A DNA stretch of 63,697 bases from Acidimicrobiia bacterium (GTDB taxonomy: Bacteria > Actinomycetota > Acidimicrobiia > IMCC26256 > PALSA-555). Under the pieces are notes generated by a model that saw only the letters and a list, made by a program, of their open reading frames with translations, made no database searches and was not told the origin of the DNA. Of the stretch, positions 1-63,697 are shown one piece after another. The number at the start of each line of letters is the position of its first letter. Position 1 is the stretch's first letter. The position numbers and the translations under genes are program-made. The stretch is taken from contig JBBECS010000053.1 of assembly GCA_040881685.1 (NCBI GenBank), positions 91,217 to 154,913 on the forward strand, given 5' to 3'.

Positions 1-595
1 ACGCCAGGCCGGCGGCTGCAGCTGCGTCGCGATGGCGCTGCCAGGCCCAGCGCGCGGCGTCATGGCAGACGGTGGGGTGGAAGCCGGTGGCGAAGAGCAC
101 GCGCTCGACGTGATCGAGGTCGTCACCCTGTTCGAGCAGCGCGAGCGCCATGCGCCGAGCGCGCCGCTGCGCTTCCGCGTGCGGCGCCTCGGCGAGCACG
201 GTCTCGGTCCACTGCGCGTGCGCCGTCTGCAAGGGAGCGGGGAGTCGGCGAAGGTGACGCTGGGGGAGAGAGGGCAGCGTGCGGCGCACGGCCACGGTGC
301 CACGTCCGTCGGAGCACGCGAGGTCGAACGACTCGAGCCGGGTCAGGCTGCGCACGATGGGCGAGCTGTTGCCGGCGCGCTCGCCGAGCCCGAGCCGCTG
401 TGACGCTTCGGCCACCGGCAGCTCGATCGCCCCGTTGCGCTCGTCGAAGCGCGCCGCGAGGTGCCGGAGCAAGAGGAGCGACGTCGGCCCGAGGGTGGGG
501 AGCCAGAACGTCTCGGCGTAGATCGAGCGCGGGTCGTGGCCGACGGTGTCGATCACGGGATCGGGCCACGGCTGGATCGTGAGGGTCGTCGGCAT
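1..595 (-). CDS. Hypothetical protein, winged-helix-like (partial, cut by left edge)
   Basis: An open frame runs from an ATG at 595-593 to the left edge with no stop, so at least 198 N-terminal residues are present and the C-terminus is missing. It begins MPTTLTIQPWPDPVID and continues with a region (about residues 35-110) that reads like a winged helix: SLLLLRHLAARFD, then LPVAEASQRLGLG and SPIVRSLTRLESFDL. After that comes an arginine- and alanine-rich helical region. I do not recognise a named family. A DNA-binding role is only suggested by the helix pattern. The strand matches that of the downstream c-di-GMP protein. Confidence 0.6.
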   Translation of the reverse strand, partial: MPTTLTIQPWPDPVIDTVGHDPRSIYAETFWLPTLGPTSLLLLRHLAARFDERNGAIELPVAEASQRLGLGERAGNSSPIVRSLTRLESFDLACSDGRGTVAVRRTLPSLPQRHLRRLPAPLQTAHAQWTETVLAEAPHAEAQRRARRMALALLEQGDDLDHVERVLFATGFHPTVCHDAARWAWQRHRDAAAAAGLA

Positions 596-666
596 GGGGC
601 CTCCGAGCAGGGGTGGGCAGGTGGCGCCGACGACCCGCGACGCGCGCCGTAGTGACAGTGGGCGGT

Positions 667-2802
667 CTATTCCTCGACCACTCCGGACTCGGACCAGCCG
701 TTCACGTCAGGCCGAGAGCCCCACATCGACGCGTCCTGGGGACGACCGAACAGGTAGCCCTGCCCGTAGTCGCATCCCAACGAGCGCAGCTCGGAATGCT
801 GGTCGGTGGTCTCGACACCTTCGCCCACCGCACGCAACCCGAGGGAGTGCGCCAGGCCCACGACGGTCGCGCAGATCGCCGTGTCGTCTGCGTCACGTCC
901 GAGCCCGTCCACGAACGCACGATCGATCTTCAATGAGCTCACGGGGAAGCGCTTGAGGTAGGCCATCGAAGAGTACCCGGTGCCGAAGTCGTCGACCGCG
1001 AGCTGTACCCCGAGGTCGCGCAACGCGCGTAGCGATGTGATCGTTGCCTCCGCATCGCGCATCAACGCGCTCTCCGTGAGCTCGAGCCAGACCGCGTCGG
1101 GTCGAACGCCGGTCGCGTCGAGGATGCGCGCCACTTCGCTCACCAGGCCGGGCTCCGCGAGCTGGCGGGCGGCGAGGTTCACGCTCATGGCGAGGTGGGC
1201 GCCTTGCTCGTGCCATCGGACCAGCTGGGTGCACGCGGCCTCGAGCACCCAGGCGCCGATCGGCACCACGAGCCCGGTCTCCTCGGCCAGTCCGATGAAG
1301 TCGGCTGGTGCCACGAGGCCGCGTTCGGGGTGCTCCCAACGGACGAGCGCCTCGAAGCCGGTGACCCGTGCGTTCTCGAGGTGAACGATCGGCTGGTAGT
1401 GGAGCCGCAGCTCAGAGCGTTCGAGCGCACGCCGGAGGTCGTTGGCAGTGCGGAAGTGGTGGACGGCCTGGTCGTGCGTCTCCGACGCGAAGCACTCCAT
1501 CCGGTCGCGGCCCTCGTCCTTCGCCCGGTGCATCGCGGCGTTGGCGTTGCGCAGGAGTGTCTCCGGGGTCTCGAGCTCGCCTACGGCGATCGCGATGCCG
1601 ACGCTCGCCGTCACGAACACCTCGCCTTCGGTGATCACCACCGGCTTCGAGATCGCCTCGACGAGGCGGGCCGCGACCGCGCGGGCCCCTGACTCTTCCG
1701 ACACTCCGGAGCAGAGCACGGTGAACTCGTCGCCTTCGAAGCGCGCCACGATGTCGTTCGGACGGGTCGTTGCTCGGAGGCGATCGGCGATCGTCATGAG
1801 GATGCGATCGCCAGCCGGATGCCCGAGGCTGTCGTTGATGACCTTGAAGCGATCCAGGTCGATGAACAGGATCGCGGTCTGTTCGCGGCGGTCGCCGTTG
1901 GCGAGTGCACGGCGCAGCTCCTCCATGAACATCGAGCGGTTGGGAAGGCCGGTCAATGGGTCGTGAGCGGCCTGGTGTGCGAGGAGCCGGTCGTTCTCTT
2001 CGTGTTTGCTCGTGTCCTCGATCTGGGTCACGAGATAGATGGGTTGCCCGTCGTGGCCCCGCACCACTGACGACGACATCCGCGCGCTGATCGGCCGACC
2101 GTCGGCGTGCACCCAGCGCTGCTCGCTTCGATCGCCCGCGCCGTAGCCGGCAGCCGCGTTGGCCAATGCGCTCGCTACGGAGTCGCGGTCCTCGTGGTAC
2201 GAGAGCGCGACGAGCGACACGCCTTCGAGTGCCTCCTCGCTCATGCCGAGCGTCTGCGCGAGCGCGCGGTTGGCCCTCAGCACCCGCCCATCGACTGTCG
2301 TGAGGGCCATCCCGATCGGTGAGTCGTCGAAGGTCGCGTGAAAGCGGGCGCGCACCTCGGCCAGCGCCGATTCGACGAGGCGGCGATCGGTCACGTCGCT
2401 CGCCGTGACCACGAATCCTCCGACGGCCGGGTCGTCGATGCGGTTCGTCACCGCGACGGCGACCGTGTGCCAGCTGCCGTCTTGGTGGTGGACGCGCAGC
2501 TCGACACGCTCGGTCTCTCCGACGCGCTCGCTGCTCGCCCGCGCCGTGGCGACGACGCGGGCTCGATCGGTCGGGTGCACGATGTCGATCGGCGCAGCTC
2601 CGAGCAATGAAGAGACCGGACGGCCGAGGAGTCGCTCGGTCGCGGGATTGGCGTACGAGAGTCGCCCGTCGCGGTCGAAGACGCCGATCGCGTCGTCGGT
2701 GTCGCTGAGGAGGGCGTGCAAGCGCGACTCGCTGCGTCGCAACCGCACCCCGGCCGTCTCGTCAGAGCGCCGGTGCTTTCGCCCCGTGATCTCGATCCCC
2801 AT
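667..2802 (-). CDS. PAS-PAS-GGDEF-EAL cyclic-di-GMP protein
   Basis: A 711-residue signalling protein with no obvious membrane segment. Two PAS domains (about residues 25-140 and 145-270) precede a GGDEF domain (about 275-440) and an EAL domain (about 450-700). The diguanylate cyclase signature is EGDEF rather than GGDEF, although an RPND inhibitory-site motif sits five residues before it. The EAL domain has the full set expected of a phosphodiesterase: FEALVRW, SVNLAAR, ELTES, DDFGTGYSS, GEGVET and GQGYLFG. I therefore infer net c-di-GMP hydrolysis, with the GGDEF half perhaps sensing GTP. The reading frame is open upstream into meaB, but the ATG at 2802 begins the PAS-like sequence and clears the meaB stop, so it was chosen. 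It lies 56 nt downstream of meaB on the same strand. Confidence 0.88.
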   Translation of the reverse strand: MGIEITGRKHRRSDETAGVRLRRSESRLHALLSDTDDAIGVFDRDGRLSYANPATERLLGRPVSSLLGAAPIDIVHPTDRARVVATARASSERVGETERVELRVHHQDGSWHTVAVAVTNRIDDPAVGGFVVTASDVTDRRLVESALAEVRARFHATFDDSPIGMALTTVDGRVLRANRALAQTLGMSEEALEGVSLVALSYHEDRDSVASALANAAAGYGAGDRSEQRWVHADGRPISARMSSSVVRGHDGQPIYLVTQIEDTSKHEENDRLLAHQAAHDPLTGLPNRSMFMEELRRALANGDRREQTAILFIDLDRFKVINDSLGHPAGDRILMTIADRLRATTRPNDIVARFEGDEFTVLCSGVSEESGARAVAARLVEAISKPVVITEGEVFVTASVGIAIAVGELETPETLLRNANAAMHRAKDEGRDRMECFASETHDQAVHHFRTANDLRRALERSELRLHYQPIVHLENARVTGFEALVRWEHPERGLVAPADFIGLAEETGLVVPIGAWVLEAACTQLVRWHEQGAHLAMSVNLAARQLAEPGLVSEVARILDATGVRPDAVWLELTESALMRDAEATITSLRALRDLGVQLAVDDFGTGYSSMAYLKRFPVSSLKIDRAFVDGLGRDADDTAICATVVGLAHSLGLRAVGEGVETTDQHSELRSLGCDYGQGYLFGRPQDASMWGSRPDVNGWSESGVVEE

Positions 2803-2830
2803 CCCAACGAGTGATCGACAATTTCGGGCC

Positions 2831-2845
2831 CCCGTCTGAAGTTCC
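2831..2845 (-). promoter_or_regulatory. Motif GGAACTTCAGACGGG upstream of GGDEF-EAL gene
   Basis: On the minus strand GGAACTTCAGACGGG lies 28 nt before the ATG at 2802. It is flanked by TTTCGG and CCGAAA, which could form a 6-bp stem with the motif in the loop. A near-identical GGCACTTCAGACGGG occurs upstream of another GGDEF gene at 30752-30766. The function is unknown. Confidence 0.35.
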
Positions 2846-2858
2846 GAAACCCGCCGGG

Positions 2859-3824
2859 TCAGCCCTTGAAGGTGTCCAGGACCCGTTCGGCGGCAACGGT
2901 GGGGGGGATCTTCCCTGCGACCACGTCGGCCTCGAGCCGCGCCGTCGCCTCGGCCGAGGTCGGGTCGTGGCGAAGCCGTTCGAGCAGGCCGGCCGACAGC
3001 TCGCCCCACATCCATGCTTTCGCTTGCTCGGCCCGGCGACGTCCCAGCTCCCCGGCCTCGTCGAGGACCCGGTGGTGCTCCTCGACCGCGGCCCAGCACT
3101 CGTCCACGCCGAGCCCTTCGAGCGCCGAGCACAACACCACGCGCGGCTCCCACGGGGGCGTCTTCGGCCGGATGAGGCGTACGGCGTTCGCGTAGTCGGA
3201 TGCCGTGACGCCCGCCACCGTCGCGAGCTCGCCGTCGGCCTTGTTCACGACGACGACGTCGGCCAGCTCCATGATCCCCCGCTTGATCCCCTGCAGCTCG
3301 TCGCCTCCACCCGGCGCGATCAGCAGCACGAAGCAGTCGACCATTCCCTCGACTGCGACCTCCGACTGTCCGACGCCCACGGTCTCCACGAGCACCACTT
3401 CGAACCCGGCTGCCTCACACAGCAGCAACGCCTCGCGAGTGCGTCGCGCCACGCCGCCCAACGTCCCGCTCGTCGGCGACGGCCGTACGAACGCCTCGGG
3501 CCGGCGCGTGAGCTCCTCCATGCGCGTCTTGTCGCCGAGGATCGAACCCCCCGACCGCGTGCTCGAAGGATCCACCGCCAAGACCGCCACCCGCTTGCCC
3601 GCATCGACGAGGTGCAGCCCGAGCGTCTCGATCAGTGTCGACTTTCCCGATCCCGGCGCGCCGGAGATCCCGACGCGCACCGCGCCTCCGGTGCGCGGCA
3701 TGAGCTCGGTCAGGAGCGCGTCGGCTTCCTCGCGGTGATCTGCACGCGTCGACTCCACGAGCGTGATCCCGCGCGCCAACGCGCGCCGATCGCCCCCGAT
3801 GATCTGAGCTGCGAGCTCGCTCAC
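2859..3824 (-). CDS. meaB: MeaB/ArgK-family GTPase, methylmalonyl-CoA mutase chaperone
   Basis: A 321-residue G3E-type GTPase that in this family protects and reloads adenosylcobalamin in methylmalonyl-CoA mutase. Visible motifs are the P-loop GAPGSGKST (about residue 57), [11 protein letters not shown] followed by ILGDKTRM, the Walker B/G3-like [10 protein letters not shown], and the guanine-specificity motif NKADG. Length and motif order fit MeaB. The GTG start at 3824-3822 overlaps the TGA of the mutase gene by 4 nt (GTGA), so the two are translationally coupled, which supports the pairing. No epimerase gene is visible nearby. Confidence 0.95.
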
Positions 3825-5941
3825 CCGTGCCGCGGAAGCGCGGCCAGCACCTCGGATGCGGCCGTGGCGATGTGCGTACCCGGGCCGAACACCGCGGCGA
3901 CACCGGCATCGCGCAGGAAGTCGTAGTCCGCCGGTGGGATCACGCCACCGACCACGACCACGATGTCGTCGCCACCCTGCTTGCGAAGCTGCGCGATGAG
4001 ATCCGGCACCAACGTCTTGTGCCCCGCGGCCTGGCTGCTCACGCCGACCACGTGCACGTCGTTTTCGACGGCGTCGCGCGCCGCTTCCTCGGGTGTCTGG
4101 AACAGCGGTCCCACGTCCACGTCGAACCCGAGGTCAGCGAACGCGGTCGCGATCACCTTGGCGCCGCGGTCGTGGCCGTCTTGACCGATCTTGACCACCA
4201 GGATCCGCGGGCGACGGCCCTCGGCCGTCGCGAACTCCTCGACCTGGGCCCGGGCGCGGTCCCACTCCTCGTCGCCCTCGGCCGCCCTCCCGTACACACC
4301 AGAGATCGTACGAACCGTTGCCCGGTGGCGGGTGAACACCTGCTCGAGCGCGTCGGAGATCTCGCCCACGGTGGCGCGGGCACGGCTGGCCTCGGTGCTG
4401 AGCTCGAGCAGGTTGGCGTCGCCGCGCGCCCCCTCGGTGAGCCGCTCGAGCGCGGCCGTGCACACCGCCTCGTCGCGGGTCGCGCGCACCCGCTCCAGGC
4501 GGGCGATCTGCGACTCGCGGACCGCCGAGTTGTCCACCGTGCGGATGTCGACGGCTGACTCCTCGGCGAGCCGGTACTTGTTCACGCCGACGATCACCTC
4601 GTCGCTACGGTCCACCGCCGCCTGGCGGCGGGCGGCGGCCTCCTCGATGCGCAGCTTCGGCATCCCCGACTCGACCGCCTTGGTCATGCCGCCGAGAGCC
4701 TCGACCTCCTCGATCAGCGCCCATGCGTGCTTCGCGACCGCGTCGGTGAGTGCCTCCACGTAGTACGAGCCGCCCAGCGGGTCGACCACGTGGGTGACGC
4801 CGGTCTCCTCGGCGAGGATCAGCTGGGTGTTGCGCGCCACCCGCGCGGCGAAGTCGCTGGGAAGCGCGAGCGCCTCGTCGAAGGAGTTGGTGTGCAGGCT
4901 CTGCGTTCCGCCCAGCACTGCGGCCAGCGCTTCATATGCGGTGCGCACGATGTTGTTGTACGGGTCTTGCTCGGTGAGCGAGACACCCGAGGTCTGGCAG
5001 TGCGTGCGCAGCATCAGGGATCCGGGCTTCTTCGGATCGAACTGGCGCATCACGCGAGCCCACAGCAGGCGGGCGGCGCGCAGCTTCGCAACCTCCATGA
5101 AGATGTTCATGCCGATGCCGAAGAAAAAGGACAAGCGACCGGCGAACGCGTCCACGTCGAGTTTGCGGCCGAGGGCGGCGCGCACGTACTCGAGGCCGTC
5201 GGCGAGCGTGAACGCGAGCTCCTGCACGGCGGTCGCGCCGGCCTCGAGCATGTGGTAACCCGAGATCGAGATCGAGTTGAACTTCGGCATGTGCTGCGTC
5301 GTGTACTCGATGATGTCGGCAACGATCCGCATGCTCGGCTCGGGCGGATAGATGTAGGTGTTGCGGACCATGAACTCCTTGAGGATGTCGTTCTGGATGG
5401 TCCCGCCGAGCTGGTCCTGCGAGACGCCCTGCTCCTCGGCCGCGACGATGTAGCCGGCGAGCACCGGCAGCACTGCGCCGTTCATCGTCATCGAGACCGT
5501 CATGCGGTCGAGCGGGATCCCGTCGAAGAGGATCTTCATGTCCTCGACCGAGTCGATCGCGACGCCCGCCTTGCCGACGTCGCCGACCACGCGCGGGTGG
5601 TCGCTGTCGTAGCCGCGGTGGGTGGCGAGGTCGAAGGCCACCGACACGCCCGTCTGCCCGCCGGCGAGGTTCTGGCGATAGAAGGCGTTCGATTCCGCGG
5701 CGGTGGAGAACCCGGCGTACTGGCGGATCGTCCACGGGCGGTTGGAGTACATCGTGGCCCGCACGCCCCGTACGAACGGGTCGAAGCCAGGCAGCGTGCC
5801 AACGGCCTCGAGGCCCTCGAGGTCGGCCTCGGTGTAGAGCGGCTTGACCGGGATCCCCTCCGGCGTCTCCCAGACCAGCTGGTCGGGCTCCCCACCCACT
5901 TCCTTGGCGGCCAGGCCCTTCCAGTCGGGCACACTCGGCAT
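3821..5941 (-). CDS. Methylmalonyl-CoA mutase, large/single-chain subunit
   Basis: A 706-residue adenosylcobalamin-dependent mutase that interconverts methylmalonyl-CoA and succinyl-CoA. The N-terminal TIM barrel carries [32 protein letters not shown] and [12 protein letters not shown]. The C-terminal B12 domain has the base-off signature DGHDRG (about residues 600-610), followed by [10 protein letters not shown] and [11 protein letters not shown] just before [10 protein letters not shown] and Arg in PSMR match the residues I recall as selecting methylmalonyl-CoA over isobutyryl-CoA. No small MutA subunit is adjacent, so it is probably a homodimer of the Sbm/human type. The ATG at 5941 was preferred to the upstream 6037 start because homology begins at once ([15 protein letters not shown]) and a TACCGT -10 box lies 7 nt before it. 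Confidence 0.95.
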
Positions 5942-5944
5942 GAA

Positions 5945-5975
5945 CTCAACGGTAGAGGGGTCTCTGCCCGTTGAG
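5945..5975. promoter_or_regulatory. Inverted repeat over the mutase -10 box
   Basis: CTCAACGG (5945-5952) and CCGTTGAG (5968-5975) form a perfect 8-bp inverted repeat with a 15-nt spacer. On the minus strand the hexamer TACCGT (5954-5949), positioned like a -10 box 7 nt before the mutase ATG, overlaps the proximal arm. The repeat could be an operator or a 5' hairpin. No regulator is identified. Confidence 0.4.
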
Positions 5976-6131
5976 CGACCTGGCGTCAGGCGGGCGGCGA
6001 GCGAGTGCGACCAGGACGGTGGGCAGATGTGGGTCAAGTGAACCCTGGAAGTGGACGAGAACTCGCGCGAGACTGCCGGGGCGGGCGGTCAGTACGGGAC
6101 ATCCAGCCCAACGATATTGAGGACGCCCCCC

Positions 6132-7562
6132 ATGCGCCGTCTGCTCATCCTTCCCGCGGCACTGCTCGTGCTGCTCGGCGGGCCCGTCTTCGCCCTAGAG
6201 AGCACCACGCCACCGCCGGTGACCACCGACGAGGTCCCCGTGGTGGCCGAGGGCCAGACCGTGGCCGAGGGCTGGCAGTCCGCCACGACTCCTGTCGACG
6301 CCAACGTTGTCGGCATCTCGTGGGAGGGCGACCGGTCGGCCGAGTTCACCGTCGAGGTCCAGCAGTCCAACGGCACATGGTCGAAGGCCACGGCCGTGGA
6401 GGGCGATTCCGACGGCCAGGTCGAGACCGGAAGCGCGGATGCGGTCGGCGCAATCGCCGATCCGTCGACAGCAACTGACCCGATCTGGATCGGCGACAAC
6501 GCGACGGCCGTGCGCGTCACGCTCGCAGACGGCACCGCCACGAACGTGACCGTCGAAGCCGTGGATGCGTCGGCGGCCGACCCGCCCTCTGGCTCGGCCG
6601 GTGCCGCGGGTGGCTTCTTCCCGATCATCGACGGACCGCAGCGGTACCTCTTCGCGGGCGCGCTCCTGGCCTCGGCTGCCCTGTTGGTTGCCATCGCGTT
6701 CGGCTGGTCACCTTGGCGCTACCGCGCCGCGCGCCGGACCTTGCTCGTGGTCGTCGTGGGCGCGCTCGCGGTCTCCGCCTGTCGCCCGGCGCCGGCCGCC
6801 AACGGCACGGTGCAACCGGGGATGATCATGCGATCGCAGTGGGCCGCCCGACCGTTCGGTACCGGGCCCGTCACGTGCAGCGCGCCCCAGATGGCTGCTG
6901 GTGGCCTGCGCTTTGCCGTGGTGCATCACACCGCAGGGAGCAACAACTACACCGCGAGTCAGAGCGCGTCGATCGTGCGCGGCATCCAGTCGTACCACAT
7001 GAACGCGAACGGCTTCTGCGACGTGGCGTACCACTTCCTCATCGACAAGTACGGCCAGATCTTCGAAGGCCGCGCCGGCGGCATCGCGAACCCAGTCATC
7101 GGCGGTCATGCCGGTGGCTTCAACACCGGCTCCGTGGGCGTGGCGCTGCTCGGTGACTTCACGAGCATCAAGCCGACGAACGCGCAATGGCAGTCACTCG
7201 TGCATCTCTTGCGCTGGCGGCTGAGCGTCGGGTTCGTCGACCCACTGAGGGGGTTCTGGCAGACCGTCGCCTCGTCGCCGTGCAACTGCCAGAACTGGCC
7301 AGTGGGATCGAAGGTGTTCCTGCCGAACGCGATCGTCACGCACCGCGACGTCGACAAGACCGGTTGCCCGGGCAATGCCTTCTACAGCGAGCTCGCCACC
7401 CTGCGGCAGCAAGTGAAGGCGGGGATCGTGTACCCACCGACGACCACGAGCACCAGCAGCACGAGCACGAGCAGCACGACGTCGACCACCCTCTCGGGCG
7501 GCGCAGTCCCCACCAGCTCGACGACGACGAGCGGTCCCGTCACGACGACGAGCCAGCCTTAG
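6132..7562 (+). CDS. Secreted PGRP/N-acetylmuramoyl-L-alanine amidase-like protein
   Basis: A 476-residue exported protein. Residues 1-22 are a signal peptide (MRRLLILPAALLVLLGG). An unrecognised beta-rich extracellular region follows to about residue 180, then a membrane segment (YLFAGALLASAALLVAIAFGW), then a second hydrophobic stretch ending in the lipobox-like VGALAVSAC with Cys217. The amidase_2/PGRP domain (about 230-420) shows RSQWAARPF, VVHHTAGSNN, DVAYHFLID, GRAGG and THRDVDKTGCPG, giving the His/His/Cys-type zinc site of the family. The C-terminus is a Ser/Thr low-complexity tail. The ATG at 6132 was chosen because it starts the signal peptide. The internal signal-like segment suggests fusion of two ancestral genes. 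Confidence 0.85.
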   Translation: MRRLLILPAALLVLLGGPVFALESTTPPPVTTDEVPVVAEGQTVAEGWQSATTPVDANVVGISWEGDRSAEFTVEVQQSNGTWSKATAVEGDSDGQVETGSADAVGAIADPSTATDPIWIGDNATAVRVTLADGTATNVTVEAVDASAADPPSGSAGAAGGFFPIIDGPQRYLFAGALLASAALLVAIAFGWSPWRYRAARRTLLVVVVGALAVSACRPAPAANGTVQPGMIMRSQWAARPFGTGPVTCSAPQMAAGGLRFAVVHHTAGSNNYTASQSASIVRGIQSYHMNANGFCDVAYHFLIDKYGQIFEGRAGGIANPVIGGHAGGFNTGSVGVALLGDFTSIKPTNAQWQSLVHLLRWRLSVGFVDPLRGFWQTVASSPCNCQNWPVGSKVFLPNAIVTHRDVDKTGCPGNAFYSELATLRQQVKAGIVYPPTTTSTSSTSTSSTTSTTLSGGAVPTSSTTTSGPVTTTSQP

Positions 7563-7584
7563 CTCGTCGGGGCTGCCGTCGGGC

Positions 7585-7845
7585 CTAGCTGGCCTTCGGG
7601 AGCCGGGAGTCGGGCTGGTTGACGCGCGCGAGCTCCGCCCGGGCCGCGGCCACGCCCTCACGGCCCACGCGGCGGGCCTGGGCGTCGAGGCGCCAGTCGG
7701 TGCCCCAACGGACCCGAGGTGTTCGAGAGGACTTCACGGTCCGGGCGCGACGGGGCTTGCGGGCAACCGCACGCCCGGCTGGGGCGTCGACGAGATGCAG
7801 CTGCGTGTTCACACCATGAATATCCCCCAGGGGTGTGACAGTCAT
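7585..7845 (-). CDS. Small basic hypothetical protein
   Basis: An 86-residue frame from ATG 7845-7843 to TAG. The N-terminal part (MTVTPLGDIHGVNTQLHLVD) is followed by a strongly basic middle (RKPRRARTVKSSR) and a helical C-terminus (WRLDAQARRVGREGVAAARAEL). The helical end looks like authentic high-GC actinobacterial coding sequence. I recognise no family. The basic composition would suit nucleic-acid binding, but that is a guess. It is convergent with the PGRP gene (22 nt between stops). The frame stays open further upstream, so the start is uncertain; a GTG at residue 11 is an alternative. Confidence 0.5.
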   Translation of the reverse strand: MTVTPLGDIHGVNTQLHLVDAPAGRAVARKPRRARTVKSSRTPRVRWGTDWRLDAQARRVGREGVAAARAELARVNQPDSRLPKAS

Positions 7846-7985
7846 TCCCGAGATGGGCAGTTTTTGGGTCCCTTGCCCAACATTTCCGTAGGTTCTTGCG
7901 TCCTTCTTGGGATGGAACGTCAGTCTCAATAGATCGGCGGTGGGTGCCGATGGTGTTGAGGGGTCGGAAGGAGGGAGGCATCGTG

Positions 7986-8804
7986 ATGAGAGGGCGGGGA
8001 GCAGCGCTGATCGGGCTCGTCCTGATCGCCGCGGCCTGTCGCCCGGCACGCCCACCGCCCCCTCCGCCGCCCACGGTGATCGTCTACGGCGACTCGTTGA
8101 CCAATGGATCGAAGGCGTTCATCGAAGCGGGAATCGCGAAGCGACGCCCGGGTTGGCGAGTGGTGATCCGCTCCTTCGGAGGGACCGCAATCTGCGACTG
8201 GCTCGCGCAGATGCAGAAGGACGGGGGCTTGAACGCGCGAGTCGTGATCGTCCAGTTCTCAGGCAACGCGCTCACCCCGTGCATGGCGGCAAGTACTCCG
8301 GCTGGCAGCCCCGGGTATCTGGCCAAGTACACCACCGATGCCAACGCCGCAGCAGCGATCTGGACAGCTCGAGGGGTGAAGGTTGGCTTCGTCGCCAGCC
8401 CTGGACCCTTCCTCGAGCCGCCCCCTCTTTTCCCTGCTCCCCACGTCCTAGACGGGGTGTACTCATCGGTCGCCGCCGCGCGCGCCGCGAGTGGCGTGAC
8501 GTTCTCAAACGCGCCCGAGATGGCGCTGGCGGTCGCTGACCCTTCGGTGCCAGGCCAGTTCGTGTTCCCGCTGCGCATGCCGTGCCTTCCCCATGAGCTC
8601 ACACTTCCCGGATGCGTGATGGATCTCACCGACAACACGCTCAAGATCCAAGTCCGCGACGGACTCCCACCCGACGCCGGCAACCCGACGTCTCGTGGGC
8701 ATTTCTGCCCGATCGCGCACGCCTCGCCGTGCCCGGTCTATGCCTCGGGTGCGTTCCGCTTCGGCGACGCGATCGCTGCCACCGCCTCCACCCTCATGGT
8801 CTGA
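7986..8804 (+). CDS. Lipoprotein, SGNH/GDSL-type hydrolase-like
   Basis: A 272-residue predicted lipoprotein. The signal MRGRGAALIGLVLIAAAC ends at lipobox Cys18 and is followed by RPARPPPPPPP. Block I of the SGNH hydrolases is clear (VIVYGDSLTNG, about residues 32-42), and FGGTAICDW plus VVIVQFSGNAL resemble the Gly and Asn blocks. The usual C-terminal DxxH is not obvious, so catalysis is not assured. The ATG at 7986 has the ribosome binding site GGAAGGAGGGA about 8 nt upstream. Its TGA overlaps the ATG of the following subtilase (TGATG), so the two are co-translated. The substrate is unknown; cell-wall or glycan deacylation is plausible. Confidence 0.75.
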   Translation: MRGRGAALIGLVLIAAACRPARPPPPPPPTVIVYGDSLTNGSKAFIEAGIAKRRPGWRVVIRSFGGTAICDWLAQMQKDGGLNARVVIVQFSGNALTPCMAASTPAGSPGYLAKYTTDANAAAAIWTARGVKVGFVASPGPFLEPPPLFPAPHVLDGVYSSVAAARAASGVTFSNAPEMALAVADPSVPGQFVFPLRMPCLPHELTLPGCVMDLTDNTLKIQVRDGLPPDAGNPTSRGHFCPIAHASPCPVYASGAFRFGDAIAATASTLMV

Positions 8805-10102
8805 TGGGCTCCCGAAGAGCGACCGCAGCGCTGCTACTCGGGCTCACGGCCGTGACAGGCACCGCCTGTCGGACGTTGAAGCCAGCGCCCCCGCCGCCAC
8901 CGCCGCCGCCACCGCCGACGTTGGCGTGCGCCCTCTCGAGCGGCGGTCCCACCGCGGCCGCCGTCTTCGATGGTGAGGGGGTGTCGCTCGTCGCCGTGAC
9001 CGAGGCCGACGACGGCACGGTCGACGTGGTGACGCACGAGGCCGAAACGCCCGCCGCGGCGGAAGCATTCGTCGATGAGCTCGAGGCCGCCGGCGTCGTG
9101 CTTGCCGTGGAGACCAACGGACTCGTTCAGGCCGTCACCACGGCTACTGACCCACGGCGCGCTGACCAGTGGGCGCTCGACCGCGTGCCGTTCGAGGACG
9201 CGTGGGACACCGCCGGCACTCTCGGAGACGGGGTAGTAGTCGCCATCGTCGACACTGGCATCAACGGCGTGCATACGGACCTCGCCGGCCAATTCGTGCC
9301 GGGCGTCGACTGGGTCGTCGATGGCCGTCCGGGCTGTGCTGACGCGCACGGTCACGGCACGCACGTGGCTGGGGTCATCGCCGCCATCGAAAACAACGCA
9401 ATCGGCATCGCCGGCGCGGCGCCGAACGTGAAGCTGATGCCGGTTCGAGTGTTGGGTCAGAACGGCTCCGGGCTCGTTTCCGATCTGGCCGACGGCATCA
9501 AATGGGCCGTTGATCACGGCGCGGACGTGATCAACCTGAGCTTGGGCGACCCTGCACCGATGCCGACGGTGCAGGCAATGGTGCAGTACGCACGAGACCA
9601 CGGTGTGGTGGTGGTGGCATCTGCAGGGAACTGCAACCCGCAATGCTCGAGCGACCCCGAGGGGACACCCGACGGCCCCGTGTATCCGGCTGCGTACCCA
9701 GAGGCGATCTCGGTAGCCGCCAATGCGCTCGCGGACGATCCCGCCCCTCCGGAGGTTCCGCCGCTGCCTCTCGTGCGGGCACCGTTCTCGAGAGCCAATG
9801 GCGAGGTCGACCTGTCTGCACCGGGTTCGGCGATCTGGTCCACGTATCCGAACAATGGGTACATCGCGCTGAGCGGCACGTCGATGGCTTCGCCGTACGT
9901 GGCCGCCGCCGCCGCGCTGTTCCTCGCGATGTGCCCGGCAGTGCGAGCCGACGACACGGTCGGAGCGGTCACCCTTGTCACGTCGAAGCTCACCGATCCG
10001 TTGAGTGGGGCCGTGATCGATCTCGGTCTCCCTGGGCGCGACAACTCGTTCGGGTTCGGCTTGATCGACCCGAACGCAATGCTGCTTTCCGGCTGCTCGT
10101 AG
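8804..10102 (+). CDS. Subtilase (S8) family serine protease, lipoprotein
   Basis: A 432-residue exported protease. The N-terminus MGSRRATAALLLGLTAVTGTAC ends in a lipobox Cys22, followed by a run of ten prolines. A propeptide-like region (to about residue 115) precedes the S8 domain. The triad is Asp150 (VVVAIVDTG), His184 (GHGTHVAG) and Ser360 (GTSMASPYVA), with the oxyanion Asn in VVVASAGNC. Its start shares one base with the stop of the SGNH gene, so it belongs to the same transcript. It probably acts on the outer face of the membrane. The target is unknown. Confidence 0.92.
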   Translation: MGSRRATAALLLGLTAVTGTACRTLKPAPPPPPPPPPPTLACALSSGGPTAAAVFDGEGVSLVAVTEADDGTVDVVTHEAETPAAAEAFVDELEAAGVVLAVETNGLVQAVTTATDPRRADQWALDRVPFEDAWDTAGTLGDGVVVAIVDTGINGVHTDLAGQFVPGVDWVVDGRPGCADAHGHGTHVAGVIAAIENNAIGIAGAAPNVKLMPVRVLGQNGSGLVSDLADGIKWAVDHGADVINLSLGDPAPMPTVQAMVQYARDHGVVVVASAGNCNPQCSSDPEGTPDGPVYPAAYPEAISVAANALADDPAPPEVPPLPLVRAPFSRANGEVDLSAPGSAIWSTYPNNGYIALSGTSMASPYVAAAAALFLAMCPAVRADDTVGAVTLVTSKLTDPLSGAVIDLGLPGRDNSFGFGLIDPNAMLLSGCS

Positions 10103-10164
10103 GAGCGACACCTAGCCTTCGCACGCGACCTCATCGTCCTGTTCGAGGACGCGGCTGGCACCCG

Positions 10165-10170
10165 TAGACT
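10165..10170 (+). promoter_or_regulatory. -10 box of cysteine desulfurase gene (leaderless candidate)
   Basis: TAGACT ends 8 nt before the GTG at 10179. A transcript starting about 7 nt after this hexamer would begin at or next to the start codon. Confidence 0.5.
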
Positions 10171-10178
10171 TTCCAGGC

Positions 10179-11501
10179 GTGCACGGAGACCCCTCGGCCT
10201 GTCTCGACCATGCGGCCAGCACCCCGATGCGGCCCGAAGCGTTGGCCGCGATGGCGCCATTCCTCGTCGAGTCCTTTGGCAACCCGTCCGGCGGGCACGC
10301 CGGTGCCCGCGCCGCTAAGAACGCGCTCGAGGAAGCCCGCGAGGTCGTCGCGGCGTTCCTCGGCGCGCGGCCAGGTGAGGTCGTCATCACGGGGGGCGGC
10401 ACCGAGTCCGACAACCTGGCGCTGCTCGGCGCCGCACGCGCGGCTCGGTCAGCGGGGCGAGGTGACGGTGTCGTCACCACGCAGTTCGAGCACAAAGGTG
10501 TGCTCGCGCCGTGCGACCGACTGGAGCGCGACGGGTTCCGCGTCGCCCGGGTCCCTGTCACGCCCGGTGGCGTCGTCGACCTGGACGCCCTGGAGGCCTC
10601 GCTCGACGAGCGGACCGTCGTGGTGTCGGTGATGCTCGTGAACAACGAGGTGGGCACCGTCCAGCCGCTGGCCGAGGTCGCCGCACTGGTGCGAGCGCGC
10701 GCCCCGCGGGCGGTGATCCACACCGACGCGGTGCAGGGCGTGCCGTGGCTCGATGTCTCGACCGAGACCAACCCTGCGGACCTCGTGTCCGTCTCGGCAC
10801 ACAAGTTCGGCGGGCCGAAGGGGACCGGTGCACTCGTCGTGCGGGGCGCGGTGGCGATCGAGCCGCTGATCGAGGGTGGGGGACAAGAGCGTGGGCTGCG
10901 CGCTGGGACCGTCAACGTGGCCGGAGCCGCGGCGATGGCGGCCGCGCTGCGCGTCACGCACGAGCAGCGCGCACACGAGGTGGCCGCGGCCGGTCGGTTG
11001 CGCGATCGACTCATCGCGGGCATCGCCGACGCGGTGCCCGACGCCTTCTTCAACGGCGACCCCATGTGCAAGGTCGCCGGGAACTGCCACGTCGGCTTCC
11101 CTGGCGTCGAGGCCGAGACCTTGCTCGTGGCGCTGGATCGCGGCGGCGTGCTGGCCGCGGCCGGGTCCTCCTGCTCATCCGGTGCGACGGAGCCGTCCCA
11201 CGTGCTCGCCGCGATGGGTATCGCGCGCGAGCGGGCTCTCGCGTCGATCCGGCTCAGTCTCGGCTTCGCGTCCACCGACGCCGACGTGGACCATGCGCTC
11301 GCCGTGATCCCCGACGCGGTCGAGCAACTCCGTCAGGAAGGGCGGCGAGCGAGCACCGCGAGCGAGCTCGCGGGAGTGGCCAACGTCCCGGCGGGCGGCG
11401 CCGATGACGAAGGGCTTCGCCGTTCGTCATCACAGGAGACGAAGCCTGCGGAGTCGACCAGCGTTGTGGTCCCCGGCGCCGAGCGAGCCCGACCAAGATG
11501 A
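10179..11501 (+). CDS. Cysteine desulfurase (NifS/IscS type) with repeat-derived C-terminus
   Basis: A 440-residue PLP enzyme that takes sulfur from cysteine, here probably for MnmA and Fe-S assembly. Motifs include CLDHAASTPM at the N-terminus, GGTESDN, HTDAVQG, the PLP lysine K209 in SAHKFGGPKG, RAGTVNV and the persulfide cysteine C332 in GSSCSSGATEPSH. Recognisable sequence ends near residue 388 (VEQLRQEG). The remaining roughly 50 residues are encoded by a copy of the window's palindromic repeat and resemble no desulfurase tail. The GTG start follows a -10-like TAGACT. The stop overlaps the mnmA ATG (ATGA), so desulfurase and thiolase are coupled. Confidence 0.93.
   Translation: MHGDPSACLDHAASTPMRPEALAAMAPFLVESFGNPSGGHAGARAAKNALEEAREVVAAFLGARPGEVVITGGGTESDNLALLGAARAARSAGRGDGVVTTQFEHKGVLAPCDRLERDGFRVARVPVTPGGVVDLDALEASLDERTVVVSVMLVNNEVGTVQPLAEVAALVRARAPRAVIHTDAVQGVPWLDVSTETNPADLVSVSAHKFGGPKGTGALVVRGAVAIEPLIEGGGQERGLRAGTVNVAGAAAMAAALRVTHEQRAHEVAAAGRLRDRLIAGIADAVPDAFFNGDPMCKVAGNCHVGFPGVEAETLLVALDRGGVLAAAGSSCSSGATEPSHVLAAMGIARERALASIRLSLGFASTDADVDHALAVIPDAVEQLRQEGRRASTASELAGVANVPAGGADDEGLRRSSSQETKPAESTSVVVPGAERARPR
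11340..11497 (+). repeat. Palindromic repeat element, copy A (translated in desulfurase 3' end)
   Basis: It shares GCGAGCGAGCTCGCGGGAG-type flanks, a GGCGCC...CCCCGGCGCC outer stem, the core GAGACGAAGCCTGCGGAGTC (compare 16171-16190 and 60889-60908) and the terminal GAGCGAGCCCGACCAAG. Its loop also contains the inverted repeat GATGACGAA/TTCGTCATC. The element ends directly at the mnmA ATG. Confidence 0.75.
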
Positions 11502-12526
11502 ACGTGCTCGTCGCCATGAGCGGCGGGGTCGACTCGTCGGTGGCCGCTGCGCTGCTGCTCGACGCCGGCCACGACGTCACCGGCGTGACGCTGCGGCTCT
11601 GGGGTGGCAACACCGACTCCGGCTGCTGCAGCGTCGGCGACGTCGAGGACGCCCGCCGCGTCGCCGCGCAGCTGGGCGTCCCACATTACGTGTTCAACCT
11701 CACCGAGCAGTTCGACGCCAGTGTCGTGGCCCCGTACGTCGAGGGGTACGCCGCCGGTCGTACGCCGAACCCGTGCGTCGAGTGCAACCGTTCCATCAAG
11801 TTCGGAGTGCTTCTGGGTCGAGCACGGGCGCTCGGGTTCGATGCCGTCGCGACGGGGCACCATGCGCGCGTGCGGCGCAGCAGCAACGGGCGGTACGACC
11901 TGCTTCGCGGCATCGACTCGGCCAAGGACCAGTCCTACGTGCTCTACATGCTCGGCCAGCGCGAGCTGGCCCAGGTCGTCCTCCCAGTCGGTGACCTCAC
12001 GAAAGCCGAGGTGCGGGCGCACGCAGCCGCGCTCGATCTGCGCACCGCGCACAAGGCCGAGAGCATGGACGTCTGCTTCGTTGCGCGCGACGAGCGTCGG
12101 CAGTTCCTCGATGTGCGCGCACCACGTCGACCCGGCTCGGTCGTCGACACCAAAGGGCACCCCCTCGGGCAGCACGATGGCATCGCGCACTTCACCGTGG
12201 GTCAGCGTCGCGGGCTCGGCGTCGCGGCCGGTGAGCGCCGATACGTAGTCGACGTGGACGCGGCGAGTGCGACCGTCACGATCGGCCGTCGCGAGGACCT
12301 GTTGCGACACGAGATCCCAGTTCGTGAGGTCACATGGGTCTGTAGTGCCATCGATGCCGAGCGAGACGTCGACGTTCAGGTACGCGCGCACGGTCACGTT
12401 GCTCGGGGCAGGGTCGTTGCACCAGACCGCGTCGTGTTGCACGAGCCGCAGCCGCGGGTGGCGCCGGGTCAGGTGGTCGCCTTCTACGACGACGACGCGC
12501 TGGTGGGCGGCGGCATCGCCGCGTAG
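11498..12526 (+). CDS. mnmA: tRNA-specific 2-thiouridylase MnmA (TrmU)
   Basis: A 342-residue enzyme that 2-thiolates U34 of tRNA for Lys, Glu and Gln, using sulfur relayed from the cysteine desulfurase encoded just upstream. The PP-loop is AMSGGVDSSVAAALL at the N-terminus. DSGCCSVGDVEDARRVA, PNPCVECNRSIKFG (first catalytic cysteine region), ATGHHAR, KDQSYVLYML and ESMDVCFV (second cysteine) are all present, and the C-terminal beta-barrel domain is complete. The ATG at 11498 overlaps the TGA of the desulfurase gene. The stop lies 3 nt from the stop of a convergent membrane-protein gene. Confidence 0.96.
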   Translation: MNVLVAMSGGVDSSVAAALLLDAGHDVTGVTLRLWGGNTDSGCCSVGDVEDARRVAAQLGVPHYVFNLTEQFDASVVAPYVEGYAAGRTPNPCVECNRSIKFGVLLGRARALGFDAVATGHHARVRRSSNGRYDLLRGIDSAKDQSYVLYMLGQRELAQVVLPVGDLTKAEVRAHAAALDLRTAHKAESMDVCFVARDERRQFLDVRAPRRPGSVVDTKGHPLGQHDGIAHFTVGQRRGLGVAAGERRYVVDVDAASATVTIGRREDLLRHEIPVREVTWVCSAIDAERDVDVQVRAHGHVARGRVVAPDRVVLHEPQPRVAPGQVVAFYDDDALVGGGIAA

Positions 12527-12529
12527 CGA

Positions 12530-13420
12530 TCAGCGCGCGCGAGAAGCAGTCACCCCGCGACGGGCGGCGGTCTCGAGGAAGGACCGTCGCGAGCCCACGG
12601 CCACCAGGAGCTGGGTCGCCCGCGTCGCGATGGTTCCTCGGCGGCCCCGTGCGATGCGCGTGAGCTCGACGGGCTCGGCGAGATCCATGAGCACGTTGCC
12701 GAGCGACGCGCCGAGCCGCAGGTCTGCGGCATCCCCAGGGATCGGCACGGTCACGTCGGCCGCGTGGAGCGTGCGCACTTGACGGCGCACGAACAGCACC
12801 GGTTCGGCGAGGGTCATGGGGTCGACGACCACGACGCCGGCCGGTACGAGAACCAGCCATCGACGCGAGAGCCCGTGCAGGGCGCGGGCGCCGAACACCA
12901 GCGCCGGCAGACCGAGGACCAGCGCGACGATGCCCCATGCGATCTCGCCATCGGCGAGCAGCAGGGGTCCCGCCGCGGCGCCGACGACCACCGCCACGCG
13001 CACGATCGGCAGCGGTCCGATGAAGAGCGCGGGCGGAACGCGCAGGGGAAAACGCTCCTCGTTGCCGTATGCGATGCCGTTCGCCGCGGCGCGCGCGATG
13101 TCAGGCATCGAAGTGAGGACTGCGGTGACAATGGTGATGGCGACTGCGCCCCAGCCTTCGAGGCCATCTGTCTCGTTCGCGACCAGTGCCGCGATGGCGA
13201 GCAATGCATACGCAGGCGCGGTCGCGCGCAGCAGCGTGAGTCCGACCGGGCGAGGGGCCAACACCGCTACCGCGCCGGCACCCCACGATGCGAACAACAG
13301 CCCCGCGCCGACCCAACGTGCGGCTTCGTCGAAGCTGGCGATGGCGTCGCTCGCTGCCGCGCCAGTGCTCAACGGGAGGGTGATCCACGCGACGCGCAAC
13401 AGCCACAACCTCGAGGACAT
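12530..13420 (-). CDS. Polytopic membrane protein of unknown function
   Basis: A 296-residue protein with about six hydrophobic segments in the first 190 residues (for example WVGAGLLFASWGAGAVAVLA, ALLAIAALVA, IVRVAVVVGAAAGPLLLA, WGIVALVLGLPALVF). A soluble, beta-rich C-terminal part (VLVPAGVVVVDPMTLAEPVLF and onward) resembles a PH-like fold. I do not recognise a named family. It is convergent with mnmA and divergent from ligA. The ATG at 13420 lies 156 nt from the ligA start. Confidence 0.7.
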   Translation of the reverse strand: MSSRLWLLRVAWITLPLSTGAAASDAIASFDEAARWVGAGLLFASWGAGAVAVLAPRPVGLTLLRATAPAYALLAIAALVANETDGLEGWGAVAITIVTAVLTSMPDIARAAANGIAYGNEERFPLRVPPALFIGPLPIVRVAVVVGAAAGPLLLADGEIAWGIVALVLGLPALVFGARALHGLSRRWLVLVPAGVVVVDPMTLAEPVLFVRRQVRTLHAADVTVPIPGDAADLRLGASLGNVLMDLAEPVELTRIARGRRGTIATRATQLLVAVGSRRSFLETAARRGVTASRAR

Positions 13421-13468
13421 CGCCGTAGTCTGGCCTGCCGAGACTTCGGCGCGGATGAGCGACGATGA

Positions 13469-15589
<2,121 letters not shown>

Positions 15590-15607
15590 TGCGCGCGCCG
15601 GGCTGAC

Positions 15608-16048
15608 TCAGGCGACCGAGCGGAACGTCCATGAATAGGCCTCCGGGCTCGCAGGGCGTTCCTTGCCCTGCTCCCAGAACAGCACGACCACCGTGTGGAC
15701 GCCGGGCGAGAACCGCGCGACGTCCTTCCCCGGGCCTGGCCGGAAGCTGACCTGTCCGAGGGGCTCGACCCGGTCGACCTGGTCTTCGGGCACCTCGATC
15801 CCGTCGATCACCAGTACACCGGTGAAGGTGTTGCGCAGGTCGGCGGTGATCGCGTCCTGGAGGATCTCGCCGGGGGCGGGGTTCACGCTGTCGATGGCGT
15901 CGCGGGGCTCCTCGCCCACGCGTGTGGTGTCGGCCGAGTTGATCGCGATCGCGCCCAGACTGACTGCCGCCGCCAGCAGGCCGACCACGATGACGACGCG
16001 CCACGGGTGACGCAGCCGGCGCTCGCGGACACGCGGCGTAGGGAGCAT
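15608..16048 (-). CDS. Membrane-anchored hypothetical protein
   Basis: A 146-residue protein with an arginine-rich cytoplasmic start (MLPTPRVRERRLRHPWR), one transmembrane helix (VVIVVGLLAAAVSLGAIAI) and an extracellular domain of about 110 residues. That domain begins NPAPGEILQDAITAD and ends HTVVVLFWEQGKERP...YSWTFRSVA. The alternating pattern suggests an Ig-like/CopC-type beta sandwich, but I cannot assign it. It is convergent with ligA (18 nt between stops) and divergent from the PASTA kinase. The ATG at 16048 was chosen because it directly precedes the anchor; the longer open frame upstream runs into a repeat. Confidence 0.7.
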   Translation of the reverse strand: MLPTPRVRERRLRHPWRVVIVVGLLAAAVSLGAIAINSADTTRVGEEPRDAIDSVNPAPGEILQDAITADLRNTFTGVLVIDGIEVPEDQVDRVEPLGQVSFRPGPGKDVARFSPGVHTVVVLFWEQGKERPASPEAYSWTFRSVA

Positions 16049-16084
16049 CGAGCGGAGGCTACCGACGCGCCCGCGTGACCGTGA

Positions 16085-16235
16085 TGCGGCGCCGCCGCGA
16101 AGCGGGGGCGCTCGCCAGCGAGCGAACGCCCGCGGGACGGGGGTCGGGTGGCTTTGCCGCTCGACACCCAGGAGACGGAGCCTGCGGAGTCGACCAGGGA
16201 GTGGGTCCCGGCCCGCAGAGAGCGAGCGCAGAGGG
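16085..16235 (+). repeat. Palindromic repeat element, copy B
   Basis: It contains the hairpin TCGGGTGGC-TTT-GCCGCTCGA, which pairs fully only with two G-U wobbles, then CACCCAGGAGACGGAGCCTG and GCGGAGTCGACCAG, which are shared almost exactly with copies A and C. An outer GGGAC...GTCCC stem and GAGCGAGCG flanks complete it. It lies between divergent genes. Confidence 0.7.
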
Positions 16236-16262
16236 GTGGCTCGGAACACGGCGTGTGGCCCG

Positions 16263-16268
16263 TACCCT
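16263..16268 (+). promoter_or_regulatory. -10 box of PASTA kinase gene
   Basis: TACCCT ends 10 nt before the ATG at 16279, leaving at most a very short leader. Confidence 0.4.
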
Positions 16269-16278
16269 GGTACGCCAC

Positions 16279-18159
16279 ATGGCCCACACTGCCCTCGTTG
16301 ACCTCGTTGGTCGCGTCCTGGCCGGGCGCTACCGCCTCCTCGCCCCCGTAGGAGCCGGCGGGAGCGGCCGTGTCTACCTGGCCGACGACGTCCGCTTGCG
16401 GCGCCGCGTCGCGGTCAAGGTCCTGCACAGCGGGCTCGCCGAGGACGCCGGCTTCCTCCGCCGCTTCCGGGCCGAAGCCCAGATCGCGGCGGCGCTGCAC
16501 CACCCGCACGTGATGGCCGTCTACGACTGGGGCGAAGACGAAGGCGTGCCCTTCATGGCGCTCGAGCTCCTGAAAGGTGGGTCGCTGCGGGGCCTGCTCG
16601 ACTCGGGCGCCCGCCTGACGCCCGAGCAGTCCGCCCACATCGGCCGTCAGGTGGCCGCCGCGCTGCGCTACGCGCACACGCGCGGTCTGGTGCATCGCGA
16701 CGTGAAGCCCGCCAACCTGTTGTTCGACGAGCACGGCATCGTGCGCGTGGCCGACTTCGGGCTGGCCCGCGCGCTCGCGGAAGCCTCGTGGACGGAACCG
16801 AGCGGCACCATGCTGGGCACCGCCCGTTATGCGGCGCCCGAGCAGGCCGAAGAGGGTCGCCTCGACGGGCGCGCCGACCTCTACGCGCTCGCGCTCGTGC
16901 TCGTCGAGGCGTGCACCGGGGTGGTTCCGGTCGTCGCGGACACCGCCTTCGGTACGATCCGGATGCGCGCCACTCGCGGCATCCAGCCTCCGCTGGAGCT
17001 CGGGCCGCTCGCGCACGTCCTCGCGCGCGCTGGCCGTCCCGATCCTGCCGAGCGCTACGCCGATGCGTCCGACATGGGCTCCGCGCTCGCGCGCGTCGCG
17101 CGACAACTTCCGCCGCCGGCGCCGTTGCCGATCGCCGGGCTCGGCGAGGGTCTCGACGACATCGACCCCACGCGGATCGGGCGCTCCCGCCGCGGCGTGA
17201 GCAGCGGCGACTCGTCGACCGACGACACCGTGTCTGAGTCGGCGGCGCCGCTGGAGATCATCGGCGCCGAGTCGCGCCACGCCGTGATGCGCCGCAGCGC
17301 GATCCCGGTGCTTGTCGGCCTCGCGATCGCCTCCATGTTGATCGCGCCGGTCGCGCTCTTCCTGTCCACCGGTGGGGCGACTGCTGCGGTGCCGAGCTTG
17401 GTCGGCCTCGACCGCACGACCGCTGCCCGCGATGCCACCGACGCGGGCTTGCTCATGAAGATCGTCGAACGGCGTACGTCCGAGGACCCTCGAGGGCTCG
17501 TGATCGAGCAACGGCCGGGTCCGGGTGCCTTCCTCACCGAGGGCGACGAGATCACGGTCGTCGTGTCGCGTGGACCGCCACCCATCGCGCTGCCCGACGT
17601 CGCCGGGAAGCCGGTTGCCGAGGCCCAAGCCACGCTCGAGCAGGCTGGCTTCGTGGTCTCGATCGCGCGCGAGTTCAACGAGTTCGTGGCCAAGGACATC
17701 GCGCTCGGCACGACTCCGGTCGCCGGCAAGAAGGCGCGACCCGAGTCGACGATCACGCTCGTCGTGAGCGACGGTCCGAAGCCGGTGCCGGTGCCCGACG
17801 TCGCGGGGAAGACGTACGACGAGGCGGTGGCGATCCTCGCCTCCGCACGCCTCGGCGCGGCGCGCGAGGACGTTTTCAGCGACACGGTGGCGGCGGGCGT
17901 CGTCATGGGTACCAAGCCGGCGGTCGGCCAGCCCGCGGCGCGCGACTCCGTGGTCACGATCGTGGTGAGCAAGGGCCCCCAGATGGTGGAGGTGCCCAAC
18001 GTCGTGGGCATGACGGTCGAGGCTGCGAGCGCGGCGCTGCGCGACCTCGGACTCAGCCCCGACGTCGAGAACTACTCCCCGGGTGCCACCGTGCGCGCCC
18101 AGGCCCCGCTTGGCGGCACGGTCGTGAAGATCGGGTCCAAGGTCACCCTCTTCCTATGA
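16279..18159 (+). CDS. PknB-like serine/threonine kinase with four PASTA domains
   Basis: A 626-residue membrane kinase. The kinase domain (about residues 14-275) has the glycine loop GAGGSGRVYLA, VAVKVL, HRDVKPANLLF, VADFGLAR and the activation-segment end GTARYAAPEQ. A juxtamembrane linker precedes the single transmembrane helix IPVLVGLAIASMLIAPVALF (about 345). Four extracellular PASTA repeats follow, starting VPSLVGLDRT, LPDVAGKPV, VPDVAGKTYD and VPNVVGMTV. PASTA domains bind muropeptides, so this is probably a cell-wall or growth kinase. It is not next to ftsW/pbpA, where such kinases are often found. The ATG at 16279 was chosen at the first kinase-like residues (MAHTALVDLVGRVLAGRY). Confidence 0.95.
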   Translation: MAHTALVDLVGRVLAGRYRLLAPVGAGGSGRVYLADDVRLRRRVAVKVLHSGLAEDAGFLRRFRAEAQIAAALHHPHVMAVYDWGEDEGVPFMALELLKGGSLRGLLDSGARLTPEQSAHIGRQVAAALRYAHTRGLVHRDVKPANLLFDEHGIVRVADFGLARALAEASWTEPSGTMLGTARYAAPEQAEEGRLDGRADLYALALVLVEACTGVVPVVADTAFGTIRMRATRGIQPPLELGPLAHVLARAGRPDPAERYADASDMGSALARVARQLPPPAPLPIAGLGEGLDDIDPTRIGRSRRGVSSGDSSTDDTVSESAAPLEIIGAESRHAVMRRSAIPVLVGLAIASMLIAPVALFLSTGGATAAVPSLVGLDRTTAARDATDAGLLMKIVERRTSEDPRGLVIEQRPGPGAFLTEGDEITVVVSRGPPPIALPDVAGKPVAEAQATLEQAGFVVSIAREFNEFVAKDIALGTTPVAGKKARPESTITLVVSDGPKPVPVPDVAGKTYDEAVAILASARLGAAREDVFSDTVAAGVVMGTKPAVGQPAARDSVVTIVVSKGPQMVEVPNVVGMTVEAASAALRDLGLSPDVENYSPGATVRAQAPLGGTVVKIGSKVTLFL

Positions 18160-18204
18160 GCCGCAGGGTACCTACGGCGCGGGCGTTCGCCTCGGTAGCC
18201 CGCG

Positions 18205-18210
18205 TACGAT
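18205..18210 (+). promoter_or_regulatory. -10 box of short-chain dehydrogenase gene
   Basis: TACGAT lies 33 nt before the ATG at 18244. The leader carries AAGGAAGA as a ribosome binding site, so this transcript is not leaderless. Confidence 0.4.
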
Positions 18211-18243
18211 CCGGCGTCGTCGGCTGAAGAAGGAAGAGCGCAC

Positions 18244-19173
18244 ATGGGAACGCTGGACGGTCGGGTCGCGATCATCACGGGGGCTGGGCGCGGGCTGGGG
18301 CGCGAGCACGCGCTGCTGTTCGCGAGCGAGGGTGCCAAGGTCGTGGTGAACGACCTCGGTGGCGACATCCACGGTGAGGGAGAGGATCGAGCGCCGGCGC
18401 AGCAGGTGGCCGACGAGATCCATGCCATGGGTGGCGAAGCCGTCGCGAACACCGACAGCGTCTCCGACTGGGACGGCGCCAAGCGCCTCGTCGACCTCGC
18501 CATCGAGACGTTCGGCGATCTCCACGTGCTCGTGAACAATGCCGGCATCCTGCGCGACCGGATGCTCGTCAACATGACCGCCGAGGACTGGGACTCGGTC
18601 ATCGAAGTGCACCTCCGCGGCCACTTCTGCCCGACGCGGCATGCCGCTGCGTACTGGCGCGAGCAGGTCAAGGCCGAGAAGACGGTCAACGCTGCCATCG
18701 TGAACACGTCGTCCACGTCGGGCGTGCTGGGGAACGCGGGTCAGACGAACTACGGCGCGGCCAAGGCCGGTATTGCCACGTTCTCGTCGATCTGCGCGAT
18801 GGAGCTCCGGCGCTATGGCGTGCGTTCGAACTCGATCACTCCGATGGCGCGCACCCGCCTCACCGAGCAAACACCAGGCATGGAAGACATGGTGAAGGCA
18901 CCGACCGACGCGTCGAAGTTCGACATGTGGGACCCGGCCAACGTGTCGCCGATGGTCGCGTACCTCTCGACGGCCGACTGTCCCTTCACCGGCGAGACGT
19001 TCTTCGTGGAAGGCGACCGGGTCGCGCGCTACCAGTCGTATTCGATCGCCGAGAAGATCACGAACAACGGTGAGCGTTGGAGTGTGGAGCAGCTGGCGAA
19101 GGCGGCGAAGGGGCTCGAGCCCAAGAAGCGGCGCGGAGGTCCCGACGAGATCGGTGTCGCCCTGAAAGACTGA
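18244..19173 (+). CDS. Short-chain dehydrogenase, 3-hydroxyacyl-CoA dehydrogenase/HSD17B4-like
   Basis: A 309-residue SDR. The NAD(P) motif TGAGRGLG is at residues 12-19, NNAG at about 99-102, and the catalytic Ser-Tyr-Lys in STSGVLGNAGQTNYGAAKAG. The insertion NDLGGDIHGEGEDRAPAQQV after the second strand is typical of the dehydrogenase part of peroxisomal multifunctional enzyme/MaoC-partner SDRs, so I infer action on 3-hydroxyacyl-CoA or sterol side-chain intermediates. An extended C-terminus (KITNNGERWSVEQLAK and onward) fits that subgroup. A nearby SCP2 protein would suit lipid metabolism, but it is on the other strand. RBS AAGGAAGA. Confidence 0.87.
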   Translation: MGTLDGRVAIITGAGRGLGREHALLFASEGAKVVVNDLGGDIHGEGEDRAPAQQVADEIHAMGGEAVANTDSVSDWDGAKRLVDLAIETFGDLHVLVNNAGILRDRMLVNMTAEDWDSVIEVHLRGHFCPTRHAAAYWREQVKAEKTVNAAIVNTSSTSGVLGNAGQTNYGAAKAGIATFSSICAMELRRYGVRSNSITPMARTRLTEQTPGMEDMVKAPTDASKFDMWDPANVSPMVAYLSTADCPFTGETFFVEGDRVARYQSYSIAEKITNNGERWSVEQLAKAAKGLEPKKRRGGPDEIGVALKD

Positions 19174-19214
19174 CGGGGACGGGGCGCTCCGAGCGTCCCA
19201 TGTTGGGGGGCGAG

Positions 19215-19904
19215 ATGAACCTGTTCCAGAACACGCCCGACTTCCTGCTGATCTTGGTCGGGGTCCTGGTCCTGGTCGCAACGATCTTGATCCTCGCGTC
19301 CGGCCGCCGCGACGAGGACACCGGTGGGACTCGCACGCAGACGCGCTACGTCGGGGCCATTGGCATCATCACACTCTTCGTGGCTCTCGTGGCGTTCTAC
19401 AACGTGGTTCGGGGGCTCACGGGGTTCATCGTGGACGGCCATGACGACAACTCGATCTACCGTCACGCGCTCGAGAACGGCCTGCTGCTGATCGCGGCGG
19501 GCGTGGTCTTCATGTTCCACTACCAACGCTGTACTGCGCTCGCGCCGGCGGGCAAGGTGGCTCGCGGTGCGACCGGCGCGGTCGCACGCGCGACGCACTA
19601 CAGCGTGTGCTTCGTCGCCGCGGTCATCGCGCTCGTGGCGGCGTCGAAGGCGGTCTATGGCATCTTCCAGATCATCGCCCCTGGCGTGTTCGGAGGGGGA
19701 GACGGCATCAACGCGGTGCCGCCCGGTGGAGATCTGCCACCCGCACTCGAAGAGTTCTCGGGCGAGTTCTTCGATCTGGGCGGCGGTGGCGGCGATGTCG
19801 CGCGCCAGCAGGGCATTGCGGACCTCCTGTCGTACGGGTCGCTGGCGCTCGCGTCGGTGCTGATCTTCCTGCGCAGCTGGAACTGGCTGCCCGAGCACCG
19901 CTAG
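19215..19904 (+). CDS. Five-helix membrane protein of unknown function
   Basis: A 229-residue protein with five predicted membrane helices: FLLILVGVLVLVATILILA, YVGAIGIITLFVALVAFY, ENGLLLIAAGVVFMFHY, SVCFVAAVIALVAASKAVYG and YGSLALASVLIFL. A Gly-rich loop (DLGGGGGDVARQQG) precedes the last helix. It follows the SDR gene by about 40 nt on the same strand and may be co-transcribed. The ATG at 19215 is favoured over 19200 because GGGGGGCGAG just upstream of it is a better ribosome binding site. I do not recognise a family. Confidence 0.75.
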   Translation: MNLFQNTPDFLLILVGVLVLVATILILASGRRDEDTGGTRTQTRYVGAIGIITLFVALVAFYNVVRGLTGFIVDGHDDNSIYRHALENGLLLIAAGVVFMFHYQRCTALAPAGKVARGATGAVARATHYSVCFVAAVIALVAASKAVYGIFQIIAPGVFGGGDGINAVPPGGDLPPALEEFSGEFFDLGGGGGDVARQQGIADLLSYGSLALASVLIFLRSWNWLPEHR

Positions 19905-19914
19905 TCATCGGTCG

Positions 19915-20010
19915 ACAAGACGCGGCACCGCAGCGACCGGAGGGAGCGGAGGTGCTCGCCAGGGAGTGAGCGGCTGTGGGCCGGGTATCCCGGCACACAG
20001 CGAACGACCG
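19915..20010 (+). repeat. Palindromic repeat element, copy D
   Basis: Its core hairpin CTGTG-g-GCCGGG-TAT-CCCGGC-a-CACAG (19974-20000) lies between the convergent membrane-protein and SCP2 genes. The flanks (GACCGGAGGGAGCGGAGG, GCGAACGACCGAAGC) are more diverged than in other copies. It could double as a bidirectional terminator. Confidence 0.55.
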
Positions 20011-20013
20011 AAG

Positions 20014-20418
20014 CTAGGCCGTGATCCCCTGAATCGCTTCGAGGAGCGCCACGTTCGCCGCGGTCGGGTTGCCGGCCGCTTGCGTGGCCATGATCTTGGC
20101 GAGATCACCCTGGATGCGCAGCTTGCCGGCCATGAACGCCTGCATCGCGGCGCTCGGATCGCCCGACGTGAACATCTCCTTGGCCGTCTCGTAGTCCGTG
20201 GTGACGATCGCGTCGCCGTCGGGCGCGTGACCGATGCCGACGTGGCCGCGCCCGCCGCGCGACGACATGTGCAGATGACGTTCGGCACCAAACGGCGTGT
20301 CGGTGACGACGACGTTGGTGACGAGATCGACGTTGGCGGGCCCCTCGGCGCCGTGCTCTTCGAACAGCTTCTCGACCACTGCGAACCACTCGTCGGACAG
20401 GAAGGCGTGCTTTGTCAC
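20014..20418 (-). CDS. SCP2 sterol-binding domain protein
   Basis: A 134-residue stand-alone SCP2-fold protein, expected to bind acyl-CoAs or other lipids in the cytoplasm. The pattern includes SRGGRGHVGIGHAPDGDAIVTTDYETAKEMF-type strands (quoted in part: GHVGIGHAPDGDA), then AMQAFMAGKLRIQGDLAKIM, which is the SCP2 C-terminal signature. The GTG at 20418 was chosen: it is preceded by GGAGGAG at good spacing, and a TACGAT -10 box lies further upstream. It is divergent from gatC with overlapping promoters. Confidence 0.85.
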   Translation of the reverse strand: MTKHAFLSDEWFAVVEKLFEEHGAEGPANVDLVTNVVVTDTPFGAERHLHMSSRGGRGHVGIGHAPDGDAIVTTDYETAKEMFTSGDPSAAMQAFMAGKLRIQGDLAKIMATQAAGNPTAANVALLEAIQGITA

Positions 20419-20447
20419 CCAACTCCTCCGTATCGCCGCGCGACCGG

Positions 20448-20457
20448 ATCGTAGACT
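20448..20457. promoter_or_regulatory. Overlapping divergent -10 boxes (SCP2 gene and gatC)
   Basis: On the plus strand TAGACT (20452-20457) ends 7 nt before the gatC GTG, giving a leaderless gatC. On the minus strand TACGAT (20453-20448) serves the SCP2 gene. The two hexamers share 2 bp. Confidence 0.45.
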
Positions 20458-20464
20458 CGCCACC

Positions 20465-20764
20465 GTGACGTCCCGGATCACGCGAGCAGACGCTGAGCAC
20501 GTGGCCAGGTTGGCTCGCCTCGCACTCGGCGATGACGAGATCGAGCGCTTCATCGGCGAGCTCGCGGGCATCCTCGAGCACGCCGAGGATCTTGCCGCGC
20601 TGGATCTCGACGGCGTACCGCCGACCGCGCACCCCTTCCCACTCGTGAACGTGCTGCGCGCCGACGAGGTCGGGTCCACGCTCGACCGCGACGAGGTTCT
20701 CGGCGAGGCGCCCGCGACTGAAGACGGCCGGTTCCGAGTCCCTCGCATCCTCGACGCCCCGTGA
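20465..20764 (+). CDS. gatC: Asp/Glu-tRNA(Asn/Gln) amidotransferase subunit C
   Basis: A 99-residue GatC, the small subunit that holds GatA and GatB together. [21 protein letters not shown] is the family N-terminus, followed by [26 protein letters not shown]-type sequence (here cited as [13 protein letters not shown]) and LRADEV. The GTG at 20465 follows a TAGACT -10 box with 7 nt spacing. Its TGA overlaps the GTG of gatA (GTGA). Confidence 0.95.
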
Positions 20765-22185
20765 CAGCGACCGCCATCGACATCGCGGCCGACGTGCGGG
20801 CGCGTCGCCGTTCCGCCCGCGAAGTGGTCGACGAGCACCTCGCTGAGATCGAGACTCGCGAACGTGCGATCCACGCGTTCAACACGGTGCTCGCCGATGA
20901 AGCGCGCGCCGCAGCCGATGCGGTCGATGCCACCGTCGCCGCGGGTGACGATCCGGGACCGCTCGCAGGTGTGCCGGTCGCGCTCAAGGACAACATGTGC
21001 ACGCGCGGCATCCCGACGACGTGCGGGTCTCGCATCCTGGAGGGTTGGCGACCGCCGTACGACGCGACCGTCGTCGAACGCCTCCGTGCCGCCGGCGCGG
21101 TTGCCGTCGGCAAGACCAACCTCGACGAGTTCGCGATGGGGTCCTCGACCGAGAACTCGGCCTTCGGCCCGACCGTGAATCCCCGCGACACGACACGGGT
21201 GCCCGGCGGCTCGAGTGGTGGGTCGGCCGCCGCGGTGGCTGCTGGTTTCGCGCCGATCTCGCTGGGATCCGACACCGGCGGCTCGATCCGTCAGCCGGCG
21301 GCGATGTGCGGTGTGGTGGGGGTCAAGCCCACGTATGGGCGCGTGTCTCGCTACGGGCTCGTCGCGTTCGCGAGCAGCCTCGACCAGATCGGTCCGTTCG
21401 CCACCACGGTGGCCGATGCTGCGACCGTGCTCGAGGTGATCGGGGGCCCCGACCCCAGGGACTCCACGTGCATCCCCGACGAACCACCTTCCTTCGTCGA
21501 CGCGCTGAGCACCGGCATCGAGGGCGTGCGCGTTGGCATCGTCGAAGAGCTCACCGATGCTGACGGCGTGGAGCCCGAGGTTCGCAGCGCGGTCGAGCGG
21601 GCCGCGGCGGCGCTCGAAGCTGCGGGTGCGACCGTAGACCGCGTCTCCGTACCCAGCACGGTCTACGGGATCTCCGCTTATTACATGATCGCCCCCGCCG
21701 AAGCCTCTTCGAACCTTGCTCGCTACGACGGTGTGCGTTACGGCTTGCGGGTCGATGCCGAAGATGCCGGGACCATGAACTCACTCACACGCGCCGCTGG
21801 CTTCGGTGCGGAGGTCAAGCGCCGCATCATGCTCGGCACGTACGCGCTCTCCGCCGGCTACTTCGACGCCTACTACGGCCGCGCGCAGCGAGTGCGTACG
21901 CTCATCATCCGCGACTTCGCGCGGGTCTTCGAGTCGCACAACGTCTTGCTCGCACCGACGGCGCCAACCGTGGCGTTCAAGATCGGAGAGAAGGCCGCGG
22001 ATCCGCTTGCGATGTACCTGTCGGATGTGTGCACCGTACCGAGCAGTCTCGCCGGGCACGCCGCGATGAGCGTTCCGTTCGGCTCGGGCATTGACGACCT
22101 GCCGGTGGGCGTACAGGTGCTCGCGCCGGCGCTCGCCGAGGTCGTGATGCTGCGGGTGGCTCAGGCGTTGGAGTCGGCGCGTTGA
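20761..22185 (+). CDS. gatA: Asp/Glu-tRNA(Asn/Gln) amidotransferase subunit A
   Basis: A 474-residue amidase that frees ammonia from glutamine for transamidation of mischarged tRNA. The amidase-signature triad is visible: Lys in [11 protein letters not shown], the cis-Ser in [13 protein letters not shown], and the nucleophile region [32 protein letters not shown] is typical of GatA rather than of general amidases. It is coupled to gatC. The last 25 nt overlap the 3' end of the antisense hydrolase gene, which separates gatA from gatB. Confidence 0.96.
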
Positions 22186-23120
22186 TGTGCGTCGAGCAAG
22201 TCCGAGCAGAACCAACGCAGGGCGTTGTTCAGCACGTCAGCCGCTTCCCACTGCACGAAGTGTCCACAACGCTGGAGCACGAACGGACCGATGCAGTTGG
22301 TGAAGGCGACGCGACACCGGTCGGGGAACGTCGGCGCCAGCACGTGGTCGTCGGGTCCGTACAACGCGAGTGTCGGCACATCGGTGGGCTCGAACAGGCA
22401 CGGGATGTCTTCGAGGTCCCGGTTCCCGAACGCGGTCTCGTACGCACCCCACGACACGCGCAGCTTCTCGGGGTCGGCGAACGGCTCGCTCATGAAGTCG
22501 ACGTCGGCTTGCGTGAAGTGGCCAGGAGCGGCCCACAGGCGTGCTCCGTACATCGCCGCTACCCACGCGCGGCGGCGCTCCGGCGTGTCGAGCTCCTTGA
22601 TCAGGTTGTCGCCATCGGTCCCCTGACGGCGGAAGTAGTCGGCGGTCTGGCGTGTGGCGTGAGGCTCGTCGGGCGGGATGCCGGCCGCTTCGTAGAGCTC
22701 GGGGCGCAGCGGAACGATGGTGTTGAAGAAGCACATGCGCGGCACGAAGCCGGGGTTGCGCATCGCCACGTCGTAGACGACGCATCCGCCGAGGTCACCA
22801 CCCACCACCACGCAATGTTCGTGCCCGAGCACGTCGTGGGCGAGCGCGTACATGTCCAGGCCGTATGCGGCGACGTCATAGAAGCCGTCGGGCGCGAGGC
22901 CGGAGTCGCCGAAGCCGCGCAGGTCGGGTGCGATGACCTCGAAGCCAGCGTCCGCGAGTGGGCCGATGTTGCGCCACCAGATGCGCTTGGTCTCGGGGTA
23001 CCCGTGCACGAGGAGGATGGGGAACCCACCAACCCCTTCGTGTACGAACGCGAGCTCCGTTCCGTTGCGCACCTCTTCGCGCCGGATTGTGAACGCGTTC
23101 GGATCGGGGGTGTCGCTCAT
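22161..23120 (-). CDS. Alpha/beta hydrolase, epoxide hydrolase/dehalogenase-like
   Basis: A 319-residue alpha/beta-fold enzyme. The oxyanion motif is VHGYPET and the nucleophile elbow is VGGDLGG, with aspartate rather than serine. That is the signature of epoxide hydrolases and haloalkane/haloacetate dehalogenases. The catalytic acid is likely in YGPDDHVL and the base in [25 protein letters not shown] is typical of this group. The gene sits antisense between gatA and gatB: its 3' end overlaps gatA by 25 nt, and its ATG (23120-23118) shares the tetramer CATG with the gatB ATG. The substrate is unknown. Confidence 0.88.
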
Positions 23121-24591
23121 GGCTGCTGAGTCTGGCACGACGTATGAAGCGGTGATCGGGCTCGAGTCGCACGTAGAGCTGTTGACGAAGACGAAGCTGT
23201 TCTGCGGGTGTCCGAGCGAGTTCGGCTCGGAGCCGAACACCAACGTGTGCCCGGTGTGCCTTGGTCTGCCTGGTTCGCTCCCCGTGCTCAACGAGCGCGC
23301 CGTCGAGCTCGCGCTGCGCCTCGCCGAGGCACTGGAGTTCGATGTTCCCGAGCGCTCGGTCTTCGCGCGGAAGAACTACTTCTATCCGGATATGCCGAAG
23401 GACTTTCAGATCAGCCAGTACGAAGCACCGATCCTCGCCGACGGCCGACTCGAGGTCGACGGCGCGGTCGTGGGAATCGAACGGGCGCACCTCGAAGAGG
23501 ACACCGGGAAGACGATGCACGTGGGCGGCGGCGGCCGCATCCACGAGGCTTCGCACTCGCTCGTCGACTACAACCGCGCCGGCGTACCGCTCATGGAGAT
23601 CGTGAGTCGTCCCGACATCCGCTCGGCGGAGCAAGCGCGTGCGTACATCACGGAGCTGCGCGCGGTGCTGCGGGCAATCGGCCTCTCCGATGTGAAGATG
23701 GAAGAGGGGTCGATGCGGGTCGACGCCAACGTCTCGCTGCGCCCGACTGGGTCAACCGAACTCGGCACCAAGGTCGAGATCAAGAACATGAACTCGCTGC
23801 GCTCGCTCGGGCGGGCGATCGAGCACGAGATCGGACGCCAGGCCGAACTGTTGGACGCGGGCGAGCGTATCGCCCAGGAAACCCGGCACTGGGACGAGAG
23901 CGACGGCCGGACCCACGGCATGCGCTCGAAGGAGGGTTCGAGCGACTACCGCTACTTCCCCGAGCCCGACCTGCTGCCGGTAGAGCCGACCGCCGAGCAG
24001 CGCGCACGGGCGGCGCAGGACGTCAGCGGGACCAATCTCCCGAGCCAAGACCGAGCCAAGCTGGTCGAGCTCGGCATCTCTGAACAAGGTGCGCGCACGC
24101 TGGTGGGTGCCGGGTTGGCCACACACACCACAACGGCTGTCGTGAATCTCACCGGCGGCGAAGCTCGAGATGTCGAGAACTTGGAGCTCGGCCCGGTGCT
24201 CGCGCATATCAACGAGACCGGCGAGTCGCCGACTGAGCTTCGTCTCACCGGGGAAGGCACCGCCGAGCTCGTCGACTTGGTCGCCGCCGGCTCGATCTCA
24301 CGAAACCAAGCCAAAGAAGTTGCTGCCGTCTCCCTCAGCACCGGCCAACGCCCGGAGCAAGTAGTGGAGGAGCGGGGCCTGGCGCAGGTGAGCGACGAGT
24401 CCGAGCTCTCCACCGTCATCGACGAGATCATCGATGCCAACCCGAAAGAAGCGGATGCCTACCGGGCTGGGGACGAGAAGGCGCGCAAGAAGCTCCAGGG
24501 CTTCTTCATCGGGAAGGCAATGCAGGCAACGAAGGGCCAGGCGAACGGCAAGGTCCTCCAACGCCTCCTCGACACCCGCCTCGGAGGCTGA
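23119..24591 (+). CDS. gatB: Asp/Glu-tRNA(Asn/Gln) amidotransferase subunit B
   Basis: A 490-residue GatB, which phosphorylates the mischarged aminoacyl-tRNA and binds its acceptor. The N-terminus VIGLESHVELLTKTKLFC is canonical. C-x-C ligands for the family zinc site appear in CGCPSEFG and CPVCLGLPGSLPVLN. RKNYFYPDMPKDFQISQYE and EEDTGKTMHVG follow, with a C-terminal YqeY-like helical domain. The ATG at 23119 lies inside the palindrome CATG shared with the divergent hydrolase. I see no good ribosome binding site or -10 box within the adjacent hydrolase codons. Confidence 0.96.
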   Translation: MAAESGTTYEAVIGLESHVELLTKTKLFCGCPSEFGSEPNTNVCPVCLGLPGSLPVLNERAVELALRLAEALEFDVPERSVFARKNYFYPDMPKDFQISQYEAPILADGRLEVDGAVVGIERAHLEEDTGKTMHVGGGGRIHEASHSLVDYNRAGVPLMEIVSRPDIRSAEQARAYITELRAVLRAIGLSDVKMEEGSMRVDANVSLRPTGSTELGTKVEIKNMNSLRSLGRAIEHEIGRQAELLDAGERIAQETRHWDESDGRTHGMRSKEGSSDYRYFPEPDLLPVEPTAEQRARAAQDVSGTNLPSQDRAKLVELGISEQGARTLVGAGLATHTTTAVVNLTGGEARDVENLELGPVLAHINETGESPTELRLTGEGTAELVDLVAAGSISRNQAKEVAAVSLSTGQRPEQVVEERGLAQVSDESELSTVIDEIIDANPKEADAYRAGDEKARKKLQGFFIGKAMQATKGQANGKVLQRLLDTRLGG

Positions 24592-24598
24592 TGAGGCG

Positions 24599-24616
24599 GG
24601 GAGGGCCTGCCCTCCC
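24599..24616. terminator. Hairpin between convergent gatB and beta-propeller gene
   Basis: GGGAGGGC-CT-GCCCTCCC is a perfect 8-bp stem in the 28-nt gap between two convergent stops. There is no T tract, so it would be a GC-rich, bidirectional terminator of the kind common in actinobacteria. Confidence 0.55.
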
Positions 24617-24619
24617 GGC

Positions 24620-25525
24620 CTACGCCAGCACGACCGAGTTCGCGCCTTCGACGTCGGCGAGGTGGAACCAGGACATGCCGTCATCGCCGGAGGCGAACAC
24701 CGCGCCGCCGGCATCGACGAGCACCGCGTCTTCTCCCGCGGCGTCGAGGCAGCCGGTGTCGACGTTGCCCGCGAGCCAGCCGGGGAGGCCGTCGAGGCAT
24801 TGCTCGAGCGGCTCGTCCCCGCCGAGGATCCACCGATAGACCGCGCCCGTGGTCGAGAACGGGCCGTCCGACACCGTGACCAACGCGGCCTCGTTCGTGA
24901 ACGCCACGGCGCGGGCGTACGTGGCGTGCAAGCCGTCGGTGATCACGTGCCACGCCACGCCACCGTCGGTGCTCTTGGCAAAGCCAACCGCCGCGGCTGC
25001 AAGCACGAGGGCCGGGTCGGTCGGGTGGGCGCGGACCTCGTGCACGTCGGCGTCGGGATCGATCGTCGGCGACCACGTCGCCCCGGCATCGGTGGAACGC
25101 GGGATGCCGCCGACGTGCACATTGGCGAGCACCGCGCCGGCGTCGGCCGTCGCAGTGAGGGAGCGCACGTAGGGCACTCCGCTCGGGACGGCGTGCCAGT
25201 CCTCGCGTCCGTCGATGGAGTCGAAGCCGGCCAGGGGCATGACCGAGTCGCTGTCTACGCGTAGCAACTGGCCATCAGTGGTCCCGGCGAGCACCCCGCC
25301 TTGAAACGGCAGCAGGCACGTGAGGTTGGCGTCGGCCTGCGCGATCTCATCCCATGAACCGTCCTCGAGGCGGCGCAACAGGCAGGTCCTGTCGGCAATC
25401 GCCCAACACCCGTCAGCGGTGCGGACGAGCCGTGCGACCGCGGCATCGTCGAGCTCAGGGCGCGCTGTGCCATCCGCGTCGAGCATCGTGATGCCCTCGT
25501 CGGTGGCAACCAGTGCGAACACCAC
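24620..25525 (-). CDS. Beta-propeller (BNR/HCF136-like repeat) protein
   Basis: A 301-residue protein made of short repeats with Asp-box-like motifs: [10 protein letters not shown] (about residue 150), [10 protein letters not shown] (about 195) and [10 protein letters not shown] (about 285). That is the pattern of BNR/photosystem-assembly-type propellers. No signal peptide is seen, so it is probably cytoplasmic. Its role is unknown. The chosen GTG at 25525 is followed by another GTG. A TACTCT -10 box ends 6 nt before it, suggesting leaderless transcription. It is divergent from ilvD across only 36 nt. Confidence 0.75.
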
Positions 25526-25531
25526 GAGGTG

Positions 25532-25554
25532 AGAGTAACCCCGGCCGGTACGAT
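25532..25554. promoter_or_regulatory. Divergent leaderless promoters, propeller gene and ilvD
   Basis: On the minus strand TACTCT (25537-25532) is 6 nt from the propeller GTG. On the plus strand TACGAT (25549-25554) is 7 nt from the ilvD ATG. Neither spacing leaves room for a ribosome binding site. Confidence 0.5.
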
Positions 25555-25561
25555 CCCCTCC

Positions 25562-27241
25562 ATGGCCGACATCAAGCCCCGTAGCCGTGATGTGACCGAC
25601 GGAATCGAGACGGCCGGTTCGCGCGCCATGCTGCGCGCGGTCGGCATGACCGACGACGACTGGGGGAAGGCACAAGTCGGCGTCGCCTCCAGCTGGAACG
25701 AGGTCACGCCCTGCAACATGGCGCTGGACCGGCTGGCGAAGAAGGCCAAGGACGGCGTGCGCGAGGCGGGCGGGTTCCCGCTCGAGTTCGTGACGATCGC
25801 GATCAGCGACGGGATCTCGATGGGGCACGAGGGCATGCGCGGATCGCTCCCGTCGCGCGAGATCATCGCCGACTCGGTGGAGTGCGTGATGCACTCGGAG
25901 CGTCTCGACGCGCTGGTCACGTTCGCCGGGTGCGACAAGAGCCTGCCCGGCATGCTCATGGCCGCGGCCCGCCTCAACCTCCCCTCGGTCTTCTTGTACG
26001 GCGGCACGATCCTGCCGGGCCAGCACAAGGATCGGGAGATCTCCGTCGTGGACGTGTTCGAAGGCATCGGCGCGTGCGCCGCCGGCACGCTCTCGGAGAA
26101 CGAGCTCGGCGAGATCGAGATGGCCGCGTGCCCGACGATCGGCTCCTGCGCCGGGATGTTCACCGCCAACACGATGGCGGCGGCCGCCGAAGCGCTCGGC
26201 ATGTCATTGCCCGGAAGCTCGGCCGCGCCCGCGGTCGACGGTCGGCGCGACGACTTCGCGTTCGAGAGCGGACGCGCGGTCATGGGTCTGCTCGAGGCGG
26301 GGATCCGGCCGCGCCAGATCCTCACGAAGGAGGCGTTCGAGAACGCCATCGCCATCGGCATGGCGCTCGGCGGCTCCACGAACCTCGTGCTGCACCTTCT
26401 CGCGATCGCCTTCGAGGCAGGGGTGGAGCTCGAGCTCGACGACTTCAACCGGGTGGGGGCCAGGGTCCCGCACATCGCTGACATGAAGCCGCACGGCAAG
26501 TACCACATGACCGACCTCGACCGAGTGGGGGGCGTGCAGGTCGTGTTGCGCGAGCTGCTCGATGCCGGCTTGCTCCATGGAGACTGCCTGACGGTCACCG
26601 GCCGGACGATGGCCGAGAACCTCGCGGCGCTCGATCCTGCCGCGCCCGACGGCGAGGTCGTGCACCCGTTGTCGGCACCGATCCACACCCACGGTGGGAT
26701 CGCGATCCTCACCGGCTCGCTCGCGCCGAAGGGCAGCGTGGTGAAGGTGGCCGGGCTGGATGCGCTCAGATTTGAAGGACGCGCCCGCGTGTTCGACGGC
26801 GAAGACCTTGCGATGGAGGCCGTCCTCGCCCGCAAGATCGAGGCGGGCGACATCGTGGTGATCCGCTACGAGGGCCCGAAGGGTGGGCCCGGCATGCGGG
26901 AGATGCTCGCCATCACCGGCGCGATGAAAGGTGTCGGCCGCGGTGCCGACGCTGCGCTCGTGACCGACGGTCGCTTCTCTGGCGGCACGCACGGCTTCTG
27001 CGTGGGGCACGTTGCGCCTGAGACCGTCGACGGTGGCCCGATCGCGTTCGTCGCAGAAGGCGACCGCATCGTGATCGACGCCGAGAAGCACACGATCGAC
27101 CTCATGGTCGACGACGCCACGATCGCGAAGCGACGCGCCGACTGGAAGCCGATGGAGCCGCGCTACACGAGTGGCTTCCTCGCCAAGTACGCGCGCCTGG
27201 CGCAGGGCGCCGAGACAGGCGCGATCACGAACGTCTTCTAG
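25562..27241 (+). CDS. ilvD: Dihydroxy-acid dehydratase
   Basis: A 559-residue Fe-S dehydratase that forms the 2-keto acids for valine and isoleucine. Cluster-ligand regions are [24 protein letters not shown] and [38 protein letters not shown] and [19 protein letters not shown] (both shown within the family limits) are diagnostic. The catalytic serine region near the C-terminus is intact. The gene is not linked directly to ilvBNC, which begins 3.7 kb downstream, but shares its orientation. The ATG follows TACGAT by 7 nt. Confidence 0.96.
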
Positions 27242-27247
27242 GCCTTC

Positions 27248-28039
27248 GTGCCCGAGCTCCTCGAGGTCGAGGCCGCGCGAGCACTCGTCGAGGAGCGCGC
27301 CCTCGGGCGACCGATCGCGAAGGTCGATGCTCCCGACACCTGGTACTTGAAGCGCGGGCTCACGCCCCGTGCCGTGCGCAAGGCGCTCCCGGGTCGCCGG
27401 CTGACCACGGCACGACGTCGCGGAAAGCTCATGCTCGTCGACACCGACGACGGCGCCGGCCCGGTGATCGGGCTGCACCTCGGGATGAGCGGCCGCGTGC
27501 TGATCGACGGCGAAGCTGCGGGCGACCCGCTCCTCTACGCGAGCAACCGAGAGGTCACGCAATGGCATCGCTTCACGCTCGAGTTCGCCGATGGTGGCCG
27601 TCTGGCGATGCGCGACCCGCGTCGCCTCGGCGCGGTCGAGCTCGATCCTGACGAGGACCGGCTGGGCATCGACGCGCTCGAGCTCACGCTGCCGTACCTG
27701 CAGGCGATCGTGTCGCGCAGCAGGGCACCGCTGAAGGCGGTGCTCATGGATCAGTCAAGGATCGCCGGGTTGGGGAACCTGCTCGTCGACGAGGCGCTCT
27801 GGCGCGCCGGTCTCGACCCCGCTCGTCCCGCCGAGTCGCTCGACGCGGGCGAGCAGGTGCGGCTGCGCCGCGCGATCGCCAACACGCTGCGGGTGCTCGG
27901 TCGCCGCGGGGGCTCGCACACCGGCGACCACATGGCCTCACGCGTGCCCGGCGGTCATTGCCCGAAGGACGGCGCGCCCCTCGAACGACGAACCGTGGGC
28001 GGTCGCACCACCTACTCCTGTCCGGTCCACCAGGTGTGA
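27248..28039 (+). CDS. Fpg/Nei-family DNA glycosylase
   Basis: A 263-residue base-excision glycosylase/AP lyase. After Met removal the catalytic Pro-Glu pair is in place (PELLEVE; usual consensus PELPEVE). The beta-hairpin lysine is in RRGKLMLV, followed by LHLGMSG, DPRRLG and the helix-two-turn-helix SRIAGLGNLLVDEALWRAG. The C-terminal zinc finger is atypical: HCPKD...SCPVH replaces the usual two CxxC pairs, so the metal set may be His/Cys/Cys/His. Oxidised-base specificity cannot be assigned. The GTG start lies 6 nt after the ilvD stop, so the two are probably co-transcribed. Confidence 0.88.
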   Translation: MPELLEVEAARALVEERALGRPIAKVDAPDTWYLKRGLTPRAVRKALPGRRLTTARRRGKLMLVDTDDGAGPVIGLHLGMSGRVLIDGEAAGDPLLYASNREVTQWHRFTLEFADGGRLAMRDPRRLGAVELDPDEDRLGIDALELTLPYLQAIVSRSRAPLKAVLMDQSRIAGLGNLLVDEALWRAGLDPARPAESLDAGEQVRLRRAIANTLRVLGRRGGSHTGDHMASRVPGGHCPKDGAPLERRTVGGRTTYSCPVHQV

Positions 28040-28045
28040 TCTCTT

Positions 28046-28059
28046 TATTTGACCAAATA
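28046..28059. terminator. AT-rich palindrome between convergent genes
   Basis: TATTTG-AC-CAAATA is a perfect 6-bp inverted repeat in the 31-nt gap between the glycosylase and GGDEF stops, preceded by CTCTT. It is a striking AT-rich patch in GC-rich DNA. A terminator or protein-binding site is possible. Confidence 0.35.
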
Positions 28060-28070
28060 GGGGAAGCTGT

Positions 28071-29378
28071 TCAGGCCAAGGCGGTGAGCGTGGGGGCGAT
28101 CGGAGCGCTGTGGCCGTCGAGGCAGATGCGGTCGCGTCCGGCGTTCTTCGCGGCGAAGAGCGCCTTGTCGGCCCGCTGGACCAGATCTTCGAAGTCGCTG
28201 GCGTCGGCGGAGTGCGCGATGCCGAAGCTGCACGTGAACGACGCAGCGTCGCCGCCGCCTGTGCTCTTCGCCAAGGCATCACGCACGCGCTCGACGACCT
28301 CGACCGCCTCGGGCACGTCGAGGCCAGGCAGCACGATCGCGAACTCCTCGCCGCCGTAGCGACACGCCAAGTCTTCGCCCCGAAGCTCCGTGCGCAGCGT
28401 CTCGGCGAACACCCGAAGTGCCCGGTCGCCGGCCTCGTGGCCGCGCGCGTCGTTGAGGGTCTTGAAGTGATCGAGATCGGCCATGACGAACGCGACATCC
28501 GTCCGTGCGGCGCGCAGCTGCCGCACCCGGTTCTCGAGGCTGCGGCGGTTGATCAACCCGGTGAGCCCGTCGGTCGACGCCTGCACCTGGGTCTCGGCCA
28601 TCACGCGCAGCATGCCCAGCCGGTTGCCGGACTGGTTTGCCACCGACTGGAGCGCGGCGACCTCCTGTTCGGCGAGTGGCTCGTCGACCGGTCCGACCGT
28701 GTGCATCACGCCGACCGTGCGGCCCATGATCGAGACAGGGATGCACACGCCCGAGCAGCGCCCGCGGTCGCGGCCGCGGAGCAGCGGGCACGCATCGAGA
28801 TCCTCGCTGTCACTGAAGACTTGCGTCTGTGCACGTCGCGCCGCAACGCACTCGTCGGGCGAGCTGACGCCGCAGCCGGGCGCATCTTCATGCGACGACA
28901 CGACGACGCGGTCGAGGTGGGCATGGCTGTTGTCGGCGAGGAGCAGCTCGATCGGCCGTTCACCGACGACGTCACGCATGGCGCGGTCGATGACATCGAA
29001 CGCAGCGACCTCGTCGTCGGCCATCTCGAGTGCACGTGCAAGACGGCTGCTGAACTCGCGGCGGCGGGCGTCGGTCTCCATCACGCGCTCGCGCACGACG
29101 GTCTCGACGCTCATCAGGTTGCCGCGTCGCCTCGTCACGATTGCGACGACCGCGAGCATCGGCAGCCCGACCAAGGTCCCGGCTACCCCAGTCGCGAGCG
29201 CCAACACCGGCACTCCGGCGTCCGGGAGGGCTGCGCTCGCGATGGCGCCACCACCCAGCGACGCGATCGCCATGATCACCGCAAGCGCCGGGACGGCACC
29301 CTTGATGCCTCGGCGCGTCAGCTCCTCGGCGTTCGCGCGGTCTTCGGCCGTAGCCAGTGCGTCGTATTTGATGCTCAT
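28071..29378 (-). CDS. Membrane-anchored GAF-like/GGDEF diguanylate cyclase (tandem copy 2)
   Basis: A 435-residue protein with two N-terminal membrane helices (AVPALAVIMAIASLGGGAIA and VLALATGVAGTLVGLPMLAV). A cysteine-rich GAF-like sensor (about residues 125-255) follows, with DNSHAHLDRVVV, CPLLRGRDRGRCSGVC and PVSIMGRTVGV. The C-terminal GGDEF domain has GGEEF and the inhibitory RGED five residues before it, so it should be an active, product-inhibited diguanylate cyclase. It is a paralogue of the gene just upstream (stop-to-start gap 5 nt), clearly from a tandem duplication. The four or more conserved cysteines suggest redox or metal sensing. Confidence 0.9.
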   Translation of the reverse strand: MSIKYDALATAEDRANAEELTRRGIKGAVPALAVIMAIASLGGGAIASAALPDAGVPVLALATGVAGTLVGLPMLAVVAIVTRRRGNLMSVETVVRERVMETDARRREFSSRLARALEMADDEVAAFDVIDRAMRDVVGERPIELLLADNSHAHLDRVVVSSHEDAPGCGVSSPDECVAARRAQTQVFSDSEDLDACPLLRGRDRGRCSGVCIPVSIMGRTVGVMHTVGPVDEPLAEQEVAALQSVANQSGNRLGMLRVMAETQVQASTDGLTGLINRRSLENRVRQLRAARTDVAFVMADLDHFKTLNDARGHEAGDRALRVFAETLRTELRGEDLACRYGGEEFAIVLPGLDVPEAVEVVERVRDALAKSTGGGDAASFTCSFGIAHSADASDFEDLVQRADKALFAAKNAGRDRICLDGHSAPIAPTLTALA

Positions 29379-29383
29379 GGCGT

Positions 29384-30697
29384 TCAGCCCAGCGCGGTGA
29401 GCGTGTGGGTGATCGGCGTGGCGTGGCCGTCGATGCAGGTGCGGTCGCGGCCGGCGTCCTTGGCGGCGAAGAGCGCACGGTCCGCGCGTTCCACGACGTC
29501 CTTGAGGTCGGCGGCATCACGAGAGTGCGCGATCCCGAAGCTCACGGTGAACGTCGGGGCGTCACCCCTGCCCGTTGCGTTGGCGAGCGCCAGCCGGATC
29601 CGTTCCACGACCTCGATGGCGTCGTGGGTCTCGGCATGGGGAAGCGCGAATGCGAACTCCTCACCGCCGTAGCGACACGCGAGGTCGTCGGCGCGCAGCT
29701 CTCGCTTCACGGTGTCGGCGAAGATCCGAAGCGCTCGGTCACCGGTCTCGTGCCCGTGCGAGTCGTTCAGCGACTTGAAGTGGTCGAGGTCGGCCATCAC
29801 GAAGGTGAACTCGACACTGTCGTTGCCGAGGTGGCGGAGGCGGTTCTCGAGCGTCCGGCGGTTGATCAGCCCGGTCAGGCCGTCGGTCGCGGCCTGTACG
29901 TGCGTCTCCGCCATGATGCGGAGCATCCCGAGACGGTTGCCGGCGTAGTTGGCGAGCGTCTGCAGCGAGTGCACCGCGCTCTCTTCGAGCGGCCTCTCGG
30001 CCTCGCCCACGGCGTGGACGACGCCCACGGTGCGACCCATGATCGAGACGGGCAAGCACACAGCTGAGCAACGGCCTTGCGCGCGTCCACGCAGCATCGG
30101 GCACGCGTCGAGGTCTTCGCTGTCGTTGAAAACTTGCACCTGCGCGCGGCGGGCGGCGACGCAGTCGTCGGGCGAGGCGACCGGGCATCCCGGCTCGCTG
30201 GTGCCTTCCGGAAGGGACACGACGACGCGGTCGAGGTGCGCGTGGCTGTTGTCGGCGAGGAGGAGCTCCACGGGAGCGCTCGGCGCGATGTCGTGCATCG
30301 CCCGCTCGACGATGTCGAACGCGGAGGGCTCGTCGTCAGACATCTCCAGCGCGCGACCGAGACGAGTCTCGAAATCGCGCCGGTGGGCGTCAGCTCGCAT
30401 CACGCGCTCCTGCGCGGCGTTCTGCGCACCGGCGTGCATGCCCTTGGCCTTGGCCATGCGGGAGATCAGGAAGAGCAGTGGGATCGCGAACGTCAACGCG
30501 AAAGCCGCGGTGACGAGGGCGCCGAGGAAGCCTTCGAGCGACGGGAAGATCAGCTGCGCGAGGCCGGCACCGATCAGGTTGGTGAGCCCGACCATGATGA
30601 AGCCGCCCACGCCGGTGCCACGGGAGGCATTCATGACGTCTTCGCGCGCGGCCGCCCGGTCGGCGTCCGTGATCACGATGTCCTGGTGCTCTCCCAC
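29384..30697 (-). CDS. Membrane-anchored GAF-like/GGDEF diguanylate cyclase (tandem copy 1)
   Basis: A 437-residue paralogue of the following gene with the same layout: two membrane helices (GTGVGGFIMVGLTNLIGAGL and LVTAAFALTFAIPLLFLIS), then a GAF-like region with DNSHAHLDRVVV, CPMLRGRAQGRCSAVC and PVSIMGRTVGV, then GGDEF. The active site is GGEEF and the inhibitory site RADD. The membrane segments have diverged much more than the sensor and GGDEF parts. The start is GTG at 30697 with GAGGTGAGG upstream. It is divergent from the ilvBNC leader region. Confidence 0.9.
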   Translation of the reverse strand: MGEHQDIVITDADRAAAREDVMNASRGTGVGGFIMVGLTNLIGAGLAQLIFPSLEGFLGALVTAAFALTFAIPLLFLISRMAKAKGMHAGAQNAAQERVMRADAHRRDFETRLGRALEMSDDEPSAFDIVERAMHDIAPSAPVELLLADNSHAHLDRVVVSLPEGTSEPGCPVASPDDCVAARRAQVQVFNDSEDLDACPMLRGRAQGRCSAVCLPVSIMGRTVGVVHAVGEAERPLEESAVHSLQTLANYAGNRLGMLRIMAETHVQAATDGLTGLINRRTLENRLRHLGNDSVEFTFVMADLDHFKSLNDSHGHETGDRALRIFADTVKRELRADDLACRYGGEEFAFALPHAETHDAIEVVERIRLALANATGRGDAPTFTVSFGIAHSRDAADLKDVVERADRALFAAKDAGRDRTCIDGHATPITHTLTALG

Positions 30698-30751
30698 GGC
30701 CTCACCTCGTGGTGTTGGCCCAATCCACGAAGATCATCGGCCTCCCCTCGG

Positions 30752-30766
30752 CCCGTCTGAAGTGCC
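30752..30766 (-). promoter_or_regulatory. Motif GGCACTTCAGACGGG upstream of tandem GGDEF operon
   Basis: On the minus strand this motif lies 54 nt before the GTG at 30697. The flanks CCCTGAGGC and GCCGAGGG can pair around it with an internal GA/GA step. The same ACTTCAGACGGG core precedes the GGDEF-EAL gene at 2831-2845. Confidence 0.35.
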
Positions 30767-30844
30767 TCAGGGCACGGGCGGAGACCCCGTCCAGGGCCCA
30801 AACCCCTTGCCTTCCGGTGAGGACTCGGGCAAACTGATCGTCCG

Positions 30845-30880
30845 ATGCACATCGCCGACCTCCTCGTAGTCGTTATGTAG
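30845..30880 (+). CDS. ilvB leader peptide MHIADLLVVVM
   Basis: An 11-codon frame, ATG at 30845 to TAG at 30878-30880, encodes MHIADLLVVVM. Six of its eleven residues are Ile, Leu or Val, including Leu-Leu-Val-Val-Val in a row. It ends 109 nt before ilvB, with its stop codon overlapping the first arm of a hairpin and a terminator-like hairpin beyond that. This is the arrangement of branched-chain amino-acid attenuators, and the peptide resembles in kind the ilvBNC leader known from Corynebacterium. A weak TTGCCT-17 nt-CAAACT promoter would place transcription start within a few bases of the ATG. Confidence 0.72.
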   Translation: MHIADLLVVVM

Positions 30881-30938
30881 CGCACGCCCGCCTCCACGCG
30901 CGCGTGCGCTCTCCCGCCCCTTGCCACAGCGAGGGGCG
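30879..30938 (+). terminator. Attenuator-like hairpins before ilvB
   Basis: Hairpin 1 pairs AGCGCACGC (30879-30887) with GCGTGCGCT (30902-30910), overlapping the leader stop codon. Hairpin 2 pairs CGCCCCT (30915-30921) with AGGGGCG (30932-30938) and is followed by TTTCAT. Hairpin 2 is the candidate terminator. I could not establish the competing antiterminator fold by eye. Confidence 0.6.
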
Positions 30939-30989
30939 TTTCATATCCCGACCCGTTTCGAGCGACCCAACCGAGAAAGCGGACCCGAG

Positions 30990-32729
30990 ATGAAGCTCAC
31001 CGGTGCCCAAGCCCTCATCAAGAGCCTCGAGCACGAGGCCGTGGAGGTCATGTTCGGCCTCCCGGGTGGGGCGATCCTGCCGGTGTACGACCCCCTGATC
31101 GACTCGTCGATCCGCCACATCCTCGTGCGCCACGAGCAAGGGGCTGGCCACATGGCCGAGGGGTACGCGCACGCGACCGGGCGCCCGGGCGTTGCGATGG
31201 TGACGAGCGGGCCGGCGGCCACGAACATCGTGACGCCGCTGTGCGACGCCTACATGGACTCGATCCCGATCGTGGTGATCACCGGCCAGGTGCCCTACGC
31301 GAACATCGGAACCGACGCGTTCCAGGAATGCGACACCGTCGGCATCACGATGCCGGTCACGAAGCACAACTGGCTCGTCACGGATGCGCAGGACATCCCG
31401 CGCATCGTGCGTGAAGCGTTCCACGTGGCGACGACCGGCCGACCTGGTCCGGTGCTCGTGGACGTGCCGAAGGACATCGCGAACCAGCAGATGGATTGGT
31501 ACTGGCCCGACGGCGTGGACATGCCCGGGTACAAGCCGACGACGAAGGGTCACGCGAAGCAGATCAAGGACGCGGCGCGGCTCATGTCACAGTCACGCCG
31601 TCCGGTGATCTACGCGGGTGGCGGGATCCTCAAGGCGCGCGCCGCGGAAGTGCTGCGTGAGCTCGTCGAGCTCACCGGCTTTCCGGTGGTGACCACACTC
31701 ATGGCGCGGGGTTCGTTCCCCGACGACCACGAGCTGTGTCTCGGGATGCCCGGCATGCACGGCAACTACACGGCGGTCACGTCCATGCAACAGGCCGACC
31801 TGCTCGTTGCGCTGGGGTCGCGCTTCGACGACCGCGTGACCGGCAAGGTCGGTGCCTTCGCGCCCGAAGCCAAGATCATCCATGTGGACATCGACCCGGC
31901 CGAGCTGGGCAAGGTGCGTCAGCCCGACGTCCCGATCGTGGGCGACTGCCGACAGGTCATCGAGGAGCTGGTGAAAGCGGTGTTGGCCGACAAGGCCAAG
32001 CACTCCGGCGACGACACCCAGTGGCCGTCGCTCGCTGAGTGGCAGACGCGACTTCGTGATTGGCAGCGCGACTTCCCGCTCGTCTACGACCAGCAGCCCG
32101 ACGGTCCGCTCAAGCCGCAGTTCTGCGTGGACCAGCTGCGCGACCACACGCCCGACGACACGATCGTGGTTGCCGGCGTGGGCCAACACCAGATGTGGAC
32201 GAGCCAGCGCTGGAAGTTCAACCACCCGTACACGTTCGTGAACTCCGGTGGCCTCGGCACGATGGGCTTCGCCGTGCCGGCTGCCATCGGGGCCAAGGTC
32301 GGGATGCCCGATCGCATGGTGTGGGCCGTGGACGGCGACGGCTGCTTCCAGATGACCGCGCAAGAGCTCGTGACCGCGAGCTCAGAGCGGATCCCCGTGA
32401 AGATCGCCATCCTCAACAACGCGTATCTCGGGATGGTGCGGCAGTGGCAGGAGCTCTTCTACGAGGAGCGCTACAGCGAGGTGTACCTGTCGCCGGACCT
32501 TCCTGACTACGTGATGTGGGCCGAGGCGATGGGCTGCGTGGGAATCCGCGTGGACTCGCCCGAGGAAGTGGAACCGGCGATCGACAAGGCTAATGACATC
32601 GACGATCGTCCGGTGGTCATCGACTTCCGTACCGACTACCGGGAGAAGGTGTACCCGATGGTCCCGGCCGGTCACTCGAACGACGAGATCATCCTCGATC
32701 CCGCGCACGATACGTACGGGGAGCGCTGA
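30990..32729 (+). CDS. ilvB: Acetolactate synthase large subunit
   Basis: A 579-residue ThDP enzyme and the first shared step of valine, leucine and isoleucine synthesis. The catalytic glutamate is in LVRHEQGAGHMAEGYA and VTSGPAATN follows. FAD/CoA-fold central domain sequence and the ThDP motif GDGCFQMTAQELVTA...NN complete it. The ATG at 30990 starts MKLTGAQALIKSLEHEAVE, as is usual. ilvN starts 2 nt after the stop. Expression is probably controlled by the leader peptide and hairpins upstream. Confidence 0.97.
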   Translation: MKLTGAQALIKSLEHEAVEVMFGLPGGAILPVYDPLIDSSIRHILVRHEQGAGHMAEGYAHATGRPGVAMVTSGPAATNIVTPLCDAYMDSIPIVVITGQVPYANIGTDAFQECDTVGITMPVTKHNWLVTDAQDIPRIVREAFHVATTGRPGPVLVDVPKDIANQQMDWYWPDGVDMPGYKPTTKGHAKQIKDAARLMSQSRRPVIYAGGGILKARAAEVLRELVELTGFPVVTTLMARGSFPDDHELCLGMPGMHGNYTAVTSMQQADLLVALGSRFDDRVTGKVGAFAPEAKIIHVDIDPAELGKVRQPDVPIVGDCRQVIEELVKAVLADKAKHSGDDTQWPSLAEWQTRLRDWQRDFPLVYDQQPDGPLKPQFCVDQLRDHTPDDTIVVAGVGQHQMWTSQRWKFNHPYTFVNSGGLGTMGFAVPAAIGAKVGMPDRMVWAVDGDGCFQMTAQELVTASSERIPVKIAILNNAYLGMVRQWQELFYEERYSEVYLSPDLPDYVMWAEAMGCVGIRVDSPEEVEPAIDKANDIDDRPVVIDFRTDYREKVYPMVPAGHSNDEIILDPAHDTYGER

Positions 32730-32731
32730 CC

Positions 32732-33271
32732 GTGTCGAACCTTGGTGACATCCAACACCACATCTACTCGATCACGGTCGAGAACAAGTTCGGCGTGCTG
32801 AGTCGCGTTGCCGGCTTGTTCGCGCGGCGCGGCTTCAACATCGTCTCGCTGGCGGTGAGCCCGACCGAGGACGAGCGCTTCAGCCGCATGACGATCGTCG
32901 TGGACGCGGCGTCCGCGCCGCTTGAGCAGGTCACGAAACAGCTCCACAAGCTCATCCCCGTGATCAAGGTCATGGAGCTGCACCCGGACGACGCGGTCGA
33001 ACGCGAGTTGATGCTCGTGACGGTGAAGGCCGAGTCGGAGACGCGCTCGCAGATCACCGAGCTGGCGTCGATTTTCGAGGCTCGCATCGAGGACGTCGGC
33101 TTCGAGTCGATCACGATTCAGGCCGCAGGGCGGCCAGACAAGCTCGACGCGATGACCGATCTGCTCACGCCGTTCGGCATCGTCGAGCTCCAGCGGACCG
33201 GCCGCATCGCGCTCCCCAAGCTCTCCCGGCGACCCCAGCGCTTGCGGGCCGTCAAGACCCGCGGGGTGTGA
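32732..33271 (+). CDS. ilvN: Acetolactate synthase small (regulatory) subunit
   Basis: A 179-residue regulatory subunit with an N-terminal ACT domain (HHIYSITVENKFGVLSRVAG, then FNIVSLAVSPTED) and a C-terminal ALS_ss_C domain (KAESETRSQITELASIFEAR). It confers valine feedback on IlvB. The GTG start lies 2 nt after the ilvB stop. Unlike the usual tight ilvBNC operon, 412 nt separate it from ilvC, and that gap holds a gene fragment. Confidence 0.96.
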   Translation: MSNLGDIQHHIYSITVENKFGVLSRVAGLFARRGFNIVSLAVSPTEDERFSRMTIVVDAASAPLEQVTKQLHKLIPVIKVMELHPDDAVERELMLVTVKAESETRSQITELASIFEARIEDVGFESITIQAAGRPDKLDAMTDLLTPFGIVELQRTGRIALPKLSRRPQRLRAVKTRGV

Positions 33272-33343
33272 CCGCCTCGACTGCCTCTCGGTTCCCGCTT
33301 CCCCCCGACCCGTTGCTCGTCCGACAGGAGCGTCTGACTGTGA

Positions 33344-34712
<1,369 letters not shown>

Positions 34713-34720
34713 ATGGACGT

Positions 34721-35539
34721 CTAGGCAGGGCCGCTCTCTGCCCACGCCACCTCGAAGAGCGGGATCTCTTCGTCGAAACCTTTGAGCGCGAACGGTCCGC
34801 GAGCTTCGAACGCGAAGGTCTTGCCTCGGGCCAGCTCCCTGACGGCGGTCGACACGAGGATCGATCCTGCCGCCGCGCGATCACAAGCACGGGCGGCGAG
34901 CTGCACCGCCGCACCGAACAAGTCGTCGCGTTCGGTCACAGGTTCACCCGCGCTCAGTCCGATTCGCACATGGAGCGGGTGCTCGGCATCTCGGTTGTGA
35001 TTCGCAAGGTTGCGCTGGACGGCGATCGCGCACTCGATCGCCGCGCTGGACGACGCAAACGCGGCCATGATCCCGTCGCCCGTGTGCTTGATCTCTGAGC
35101 CGTTCGCATGCGTGATCGCGTCTCGAACGATTTGGTCGTGCACGCGCAAGACGGTCATCGCCTCGGCATCGCCGAGCCGTTGCGTCATGTCGGTCGATCC
35201 GACGACGTCGGTGAACAGGATCGTGCGGAAGGCGGACGCAGTGGAGCCCTCACCGGCGGGATGGTCGGGAGGCCGTCCGAGGAACGCGTTCACCGTTTGA
35301 CCTTCAACCGGGATGATCCGATTCGCCACCAGCCCGTGCGCCTCACGGTGCACCGTTTCGGCCGACTCTTGGTTCGGCGCCTCGACGAAGCAGAAGACTG
35401 CTCGATCCGCGGGGTCGAACCAATAGCTCAGGTAGTTGACGCCGTACTTCTCCTGCACGGCGAGATCCTGCGCGTGAGCCTCGGCGACCTCGTCTGGTGT
35501 GCCCTCGACATTGTCGTGGCGGTCCATGAAGTACGGCAC
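34721..35539 (-). CDS. DUF4242 domain-class III nucleotidyl cyclase fusion
   Basis: A 272-residue protein. The N-terminus (residues 1-90: MPYFMDRHDNVEGTPDEVAE, then EKYGVNYLSYWFD and CFVEAPN) is a DUF4242/SCO4226-like ferredoxin fold. The C-terminal part (about 105-265) is a class III adenylate/guanylate cyclase domain with LFTDVVGSTDMTQRLGD (first metal Asp), IKHTGDGIMAAF (second metal Asp) and RIGLSAGEP. At the transition-state position the usual Asn is replaced by Gln (AAVQLAARA). The product nucleotide is uncertain. The small N-terminal domain may bind a metal or ligand that controls cyclase activity. The GTG start has GGGAGGTAAC upstream. Confidence 0.85.
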   Translation of the reverse strand: MPYFMDRHDNVEGTPDEVAEAHAQDLAVQEKYGVNYLSYWFDPADRAVFCFVEAPNQESAETVHREAHGLVANRIIPVEGQTVNAFLGRPPDHPAGEGSTASAFRTILFTDVVGSTDMTQRLGDAEAMTVLRVHDQIVRDAITHANGSEIKHTGDGIMAAFASSSAAIECAIAVQRNLANHNRDAEHPLHVRIGLSAGEPVTERDDLFGAAVQLAARACDRAAAGSILVSTAVRELARGKTFAFEARGPFALKGFDEEIPLFEVAWAESGPA

Positions 35540-35689
35540 CGTTACCTCCCGTTGGTGATCCGCAGAATACCGAGTTCAAGGTTGGGTATGGACGAACGGG
35601 TGAAACGCTCCGGCGCTGGTTGACGTTCGCGAGGCTGGTGCAAGCCTGGATCGACCTGAGGCGGGGCTCGGCATGGGTGGGGGGCAGGG

Positions 35690-35794
35690 ATGACCGGATC
35701 CGAAGCGATCAGCGCGCTGTTGGCGCGCGTCGAGGCGCTCGAAACCGAGGTCCGTGCGCTGCGGCGCCCGCCCTCGATCTGTAGCGGTCAATAA
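35690..35794 (+). CDS. Possible 34-residue coiled-coil peptide
   Basis: ATG at 35690, preceded by GGGGGGCAGGG, opens a 34-codon frame (MTGSEAISALLARVEALETE, then VRALRRPPSICSGQ) with a clear leucine/valine heptad pattern. It ends 11 nt before plsY, and its stop codon lies within the plsY -10 box. It may be a real microprotein or a decayed C-terminal fragment. No homology is recognised. Confidence 0.3.
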   Translation: MTGSEAISALLARVEALETEVRALRRPPSICSGQ

Positions 35795-35797
35795 CCT
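35792..35797 (+). promoter_or_regulatory. -10 box of plsY (leaderless candidate)
   Basis: TAACCT ends 8 nt before the ATG at 35806 with no ribosome binding site in between. Confidence 0.45.
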
Positions 35798-35805
35798 CTG
35801 GACCG

Positions 35806-36423
35806 ATGAACGACGTCCTGCTGACGATCGCGGCTGCGCTCGCGGGCTATCTCGTCGGCACGTTCCCGACTGCTGACCTCGTGACGCAGTTGGCCACCCG
35901 AGGGCGCGTGGACATCCGCGCCGCAGGCAGCGGCAATCCCGGCGGGCTCAACGCGATGAAGGTCGTCGGCGCGAAGTGGGGTGTCTTCGTCATCGTCGTC
36001 GACATCGTGAAAGGCGTGGTCGCGGGCTTGCTCGGCTGGTTGGTCGGCGATGAGTCGGGCGCGTATGCAGGGGCCACGGCCGGGATCGCGGGACACATCT
36101 TCCCGGTGTGGTCGCGCTTTCGGGGTGGCAAGGGTGTGGCGACGTCGGGTGGGGCGGTGCTCGTGGTGTTCCCCATCTACTTCCCGGTCGACGCGGCGGT
36201 TGCCGCCATCGGCGCGCTGTCCACGCACAACTCGGAGCGCGCGATCTGGATCAGCGCGCCGGTGTGGGTGGGTGCTGCGCTCGGGTGGTGGCTCGCCGAC
36301 CTGCCGAACCTCTGGGGCCCGGAGCCGTCGGTGGGGTTGCCGATCTCGGCCGCAGTCGGGGCCGGCATGATCCTGGGCAAGTTCATCGCCGCCCGTCGAC
36401 CGCCGATGCCTGCTCCCGCGTGA
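35806..36423 (+). CDS. plsY: Acyl-phosphate:glycerol-3-phosphate acyltransferase
   Basis: A 205-residue integral membrane enzyme that makes lysophosphatidate from acyl-phosphate and glycerol 3-phosphate. The PlsY motifs are AAGSGNPGGLNAM (about residues 40-52) and GHIFPVWSRFRGGKGVAT (about 97-114). Several membrane helices surround them. The C-terminal half is more Trp-rich than usual but intact. The stop overlaps the GTG of the following degV gene. Confidence 0.92.
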   Translation: MNDVLLTIAAALAGYLVGTFPTADLVTQLATRGRVDIRAAGSGNPGGLNAMKVVGAKWGVFVIVVDIVKGVVAGLLGWLVGDESGAYAGATAGIAGHIFPVWSRFRGGKGVATSGGAVLVVFPIYFPVDAAVAAIGALSTHNSERAIWISAPVWVGAALGWWLADLPNLWGPEPSVGLPISAAVGAGMILGKFIAARRPPMPAPA

Positions 36424-37253
36424 TCGGACTCGTCACCGACTCCAGCTCGCAGCTGCCCGCGTCGCTGCGCGATCGCTTCGACGTGCAGGTCGTGCCACTC
36501 ACGATCGTGATCGATGGCCAGGAGTACGCCGAAGGCGTCGACCTCGCCAGCGACGACTTCTACGCCCAGCTCGCGTCGGGCGCGCTGGTCACCACCGCGG
36601 CGCCGTCGCCGGGACGCATCCTCGAGGCGTGGGAATCAGCAGCTGCGCGAGGCGCGACTGAGATCCTCTCGATCCACATCGGCTCGAACACGTCCGCAAC
36701 CGTAAACGCGGTGAAGGTCGCGGTGTCGATGATCGAGGTGCCGGTGCTCGTGCTCGACACCGGCACAGCCTCTTTCCCGGTCGCGTGCTGCGTGTGGGGC
36801 GCGGGCATGGTCATCGAACGGGGCGGCACGATCGACGAAGCAGCCTCGGTGGCTCGCGCGATCGCGGCGGAGGTCGGCAACGTGTTCATCGTCGGCGCCC
36901 TCGACCTGGCGCGGCGCGGCGGGCGGCTCGCGCCCGGCGTCGAGTCGTCAGGTCCGGTGCCAGTGCTCGCGCTCGACGGCGGGACCATGGAGGTTGTCGG
37001 CGAAGCGGCGGATCGAGACGCCGCGGTGTCTGCGATGGCCGACTACGTGCGTGACCGGGCCGGTGACCGTGTGCAGCGCGTCGGAGTAGGTCATGCCGGA
37101 GCACAGGACATCGCCGACGACCTCGCCGAAGCCTTGAGCTCCCTGCCGGTCGTGGGGGAGACCGTGCGGTACGAAGTCGGCCCGTCGGTTGGCGCGCACA
37201 CCGGCCTCGGCACCGTGGGGTGCGTGTTCTTCCCCGACGACCTCGTGGGTTAG
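36420..37253 (+). CDS. DegV family fatty-acid-binding protein
   Basis: A 277-residue DegV protein. VIGLVTDSSSQLPASL at the N-terminus and LVTTAAPSPGRILEAW carry the conserved lipid-headgroup positions. ILSIHIGSNTSATVNAVKVA and VFIVGALDLARRGGRL (in part) follow. DegV/FakB proteins present fatty acids to a kinase that makes acyl-phosphate, the substrate used by PlsY, so coupling with plsY (GTGA overlap at 36420-36423) makes functional sense. No FakA kinase is in the window. The 3' end overlaps mscL by 4 nt. Confidence 0.9.
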   Translation: MIGLVTDSSSQLPASLRDRFDVQVVPLTIVIDGQEYAEGVDLASDDFYAQLASGALVTTAAPSPGRILEAWESAAARGATEILSIHIGSNTSATVNAVKVAVSMIEVPVLVLDTGTASFPVACCVWGAGMVIERGGTIDEAASVARAIAAEVGNVFIVGALDLARRGGRLAPGVESSGPVPVLALDGGTMEVVGEAADRDAAVSAMADYVRDRAGDRVQRVGVGHAGAQDIADDLAEALSSLPVVGETVRYEVGPSVGAHTGLGTVGCVFFPDDLVG

Positions 37254-37624
37254 CGGTCCCGCGCGAGCAGATCGCGGATCTCGATGAGCACGTCCTTGTC
37301 GGTGGCCAGATCGTCGGCGTGGTCGTTGCGCCGCCAGGTGTTGAAGCCCTTCACCACGAGGTAGAGCCCGAAGCCGACGATCATGAAGTTGAGGAGGGTG
37401 GTGAGGAACGCGCCGTAACGGACCACCCCGTTGCCGATGTCGAAGCTGAGATCGTTGAAGTTGGGCTTGCCGGCGACCGCGCCGATGAGTGCGTTCAGCA
37501 CGTCGTTCACGAAGCTGTTGAGCACCTTTGTGAACGCGACGCCGATCACGATGCCGACCGCGAGGTCGAGCATGTTGCCGCGATCGATGAACTCTTTGAT
37601 CTCGCGTTCGATTCGCTGCTTCAC
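37250..37624 (-). CDS. mscL: Large-conductance mechanosensitive channel
   Basis: A 124-residue MscL. The N-terminal helix and TM1 read EFIDRGNMLDLAVGIVIGVAF (split here: EFIDRGNMLDLAVG, VIGVAF), followed by the periplasmic loop and TM2 (TTLLNFMIVGFGLYLVVKG). The C-terminal helix (DKDVLIEIRDLLARDR) is short. It forms the homopentameric emergency valve against hypo-osmotic shock. The GTG start at 37624 has AAGGAG upstream. Confidence 0.94.
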   Translation of the reverse strand: MKQRIEREIKEFIDRGNMLDLAVGIVIGVAFTKVLNSFVNDVLNALIGAVAGKPNFNDLSFDIGNGVVRYGAFLTTLLNFMIVGFGLYLVVKGFNTWRRNDHADDLATDKDVLIEIRDLLARDR

Positions 37625-37654
37625 CGGTGGTCTCCTTGATCGGGGACGGCCGGG

Positions 37655-38143
37655 TCAGCGTACGAACTTCGCGTCCTCGCCGGAGATCTCGGTACCGACG
37701 GCATCGGCTGCCTGCCCGAGGTCGAGCACCACCATGGTGGCGTTCGCCGTGACGCACGACCGGCCCTTGGCGTCGAGCACCACAGCCTCGGTCGTGATGC
37801 GCGTGTCGTCACTGCCCGTGACGCGCGCCTCCAGTCGGTAGGGCCGATCGACGCGCACGGGCCACGCGAAGCGAGCACTGGTCTCTTGCGTCACCGCGAA
37901 CTTGCCCAGGATCGCGATCGTCGCCCACGCCATCGCCTCGTCGAGCAGCGCGAGCGTCGCGCCACCGTGCACATAGGTGGGTGCACCGGAGAACTCAGCT
38001 GGGAGCTCGAACTCGGCGAAGACCAGGTCCTGATCGTGGTCGTGGAAGAACGGGACGCGCAGTCCCCGCTCGTTGTCGGGATTGCACACGAAGCAACGAC
38101 TGTCGAACCCGAACCTCGACGCGTCGAGCCGCTCGATCGTCAC
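37655..38143 (-). CDS. PaaI-like hotdog thioesterase
   Basis: A 162-residue protein with a hotdog fold. The signature YVHGGATLALLDEAMAW (about residues 58-74) matches the PaaI/YigI-type thioesterases. An N-terminal FDSRCFVCNPDNERGL motif with two cysteines precedes it, as in many actinobacterial members. The GTG at 38143 overlaps the stop of the flavin oxidoreductase gene (GTGA). The substrate is unknown; a dihydroxynaphthoyl-CoA thioesterase role for the men pathway is conceivable, but nothing here shows it. Confidence 0.85.
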   Translation of the reverse strand: MTIERLDASRFGFDSRCFVCNPDNERGLRVPFFHDHDQDLVFAEFELPAEFSGAPTYVHGGATLALLDEAMAWATIAILGKFAVTQETSARFAWPVRVDRPYRLEARVTGSDDTRITTEAVVLDAKGRSCVTANATMVVLDLGQAADAVGTEISGEDAKFVR

Positions 38144-39549
38144 TTCCGCTTCACGAGCCAGCGCAGCTTCTCGGCCTTCTCGAAGGCGGCCTCGCCCGCG
38201 AGCTGACCGACCGACGTGGACACCGTCGGGTAGACGTGCATGAACGTGGCGAGCTCGCTCAGACCCACGCCTTCTTCGATGGCGAGCGCGAACTCGTGGA
38301 TCATCTCGCCCGCGGCGGGCGCAAGGATGTGCGCACCGACGATCTTCTTCTTGTGCGTGATGACGATCACCGCGCCTTCGGTCGCGCCGTCGGCACGGGC
38401 CCGGTCGTTGTGCTCGAGATCCAGGCGCCACACCTCGGCGTCGCCCTTGAACTGCTCGCGGGCTTCGGCTTCGGTGAGGCCGGCGTGCGCGAGCTCGGGG
38501 TCGGTGAACGTGCACCACGGCACCGATGCGACCACCTTGCCCTTGCCGGGGAAGAACATGTCACGGACCGCGCGGACGCCCTCGTACGCCGCGGAATGGG
38601 TGAACAGGTAGCGGCCGGCGATGTCGCCAACTGCGTACACGGCGTCAACGCTCGTTCGACCGCGGTTGTCGACGACCACTCCCTTGGGTGTCGTCTTGAT
38701 CCCGAGCTCTTCGAGCCCGAGGTTCTCGACGTTCGGCGCGCGCCCGACGGCGACGAGCAGCTCGTCGGCTTCCCACTTCGCCGGCTTGCCGTCCTCCGTG
38801 CCGTGCACCACTTTCTTGCCGCCCTCGACCGTGACCTTCTCGGTCTCGACGTTGAAGCGGAGGTCAACGCCCTCCTTGCGCAGCTTGTCGACGAGCAGGT
38901 CGACGAGCGCGGGCTCGTCCCTCGGCAGGATGCGCGGGCCCTTCTGGAGCAGCGTGACCGGGATGCCGAGCCGAGTGAAGCCCTGCACCATCTCCACCGC
39001 GATCGGGCCACCGCCGATGTTCACGAAGCTCGCCGGCGGGTCGGTGAGCTCGAAGAGATTCTCGCTCGTGACGTAGCCCGCTTCCTCGAGGCCGTCGATC
39101 TTGGGCACAACCGGGCGGCTGCCGGTCGAGAGCAGCACGTAGCGGGTCTCGAGCTCGCGGTCACCGTCGGCCGTCTTCACGACGACGGTGTTGGGACCGG
39201 CGATGCGGGCCGGCCCGTAGACGATGTCCATCCCGGTGGCCGTGAAGCGATCGGGGTTGTCGTCGGTGGCCGCGATCTGCTGCTGGATCGAGCGGATGCG
39301 CTCCCACACCTTCTTGCGGTCGACCTTCGGCTCGACCGCCTCCATGCCGTACTCGTCGGCCGTTCGCAGGTGGTGGGCAACCTTTCCCGACGCCAGGAGC
39401 GCCTTGCTCGGGACGCAGCCGGTCCACAAGCAGTCGCCACCGACACGACCCCGCTCGGCCACGGCCACCTTGAGATCGAGCGTGGCGGCGAACTCGGCGG
39501 CCACCATGCCGCCCGAGCCCATCCCCACGATGACGAGGTCGTACTTCAT
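38140..39549 (-). CDS. Dihydrolipoamide dehydrogenase/mercuric reductase-like flavoprotein
   Basis: A 469-residue class I pyridine-nucleotide disulfide oxidoreductase. The FAD motif is VIVGMGSGGMVAAEFAA and the redox pair CLWTGC sits in GGDCLWTGCVPSKALL. The NAD motif is NIGGGPIAVEMVQGF, the second FAD motif VYAVGDIAG, and the C-terminal dimer domain has MHVYPTVSTSVGQLAG in place of the HxHPT motif of true lipoamide dehydrogenases. The real substrate is unknown; the sequence is closer to MerA/SthA-like groups without the C-terminal vicinal cysteines. No 2-oxoacid dehydrogenase genes are nearby. The ATG is at 39549. Confidence 0.88.
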   Translation of the reverse strand: MKYDLVIVGMGSGGMVAAEFAATLDLKVAVAERGRVGGDCLWTGCVPSKALLASGKVAHHLRTADEYGMEAVEPKVDRKKVWERIRSIQQQIAATDDNPDRFTATGMDIVYGPARIAGPNTVVVKTADGDRELETRYVLLSTGSRPVVPKIDGLEEAGYVTSENLFELTDPPASFVNIGGGPIAVEMVQGFTRLGIPVTLLQKGPRILPRDEPALVDLLVDKLRKEGVDLRFNVETEKVTVEGGKKVVHGTEDGKPAKWEADELLVAVGRAPNVENLGLEELGIKTTPKGVVVDNRGRTSVDAVYAVGDIAGRYLFTHSAAYEGVRAVRDMFFPGKGKVVASVPWCTFTDPELAHAGLTEAEAREQFKGDAEVWRLDLEHNDRARADGATEGAVIVITHKKKIVGAHILAPAAGEMIHEFALAIEEGVGLSELATFMHVYPTVSTSVGQLAGEAAFEKAEKLRWLVKRK

Positions 39550-39559
39550 GCCACTCCCT

Positions 39560-39712
39560 TGGTCGCACTCGCTCGGCGGCCGGGATACCCGGCCGCCGCT
39601 CTCCTGCATGGCTCGCTCACTGCAGGCCGGGTGACCCGTCCCGCAGCCATTCGCTCGGTCGGGACGCTCGCCGCTCCCGCGAGCTCGCTCGCTTCGCTCG
39701 TTCGCCGCCCTG
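39560..39712 (-). repeat. Palindromic repeat element, copy E
   Basis: It contains a perfect 10-bp stem, GGCGGCCGGG-ATA-CCCGGCCGCC (39575-39597), preceded by CTTGGTCGCACTCGCTC and followed by GGGACGCTCGCCGCTCC and GCGAGCTCGCTCGCTTCGC. A second small hairpin, CGGGT-G-ACCCG, lies at about 39628-39638. It occupies the divergent gap before the ECF sigma gene. Confidence 0.75.
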
Positions 39713-39752
39713 TCTAGCCTTCGCCGTGGGCGCTCGACACGGATGACTTCGA

Positions 39753-40379
39753 GTGATCCAGGTGGGGCTCGGGTGCGAACGAGGGGGCGTGACGGCCGTG
39801 ACCGGCGCGAGGGCGACCTCGAGCGATTGGGAGCAGGTGATTCGGACGCGCCTCGTGGCCGGCGACGAGGCGGCGCTCGGGGAGATCTACGACCAGTTCT
39901 CGTCGTTCGTCTTCGGGCTCGCACAGCGAGTCATCGGCGACGCCCGTGCTGCCGAAGACGTGTCCCAGGAGGTGTTCCTGCACATGTGGGAGCACCCCGA
40001 GGCGTTCGAGCCCGGGCGCGGGTCCCTGCGCACCTGGCTGGGCACGCTCGCGCACCGCCGCGCCGTCGACCACGTACGGCGAGAGGAAGCGCGGCGCCGG
40101 CGCCAGCAGCGCGAGGCCGAGCGCCGTCCCACCTATATCCCCGATGTCGAGGAGATGGCGACCGCGATGGTGCGCGCCGAGCGTGTGCGCGACGCGCTGG
40201 ATGTGTTGCCTGACGAGCAACGTCGTTGCATTCAGCTCGCGTACTTCGGTGGCAAGACGTACCGGCAGGTGGCCGAGGTGCTCGGCATCCCGGAGGGAAC
40301 CGCGAAGTCACGACTCCGCCTTGGGCTGAAGCGGATCGCCGAGGCACTCGAACGCGATGGCTTGGAGCAATGGACATGA
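39753..40379 (+). CDS. ECF-type RNA polymerase sigma factor
   Basis: A sigma-70 family factor of up to 208 residues. Region 2 is EIYDQFSSFVFGLAQRVIGD, then EDVSQEVFLHMWEHP. Region 4 is LPDEQRRCIQLAYFGGKTYR, then QVAEVLGIPEGTAKSRLRL. No extra C-terminal domain is present. The first possible start is the GTG at 39753; GTGs at 39789 and 39798 are alternatives, the latter with GAGGGGG 10 nt upstream. The next gene, with an ATGA overlap, encodes its probable anti-sigma factor. Confidence 0.9.
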   Translation: MIQVGLGCERGGVTAVTGARATSSDWEQVIRTRLVAGDEAALGEIYDQFSSFVFGLAQRVIGDARAAEDVSQEVFLHMWEHPEAFEPGRGSLRTWLGTLAHRRAVDHVRREEARRRRQQREAERRPTYIPDVEEMATAMVRAERVRDALDVLPDEQRRCIQLAYFGGKTYRQVAEVLGIPEGTAKSRLRLGLKRIAEALERDGLEQWT

Positions 40380-41392
40380 CCGCACGACGAGACGACGCCG
40401 CAGTCGAGGAGCTGCTGGGCGCGTACGCGCTCGACGCGTGTGATCCCGACGAGGTGGCCGCAGTCGAGGCGCTCCTCGCGCGTCGACCCGATCTCGCAGC
40501 CGAAGCCACCGAGCTCGCGAACGCCGCCGTGTGGATCGGCGCGTCCGAAGCGCTGGAGGCTCCAAGCGGCCTGCGCGACTCGTTGTTCTCTCGCGCCCGC
40601 GCGCGGCGCGGTGACGAAGCGTTGGATCCGGCACTGCGCGTGTACACCGCGTCGACGGCGCGTCTTGAGGACACCATCGCAACGCTCGAGCCCGGCGACT
40701 TCGATGAGCCGACGCCGAACGGGCTGAACGCTCGCGACCTCGTCGTGCACCTTGCTGCGCAGGAGAGCCTGCTCGCGCAGGTGATCGACGCGTCGCCCGT
40801 GCCCGAGGTGACGAGCGAAGACGTGCCCACGCGCACGAGCGAGCTCATCGAGCACTTCGCCGACCGACCCATCGCTGACGCCCACGACGTGTGGCAGCGC
40901 TCGGTCGAGGCCACCCGCACGTGGGCCGCGGATCAGGCCAACCGCAGCGCCACGCTCCCGTGGCTCCAGTTCGACCTCCCGCGCGACAACCTCCTCGTGG
41001 CCAGGGCGTTCGAGAACTGGATCCACCGCGATGACCTGCGCCGCGCCATCGGGCGGAGCACGGAAGTGCCGCCGGCGGCCGAGCTCTTCGAGATGGCCGA
41101 CCTGTCTGTGCGGACGATGCCGATGGCGCTGCTCGCCACCGGCCACTCGCGGCCCGGCAAGCTCGCACGCGTGGTGCTCACGGGCGCCGGCGGCGGCGAC
41201 TGGCTCGTGCCCATGGGCGGCAAGGTGGAGGGCGGTGCCGCGCCCGACGTGACCGTCACGGCCGACGTCGTGGACTGGTGTCTGGTCGCCGGTGAGCGCC
41301 TCGACGCCGGTGCCCTCCCGCGCACCATCGAGGGTGACGACTCGCTGGCCGACGATCTCCTCGCCGCCGCCACCGCCTTCGCCACCCTCTAA
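40376..41392 (+). CDS. Anti-sigma-like/MDMPI (mycothiol-dependent isomerase-like) fusion protein
   Basis: A 338-residue protein. The N-terminal 60 residues (EELLGAYALDACDPDEVAAV) look like the N-terminal helices of RskA/zf-HC2 anti-sigma factors, but the HxxxCxxC zinc motif is missing (LLARRPDLAAEA). A mycothiol-dependent maleylpyruvate isomerase-like DinB/MDMPI_N domain follows (LNARDLVVHLAAQESLLAQV; ENWIHRDDLRRAIG) and then an MDMPI_C domain. There is no membrane helix. The ATG at 40376 overlaps the sigma-factor stop; an ATG at 40370 is an alternative. I infer a soluble, thiol-responsive anti-sigma factor. Confidence 0.8.
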   Translation: MTARRDDAAVEELLGAYALDACDPDEVAAVEALLARRPDLAAEATELANAAVWIGASEALEAPSGLRDSLFSRARARRGDEALDPALRVYTASTARLEDTIATLEPGDFDEPTPNGLNARDLVVHLAAQESLLAQVIDASPVPEVTSEDVPTRTSELIEHFADRPIADAHDVWQRSVEATRTWAADQANRSATLPWLQFDLPRDNLLVARAFENWIHRDDLRRAIGRSTEVPPAAELFEMADLSVRTMPMALLATGHSRPGKLARVVLTGAGGGDWLVPMGGKVEGGAAPDVTVTADVVDWCLVAGERLDAGALPRTIEGDDSLADDLLAAATAFATL

Positions 41393-41447
41393 CCCCTTCT
41401 TTGGACGCCGGGTGACACCGAGCGTCACTTCGCGTCCAAAGAGGGGG
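41393..41447. terminator. Long bidirectional hairpin terminator
   Basis: A 16-bp stem with one G-U pair, CCCCTTCTTTGGACGC (41393-41408) against GCGTCCAAAGAGGGG (41432-41446), encloses a second GTGAC/GTCAC stem. It fills the gap between convergent stops exactly, one base after the first and 2 nt before the second. Confidence 0.7.
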
Positions 41448-41449
41448 GT

Positions 41450-41695
41450 TTACTCGGCGAGGTGCGCCTCGGCCTCCTTGATCTCGCCGACGATGCGGGT
41501 GATCTCGGAGTCGGCGTTGGCGGCGGGTGCGCTGGTGTGCTGCGTGAAGACGATGCCGCCGAGCTCTTCCTTGAGGTCCGAGATCTTTCGCTTGGTCTTC
41601 GCGTCGTCGACCTTCTCCTGACCGGCGGCGACGCCTTCCTTCGCCTTCTCGCCGACGGTCTTGGCTGCTTCCTTCGCCTTGTCCAGAATGCCCAT
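41450..41695 (-). CDS. Small helical hypothetical protein
   Basis: An 81-residue soluble, strongly helical protein: MGILDKAKEAAKTVGEKAKE and EGVAAGQEKVDDAKTKRK, then KISDLKEELGGIVF and EITRIVGEIKEAEAHLAE. The Lys/Ala/Glu repeats in the first half resemble LEA or apolipoprotein-like amphipathic helices. ATG 41695 is preceded by GGAGGAGG. Function unknown. Confidence 0.75.
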   Translation of the reverse strand: MGILDKAKEAAKTVGEKAKEGVAAGQEKVDDAKTKRKISDLKEELGGIVFTQHTSAPAANADSEITRIVGEIKEAEAHLAE

Positions 41696-41711
41696 CGCGG
41701 TTCCTCCTCCT

Positions 41712-41795
41712 TGCCTCGGTCGCTCGCCCGTGGGCCGGGATACCCGATCCACGGGCGCTCGCTCCCTGAGCGAGCTCGCTCGCCGCGAGTCGTGG
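41712..41795 (-). repeat. Palindromic repeat element, copy F
   Basis: Hairpin GCCCGTGG (41726-41733) pairs with CCACGGGC (41749-41756), enclosing CGGG-ATA-CCCG. It is flanked by CGGTCGCTC and GCTCGCTCC...GAGCGAGCTCGCTCGCCGCG. Both stem layers differ in sequence from copies E and G but remain paired. Confidence 0.7.
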
Positions 41796-41831
41796 GCAGC
41801 CTGTCACACGCATGGGAGAGAATGAACCGGC

Positions 41832-44800
41832 ATGGCCACGGTCGCTGTCCCGCGCCTCCCCGGCATCGGAGTCCCCGGTGCGCTGAGCGGCTTCCATCCC
41901 GCGGTCGCCACGTGGTTCGAGCGGCGCTTCCCCGACGGGGCGACCACACCCCAGCGCGATGGGTGGCCCCACATCGCGGCGGGCGCCGACACGCTCATCG
42001 CCGCACCCACCGGATCGGGCAAGACGCTTGCCGGGTTCCTCGTCGCGATCGACCGGCTCTACCGCGCACACGAGGCGGGTGAGCAGGTCCACGACGTCGC
42101 GCGCGTCGTCTACGTGTCACCGCTCAAGGCGCTCGCCGTCGACATCGCCGAGAACCTCGAGCGCCCGCTCGCCGAGATCGCTGCGGTTGCCGCCGAGCTC
42201 GGGTTCAACGCGCCGAGCCTCGGCGTAGCGGTGCGCACCGGTGACACCACGAGCTCGCAACGTGCGGCGATGCTGCGCCGCCCGCCCAGCTTCGTCGTCA
42301 CCACGCCGGAGTCCCTCTACCTGCTGGTCACGGCGGCGAAGAGCCGAGAGATCCTGCGCACGGTTGACACGGTCATCGTCGACGAGATCCATGCCGTCGC
42401 GAGGGACAAGCGCGGCGCGCACCTCGCGCTCACGCTCGAGCGCCTGGAATCGCTGTGTGACGAGCGACCGAGCCGGGTTGGCCTGTCAGCGACGCAACGA
42501 CCGATCCAGACCGTCGCTCGGCTCCTCGTGGGTGATCGCCCGCTGCCCGAGATCGTGGACTCGGGCCACCAGCGTGACCTCGATCTCGCGCTCGAACTGC
42601 CCGACGGTGAGCTCGAGGCGGTCTCCTCGCACGAGCAGATGGCCGATGTGCTGGATCGCATCGCCGCCCATGTCGCGCAGCATCGCACCACGCTCGTCTT
42701 CGTGAACACGCGCCGCTTGGCCGAGCGCCTCGCGCACGAGCTCGGACAGCGTTTGGGCGATGACGTGGTCGCCGCGCACCACGGCAGCCTCTCGAAGGAT
42801 CGTCGGTACCGCATCGAGTCACGCCTGCGCGCCGGAGAGCTGAAGGCGTTGGTCGCCACCGCGTCGCTCGAGCTCGGGATCGACATCGGCCCGGTCGAGC
42901 TGGTGTGCCAAATCGGGTCGCCGCGCAGCATCGCAACGTTCCTGCAACGGGTGGGCCGATCCAACCACTCCCGCGCCGGCACGCCCAAGGGTCGCCTCTA
43001 TCCGCTCACCCGCGACGAGCTCGTCGAGTGCACTGCGTTGCTCGCGGCCGTACGCGCCGGGCGGCTCGATGCGATCCACCCGGCGCGCCTCCCCCTCGAC
43101 ATCGCCGCGCAGCAGATCGTGGCCGAGGTTGCGGCGCGGGAGTGGCGCACCGACGATCTGTACGACCTCGTGCGCAAGGCCGCTCCCTACATGGAGCTGA
43201 CCCGCGCAGGATTCGACGAAGTGATCACGCTCGTTGCCGATGGGATTCGCACGGGGCGCGGGCAGCGCGGCGCGTACATCCACCACGACGCGGTGAACGG
43301 CGAGGTCCGCGGGCGCAAGGCAGCTCGTCTGGCTGCGCTCACCTCGGGTGGCGCGATCCCCGAGACCGGCGACTACCGGGTGGTTGCCGAGCCCGACGAC
43401 ACGTTCATCGGCACGGTCAACGAGGACTGGGCCATCGAGTCGATGGCTGGCGACATCTTCCTGCTCGGCACGCACTCGTGGCAGGTCCGCAAGATCGAGC
43501 CGGGCGTGATGCGCGTGCGCGACGCAGCCGGCGCGCCACCCACGATCCCGTTCTGGCTTGGTGAGGCACCGGCCCGCACCGCCGAGCTGTCGGCCGAGGT
43601 GTCCGCGCTCCGTCATCGGGTCGACGAGCTGCTCGGTGTCGGTGATCCCGACGGCGCCCGCGCCCACATCGTCGACGTCGCCGGGGTCGACGCGGTGGTT
43701 GCCGCGATGGTCGTCGACTACCTCGCGGTGGGCCGTGCCGCGCTCGGCACGATGCCGACGCAGGCGCGGATGGTCCTCGAGCGTTTCTTCGACGACACCG
43801 GCGGCATGCAGCTCGTCGTCCACTCGCCGCACGGCGGGCGCATCAACCGGGCCCTCGGCCTCGCGCTGCGCAAGAAGTTCTGCCGAACGTTCAACTTCGA
43901 GCTGCAGGCTGCCGCGAACGACGACGCGGTCGTGCTCTCGCTCGGCCCGCACCACAGCTTCCCGCTGGCCGACGTGCCCCGCTACCTCGCCAGCGGAACC
44001 ATCGAGGACACACTGCGCCACGCCGTCCTGGACTCGCCCATGTTCCAGTCACGCTGGCGGTGGAACCTCAACCGCGCGCTGATGGTGCTGCGGTTCCGCA
44101 ATGGCCGGCGCAACCCGCCTCCGATCCAGCGCATGGAAGCCGACGACCTCATGGCCGCGGTGTTCCCGCAGGCAGCCGCGTGCGCCGAGAACGTCGCCGG
44201 TCCGATCGAGATCCCCGACCACCTGCTCGTACGCCAGACCCTCTCCGACACGCTGCACGAGGCGCTGGACGTCGACGGTGTGCGGGAGCTGCTCCTAGGC
44301 ATCGAATCTGGTGAGGTCTCGGTCCATTGCGTGGAGACGACCGAGCCGTCGGTGCTCGCCCACGAGATCCTCACCGCCCGCCCGTATGCGTTCCTCGACG
44401 ACGAGGGAGAGGTTCAGAACCGACGCACGACCGCGGTCACGCTCCGGCGTGGGCTCGCCGTGGACCTCAGCGCGATCGGCGCCCTCGAGCCGGAGGCGGT
44501 CGAGCGGGTTCGCGCCGAAGTCGCGCCCGACCCCACGCACTCCGACGATCTGCACGACCTGCTGTCGTCGCTCGTCGTCACCAGAGCCCGCGACGAATGG
44601 CGATCGCTCTGGGGTGAGCTCCAAGCGCGCAACCGGGGCCAGGTGATCGAGCGGGACGGAGACGAGCTGTGGTGCACGACCGAGCTCCACGCTGACGCCG
44701 AGCGCGCGTTGAACGGCGACGACGACGAGGTGACCGCAGTGCTGCGTGGTCACCTCGAGATCTCTGGCGTCACAACGAGCGACGCGCTCTGCGAGCTCAC

Positions 44801-46013
44801 GACACTGCCCGTGGCACGAGTCAGCGCCGGGCTCGCAGCGCTCGAGCGTGAGGGCTTCGCCCTCCAGGGTCGCTACCCAGCGGGCGGCGCCTCGACCGAG
44901 TGGGTGTCGCGTCGATTGCTCGCCCGGATGCACTCGTACTCGCGTCGGACTCGGCGCGAATCCGTGACCGCGGTGACCGCACAAGACTTCATGCGCTTCG
45001 TGCTCCGCTGGCAGCACGTCGCCCCCGGCACCCAGCTCGCGGGGGAGGCCGGCTTGGTCGCCGCGATCAACCAGCTTCAGGGCTACGAGGCTGCAGCGGT
45101 CGCATGGGAGTCCGAGCTGCTCGCGCGTCGTGTGCGCGGGTACCAACCCGCGCAGCTCGACCAGCTGTGCCACGAGGGTCAGGTGGGCTGGCTGCGCCTC
45201 ACACCGCGCGCCGGCGACGACACTCGGATCACGCCCGGCGCACCCTCGAAGGCCACTCCGATCTCGGTGGTGTTCCGTGACGACCTGTTCTGGCTGCTCG
45301 AGGCCGCGCGCATCGGTGTCGATCCCGTCGAGCCGCCAATCGGTGCGACCGCCGAGATCCTCGAGGTGCTGCGGGAGCGGGGCGCTTGCTTCGCGGGCGA
45401 GCTGGCCGCGGCCACGAATCGTCTCCCCGACGACATCGATCGCGCGCTCTGGGACGGCGTCGCGAGGGGGCTGGTCACATCCGACGGCTTCGGAGCGATC
45501 CGCGCCCGACTCGCCGGAGGGAGTCGTGGTCTCGAGACACGACGCCTGTCGCGTCTGATGCGCGGCGGCCGACCGGGCGCGGCGGGGGCCGGGCGATGGT
45601 CCCTCGTGCAGGCGGCCGGCCCCGCGCTCGAACGCGACGAGGTCGCCGAAGCGGTGGCCGAGCTGCTGCTCAACCGGTGGGGCGTGGTATTTCGAGACCT
45701 TGCGGTCCACGATTCGATACGCTTCCCCTGGCGCGAAGTGCAATGGGCGTTGCGGCGCCTCGAGGACCGTGGCTTGGTGCGCGGCGGCCGCTTCGTCTCC
45801 GGGTTCTCCGGCGAGCAGTACGCGTTGCCGGCCGCCATCGAGCAGCTCGCACAGGTGCGACGCGCCCCGCGAAACGGCGAGTCGGTCGTCGTGAACGCAA
45901 CCGACCCCCTCAACCTCGTCGGCGTGATCGTGTCCGGTCCCGGTGTGAGTGCGATCCGAACCCGTACGGTCACCTACGTCGACGGCCTCCCCGAGGGTAC
46001 GGTTCCCGCCTGA
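41832..46013 (+). CDS. lhr: Lhr-type ATP-dependent 3'-5' helicase
   Basis: A 1393-residue superfamily 2 helicase, somewhat shorter than the roughly 1500-residue E. coli and mycobacterial Lhr. Motifs are I AAPTGSGKTLAGF, Ia VYVSPLKALAVDI, II VDEIHAVARDKRGAHLALTL, III GLSATQRP, IV TLVFVNTRRLAERLAHELG, V TASLELGIDIG and VI IATFLQRVGRSNH. A winged-helix Lhr domain and a long C-terminal extension follow. Lhr acts in DNA repair. The gene stands alone; the next c-di-GMP gene starts 50 nt later on the same strand. Confidence 0.95.
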   Translation: MATVAVPRLPGIGVPGALSGFHPAVATWFERRFPDGATTPQRDGWPHIAAGADTLIAAPTGSGKTLAGFLVAIDRLYRAHEAGEQVHDVARVVYVSPLKALAVDIAENLERPLAEIAAVAAELGFNAPSLGVAVRTGDTTSSQRAAMLRRPPSFVVTTPESLYLLVTAAKSREILRTVDTVIVDEIHAVARDKRGAHLALTLERLESLCDERPSRVGLSATQRPIQTVARLLVGDRPLPEIVDSGHQRDLDLALELPDGELEAVSSHEQMADVLDRIAAHVAQHRTTLVFVNTRRLAERLAHELGQRLGDDVVAAHHGSLSKDRRYRIESRLRAGELKALVATASLELGIDIGPVELVCQIGSPRSIATFLQRVGRSNHSRAGTPKGRLYPLTRDELVECTALLAAVRAGRLDAIHPARLPLDIAAQQIVAEVAAREWRTDDLYDLVRKAAPYMELTRAGFDEVITLVADGIRTGRGQRGAYIHHDAVNGEVRGRKAARLAALTSGGAIPETGDYRVVAEPDDTFIGTVNEDWAIESMAGDIFLLGTHSWQVRKIEPGVMRVRDAAGAPPTIPFWLGEAPARTAELSAEVSALRHRVDELLGVGDPDGARAHIVDVAGVDAVVAAMVVDYLAVGRAALGTMPTQARMVLERFFDDTGGMQLVVHSPHGGRINRALGLALRKKFCRTFNFELQAAANDDAVVLSLGPHHSFPLADVPRYLASGTIEDTLRHAVLDSPMFQSRWRWNLNRALMVLRFRNGRRNPPPIQRMEADDLMAAVFPQAAACAENVAGPIEIPDHLLVRQTLSDTLHEALDVDGVRELLLGIESGEVSVHCVETTEPSVLAHEILTARPYAFLDDEGEVQNRRTTAVTLRRGLAVDLSAIGALEPEAVERVRAEVAPDPTHSDDLHDLLSSLVVTRARDEWRSLWGELQARNRGQVIERDGDELWCTTELHADAERALNGDDDEVTAVLRGHLEISGVTTSDALCELTTLPVARVSAGLAALEREGFALQGRYPAGGASTEWVSRRLLARMHSYSRRTRRESVTAVTAQDFMRFVLRWQHVAPGTQLAGEAGLVAAINQLQGYEAAAVAWESELLARRVRGYQPAQLDQLCHEGQVGWLRLTPRAGDDTRITPGAPSKATPISVVFRDDLFWLLEAARIGVDPVEPPIGATAEILEVLRERGACFAGELAAATNRLPDDIDRALWDGVARGLVTSDGFGAIRARLAGGSRGLETRRLSRLMRGGRPGAAGAGRWSLVQAAGPALERDEVAEAVAELLLNRWGVVFRDLAVHDSIRFPWREVQWALRRLEDRGLVRGGRFVSGFSGEQYALPAAIEQLAQVRRAPRNGESVVVNATDPLNLVGVIVSGPGVSAIRTRTVTYVDGLPEGTVPA

Positions 46014-46063
46014 CCCGACGGAAGATCTCAGGGCCGGGTCCCGGATCGCCGAAGAACCTAGGG

Positions 46064-48682
46064 ATGGGCGTCGGTCGGGTCGGTTCGGGGGGTCACTTGC
46101 AGCACGAGCGGGCCGACGAGGCATTTCGCGCGATCGCTGACGCCTCCCCACTGCTGGTGTGGGCGACCGGACCCGAAAAGGACGGCGCCTCGTGGTTCAA
46201 CCGGCGCTGGTACGAGTTCACCGGCCGGACGCCAGAGCAAGAGCTCGTGCACGGTTGGCGGGACGGGGTGCACCCAGACGACCTCGACCGAGTGATCGCG
46301 CACCTCGACGAAGTGTTCGACGAGCGGGTGGGTTACGAGATTGACTACCGGCTGCGGCGCGCCGATGGCGAGTACCGCTGGGTCGTCGACTGCGGCATGC
46401 CGCGGCATGAGACGTCGGGAGCGTTCCTCGGCTACCTCGGCCACTGTGTCGACGTCCATGATCGCATCGACGCGGAGTCGGCGCGCCGGATCGGCGACGA
46501 CCGGTTCCAGGCCCTCGCTCGTCACTCGTTCGACCTGGTGTCGATCTACGACGCCGAGGCTCAATTCGTCTACGCGAGCCCGTCGCACGAGCGCGTGCTG
46601 GGGTACGGCCCCGATGAGCTCACCGGTGTGTCCCCGGTGAACCTTCTGCACCCCGACGAGCAGGAAGCGGTGGCGAAGGCTTTCGCCGAACAGCTCCAGG
46701 TGACCGGGATCCCCATCCCGGTCGAGCACCGGATCCGGCACAAGGACGGGTCGTGGCGCTACGTCGAGTCGATCGCCGTCGACCTCCGTGACGATCCCGC
46801 GGTGGCTGGCGTGCTCGTGAACGCGCGTGACGTCACCGACCGGCACCGCGCGGAGCACCTCGCGGCCGATCAGGCCAGGATCCTCGAGTTGGTCGCGCGC
46901 GGCGCACCACTCAGCGAGGCACTGGACGCTGTCGTACTGATGGTCGAGCGATGGTTGCCCGAGACGCAGAGCGTGGTGGCCGTCGTCGACCAGGAACCCC
47001 GCCAGTTCCGGCTGGTGTCCGCCCCGAGCCTGCCCGCCGAGCTGTTCGCCGAGCTCCAGGACATGCCGCTCCCGCCTCCCGCTCCGCCCGGAGCGCATCC
47101 CAGCTTCTTCGTCGGACCCATCGAGGTCACCGCAGACAACGAGGCGCAGATCGACGCGCTGCGGGCGCGCGGGTACCGATCGTTCTGGGCGGCCCTCGTC
47201 AGCGGCGTCGACGGTGACCGCCCAGCGTTGGGCGCGGTGGTCGTGTACCGGCGGGACGACGCGGAGCCATCCGACACCGAACGGCTCGTGGTTGAGATTG
47301 GCGCGAACGTCGCGGCGATCGCCATCGCGCGCGACCGCACCGCCGCGGCGTTGGCGCACCAAGCGACCCACGACGCGCTCACCGGTCTCCCGAACCGCGA
47401 GACCGTCCTCGACCGCCTCCGGCGGATCGTCGCTCGACCCGAGCGCGACGGCCCAGGGACGGCGGTGCTCTTCCTTGACATCGACCGCTTCAAGGTGCTC
47501 AACGACAGCGTTGGTCACGATGCCGGCGACAAGCTCCTCGTCGATCTCGGCGAACGCCTCCGTGAAGCCCTACGACCCGGTGACCTCGTCGCGCGCTTTG
47601 GTGGAGACGAGTTCGTCATGGTGTGCGAGCGGGTCGGCGGCGAGCTCGATGCGTACGCGCTCGCGGCTCGAATCCTCGAGCTCGTGCGCGAGCCGTTCAC
47701 GATCAATCGCAGCGAGGTCGTCGTGACCGCGAGCGTGGGCATCGCGATGGTCGACGGTCGCGACCCGGAGTCGCTGCTCCGCGACGCCGACGCCGCGATG
47801 TACTGGGCGAAGGAACGAGGGCGGGCCCGAGCTGAGCTGTTCGACGACGAGCTGCGTCGGCGCGTGGTTGCTCGCCTCGACATCGAGAGCGAGCTCCGAA
47901 AAGCAGTCGACCAATGTCAGCTCGAGGTGCACTACCAACCGATCGTGTCGCTCGAGACGTCGCGCCTCACCGGCTTCGAGGCGCTCGTGCGGTGGCCGCA
48001 CCCGACACGCGGGTTGCTCGGACCGCAGGAGTTCCTCGAGGTTGCCGAAGAGACCGGGCTTGCGCGCCCGATCGGCGCGTGGGTGCGCGCCGAGGCCTGC
48101 CAGCAAGCGGCGACGTGGCATGCGAAGTATCCGCACTGGGGCCGCTTCGTGATGGGCATCAACCTGGCCGCGGCCGAGCTTCGGGAGCGCGACCTTGCAA
48201 TCAGCGTCGAGCGCACCGTTCACAGCACCGGCATCGATCCAGCACTTCTCGTCCTGGAGATCAGCGAACGTCTTGTCGCCGATGACATCGCCGCAGTGCG
48301 CGGTCTGCTCATGCGCCTGCGCGACCTGGGCGTGAAGATCGCACTCGACGATTTCGGTACGGGTGCGGCGGCGCTCGTCCACCTGCGGGAGCTCCCGGTC
48401 GGCTCGATCAAGATCGATCAGTCGTTCGTCGCCGGGTTGGGCAAGGATCCCTTCGACGACGCGATCGTCGACTCGATCATCGACCTCAGTCGGCGGCTCG
48501 ATCTGTTCACCGTTGCGGAGGGGGTCGAGACGGCCAGCCAGGAGCAGCGCCTCCGTGACTCGGGATGTCACTTCGCGCAAGGCCACCGATTCGCGCCGGC
48601 GTTGCCGGCCGATGAGATCGAAGCGTTCCTCGGGCGCCGTGGTGGACGGATCGCGGTGAGCGCGTCGCACCGCGCGGTCTGA
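46064..48682 (+). CDS. PAS-PAS-GAF-GGDEF-EAL cyclic-di-GMP protein
   Basis: An 872-residue signalling protein. PAS 1 (about residues 15-140) has FNRRWYEFTGRTPEQ, and PAS 2 (about 145-265) has FVYASPSHERVLGYGPDEL. A GAF-like domain (about 270-430) precedes GGDEF (about 440-600) with intact GGDEF and inhibitory RPGD. The EAL domain (about 610-860) has FEALVRWPHP, NLAAAEL, EISERL, DDFGTG, AEGVET and AQGHRF. Both halves look active, so it may make or degrade c-di-GMP according to signal. The ATG at 46064 was chosen because the open frame before it is inside lhr. GGGCCGGGTCCCGG lies 20 nt upstream. Confidence 0.92.
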   Translation: MGVGRVGSGGHLQHERADEAFRAIADASPLLVWATGPEKDGASWFNRRWYEFTGRTPEQELVHGWRDGVHPDDLDRVIAHLDEVFDERVGYEIDYRLRRADGEYRWVVDCGMPRHETSGAFLGYLGHCVDVHDRIDAESARRIGDDRFQALARHSFDLVSIYDAEAQFVYASPSHERVLGYGPDELTGVSPVNLLHPDEQEAVAKAFAEQLQVTGIPIPVEHRIRHKDGSWRYVESIAVDLRDDPAVAGVLVNARDVTDRHRAEHLAADQARILELVARGAPLSEALDAVVLMVERWLPETQSVVAVVDQEPRQFRLVSAPSLPAELFAELQDMPLPPPAPPGAHPSFFVGPIEVTADNEAQIDALRARGYRSFWAALVSGVDGDRPALGAVVVYRRDDAEPSDTERLVVEIGANVAAIAIARDRTAAALAHQATHDALTGLPNRETVLDRLRRIVARPERDGPGTAVLFLDIDRFKVLNDSVGHDAGDKLLVDLGERLREALRPGDLVARFGGDEFVMVCERVGGELDAYALAARILELVREPFTINRSEVVVTASVGIAMVDGRDPESLLRDADAAMYWAKERGRARAELFDDELRRRVVARLDIESELRKAVDQCQLEVHYQPIVSLETSRLTGFEALVRWPHPTRGLLGPQEFLEVAEETGLARPIGAWVRAEACQQAATWHAKYPHWGRFVMGINLAAAELRERDLAISVERTVHSTGIDPALLVLEISERLVADDIAAVRGLLMRLRDLGVKIALDDFGTGAAALVHLRELPVGSIKIDQSFVAGLGKDPFDDAIVDSIIDLSRRLDLFTVAEGVETASQEQRLRDSGCHFAQGHRFAPALPADEIEAFLGRRGGRIAVSASHRAV

Positions 48683-48699
48683 TCTCAGTCAGTCTTCAG

Positions 48700-49095
48700 T
48701 CAGCGCAGCGCGTCCAGGATTGCGTCGGCCCAGGCCAGGTCGGGTCGAGGCGCGCGCCGCCCGAGCAAGGCGTCTGGCACCTCGATCTCCAATCGCACGA
48801 GGGCACCGCCGAGGGTCTTGCCCAGGTTGTCGGCGCGCAACGTGCGGGGACCGCCGCCGCCGAGCGCGCCGTGGAGCACGAAGTTGAGCCCCAGCACGTT
48901 CTCGGCCTCGTATCGCAGCACGTCGCCGGTGACCATCGTGCCGAAGTGTGCCTTCACGCGCTCGGCTGACACTTCGCGGACGATCACGTCGTACGCGTCG
49001 CGGTCATCGGCGAAGAGCGCGATGTTCGAGATATTGCCTTTGTCGCCGGCTCGGTAGCCGCAAATCTCGTACAGCCGGAGTGTCGACACGGTCAC
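48700..49095 (-). CDS. AtuA-associated small protein
   Basis: A 131-residue protein starting LRLYEICGYRAGDKGNISNI, with LNFVLHGALGGGGPRTLRAD in the middle. This pattern is found as the C-terminal domain of, or separate partner to, AtuA-like acyclic terpene utilisation proteins. Its GTG at 49095 overlaps the AtuA-like gene's stop (GTGA), so a two-subunit arrangement is likely. Biochemical role unknown. Confidence 0.75.
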   Translation of the reverse strand: MTVSTLRLYEICGYRAGDKGNISNIALFADDRDAYDVIVREVSAERVKAHFGTMVTGDVLRYEAENVLGLNFVLHGALGGGGPRTLRADNLGKTLGGALVRLEIEVPDALLGRRAPRPDLAWADAILDALR

Positions 49096-50453
49096 GTTTC
49101 CTCGATCGCGATGGTGACGTGCGGGTCGACGAGAGCCTTTTCGACCAGCGTCGGCCACAGTCCCAGCAGCTCGGTCGGCCGGCCCGCACCGCGGCCCATG
49201 CCTGTCATGCCGGCCGGTGGCGCCGAGAGCGTGAGGGGGACCATCTCGCGCGCGACCAGCCCTGCGGTCATCGGATCGGCGCAGCGCCACGCAACCCGCG
49301 CGACGCACTCCGGTGGCTCGGCGTCGGTGGCCGGCACGGTGGGACCGCCGAGCGCGTCCACGCCCCACAGCTCGACGCACCACTCGTCGACCGAAAGGCC
49401 TGCCTGCTCCACCCGCTTCACGAAGATGGCCGAAGTCGCCTTCGCCTTCTCGACGGCCTCGGGCCAAGAGAACGCGACGCGCGCTTCGCCAGCCCAGCCC
49501 GCTGAGTGGCAGAGCAAGGCCTTGTAGGTGTCGGTCGCAGGCGCGCCGCGGACATCGGTGATGCGCACGCGGTCATCACCGAGGTCATCGAAGCGTGCGC
49601 TCGTGAAGTCGGCCACCACATCGGGAGAGACGTACGCAGCCGGATCGTGTACCTCGTAGAGCAGCTGGTGGCGCACGGTGTCGAAGCTCACCCGTCCACC
49701 CGAAGATGCCGGCTTCGTGATGACCGCGGAGCCGTCGGGGTCCACTTCGGCGATCGGGTACGGCAGGTCCCAGGGCCGCGGCACGTTCCACCACTCGCGA
49801 CTCAAGTTCCCGCCCGCGCTCTGACCTGAGCATTCCAGCAGGTGGCCGACAAGCGTGCCCGCCGCGATGCGATCCCAGTCGTCCCACGCCCAGCCGTGCT
49901 CGTGCACGAGGGGTGCGAGGAACAGCGCGGCGTCTGCGACGCGACCTGTGATCACCACGTCCGCTCCCTGGGCCAGAGCGTCGGCAATCGGTCGCGCCCC
50001 GAGATAGGCCGACGCGAACAGCGGTGGCGCAGGGAATTCGGTGTACGGCGCGCCGGTGTCGAGGTGCGCGAGCCCGGTGGCCGCGGCGACGTCGCCGAGG
50101 CGGGGCATCAGGTCGTCGCCGGTGACGGTAGCGATCCGGAGGCCTGAGAGCCCCAGGTCACGTGCCGTGCCGACCGCCGCGCGCGCGGCCGCGGCCGGGT
50201 TGATGCCTCCGGCGTTGGTGATGACCTTGGTGCGCCCGGCCGCGACCGCGGGAAGCGCAGCGGCGAGGTAGGCCGGGAGGTCGCGTGTGTACCCGAGCGC
50301 CTCGTCCTTCTGGCGATCCTTCTGGAGGATCGCCAACGTCAGCTCGGCCAGCGCTTCGAGGCACAAGTAGTCGATGCCGTCGTCGAGCAGGCCCTCCACC
50401 GAGCGAGGCGTGTCGCCGTAGAAACCCTGCCCGCCGGCGATCCTCAGGGTCAC
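49092..50453 (-). CDS. AtuA-like (DUF1446) acyclic terpene utilisation protein
   Basis: A 453-residue protein whose start VTLRIAGGQGFYGDTPRSV and segments ITNAGGINPAAAARAA, ITGRVADAALFLAPLVHEHG and CSGQSAGGNLS are typical of the AtuA family. AtuA is required in Pseudomonas for citronellol/geranyl-CoA breakdown, but the catalytic step is not settled. Here the gene lies in an operon with an amidase and a DSD1-like PLP enzyme, so the pathway may differ. The GTG at 50453 clears the amidase stop by 4 nt. Confidence 0.85.
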   Translation of the reverse strand: MTLRIAGGQGFYGDTPRSVEGLLDDGIDYLCLEALAELTLAILQKDRQKDEALGYTRDLPAYLAAALPAVAAGRTKVITNAGGINPAAAARAAVGTARDLGLSGLRIATVTGDDLMPRLGDVAAATGLAHLDTGAPYTEFPAPPLFASAYLGARPIADALAQGADVVITGRVADAALFLAPLVHEHGWAWDDWDRIAAGTLVGHLLECSGQSAGGNLSREWWNVPRPWDLPYPIAEVDPDGSAVITKPASSGGRVSFDTVRHQLLYEVHDPAAYVSPDVVADFTSARFDDLGDDRVRITDVRGAPATDTYKALLCHSAGWAGEARVAFSWPEAVEKAKATSAIFVKRVEQAGLSVDEWCVELWGVDALGGPTVPATDAEPPECVARVAWRCADPMTAGLVAREMVPLTLSAPPAGMTGMGRGAGRPTELLGLWPTLVEKALVDPHVTIAIEET

Positions 50454-50457
50454 GTCT

Positions 50458-51921
50458 TCAGGCGTGAACGTGTGGGCGACGGCCGGCCCACGGGCGGGCG
50501 GTCTCGAGCTGCGCGGCGACCCGCAGCAGCATGTCTTCGCGAGCGTACGGCGCAACGAGGTGCACGCCGATCGGCAGCCCGTGGGTGGAATCCGTACCGA
50601 GCGGGACCGACATCGCGGGCTGGCCGGTGACGTTGAACGGTGCCGCGTACGTGGCGAACGCGGTGGCGCGGAGCATGCCCCGCTCGGGGTCTTCCTTGGT
50701 TCCCACCACGTCGCCGATCTCCGGCGGCGGCTCGGCCATCGTCGGCGTGAGCAAGAGATCGAAGCCGTGGCCGCCGTTCTCGGCGCTCGTCCACCAGTTG
50801 GCGATCCGTCGCGACCACGCATGGGTACCGTTGACGGCTTCGAGGTACTGGATCGCGGTGCCCGGCAGCCCTTGCTCGTAGTACATCCATGTGAGCGGCT
50901 CGACATCGTCGGGCCCCACGGTCTGGCCGGTCATCGCCTCGAGCTGGCGGATGTCCCACACGACGTGCGTGGTGAGGACGACGAAGAACAAGCCCAGGAG
51001 CTCGACCTCGTCGAGCGCGGCGGGTGACGACGCTTCGACGTGGTGCCCGAGCGACTCGAGCAGACGTGCCGCGTCTTCGGCCGCGGCGACGCACGCGGGG
51101 TCGGTCTCGGCCATCGCTCCCGGCGCACTCGTGCGCAGTCCGATGCGCAGGTGGCCGGGATCGGCGCCGACCTCTTCGCCGAACGCGCGCGTCGGGGGAG
51201 GCGCGAAGTACGGATCGCCCGGCATCGGTCCGCCGAGCACGTCGAGCACGGCCGCGCTGTCGCGCACCGTGCGCGTCAGTACGTGGCGCTGCACGAGTCC
51301 GGCCCAGGCTTCGCCGATCTCCGGGCCGAGCGACATGCGTCCGCGCGTCGGCTTCAACCCGAAGAGGCCGCACGCGCTCGAGGGGATGCGGATCGATCCC
51401 CCGCCGTCGCCCGCGTGGCCGAGCGGCACCATCCCGGACGCGACCGCGGCCGCAGTCCCACCGCTCGAGCCGCCGGTGCCGTGCCCGGTGCTCCAGGGAT
51501 TGCGCGTCGGCCCGTACGCCACGGGTTCGGTCGTGGGCATGAGCCCGAACTCGGGCGTGTTCGTCTTGCCGACGACGATGAAGCCCGCGTCCCGCAGCTT
51601 GGTGAACAGGTAGGAGTCGTGGTCAGCGACGTATCCGACACGCTTCAGGAGCCGGTTCCCCATGTGCAGCGGGTCGCCCGCCGACGATCCGTCGAGATCC
51701 TTGATGACGATCGGAACGCCGCGGAATGGTCCGTCGGCCACGACCGTGTTGGCAGTGGCGCGCGCCTTGTCGAAGAGCGGATGGATGACCGCGTTGAGCT
51801 CGCCGTTCACCTTCTCGATGCGGTTGATGGCTGCGTCGACGAGCTCGAGCGGTGTGAGATCGCCGTTGCGCACGAGCTCCGCTTGCGCCGTGGCGTCGAG
51901 GGTGGAGAGCTCAGAGTCCAT
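50458..51921 (-). CDS. Amidase-signature hydrolase
   Basis: A 487-residue amidase. The catalytic Lys is in [10 protein letters not shown], the cis-Ser in [15 protein letters not shown] and the nucleophile in [34 protein letters not shown] is closer to 6-aminohexanoate-cyclic-dimer hydrolase-type amidases than to GatA. It sits between the DSD1-like and AtuA-like genes on the same strand (gaps 40 and 4 nt). The natural substrate is unknown. Confidence 0.92.
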
Positions 51922-51961
51922 GGCTCGGCAGGGTACTCCCGCTGTGCCGGGCCTTCCGGTG

Positions 51962-52969
51962 TCACCAGCCGCGGAGATCGATCTCCCAGGTGTCGACCAC
52001 GCGATCCGACTCCATCACGTGCATGCGTGCGTGGTACGCGACGGTTGGATCCACGTGCGCGGGCCACACGCGGACGCGTTGGCCGACGTCGGGCAGGGGC
52101 AAGCCGTCGTCGGTCGAGAACGTCGTGTGCTCGTCGGAGCAGAACCATACGGTGGCGTCCTCGATCGTGGGGTTGCCGTGGTCCATGCCGAGCGACTTGA
52201 GCCCGCAATCGATCACTGCGTATTCCTCACGCTCGTTGACCGAGACAACCGTCGCGAGCAAGAAGAGCGCGAGCCGGAACGGGACGTCGAGCTGGCTGTA
52301 TGTGGTGTCCATGAGGGCGTACGAACCGGCCTGGATCTCCGTAGCGAATCGGTTGCAGTCGTACGTGCCGGTCCCCCCGGCCGACACGAGCTCGCCGCCG
52401 ACGGCGAGGTGTGCACGCGCGAGCTGACCCATGCAGTCGGCGGTCTGTTGCTCGCGCTCGGCGCGGTCGACGACGCCGACCACGTGGCCCTCATACCCCA
52501 TGACGCCGCGCACCTCGATCCCGTTGGCGCGAGCGAGATCGGCGATCCGTCCGGCGTCGTCGGGGTGACAGCCACACCGCGGAAGGCCGACGTTCACGTC
52601 GACGAGGCACTCACGCACACCCGCGTGTGCCGCGGCCTCGATGGTGGTGTCGGAATCGACCGCAACCGTGACACGCGCGTCGAGTGCGGCGAGAGTTGTG
52701 AGGTGGTCGGGGTCAACGACCTCGTTGGCGAGCAGGAGATCGTCGCCGAGGCCGGCGCGCGCAAGCCCGATCAGCTCTCGTGTCGTTGCACACGTGAAGC
52801 CGACGTGGCCCGTTGCGCGCTGGCGGTGGGCGAGTGCGGTGGTCTTGTGCGCCTTGATGTGAGGTCGGCACCGCGAGCCCGGCAGCGCCGTTGCCATCGA
52901 GGCGAGGTTGTGCTCGAGCGCGTCGACGTCGACTACCAACGCCGGCGTAGATAGCGCGTCAACATCCAT
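51962..52969 (-). CDS. D-threonine aldolase/D-serine dehydratase (DSD1)-like PLP enzyme
   Basis: A 335-residue fold-type III PLP enzyme. The PLP lysine is in RPHIKAHKT (about residue 40). AGGTGTYDCN carries phosphate-binding glycines, and the C-terminal domain has DCGLKSLGMDHG and CSDEHTTF, where this family holds a divalent metal. It should cleave or dehydrate a beta-hydroxy-D-amino acid; the exact substrate cannot be read from sequence. It is the first gene of a four-gene minus-strand operon. The ATG is at 52969. Confidence 0.88.
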   Translation of the reverse strand: MDVDALSTPALVVDVDALEHNLASMATALPGSRCRPHIKAHKTTALAHRQRATGHVGFTCATTRELIGLARAGLGDDLLLANEVVDPDHLTTLAALDARVTVAVDSDTTIEAAAHAGVRECLVDVNVGLPRCGCHPDDAGRIADLARANGIEVRGVMGYEGHVVGVVDRAEREQQTADCMGQLARAHLAVGGELVSAGGTGTYDCNRFATEIQAGSYALMDTTYSQLDVPFRLALFLLATVVSVNEREEYAVIDCGLKSLGMDHGNPTIEDATVWFCSDEHTTFSTDDGLPLPDVGQRVRVWPAHVDPTVAYHARMHVMESDRVVDTWEIDLRGW

Positions 52970-52981
52970 GCGCGTGGGAGC

Positions 52982-53362
52982 ATGGCAGAGATGCCAGTAC
53001 CCGCGGAGCAGCGTCCGCCGACCGAGCGCGACTGGCACACGGACGAGCTCCCGGCGACGCCGCAACGCGACTTCCTCATCCCGGCCGAGCGTTGGGTCGA
53101 GGCGCCAGCCGAGCTGTGCACGCTCGGTGCGGACCTCGGCATCGAGCTCGTGGCCTACAAGCGACGGATCAAGGGGTTCCTGCTGTGGCGCGCCGGTCCC
53201 GCCGTCGATGCCGATGCCCGCTACATGGCGGTCGACGCCGACGACTTCGGGCGCCAGTACGTGTTCCGCTTGTTTGCCGACGGCACCGGCGAGGGCGCTG
53301 GCCCCGACGGCGTCACCCACACCAGGTTCCGCACCTGGAAGGAATCCCTCCGCGACGCCTAA
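52982..53362 (+). CDS. Conserved-looking hypothetical protein
   Basis: A 126-residue soluble protein: MAEMPVPAEQRPPTERDWHT, then FLIPAERWVEAPAELCTLGA, YKRRIKGFLLWRAGPA and a terminal FRTWKESLRDA. The Trp- and Arg-rich core ending in ARYMAVDADDF looks folded and under coding constraint. No family is recognised. The ATG lies 12 nt from the divergent DSD1-like start. The C-terminus is followed by repeat copy G. Confidence 0.65.
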   Translation: MAEMPVPAEQRPPTERDWHTDELPATPQRDFLIPAERWVEAPAELCTLGADLGIELVAYKRRIKGFLLWRAGPAVDADARYMAVDADDFGRQYVFRLFADGTGEGAGPDGVTHTRFRTWKESLRDA

Positions 53363-53366
53363 ATCC

Positions 53367-53462
53367 TGGTCGCGCTCGCTCGGCGGCAGGGTACCTGCCG
53401 CCGCCCTACGGGACGCTCGGCTGCTCCGGCGAGCTCACTCGCTTCGCTCGCTCGCCGCGCGC
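53367..53462 (-). repeat. Palindromic repeat element, copy G
   Basis: A perfect 10-bp stem CGGCGGCAGG-GTA-CCTGCCGCCG (53381-53403) is preceded by CCTGGTCGCGCTCGCT and followed by GGGACGCTCGGCTGCTCC and GCGAGCTCACTCGCTTCGC. Compared with copy E, an inner C-G pair has become A-T. It lies between convergent genes. Confidence 0.75.
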
Positions 53463-53464
53463 CA

Positions 53465-54376
53465 TCAACGTTCCCGGACGACGTCGTTGGGATCCTTGTC
53501 GTCCCGCAGGCCGAGGAACACCGGCTGCCTGAGGACGCCGTCGGACGTCCATTCGGTGAACTTCACCTGGGCAACGCAGTCGGGCTCGACCCACACCGCG
53601 TCCTTGATCCTGGGTGGCGGGTCGAAAGGACTGGTGGCGCGCGAACGCAGCGCCGCGCTCATCGCGTCGCGATCGTGGTCCTTGAATCCCGAGCCGACGC
53701 GACCGGCGTACCGCAGCGGCCCGCCCACCCCGTCGTGGTACCCGACCAGCACCGACCCGAGGGTGTCGGCGAGCCGACCAGAGCCCGGCAGCCAGCCCCC
53801 GATGACGAGCTCCTGTCCTTTGGTGATCTTCACCTTGCGCCACGCCGGCGAACGCCGGCCGGGAACGTACGGGGCGTCCAACCGCTTGCACACCACGCCC
53901 TCGAAGGCGAGCTCCTCGGCCGCGGCGCGTGCTCGCGGCCCGTCGCCGATCGTGGCCGGCGAGGTCTGCCATCGCTCCCCCGAGAGTCCCAACCGCTCCA
54001 CCAGCGCGCGGCGGTCCTGCCAGGGGAGCGTCGTCACGTCGCGGCCGTCGAGGCGCAGCACGTCGAAGCACACGAATACCGCCGGAGCCTGGTGCTGCTG
54101 GATGGCCTGGAAGCTCGCGAGGCCCTGCTCGTCGAGCACGACGAGCTCACCATCGAGGATCGCATCCACGCCGACGGCTGCGGGCAGGCCATCGAGCTCT
54201 TGATAGCGAGCGGTCACGTCATTGCCGCGGCGCGACGCGATGCGTAACCGTCCTTCGGCGACCTCGACGATCGCGCGGTAGCCGTCCCACTTCATCTCGT
54301 AGGCCCAGCTCTCGCCGTCGTGGGGGAGGTCGTCGCTGGCCACGGCGAGCATCGGCAGCGGGAGAGGGTTGCTCAC
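53465..54376 (-). CDS. ATP-dependent DNA ligase, LigD/LigC-like
   Basis: A 303-residue ligase. The adenylation domain carries the nucleotidyl lysine in [12 protein letters not shown] (about residue 29), then [35 protein letters not shown] and WRKVKI. The OB domain follows ([12 protein letters not shown] to the end). It matches the ligase part of LigD or stand-alone LigC and has no polymerase or nuclease domain, so a role in repair is likely. The GTG start overlaps the menE stop (GTGA), an unusual partner for a repair ligase. Confidence 0.92.
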
Positions 54377-55545
54377 TCGGGCACCCGCAGCTCGCGGCGC
54401 AAGGCCTTGCCCCCCGGGGTTCGCGGGATGGCGTCCACGAGCACCACCTGCTTCGGCAGCTGCACGGTGCTGAGACGGTCGCCGGCGTGCGCGCGGAGCT
54501 GGTCGAGCGTCGGGTGGGCGTCGTCACGGGGCACCACGAAAGCAACGACCCGCTCGCCCCATTCGCGATCCGGTGTACCGGTGACGCACACGTCGGTGAC
54601 ATCAGGGTGAGTCGAGAGCACCGCTTCGACCGCGGTGGGGCTGACGTTGACGCCGCCGGAGATCACGATGTCGCGAACCCGGTCGATCACGCGCACCCGA
54701 CCGTCGTCGAGCGTTCCGATGTCACCCGTGCGGAACCAACCCTCGGAGGTGAAGGCGGCGGCCGTGGCGTGCGGCGCAAGCCGATAGCCGCGCATGACCA
54801 TCTCGCCGCGGATCTGGATCTCTCCGTCCTCGATGCGCACCTCGGCACCGGGCACCGGTGTGCCGTCGAGAACCACGCCACCCCACGTCTCGCTCAGACC
54901 GTACGCGTCCACGATCGGTGCACCTTCAGCTTCTGCGCGTGCACGCAGATCGGGTGGTGTGGGGGCACCGCCAAGGATCACGCGTCGAAACTCGTGCAAG
55001 GGTGCTCCCACATCGAGCAATCGCCGCAGCATCGTCGGCACGAGCGACACGACCGTGACACCCTCCGTGCGCGGCGCGGACGACACGGCCGCGAGGTCGA
55101 ACGAGGGATGCACCGTCACCGGCATCCTGCTGACGCGTGCTCGAGCGAGGATCGCGAGTCCGGCGACGTGGTGCAGCGGCAGGCACACGAGGGCGCGATC
55201 GCCGGGCTCCACACCGAGCGTGGCCGCGAACGCGCCGCCGATCGCTTCGAGGCCGGCCACGCTGAGCTCGGCCCCCTTGGGGTCTCCGGTCGTGCCCGAC
55301 GTGACGACGACAGCTGCGCTCCCGGCGGCCGCCTCCGCGCCCGCTGGCAGTGCTCGCAACCCCTCCGCGGTGGCGAGATGCGTGGGTCGGAGCCGGGCCA
55401 TCAAGGAAGTCACGACCGCCGGCGGCGCGGCCGGGTCCAGCACGAGCACCGCGTCTCCCCGGTCCCACGCCGCGGTGACGGCCCGGGCCGCCTCGGGGCG
55501 GGGGAGGTGGACCGCGACGAGGGGTGCCCCCGACTGGCCGGCCAT
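54373..55545 (-). CDS. menE: o-Succinylbenzoate-CoA ligase
   Basis: A 390-residue ANL-superfamily ligase, short as usual for actinobacterial MenE. The P-loop is [15 protein letters not shown], followed by [51 protein letters not shown] and the catalytic lysine near the end in [13 protein letters not shown]. It activates o-succinylbenzoate for MenB, encoded divergently. The ATG at 55545 begins [20 protein letters not shown]; the longer open frame upstream crosses menB antisense and was rejected. The promoter carries the palindrome shared with merR. Confidence 0.93.
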
Positions 55546-55558
55546 CAGGCCCGAGCGT

Positions 55559-55584
55559 ACCGTAGGAGTGATCACTCCCAACAT
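55559..55584 (-). promoter_or_regulatory. menE promoter with MerR-type operator palindrome
   Basis: The minus strand reads ATGTTGGGAG (55584-55575), TGATCACTCC (55574-55565), TACGGT (55564-55559). GGAGTGATCACTCC is a perfect 14-bp palindrome abutting the -10 hexamer. The merR promoter has the same 26-bp layout with 20 identities and six transitions. The menE ATG follows 13 nt later. menB diverges 85 nt away on the other side. Confidence 0.65.
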
Positions 55585-55662
55585 CCGCGAGCAGGAGCTG
55601 CAGCGAGCCCTGCCGGAGGCCGGGAGGGCGAAGCGAAGTCGACCGATGGAGGAGGAGCTGAG

Positions 55663-56553
55663 ATGGCCGACCGACCCCCCGTGGCCCTCGATGCCGACGG
55701 CCGCCCCCGCGCCATCCGCCCCGGAGCGGAGTGGAAGCCGAGCGACGTCGAGTACGCCGACATCCGCTACGAGACCACCGCGGCCGAGGGTGGCCTGATC
55801 GCCAAGATCACGATCTGTCGGCCCGAGGTGCGCAACGCGTTCCGCCCGGGAACGCTTTTCGAGCTCCAGGCCGCGTTCGAGCTGGCGCGCAACGACCCGG
55901 AAGTCGGCGTCGTGATCCTCACCGGCGAGGGCCCCGAGGCGTTCTGCTCGGGCGGCGACCAACGCGTCCGCGGTGACGACGGCTACGTGGGCGACGACGG
56001 CATCGGCCGCCTCAACGTGCTCGACCTCCAGGTGCAGATCCGCCGCCTCCCGAAGCCGGTGGTGGCCATGGTCGCGGGCTATGCGATCGGTGGCGGTCAC
56101 GTGCTGCACGTGGTCTGCGACCTCACGGTTGCGGCCGACAACGCGCGCTTCGGCCAGACGGGCCCGAAGGTCGGCTCGTTCGACGGCGGCTACGGGTCCG
56201 GACTGCTCGCGCGCATGGTCGGGCAGAAGAAGGCTCGCGAGATCTGGTTCCTCTGCGACGAGTACAGCGCCGACGAGGCGGAGCGCATGGGGCTCGTGAA
56301 CACCGTCGTTCCCCTCGAAGAGCTGGAGATCGCCACCGTCGAGTGGTGCCGGCGGATGCTCGCGCACAGTCCGCTCGCGCTCCGGATGCTCAAGGCGTCG
56401 ATGAACGCCACCGACGACGGCCTCGCCGGGCTCCAGCAGCTCGCGGGCGACGCCACCCTCCTGTACTACATGAGTGAGGAGGCGCAGGAGGGCAAGCGCG
56501 CGTACCTCGAGAAGCGGCGGCCGGAGTTCGAACGCTTCCCGAGGCGTCCGTAA
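55663..56553 (+). CDS. menB: 1,4-Dihydroxy-2-naphthoyl-CoA synthase
   Basis: A 296-residue crotonase-fold enzyme that closes the naphthoquinone ring from o-succinylbenzoyl-CoA. Diagnostic MenB features are [53 protein letters not shown] and the C-terminal [14 protein letters not shown]. The ATG at 55663 is preceded by GGAGGAGGAGCTGAG. menA and menC follow on the same strand. Confidence 0.96.
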
Positions 56554-56554
56554 G

Positions 56555-56646
56555 GCGCGGAGCGAGCGAAGCGAATGGAGCGAGCGCAACGCGACGCGAC
56601 GAGCGTCCCAAAGGGTGGCGCCGGGTACCCCGGCGCCAAGCGAGGC
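56555..56646 (+). repeat. Palindromic repeat element, copy H
   Basis: GGCGCCGGG-TAC-CCCGGCGCC (56617-56637) is a perfect 9-bp stem. Upstream flanks are GCGAGCGAAGCGAATGGAGC and GACGAGCGTCCCAAAGGG, and AGCGAGG follows. It has the same outer stem as copy C but a 3-nt loop. It lies inside the men transcription unit, between menB and menA, and supplies GCGAGG as a possible menA ribosome binding site. Confidence 0.75.
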
Positions 56647-56652
56647 TTGCCA

Positions 56653-57543
56653 ATGCAAAGCGGAAGTACCGCAGTGGGAGCGAAGCAATGGGTGATGGGT
56701 GCGCGGCCGCGCACGCTCGGCGCTGCGTTCGCCCCGGTCGTCGTGGGGACCGCGGTCGCACATGCGGTCGCCGGTGACGCGGCATGGGAGCGAGCGCTGC
56801 TTGCGCTCGTGGTGTCGCTGGCGCTCCAGGTCGGTGTGAACTTCGCCAACGACTACTCGGACGGCGTCCGCGGAACCGACAAGGACCGAGCGGGGCCGTT
56901 GCGTCTGACCGCGTCTGGTCTCGCATCGCCGAATGCCGTCCGCACCGCGGCGCTCTTGGCGTTCGCGGTCGCGGCTGTCGCCGGGCTGGCGCTGGCACTG
57001 ATCGTGACGCTGTGGCTGGTGCTCGTCGGCGCGGTCGCGATCGCGGCCGCCGCCCTCTACACGGGTGGCCCGAAGCCTCTCGGCTACCTCGGCTTCGGTG
57101 AGGTCATGGTGCTGGTGTTCTTCGGGTTCGTCGCGACCGCCGGGTCGACCTTCGTGCAGCTCGAGCGCGTGCCGGAACCTGCGTGGTGGGCGTCCCTCAC
57201 CGTTGGTCTCCTGGCGTGCGCCATCCTGCTGACGAACAACATCCGTGACGTCGAGGGCGACGCGAGCGTAGGTAAGCGCACGCTGGCAGTACGCCTCGGC
57301 GCGCCGCGAGCGCGGCAGCTCTACGTCGGCTGCGTGGTCGTGGCCTTGCTCGCGGTTGCGCCGATCGCCGCCGACCGCCCCGAAGCGCTGGTCGCGTACG
57401 CCGCGCTGCCGCTCGCCGTCACGCCCATCCGCCTCGTCCTGCGAGCGGTGTCGCCACGAGAGCTCGTGATGGCCCTCGTCGGCACCGCGCGGCTGCAGCT
57501 CGTCACCGCCCTCTTGCTCGGGTTGGGTTTGTGGCTGTCCTGA
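56653..57543 (+). CDS. menA: 1,4-Dihydroxy-2-naphthoate polyprenyltransferase
   Basis: A 296-residue UbiA-family membrane prenyltransferase. VMGARPRTLGAAFAPVVVG at the N-terminus is typical of MenA. The first Asp-rich motif is NFANDYSDGVRGTD and the second NNIRDVEGDASVGKRTLAVR. About eight membrane helices are visible. The ATG at 56653 has GAGG 7 nt upstream and follows repeat copy H; a GTG shortly downstream (56674) is an alternative. The stop lies within the first codons of menC (13-nt overlap). Confidence 0.93.
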   Translation: MQSGSTAVGAKQWVMGARPRTLGAAFAPVVVGTAVAHAVAGDAAWERALLALVVSLALQVGVNFANDYSDGVRGTDKDRAGPLRLTASGLASPNAVRTAALLAFAVAAVAGLALALIVTLWLVLVGAVAIAAAALYTGGPKPLGYLGFGEVMVLVFFGFVATAGSTFVQLERVPEPAWWASLTVGLLACAILLTNNIRDVEGDASVGKRTLAVRLGAPRARQLYVGCVVVALLAVAPIAADRPEALVAYAALPLAVTPIRLVLRAVSPRELVMALVGTARLQLVTALLLGLGLWLS

Positions 57544-58382
57544 CCGAGCATCGCCTGCGGATCGGTGAACGCGCGGTGACCCTCCTGGAGGGACCGGCGG
57601 GCTGGGGCGAGTGCTCGCCCTTGGACGGGTATCCGTGCGATCCCGCCGCGGCGCGCCGCGCCGCCGAAGAGGCAGCACTCAGCGGTTGGCCGGAGCCGGT
57701 GCGGTCGGAAGTCCCGGTGAACGCGCTCGTGCTGGGTCCCGGGTTCGACCCGGATGCGTTGACCGGGTATCGAACCGTCAAGGTCAAGGTGTGCGCGCCG
57801 GAAGACATCGACCTCGTTGCGCGGGTCCGCGACGCCGTTGGTGCGCAGGTTCGCCTTCGAGTCGACGCCAACGGCGCCTGGGACGTCGACGTCGCCACCG
57901 ATCTCATTGCTCGGCTCGCGGCGCTCGACGTGGAGCTCGTCGAGCAGCCGGTCGGGACGATCGACGAGCTCGCTCGGCTGCGGCGGAAAGTGAGTGTTCC
58001 GATCGCTGCCGACGAATGCGTTCGCTCCGTGGAGGATGCCCGCCGACTCCAGGCACTCGATGCGGCTGACGCCGTCGTGCTCAAGGTCCAGCCGCTCGGT
58101 GGCGTGCGTGCGGCGCTCGCTGTGGCCGAAGCGAGCGGAGTGCCCGCGATCCCCACGTCGATGATGGAGACGTCGGTCGGGCTCTCGGCCGGGCTCGCGC
58201 TCGCGGCTGCGTTGCCCGAGCTGCCCTACGCATGTGGCCTCGCCACGGCCGCGTTCCTCGCCGGTGATGTGACGACGGATCCCCTGGTGCCCGAGCGCGG
58301 CGTGCTCGGCGTGCGCGCCGTCGCGCCCGACCCGGAGCTGCTTGCGCGCTACGCGGTCTCGAGCCAGGAGACGAGGGCGTGA
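57531..58382 (+). CDS. menC: o-Succinylbenzoate synthase
   Basis: A 283-residue enolase-superfamily dehydratase, shorter than the roughly 320-370 of many MenC. The catalytic lysine pair begins at VKVKV (about residue 84), the metal ligands are in RVDANGAW, VEQPV and AADECVRS, and the second lysine is in VVLKVQPLGGV. The GTG at 57531 overlaps the menA 3' end. The 3' end overlaps the convergent menH gene by 34 nt. Its place between menA and menD supports the assignment over other enolase-superfamily functions. Confidence 0.9.
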   Translation: MAVLTEHRLRIGERAVTLLEGPAGWGECSPLDGYPCDPAAARRAAEEAALSGWPEPVRSEVPVNALVLGPGFDPDALTGYRTVKVKVCAPEDIDLVARVRDAVGAQVRLRVDANGAWDVDVATDLIARLAALDVELVEQPVGTIDELARLRRKVSVPIAADECVRSVEDARRLQALDAADAVVLKVQPLGGVRAALAVAEASGVPAIPTSMMETSVGLSAGLALAAALPELPYACGLATAAFLAGDVTTDPLVPERGVLGVRAVAPDPELLARYAVSSQETRA

Positions 58383-59044
58383 GCCAGCTCGTCGGGTCGC
58401 TCGAGGTGCAGCGCGTGCCCGGCCTTGTCGATCGTGACTACGCGCGCGTTGGACCCGATCGCCGCGCCGGTCTTCTCGGCGATCTCGGTGTACGCGCGAT
58501 CCCATTGTCCGCACACGATCAGGACCGGCATCTCGAGCGAGCTCAGCCGGTCCCACATCGGTTCGTGCGCCGCCTGACCGAGCGCCCGCAGCTGGTGCGC
58601 AAGGCCGTGAAGCGTGTTCCGGCGGCGGTCGTTGATCATGGCGGCCTCGCGGGGCAGCGTCTCGAAGAGGCGCTGCGAGAGCCAGTGCTCGAGGAACTTC
58701 TCGACGCCATCCCGCTCGAGGTCGTGCACTCGGCGCTCGTCAGCGGCGAGGCGCGCCTCGCGCTCTCCGGGCGACGCGATCCCGGGCGACGCGCTGACGA
58801 GGACGAGCCGTTCCACGAGATCCGGTCGGTCGAGCGCGAGGCGCAGGGACAACCGCCCGCCCATCGAGTAGCCGACCCACGTCGACGTGCCGCCGCGCAT
58901 GCCCAGCGTCTCGGCTGTCGCGACGAAGTCCAACCCGTCAGGGACTTCGAGTGGCTGCACGTCCCAGTCGCGAGGCAAGCGCGCTTCCATGGGTTCCCAC
59001 GACCGAATCGTCTGGGTGAAGCCATGCACCAGGCGCAACCGCAT
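58349..59044 (-). CDS. menH: 2-Succinyl-6-hydroxy-2,4-cyclohexadiene-1-carboxylate synthase-like hydrolase
   Basis: A 231-residue alpha/beta hydrolase. It starts MRLRLVHGFTQTIRSWEPM, with the oxyanion HGFTQ motif. The nucleophile elbow is VGYSMGGRLSLRLAL, which is characteristic of MenH. The acid is in CGQWDRAY and the base in AGHALHLERP. It eliminates pyruvate from the MenD product. The ATG at 59044 was chosen; the next upstream ATG (59071) would overlap menD. The start lies 14 nt from the divergent menD start, with a ribosome binding site on each strand. Confidence 0.87.
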   Translation of the reverse strand: MRLRLVHGFTQTIRSWEPMEARLPRDWDVQPLEVPDGLDFVATAETLGMRGGTSTWVGYSMGGRLSLRLALDRPDLVERLVLVSASPGIASPGEREARLAADERRVHDLERDGVEKFLEHWLSQRLFETLPREAAMINDRRRNTLHGLAHQLRALGQAAHEPMWDRLSSLEMPVLIVCGQWDRAYTEIAEKTGAAIGSNARVVTIDKAGHALHLERPDELAHALVSWLETA

Positions 59045-59058
59045 CGAGGAATTCTCCC
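59045..59058. promoter_or_regulatory. Shared 14-nt menH/menD intergenic with a ribosome binding site on each strand
   Basis: The sequence CGAGGAATTCTCCC gives GAGGA 8 nt before the menD ATG on the plus strand and GGGAG 9 nt before the menH ATG on the minus strand. Each promoter must therefore lie inside the other gene. Confidence 0.6.
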
Positions 59059-60783
59059 ATGACGACCGCACCAGGTCGGGACGCGAATACCGCCCTCGCC
59101 CGAGCGCTCGTCGACGAGCTCGCCCGGGCCGGCGTCACCGAGGCGTGCCTTGCGCCGGGCTCCCGATCGACACCCGTCGCCCTCGCGCTCGCGCACGACC
59201 AGAGGGTGCGGCTGCACGTGCACCTCGATGAACGATCCGCCGCCTTCTTTGCGCTCGGCACGGCGCGGCTGTCGGGGCGCCCCGCACTGGTGCTCACTAC
59301 GTCCGGCACCGCGGCCGTGAACCTGCACCCCGCGGTTGTGGAGGCGCACCACGGACGCGTCCCGCTGTTGGCCTGCACGGCCGATCGGCCGCCCGAGCTC
59401 CGTGACACGGGTGCCGGTCAGACCATCGACCAGCGCGGGTTGTTCGGCGCCGCGGTGCGGTGGGAGGCGGATCCGGGCGCGCCGGAGGACCGGCCCGACG
59501 TGGGCACGCACTGGCGTTCCATGGCGGCGCGTGCGGTCGTGACGGCACTCGGACCGCCCGCCGGGCCGGTGCACCTCAACCTCCCGTTCCGCGAGCCGCT
59601 GGTGCCCACCGGCGCGGAGCTCGTGCCGGCACCTGGGCGGCCCGACGGCCGTCCGTGGGTGAGCGTTGAACGCGCGCCGCAGCGACCGGATGACGCAACC
59701 GTGGCGCGCGTGGTGGATGCCGTTCGCGCCGCACGGCAAGGCGTGCTGCTCGCAGGCTGGGGCGCGAACGTCACGGCGCCCACCGCTCTTCGCTTGGCCG
59801 CCGCGGCCGGTTGGCCGGTGCTCGCCGACCCGCTCTCGGGGCTGCGAGCCGGTCCGCACGCAGTGTCGATGTACGACGCATTGCTGCGCATGGACGGGCT
59901 CGGGGAAGCGCTTCGCCCCGACCTCGCGCTGCGGGTGGGCGCGCCGCTCACCAGCAAGGCCGTCGCCGCGTGGACCGATCCCGAGGTGACGCAATGGGCG
60001 ATCGATCCCCACGGCGGATGGCTCGATCCCCAACGCGGGGTGAGCGAAGTCGTCGGGTGTGACGCGGAGCTACTGCTGTCTGCAGTGGCCGACGCGCTCG
60101 GATCCGCGCTGCATGCGTCGGGTTGGCTCGAACAATGGCTCGATCTCGAAGCGCGCGCACGAGCTGCGGTCGACGGCCTGTTCGACGCGTGGGAGGACCC
60201 CTTCGAGGGGCGGGTCGCCCGCGACCTCGCGGCCGGGCTCCCCGACGGCGCGCACCTCGTGGTGGCGTCCAGCATGCCGGTGCGCGACTTGGAATCGTTC
60301 GCGGCGCCACGCGAGGGACTTCGCGTGCTCGCCAACCGCGGCGTCAACGGCATCGACGGGTTCACGTCTACGGTGCTCGGCATCGCGTCGGTGGCGTCGG
60401 GACCCGTGGTGGCGCTGCTCGGCGACCTGTGCTTCCTGCACGATGCGAACGGTTTGCTCGGGGCAGCCAAGCGCGGGATCGACGCCACGCTCGTGGTGCT
60501 CGACAACGACGGCGGAGGGATCTTCTCGTTCCTGCCGCAAGCCGCGGATCCCGAGCACTTCGAGACACTGTTCGGAACCCCGCACGGACTCGATCTGGCC
60601 GCGGTCGCCGCGGTGCACGGCATCCCGTGCGCCGAGGTCGAGAAGTCCAGCGCGCTGCTCCCTGCGGTGGCTGATGCAACCCGTGCCGGTGGTGTGCGCA
60701 TGGTGCTCGTCCGCACCGACCGCGCCGACAACGCCACCCGCCACCGAGAAGCGTGGGCCGCCGTCGCGAGCGCGATCGCCTAA
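59059..60783 (+). CDS. menD: SEPHCHC synthase (2-succinyl-5-enolpyruvyl-6-hydroxy-3-cyclohexene-1-carboxylate synthase)
   Basis: A 574-residue ThDP enzyme that joins isochorismate and 2-oxoglutarate. ACLAPGSRSTPVALALA and LHVHLDERSAAFFALG hold the catalytic glutamate region. LLACTADRPPELRDTGAGQT is MenD-specific, as are SSMPVRDLE and ANRGVNGIDGFTST. The ThDP/Mg motif runs GDLCFLHDANGLL to LDNDGGGIFSFLPQ. The ATG at 59059 has GAGGA as ribosome binding site. Repeat copy C follows the stop. Confidence 0.96.
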   Translation: MTTAPGRDANTALARALVDELARAGVTEACLAPGSRSTPVALALAHDQRVRLHVHLDERSAAFFALGTARLSGRPALVLTTSGTAAVNLHPAVVEAHHGRVPLLACTADRPPELRDTGAGQTIDQRGLFGAAVRWEADPGAPEDRPDVGTHWRSMAARAVVTALGPPAGPVHLNLPFREPLVPTGAELVPAPGRPDGRPWVSVERAPQRPDDATVARVVDAVRAARQGVLLAGWGANVTAPTALRLAAAAGWPVLADPLSGLRAGPHAVSMYDALLRMDGLGEALRPDLALRVGAPLTSKAVAAWTDPEVTQWAIDPHGGWLDPQRGVSEVVGCDAELLLSAVADALGSALHASGWLEQWLDLEARARAAVDGLFDAWEDPFEGRVARDLAAGLPDGAHLVVASSMPVRDLESFAAPREGLRVLANRGVNGIDGFTSTVLGIASVASGPVVALLGDLCFLHDANGLLGAAKRGIDATLVVLDNDGGGIFSFLPQAADPEHFETLFGTPHGLDLAAVAAVHGIPCAEVEKSSALLPAVADATRAGGVRMVLVRTDRADNATRHREAWAAVASAIA

Positions 60784-60784
60784 G

Positions 60785-60951
60785 GACAAGCGCGGCGACC
60801 GGAGCGAAGCGGAGGGAGCTCGCCGGGAGCAGGCGAGCGTCCTGAAAGGCGGCGCCGGGTGCGGAGCGGCTTTGCCGCTCGGCACCCAGAGACGGAGCCT
60901 GCGAAGTCGACCAGCGTGGTGGTTCCCGGCGCCGAGCGAGCGCGACCAAGG
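60785..60951 (+). repeat. Palindromic repeat element, copy C (expanded loop)
   Basis: The outer stem GGCGCCGGG (60851-60859) pairs with CCCGGCGCC about 65 nt later. The insert holds its own hairpin, GGGTGCGGAGCGGC-TTT-GCCGCTCGGCACCC (13 of 14 pairs), and the core GAGACGGAGCCTGCGAAGTC. The flanks GAGCGTCCTGAAAGG and GAGCGAGCGCGACCAAG match other copies. It lies between convergent menD and menF. Confidence 0.8.
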
Positions 60952-60953
60952 AA

Positions 60954-62132
60954 TCAGGGCCGAACGAGGGCGCGGAGCATCGGGTCGAACTTGGCCTCGG
61001 TCTCGGCCCACTCCGCGTCCGGGTCGGAGCCGGCGACGATGCCTGCGCCCGCGTGGAGCACGGCGTGCGGGCCGTCGATCGAAGCGCCGCGCAACGCGAC
61101 CGCCCATTCACCATCGCCCCGTGCGTCGACCCAGCCCACCGGGCCCGCGTACCGGCCACGGCCCTGGGGCTCGAGTCGTGCGATCGCGGCAAGCGCCGTC
61201 GTCGTCGGGGAACCAGCCACGGCGGGAGTCGGGTGCAGCGCGCGAGCGAGCGCCAGCGCGTCGGGTGGAGGATCGTGCAGCGTGCCGTGCACCGGGGTGG
61301 CGAGGTGGGCGACGTCGGCGAACTCGTCGACCTCCGGCTCCGGCGCGGCCTCCACCCGCGAACAGTGGGATGCGAGGACATCGACGATGGCGTCGACGAC
61401 GACCCGGTGCTCCCGCGCTTCCTTCGAGGAGCTGCGGAGCCGCTCGAGCGCCCCGTCACCGGCCACCGCCGTTCCGGCCATCGGTCGCGAGACGACGTGG
61501 GCGCCGAACCGGGCCACGAGCAGCTCGGGACTCGCGCCGACCATGCTGTCGGCCGCATAGACGAAGCAACCCGGCTGTTGGCTCCGCAGCCGCGCCAACA
61601 CGCCCTGCACGTCGAATGCTCGATCGGCTTCGACGTGCACAGCGCGAGCGAGCACGACCTTGGCCAGTTCGCCTCGCCCGATCGTTGCGAGCGCGTCGAG
61701 CACCGACGCACGCCATGCGGCTCGGGAGGACTGCGCCTGAACGACGAACCGAGATGGCGCGTCGTTGGCCGCGTGCTCGAGCGTGACCGGCGGCCCGACC
61801 TCGGTGACCCAGCCACGGCCGTCGCCGGTTCGTCCGACGATCCGGCTCGGGACCACGAGATCGACCGGCGCCGTCGGGTCGAAGCAGAGTGCCCCGATGG
61901 CTCGCGGTCCGGCGCCAGGGAGATCGGGATCGTCGTCGTGCTCGATCGCGGCGAGGAACGACACCGCGTCCTCGGCGCGCACGCGGGCCGCGCTGCCCGC
62001 GCTGGCGAACTCGGCACCGTCGTGCAGCCACGCCGTCCCTCCGGCACCGAGCGCGTTGAGCACGTCGGCGGGGGCGTTGACCTCACGGGTCACGGCTCGC
62101 AAGCCCGACGGTGCCGCGGTGGCCGTGCTCAT
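60954..62132 (-). CDS. menF: Isochorismate synthase
   Basis: A 392-residue chorismate-utilising enzyme. The C-terminal catalytic half shows GELAKVVLARAVHVEADR, FVYAADSMVGASPELLVAR, SRPMAGTAVAGD, SKEAREHRVVVDAIVD, LHPTPAVAGSPTTTAL, GRYAGPVGWVDARGDGEW and AGAGIVAGSDPDAEWAET. The lysine and glutamates of the isochorismate synthase type are in place. It feeds MenD. The ATG overlaps the ubiE stop (ATGA), so it is the third gene of the merR-ubiE-menF operon. Confidence 0.94.
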   Translation of the reverse strand: MSTATAAPSGLRAVTREVNAPADVLNALGAGGTAWLHDGAEFASAGSAARVRAEDAVSFLAAIEHDDDPDLPGAGPRAIGALCFDPTAPVDLVVPSRIVGRTGDGRGWVTEVGPPVTLEHAANDAPSRFVVQAQSSRAAWRASVLDALATIGRGELAKVVLARAVHVEADRAFDVQGVLARLRSQQPGCFVYAADSMVGASPELLVARFGAHVVSRPMAGTAVAGDGALERLRSSSKEAREHRVVVDAIVDVLASHCSRVEAAPEPEVDEFADVAHLATPVHGTLHDPPPDALALARALHPTPAVAGSPTTTALAAIARLEPQGRGRYAGPVGWVDARGDGEWAVALRGASIDGPHAVLHAGAGIVAGSDPDAEWAETEAKFDPMLRALVRP

Positions 62133-62845
62133 GCGCGAGTACCCGTCAGCAGCTGGACCGACCCACCGGTCATGGTTGTGCGCTCGACGTCGGTGAACCC
62201 GGCCCTGCGGAGCTGCTCGACCAGCTCAGCCGGGTCAGGGAGGTACGCCGTGGAGCGCGGGAGATAGCGGTAGGCCTCGGGGTCTCGTGAGAGCAGTCGC
62301 CCGAGCACCGGTACTGCGCCGCGGAACCAGAGCGCGTTCCCGAATCGCATCACCGGGTGCGACGGCACGGCGGCATCGACGGCCGCGAACCGCCCACCGG
62401 GTCGAACCGCACGAGCACACGCGGTGAGCACGTCAGCGAGTTCCACGAAGTTCCGCAACGCGAATCCGCACACGACGCCGTCGAATGTGGCTTCGCGAAA
62501 CGGAAGCGCCTCGGCGTCACCCCGCACGAGGGGCGCCGCCGTGCGCGCCGCTGCGAGCATGCCCTCGGAGAGGTCGATTCCTGTCGCACGATGCTGCGCG
62601 TCGGCGAGGTCCTCGCAGAGGTCACCGGTGCCGCAGGCGAGATCCAAGACGTGAGAGCCGCTCGGCAGGGCGAGTGCTCGGATCGCGCGCCGCCGCCACC
62701 GACGATCGAGGCCGAGCGAGATGACGCGATTCATGCGGTCGTACCCGGGAGCGACACGGTCGAACATCGCTTCCACGGCGCGCCGCTTCTCGGGACCTTC
62801 GGGCAGCGCGCCGTCGGAACCCAGCACGGGTGTGTGCGCGCTCAC
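62129..62845 (-). CDS. menG: Demethylmenaquinone methyltransferase
   Basis: A 238-residue UbiE/COQ5-family methyltransferase for the last step of menaquinone synthesis. The UbiE signature FDRVAPGYDRMNRVISLGLDR is split as FDRVAPGYDRMN and VISLGLDRRWR. SAM motif I is VLDLACGTGDLCEDLA, then GIDLSEGML, and VCGFALRNFVELADVL matches the second UbiE signature. The GTG at 62845 overlaps the merR stop (GTGA). Confidence 0.94.
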   Translation of the reverse strand: MSAHTPVLGSDGALPEGPEKRRAVEAMFDRVAPGYDRMNRVISLGLDRRWRRRAIRALALPSGSHVLDLACGTGDLCEDLADAQHRATGIDLSEGMLAAARTAAPLVRGDAEALPFREATFDGVVCGFALRNFVELADVLTACARAVRPGGRFAAVDAAVPSHPVMRFGNALWFRGAVPVLGRLLSRDPEAYRYLPRSTAYLPDPAELVEQLRRAGFTDVERTTMTGGSVQLLTGTRA

Positions 62846-63624
62846 TTCGCCGCCGTTCCCCAGTCGGGCTCCGCTCGCGCGGCGGCGAGCTCGGCCGGAC
62901 CACCGATCGACTCGAGGTGCTCGGTGGCGACCTCGAGCAGTACAGAACGAAAATGCTGGGCGACCAGGCTCGTGACCGTGGGGAGCAAAGTGCGGAACGC
63001 GTCCACGAGGCGCTGTGCCTTCTCGTCATCCGAGAGGTCAGAGACGCGCAGCGGCTCGCGCACGTGATCATCGAACATCCGCACCGCGTCTTCTGCGATG
63101 CCGCGTGTCATGTCGTGGTGGCGGCGTGCAAGCGCGAGAAGGTCGGGGAGCGGGAAGCCTGCTTCGAGCAGCCGGAGGCCCGCGGTCACCAACTCCACGT
63201 CGGTGGCCGGGAACAGCTCGACGCCGGCGCGCACCTGCGGCGCGAGGAGGCCCGCACGCGCGACGGCTTCGAGGATCGCTTCCGGTACCTCCGCGCGCGC
63301 CGCGAGCTCGCCGAGCGTGAGGCGCTCGACGATCTCGTCGCCGACGGGCTCGCCGCGTTGCGCGCCGGCGACCGCAGCGACGAGAGGCTCGTCTGCCGGG
63401 TCGAGCTCACCCTCGAGGAGCCGCCGGATCACCGCGAGCGAGAAGCCGCGCCCCTGAAGCTCGCGGATGCGGGCCAGCCGCGCCACGTGGTCGGCGCCGT
63501 AGAAGGCGACCCGGCCGTCGCGTGCGGGCGGAGAGAGGAGGCGGCGCTTCTGGTAGAAGCGGATCGTGTCGACCGAGACCCCCGTCTCTGCCGCCAGATC
63601 CTCCACCCGCAGGCCCTCGGTCAC
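62842..63624 (-). CDS. MerR-family transcriptional regulator of the men cluster
   Basis: A 260-residue regulator. The N-terminal winged helix-turn-helix reads LRVEDLAAETGVSVDTIRFY, then QKRRLLSPPARDGRVAFYGA (residues 5-45), followed by the dimer helix and RELQGRGFSLAVIRRLLEGE. The C-terminal 150 residues are helical, include a second MerR-like stretch (TLGELAARAEVPEAILEAVA) and have no recognised ligand domain. It is the first gene of merR-ubiE-menF. Its own promoter carries a dyad abutting a TACAAT box, also found at menE, so I infer autoregulation and control of menaquinone synthesis. The GTG at 63624 follows the -10 box by 6 nt. Confidence 0.9.
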   Translation of the reverse strand: MTEGLRVEDLAAETGVSVDTIRFYQKRRLLSPPARDGRVAFYGADHVARLARIRELQGRGFSLAVIRRLLEGELDPADEPLVAAVAGAQRGEPVGDEIVERLTLGELAARAEVPEAILEAVARAGLLAPQVRAGVELFPATDVELVTAGLRLLEAGFPLPDLLALARRHHDMTRGIAEDAVRMFDDHVREPLRVSDLSDDEKAQRLVDAFRTLLPTVTSLVAQHFRSVLLEVATEHLESIGGPAELAAARAEPDWGTAAK

Positions 63625-63630
63625 CCTGCG

Positions 63631-63656
63631 ATTGTAGGAGCGATTGCTCCCAGCAT
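63631..63656 (-). promoter_or_regulatory. merR-ubiE-menF promoter with MerR-type operator
   Basis: The minus strand reads ATGCTGGGAG (63656-63647), CAATCGCTCC (63646-63637), TACAAT (63636-63631), then 6 nt and the GTG. GGAGCAATCGCTCC is a dyad with one mismatch lying directly upstream of the -10 box. The same 26-bp arrangement occurs at menE (55584-55559). Confidence 0.7.
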
Positions 63657-63666
63657 TCCTGGTCGC

Positions 63667-63693
63667 GGGGGGGGGGGGGGGGGGGGGGGGGGG
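63667..63693. other. Poly-G run at the right end (probable artefact)
   Basis: Twenty-seven consecutive G residues followed by CGGG end the window. Such a run at a sequence end is typical of sequencing or assembly artefact, not of genomic DNA. Confidence 0.85.
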
Positions 63694-63697
63694 CGGG

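Follow-up and report, generated by a model that had tools for sequence, protein, structure and literature searches.

Control of ilvB by leader-peptide attenuation is already known, with experimental evidence in Corynebacterium glutamicum and Mycobacterium tuberculosis and predictions in Streptomyces and Mycobacterium. The Corynebacterium ilvB-II motif and the 'fast' attenuator of C. glutamicum ilvBNC combine an upstream open reading frame (uORF) rich in branched-chain residues with two hairpins, P1 and P2, and a U tail (PMC10272879, PMC11857589). Translation of the C. glutamicum leader starts 1 nt from the transcript start (PMC10272879, PMC11857589), and CUU and GUA are its conserved control codons (PMC11857589). 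In M. tuberculosis, induction of ilvB1 is lost when LVVI in its leader is replaced by AAAA, and masking of the antiterminator by a ribosome at the stop codon has been proposed (PMC13236596). Streptomyces lividans encodes the leaderless branched-chain leader peptides ilvL, leuL1 and leuL2 before ilvBHC, leuA and leuS (PMC8079986).

Here, we analysed a window of 63,697 nucleotides from an Acidimicrobiia bacterium. Its plus strand carries an operon of ilvB (acetolactate synthase large subunit, 30990-32729; NCBIfam NF005860, 923.9 bits at a cut-off of 881), ilvN (acetolactate synthase small subunit, 32732-33271) and ilvC (ketol-acid reductoisomerase, 33684-34712), the latter two being ORFs named from sequence and position. 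The ilvB gene is 92-95% identical to its counterparts in metagenome genomes labelled Acidimicrobiia or Actinomycetota. The gene upstream of the leader diverges from ilvB, its ORFs being on the minus strand. At 28071-30697, the minus strand carries a tandem pair of related genes whose GGEEF motifs mark them, on the motif alone, as putative diguanylate cyclases; the pair runs divergently from ilvB. Elsewhere in the window, ilvD (ATG at 25563) has a TACGAT hexamer ending 7-8 nt before its start codon (25546-25563) and carries no attenuator; it looks leaderless and outside attenuator control. With high confidence, as judged from sequence, we predict that positions 30807-30946 in front of ilvB act as a leader-peptide transcription attenuator of ilvBNC.

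The leader ORF, MHIADLLVVVM, runs on the plus strand from an ATG at 30845 to a TAG at 30878-30880 (30845-30880) and is separated by 109 nt from the ilvB start codon, an ATG at 30990. Six of its 11 codons specify branched-chain residues, five of them in a row (CTC CTC GTA GTC GTT, Leu Leu Val Val Val; 30860-30874), which agrees with the description in an earlier note on this DNA. We collected 89 distinct ilvB upstream regions from relatives, 86 of which held enough sequence to be evaluated. A short Leu/Val/Ile ORF, mostly of 10-13 codons, was present in 84 of these 86 loci, so that conservation of the peptide is evident by a wide margin. The leaders end in forms such as LLVVVT, LLVVVM, LVLVT and VVIT directly before the stop codon; the frequent LVVVT ending may be compared with the uORFs rich in branched-chain residues and threonine before ilvB in the ilvB-OMG and Leptospira ilvB motifs (as described in PMC10272879). 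As our leader finder required richness in Ile, Leu and Val, this richness is partly selected for, while the choice among the three residues is not. Four contigs in the collection are titled Bifidobacterium breve; their ilvB genes and leaders group with Acidimicrobiia, and the titles look mislabelled.

The leaders depart from their own genes in codon choice. GTA accounts for 58% of 209 valine codons in the leaders versus 1% of 4555 in the ilvB genes that they precede (Fisher p about 1e-141). Its commonest position in ilvB leaders is codon -4 counted from the stop, which is also where the rare GTA of the window leader lies (30866-30868). In mate swaps between species, pairing of leader codons with other parts of the RNA was no better than with swapped partners, so the GUA constraint acts on decoding, with the rare codon as sensor. 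We also examined a pairing of leader codons with a terminator arm that had been spotted by eye (CUCCUCGU with GCGAGGGG); it was not favoured (mate-swap z +1.6 for the 3' arm and +2.8 for the 5' arm), and RNA pairing thus does not explain the GUA codon.

A scan with the standard sigma-70 consensus found no promoter at the window leader, and a -10 motif was instead learned from the alignment. An unsupervised EM search upstream of the leader starts returned CANA(A/C)T with a log-likelihood of 102, compared with 11-15 in shuffles, placed 6-10 nt 5' of the leader start codon in 63 of 78 loci. The corresponding hexamer of the window is CAAACT (30830-30835, plus strand), 9 nt before the leader ATG; a -35-like TTGCCT (30807-30812), read from the sequence, lies 17 nt before it, and the aligned upstream regions are TTG-rich at -38 to -36. 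Shine-Dalgarno-like 4-mers precede only 6 of 78 leader starts, where 9.7 are expected by chance, versus 58 of 78 ilvB starts. Leaderless leader peptides of Actinomycetota have their start codon at or beside the transcription start and no Shine-Dalgarno site; given the fixed -10 spacing and this scarcity, the transcription start is predicted at or next to the leader ATG, as has been reported in C. glutamicum and S. lividans. The leader ORF should therefore be leaderless or nearly so, which supports the possible -10 box and leaderless peptide suggested in the earlier note. Several ilvB leaders from outside the class share this design and follow AGGAG- or AGGA-like Shine-Dalgarno sequences; a leaderless start accordingly seems particular to the Acidimicrobiia version of the element.

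Two hairpins follow the ORF. P1 (30879-30910, plus strand) is a perfect 9-bp stem of AGCGCACGC (30879-30887) with GCGUGCGCU (30902-30910). The final A and G of the stop codon belong to it and are both paired, confirming the earlier observation that the stop overlaps the first arm of the hairpin. A linker of 4 nt (30911-30914) leads to P2 (30915-30938; arms 30915-30924 and 30929-30938), an intrinsic terminator stem of 10 bp including one G-U pair (CGCCCCUUGC/GCGAGGGGCG), and to the U-rich tail TTTCATAT (30939-30946). A second hairpin had been noted before as a 7-bp stem followed by TTT; the hairpin stands, and its length is revised accordingly. For the placement of P1, RNA was folded only up to P2; the leader plus 100 nt downstream gave multiloops. 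The window leader folded better than shuffled sequences (z -3.6 and -3.3). In a model of P1 and P2 on 78 aligned elements, 94.1% of cells were paired and 10 of 16 pairs had changed on both sides, and the covariation score was 0.309 versus 0.177 in shuffled alignments and at most 0.10 with slid partners; both hairpins therefore covary across related genomes. The third base of the stop codon takes part in this covariation. Its partner in P1 is C in 65 of 68 leaders with UAG and U in one, and with UGA or UAA the partner is U in 7 of 14. This pairing accounts for the excess of TAG among leader stops (70 of 84) over the ilvB genes of the same loci, 66 of 84 of which end in TGA.

To follow the element beyond ilvB, we built a covariance model from it and ran it on the 3.1-Mb genome and on 396 sampled genomes of the phylum. 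In the 3.1-Mb genome only two matches reached E<=1, one before ilvB (7.5e-16) and one on another contig before a leuB-ilvE-cimA operon, whose leader reads MAHQPVIVIS and whose CimA matches TIGR00977 with 675.9 bits. A third copy, missed by the covariance model, precedes leuA, where the leader MTKELRAAISTSLLLT and its stop codon are followed by P1 and P2. Matches occurred in 92 of the 396 sampled genomes. Among 97 inspected loci, 90 lie before ilvB (68), leuB (10), cimA (8) or leuA (4); five lie before isocitrate lyase and two have no resolved gene. The leuA, leuB and cimA copies share the two-hairpin layout and have unrelated stem sequences. Their geometry is constant: across 126 leaders of the four gene classes, the 5' end of P1 falls at stop +0 to +4 in 109, and P2 follows P1 after 0-6 nt in 125.

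The isocitrate lyase matches belong to one family of the phylum and are located around position 300. Their short ORFs end in FVGSA, FVAIA, FVGSH or similar before the stop and are Gly/Ala/Ser-like, not rich in branched-chain residues; the stop lies at a hairpin base, a terminator follows, and several of these leaders carry a palindrome like TGAACGNNCGTTCA near the start.

Additional leuA and cimA loci were gathered via the LeuA and CimA families, and the residues encoded by the last six codons of each leader were counted. The 19 leuA leaders contain 64 Leu and 4 Ile/Val, with Leu runs in all 19; the 17 cimA leaders contain 59 Ile and 4 Leu/Val, with Ile in all 17 (p 9e-30). The 10 leuB leaders hold 21 Ile and 13 Val, and the 84 ilvB leaders 140 Leu, 198 Val and 32 Ile. 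Judged from sequence, no other argument speaks as strongly for a leader that reads the supply of amino acids as this gene-matched choice of residue. In four reduced genomes of about 1.1 Mb, all from one family, leuA has no detectable leader element.

GC-rich DNA abounds in short ORFs and GC hairpins, and one could therefore suppose that the locus holds no regulatory leader at all, being a chance Leu/Val-rich frame next to an ordinary intergenic terminator. The conserved peptide, the GUA codon, the pairing of the stop codon, the promoter spacing and the gene-matched sensors contradict this, and as the upstream gene is divergent there would be no readthrough from upstream to terminate. The comparative data already refute such a chance arrangement at the sequence level, and we consider it exceedingly improbable. 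The whole architecture is far beyond chance and is conserved across Acidimicrobiia. It also carries two hallmarks of attenuators, namely a uORF rich in the amino acid produced (Leu/Val in the 84 ilvB leaders, Leu in 19 of 19 leuA and Ile in 17 of 17 cimA leaders) and an intrinsic terminator between uORF and gene. Two points count against the attenuator reading: the U tail of P2 is short (TTTCATAT), and in Streptomyces coelicolor, replacement of leader codons left ilvB regulation unchanged (reported in PMC1262725). Conservation of peptide, codons, hairpins and promoter nevertheless gives strong support to an attenuator with a leaderless leader ORF.

How such an attenuator might switch is a separate question. 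A third hallmark, a conserved antiterminator whose base pairing precludes the terminator, was found neither by mate swaps nor by thermodynamic folding. In the classical scheme, of the kind drawn for Corynebacterium ilvB-II, stalling of a ribosome at the Leu/Val codons releases the P1 loop or 3' arm, which then pairs with a terminator arm as an antiterminator; the ilvB-II model uses pairing between the P1 loop and the 3' side of P2 (PMC10272879). At first sight the window would allow it, the pairing of its P1 loop with the P2 3' arm being predicted at -14.7 kcal/mol versus -19.8 for P2 itself, and energies of -12 or better occur in 28 of 84 members. However, almost no such pairing exists in 10 of the 84, and the mean energy of -10.1 hardly differs from that of shuffled loops (-9.85, sd 0.24) or swapped partners (-9.98, sd 0.16). 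Mate swaps between species found only P1-5' with P1-3' (z -16.7) and P2-5' with P2-3' (z -11) to be coupled; the loop with the P2 3' arm gave z -0.8, and no other combination of parts was favoured. We therefore rejected the P1 loop with the P2 3' arm as antiterminator; its pairing follows from composition, with C-rich loops facing G-rich arms. The strand 2:3 antiterminator was likewise rejected, its pairing being weaker than chance. The mean probability of P2, P(P2), was at least 0.98 at every ribosome position tried (front at stop +0 to +15), and it was independent of the ribosome in the leuA, leuB and cimA leaders too. The earlier note had looked to an alternative 2:3 fold as a mark of the antiterminator; this fold was not found, and P2 is predicted wherever the ribosome stands. 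A classical attenuator of this kind is in our judgement rather unlikely. The layout is thus that of an attenuator whose switching step textbook alternative pairing does not explain.

We consider as a tentative candidate, at somewhat less than even probability, that P1 serves as a stop-codon-gated antiterminator. Counted from the first base of the P-site codon, the front of a ribosome usually lies about 15 nt downstream. Ribosomes would start on the nascent 5' AUG. With ample amino acids, the ribosome would reach the UAG, its front at about +12 would melt P1, P2 would form and transcription would stop. Under starvation, the ribosome would wait with its A site on the GUA at codon -4 or on neighbouring codons, its front would stand at the stop codon and P1 would form; the intact P1, 0-5 nt from P2, would keep the base of P2 from zipping in the exit channel of RNA polymerase, and ilvB would be transcribed. 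P1 would thereby report completion of the uORF, with its whole 5' arm melted once the stop codon is in the A site. In predicted foldings P1 and P2 form together without conflict, and the proposed exclusion rests on geometry. A rival to P1 as antiterminator is a weak or kinetic alternative pairing of the sort that thermodynamic models miss.

P1 might otherwise be a pausing or anti-antiterminator hairpin whose sole task is to keep RNA polymerase and ribosome in step, with read-through brought about by protein factors or ribosome-polymerase contacts instead of by RNA structure. It lies where a pause hairpin would be and is the sole conserved structure besides P2, and a pausing role has been proposed for hairpin H1 of C. 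glutamicum (PMC11857589). Left unexplained by a pause, however, are the stop codon kept within P1 in four gene classes and the abutment of P1 on P2, and we regard this role as quite improbable. If the P1-gated switch is true, absence of leader translation would leave the operon ON, the opposite of a classical trp-type attenuator. The overall explanation, a leaderless attenuator through which the supply of charged Leu- and Val-tRNA controls ilvBNC, appears probable.

Compared with the described systems, the element can be set beside M. tuberculosis ilvB1NC, which shares the uORF rich in branched-chain residues, GUA as regulatory codon, the terminator before ilvB and the order ilvB-N-C (PMC13236596). 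P1 as antiterminator would be in line with the logic proposed there. By its description, the M. tuberculosis leader is 166 nt long with two mutually exclusive folds, whereas P1 and P2 are separate hairpins here and copies also precede leuA, cimA and leuB. In Corynebacterium, most of P1 lies within the uORF of 15-17 amino acids, and the antiterminator has bases in common with P2; in contrast, the uORFs described here, of 10-18 amino acids, end at the base of P1 (109 of 126 leaders have P1 beginning at stop +0 to +4), and the P1 loop pairs with the 3' shoulder of P2 no more strongly than shuffled or swapped sequences do, the shared pairing not being conserved. The element is certain enough as an attenuator, and the translation-coupled attenuation like that of Corynebacterium ilvBNC, as the earlier note had put it, holds for function and not in detail, because neither the 2:3 nor the loop-arm pairing exceeds chance and the terminator is predicted at all ribosome positions. 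In S. lividans, leuL1 has no terminator, cimA and leuB copies are not reported and the peptides differ (MRTRILVLGKRVG; PMC8079986). Rfam 15, searched with all families including the ppGpp riboswitch, produced no match to the window at the gathering score, and the weak matches at the leader region included no ilvB family. In the open-access literature that we searched, no paper joins Acidimicrobiia with leader peptides and attenuation, and no cimA leader-peptide attenuator of this kind is reported. The lineage, the regulon and the layout were apparently undescribed before.

Very probably, then, a sensor gene and an RNA stop signal switch these genes on when valine, leucine or isoleucine runs short. 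Somewhat more speculatively, and well below an even chance, the copies may represent a class of attenuator that switches without alternative base pairing, in which the stop codon lies within the antiterminator strand and the intact hairpin blocks the adjoining terminator by contact, one modular design serving ilvB, leuB-ilvE-cimA, cimA and leuA throughout Acidimicrobiia. The leader codons report the product served, Leu before leuA, Ile before cimA and Val/Ile before leuB-ilvE-cimA, and so help to separate isopropylmalate synthases from citramalate synthases. For a class of mostly uncultured actinobacteria, this makes an amino-acid regulon readable.
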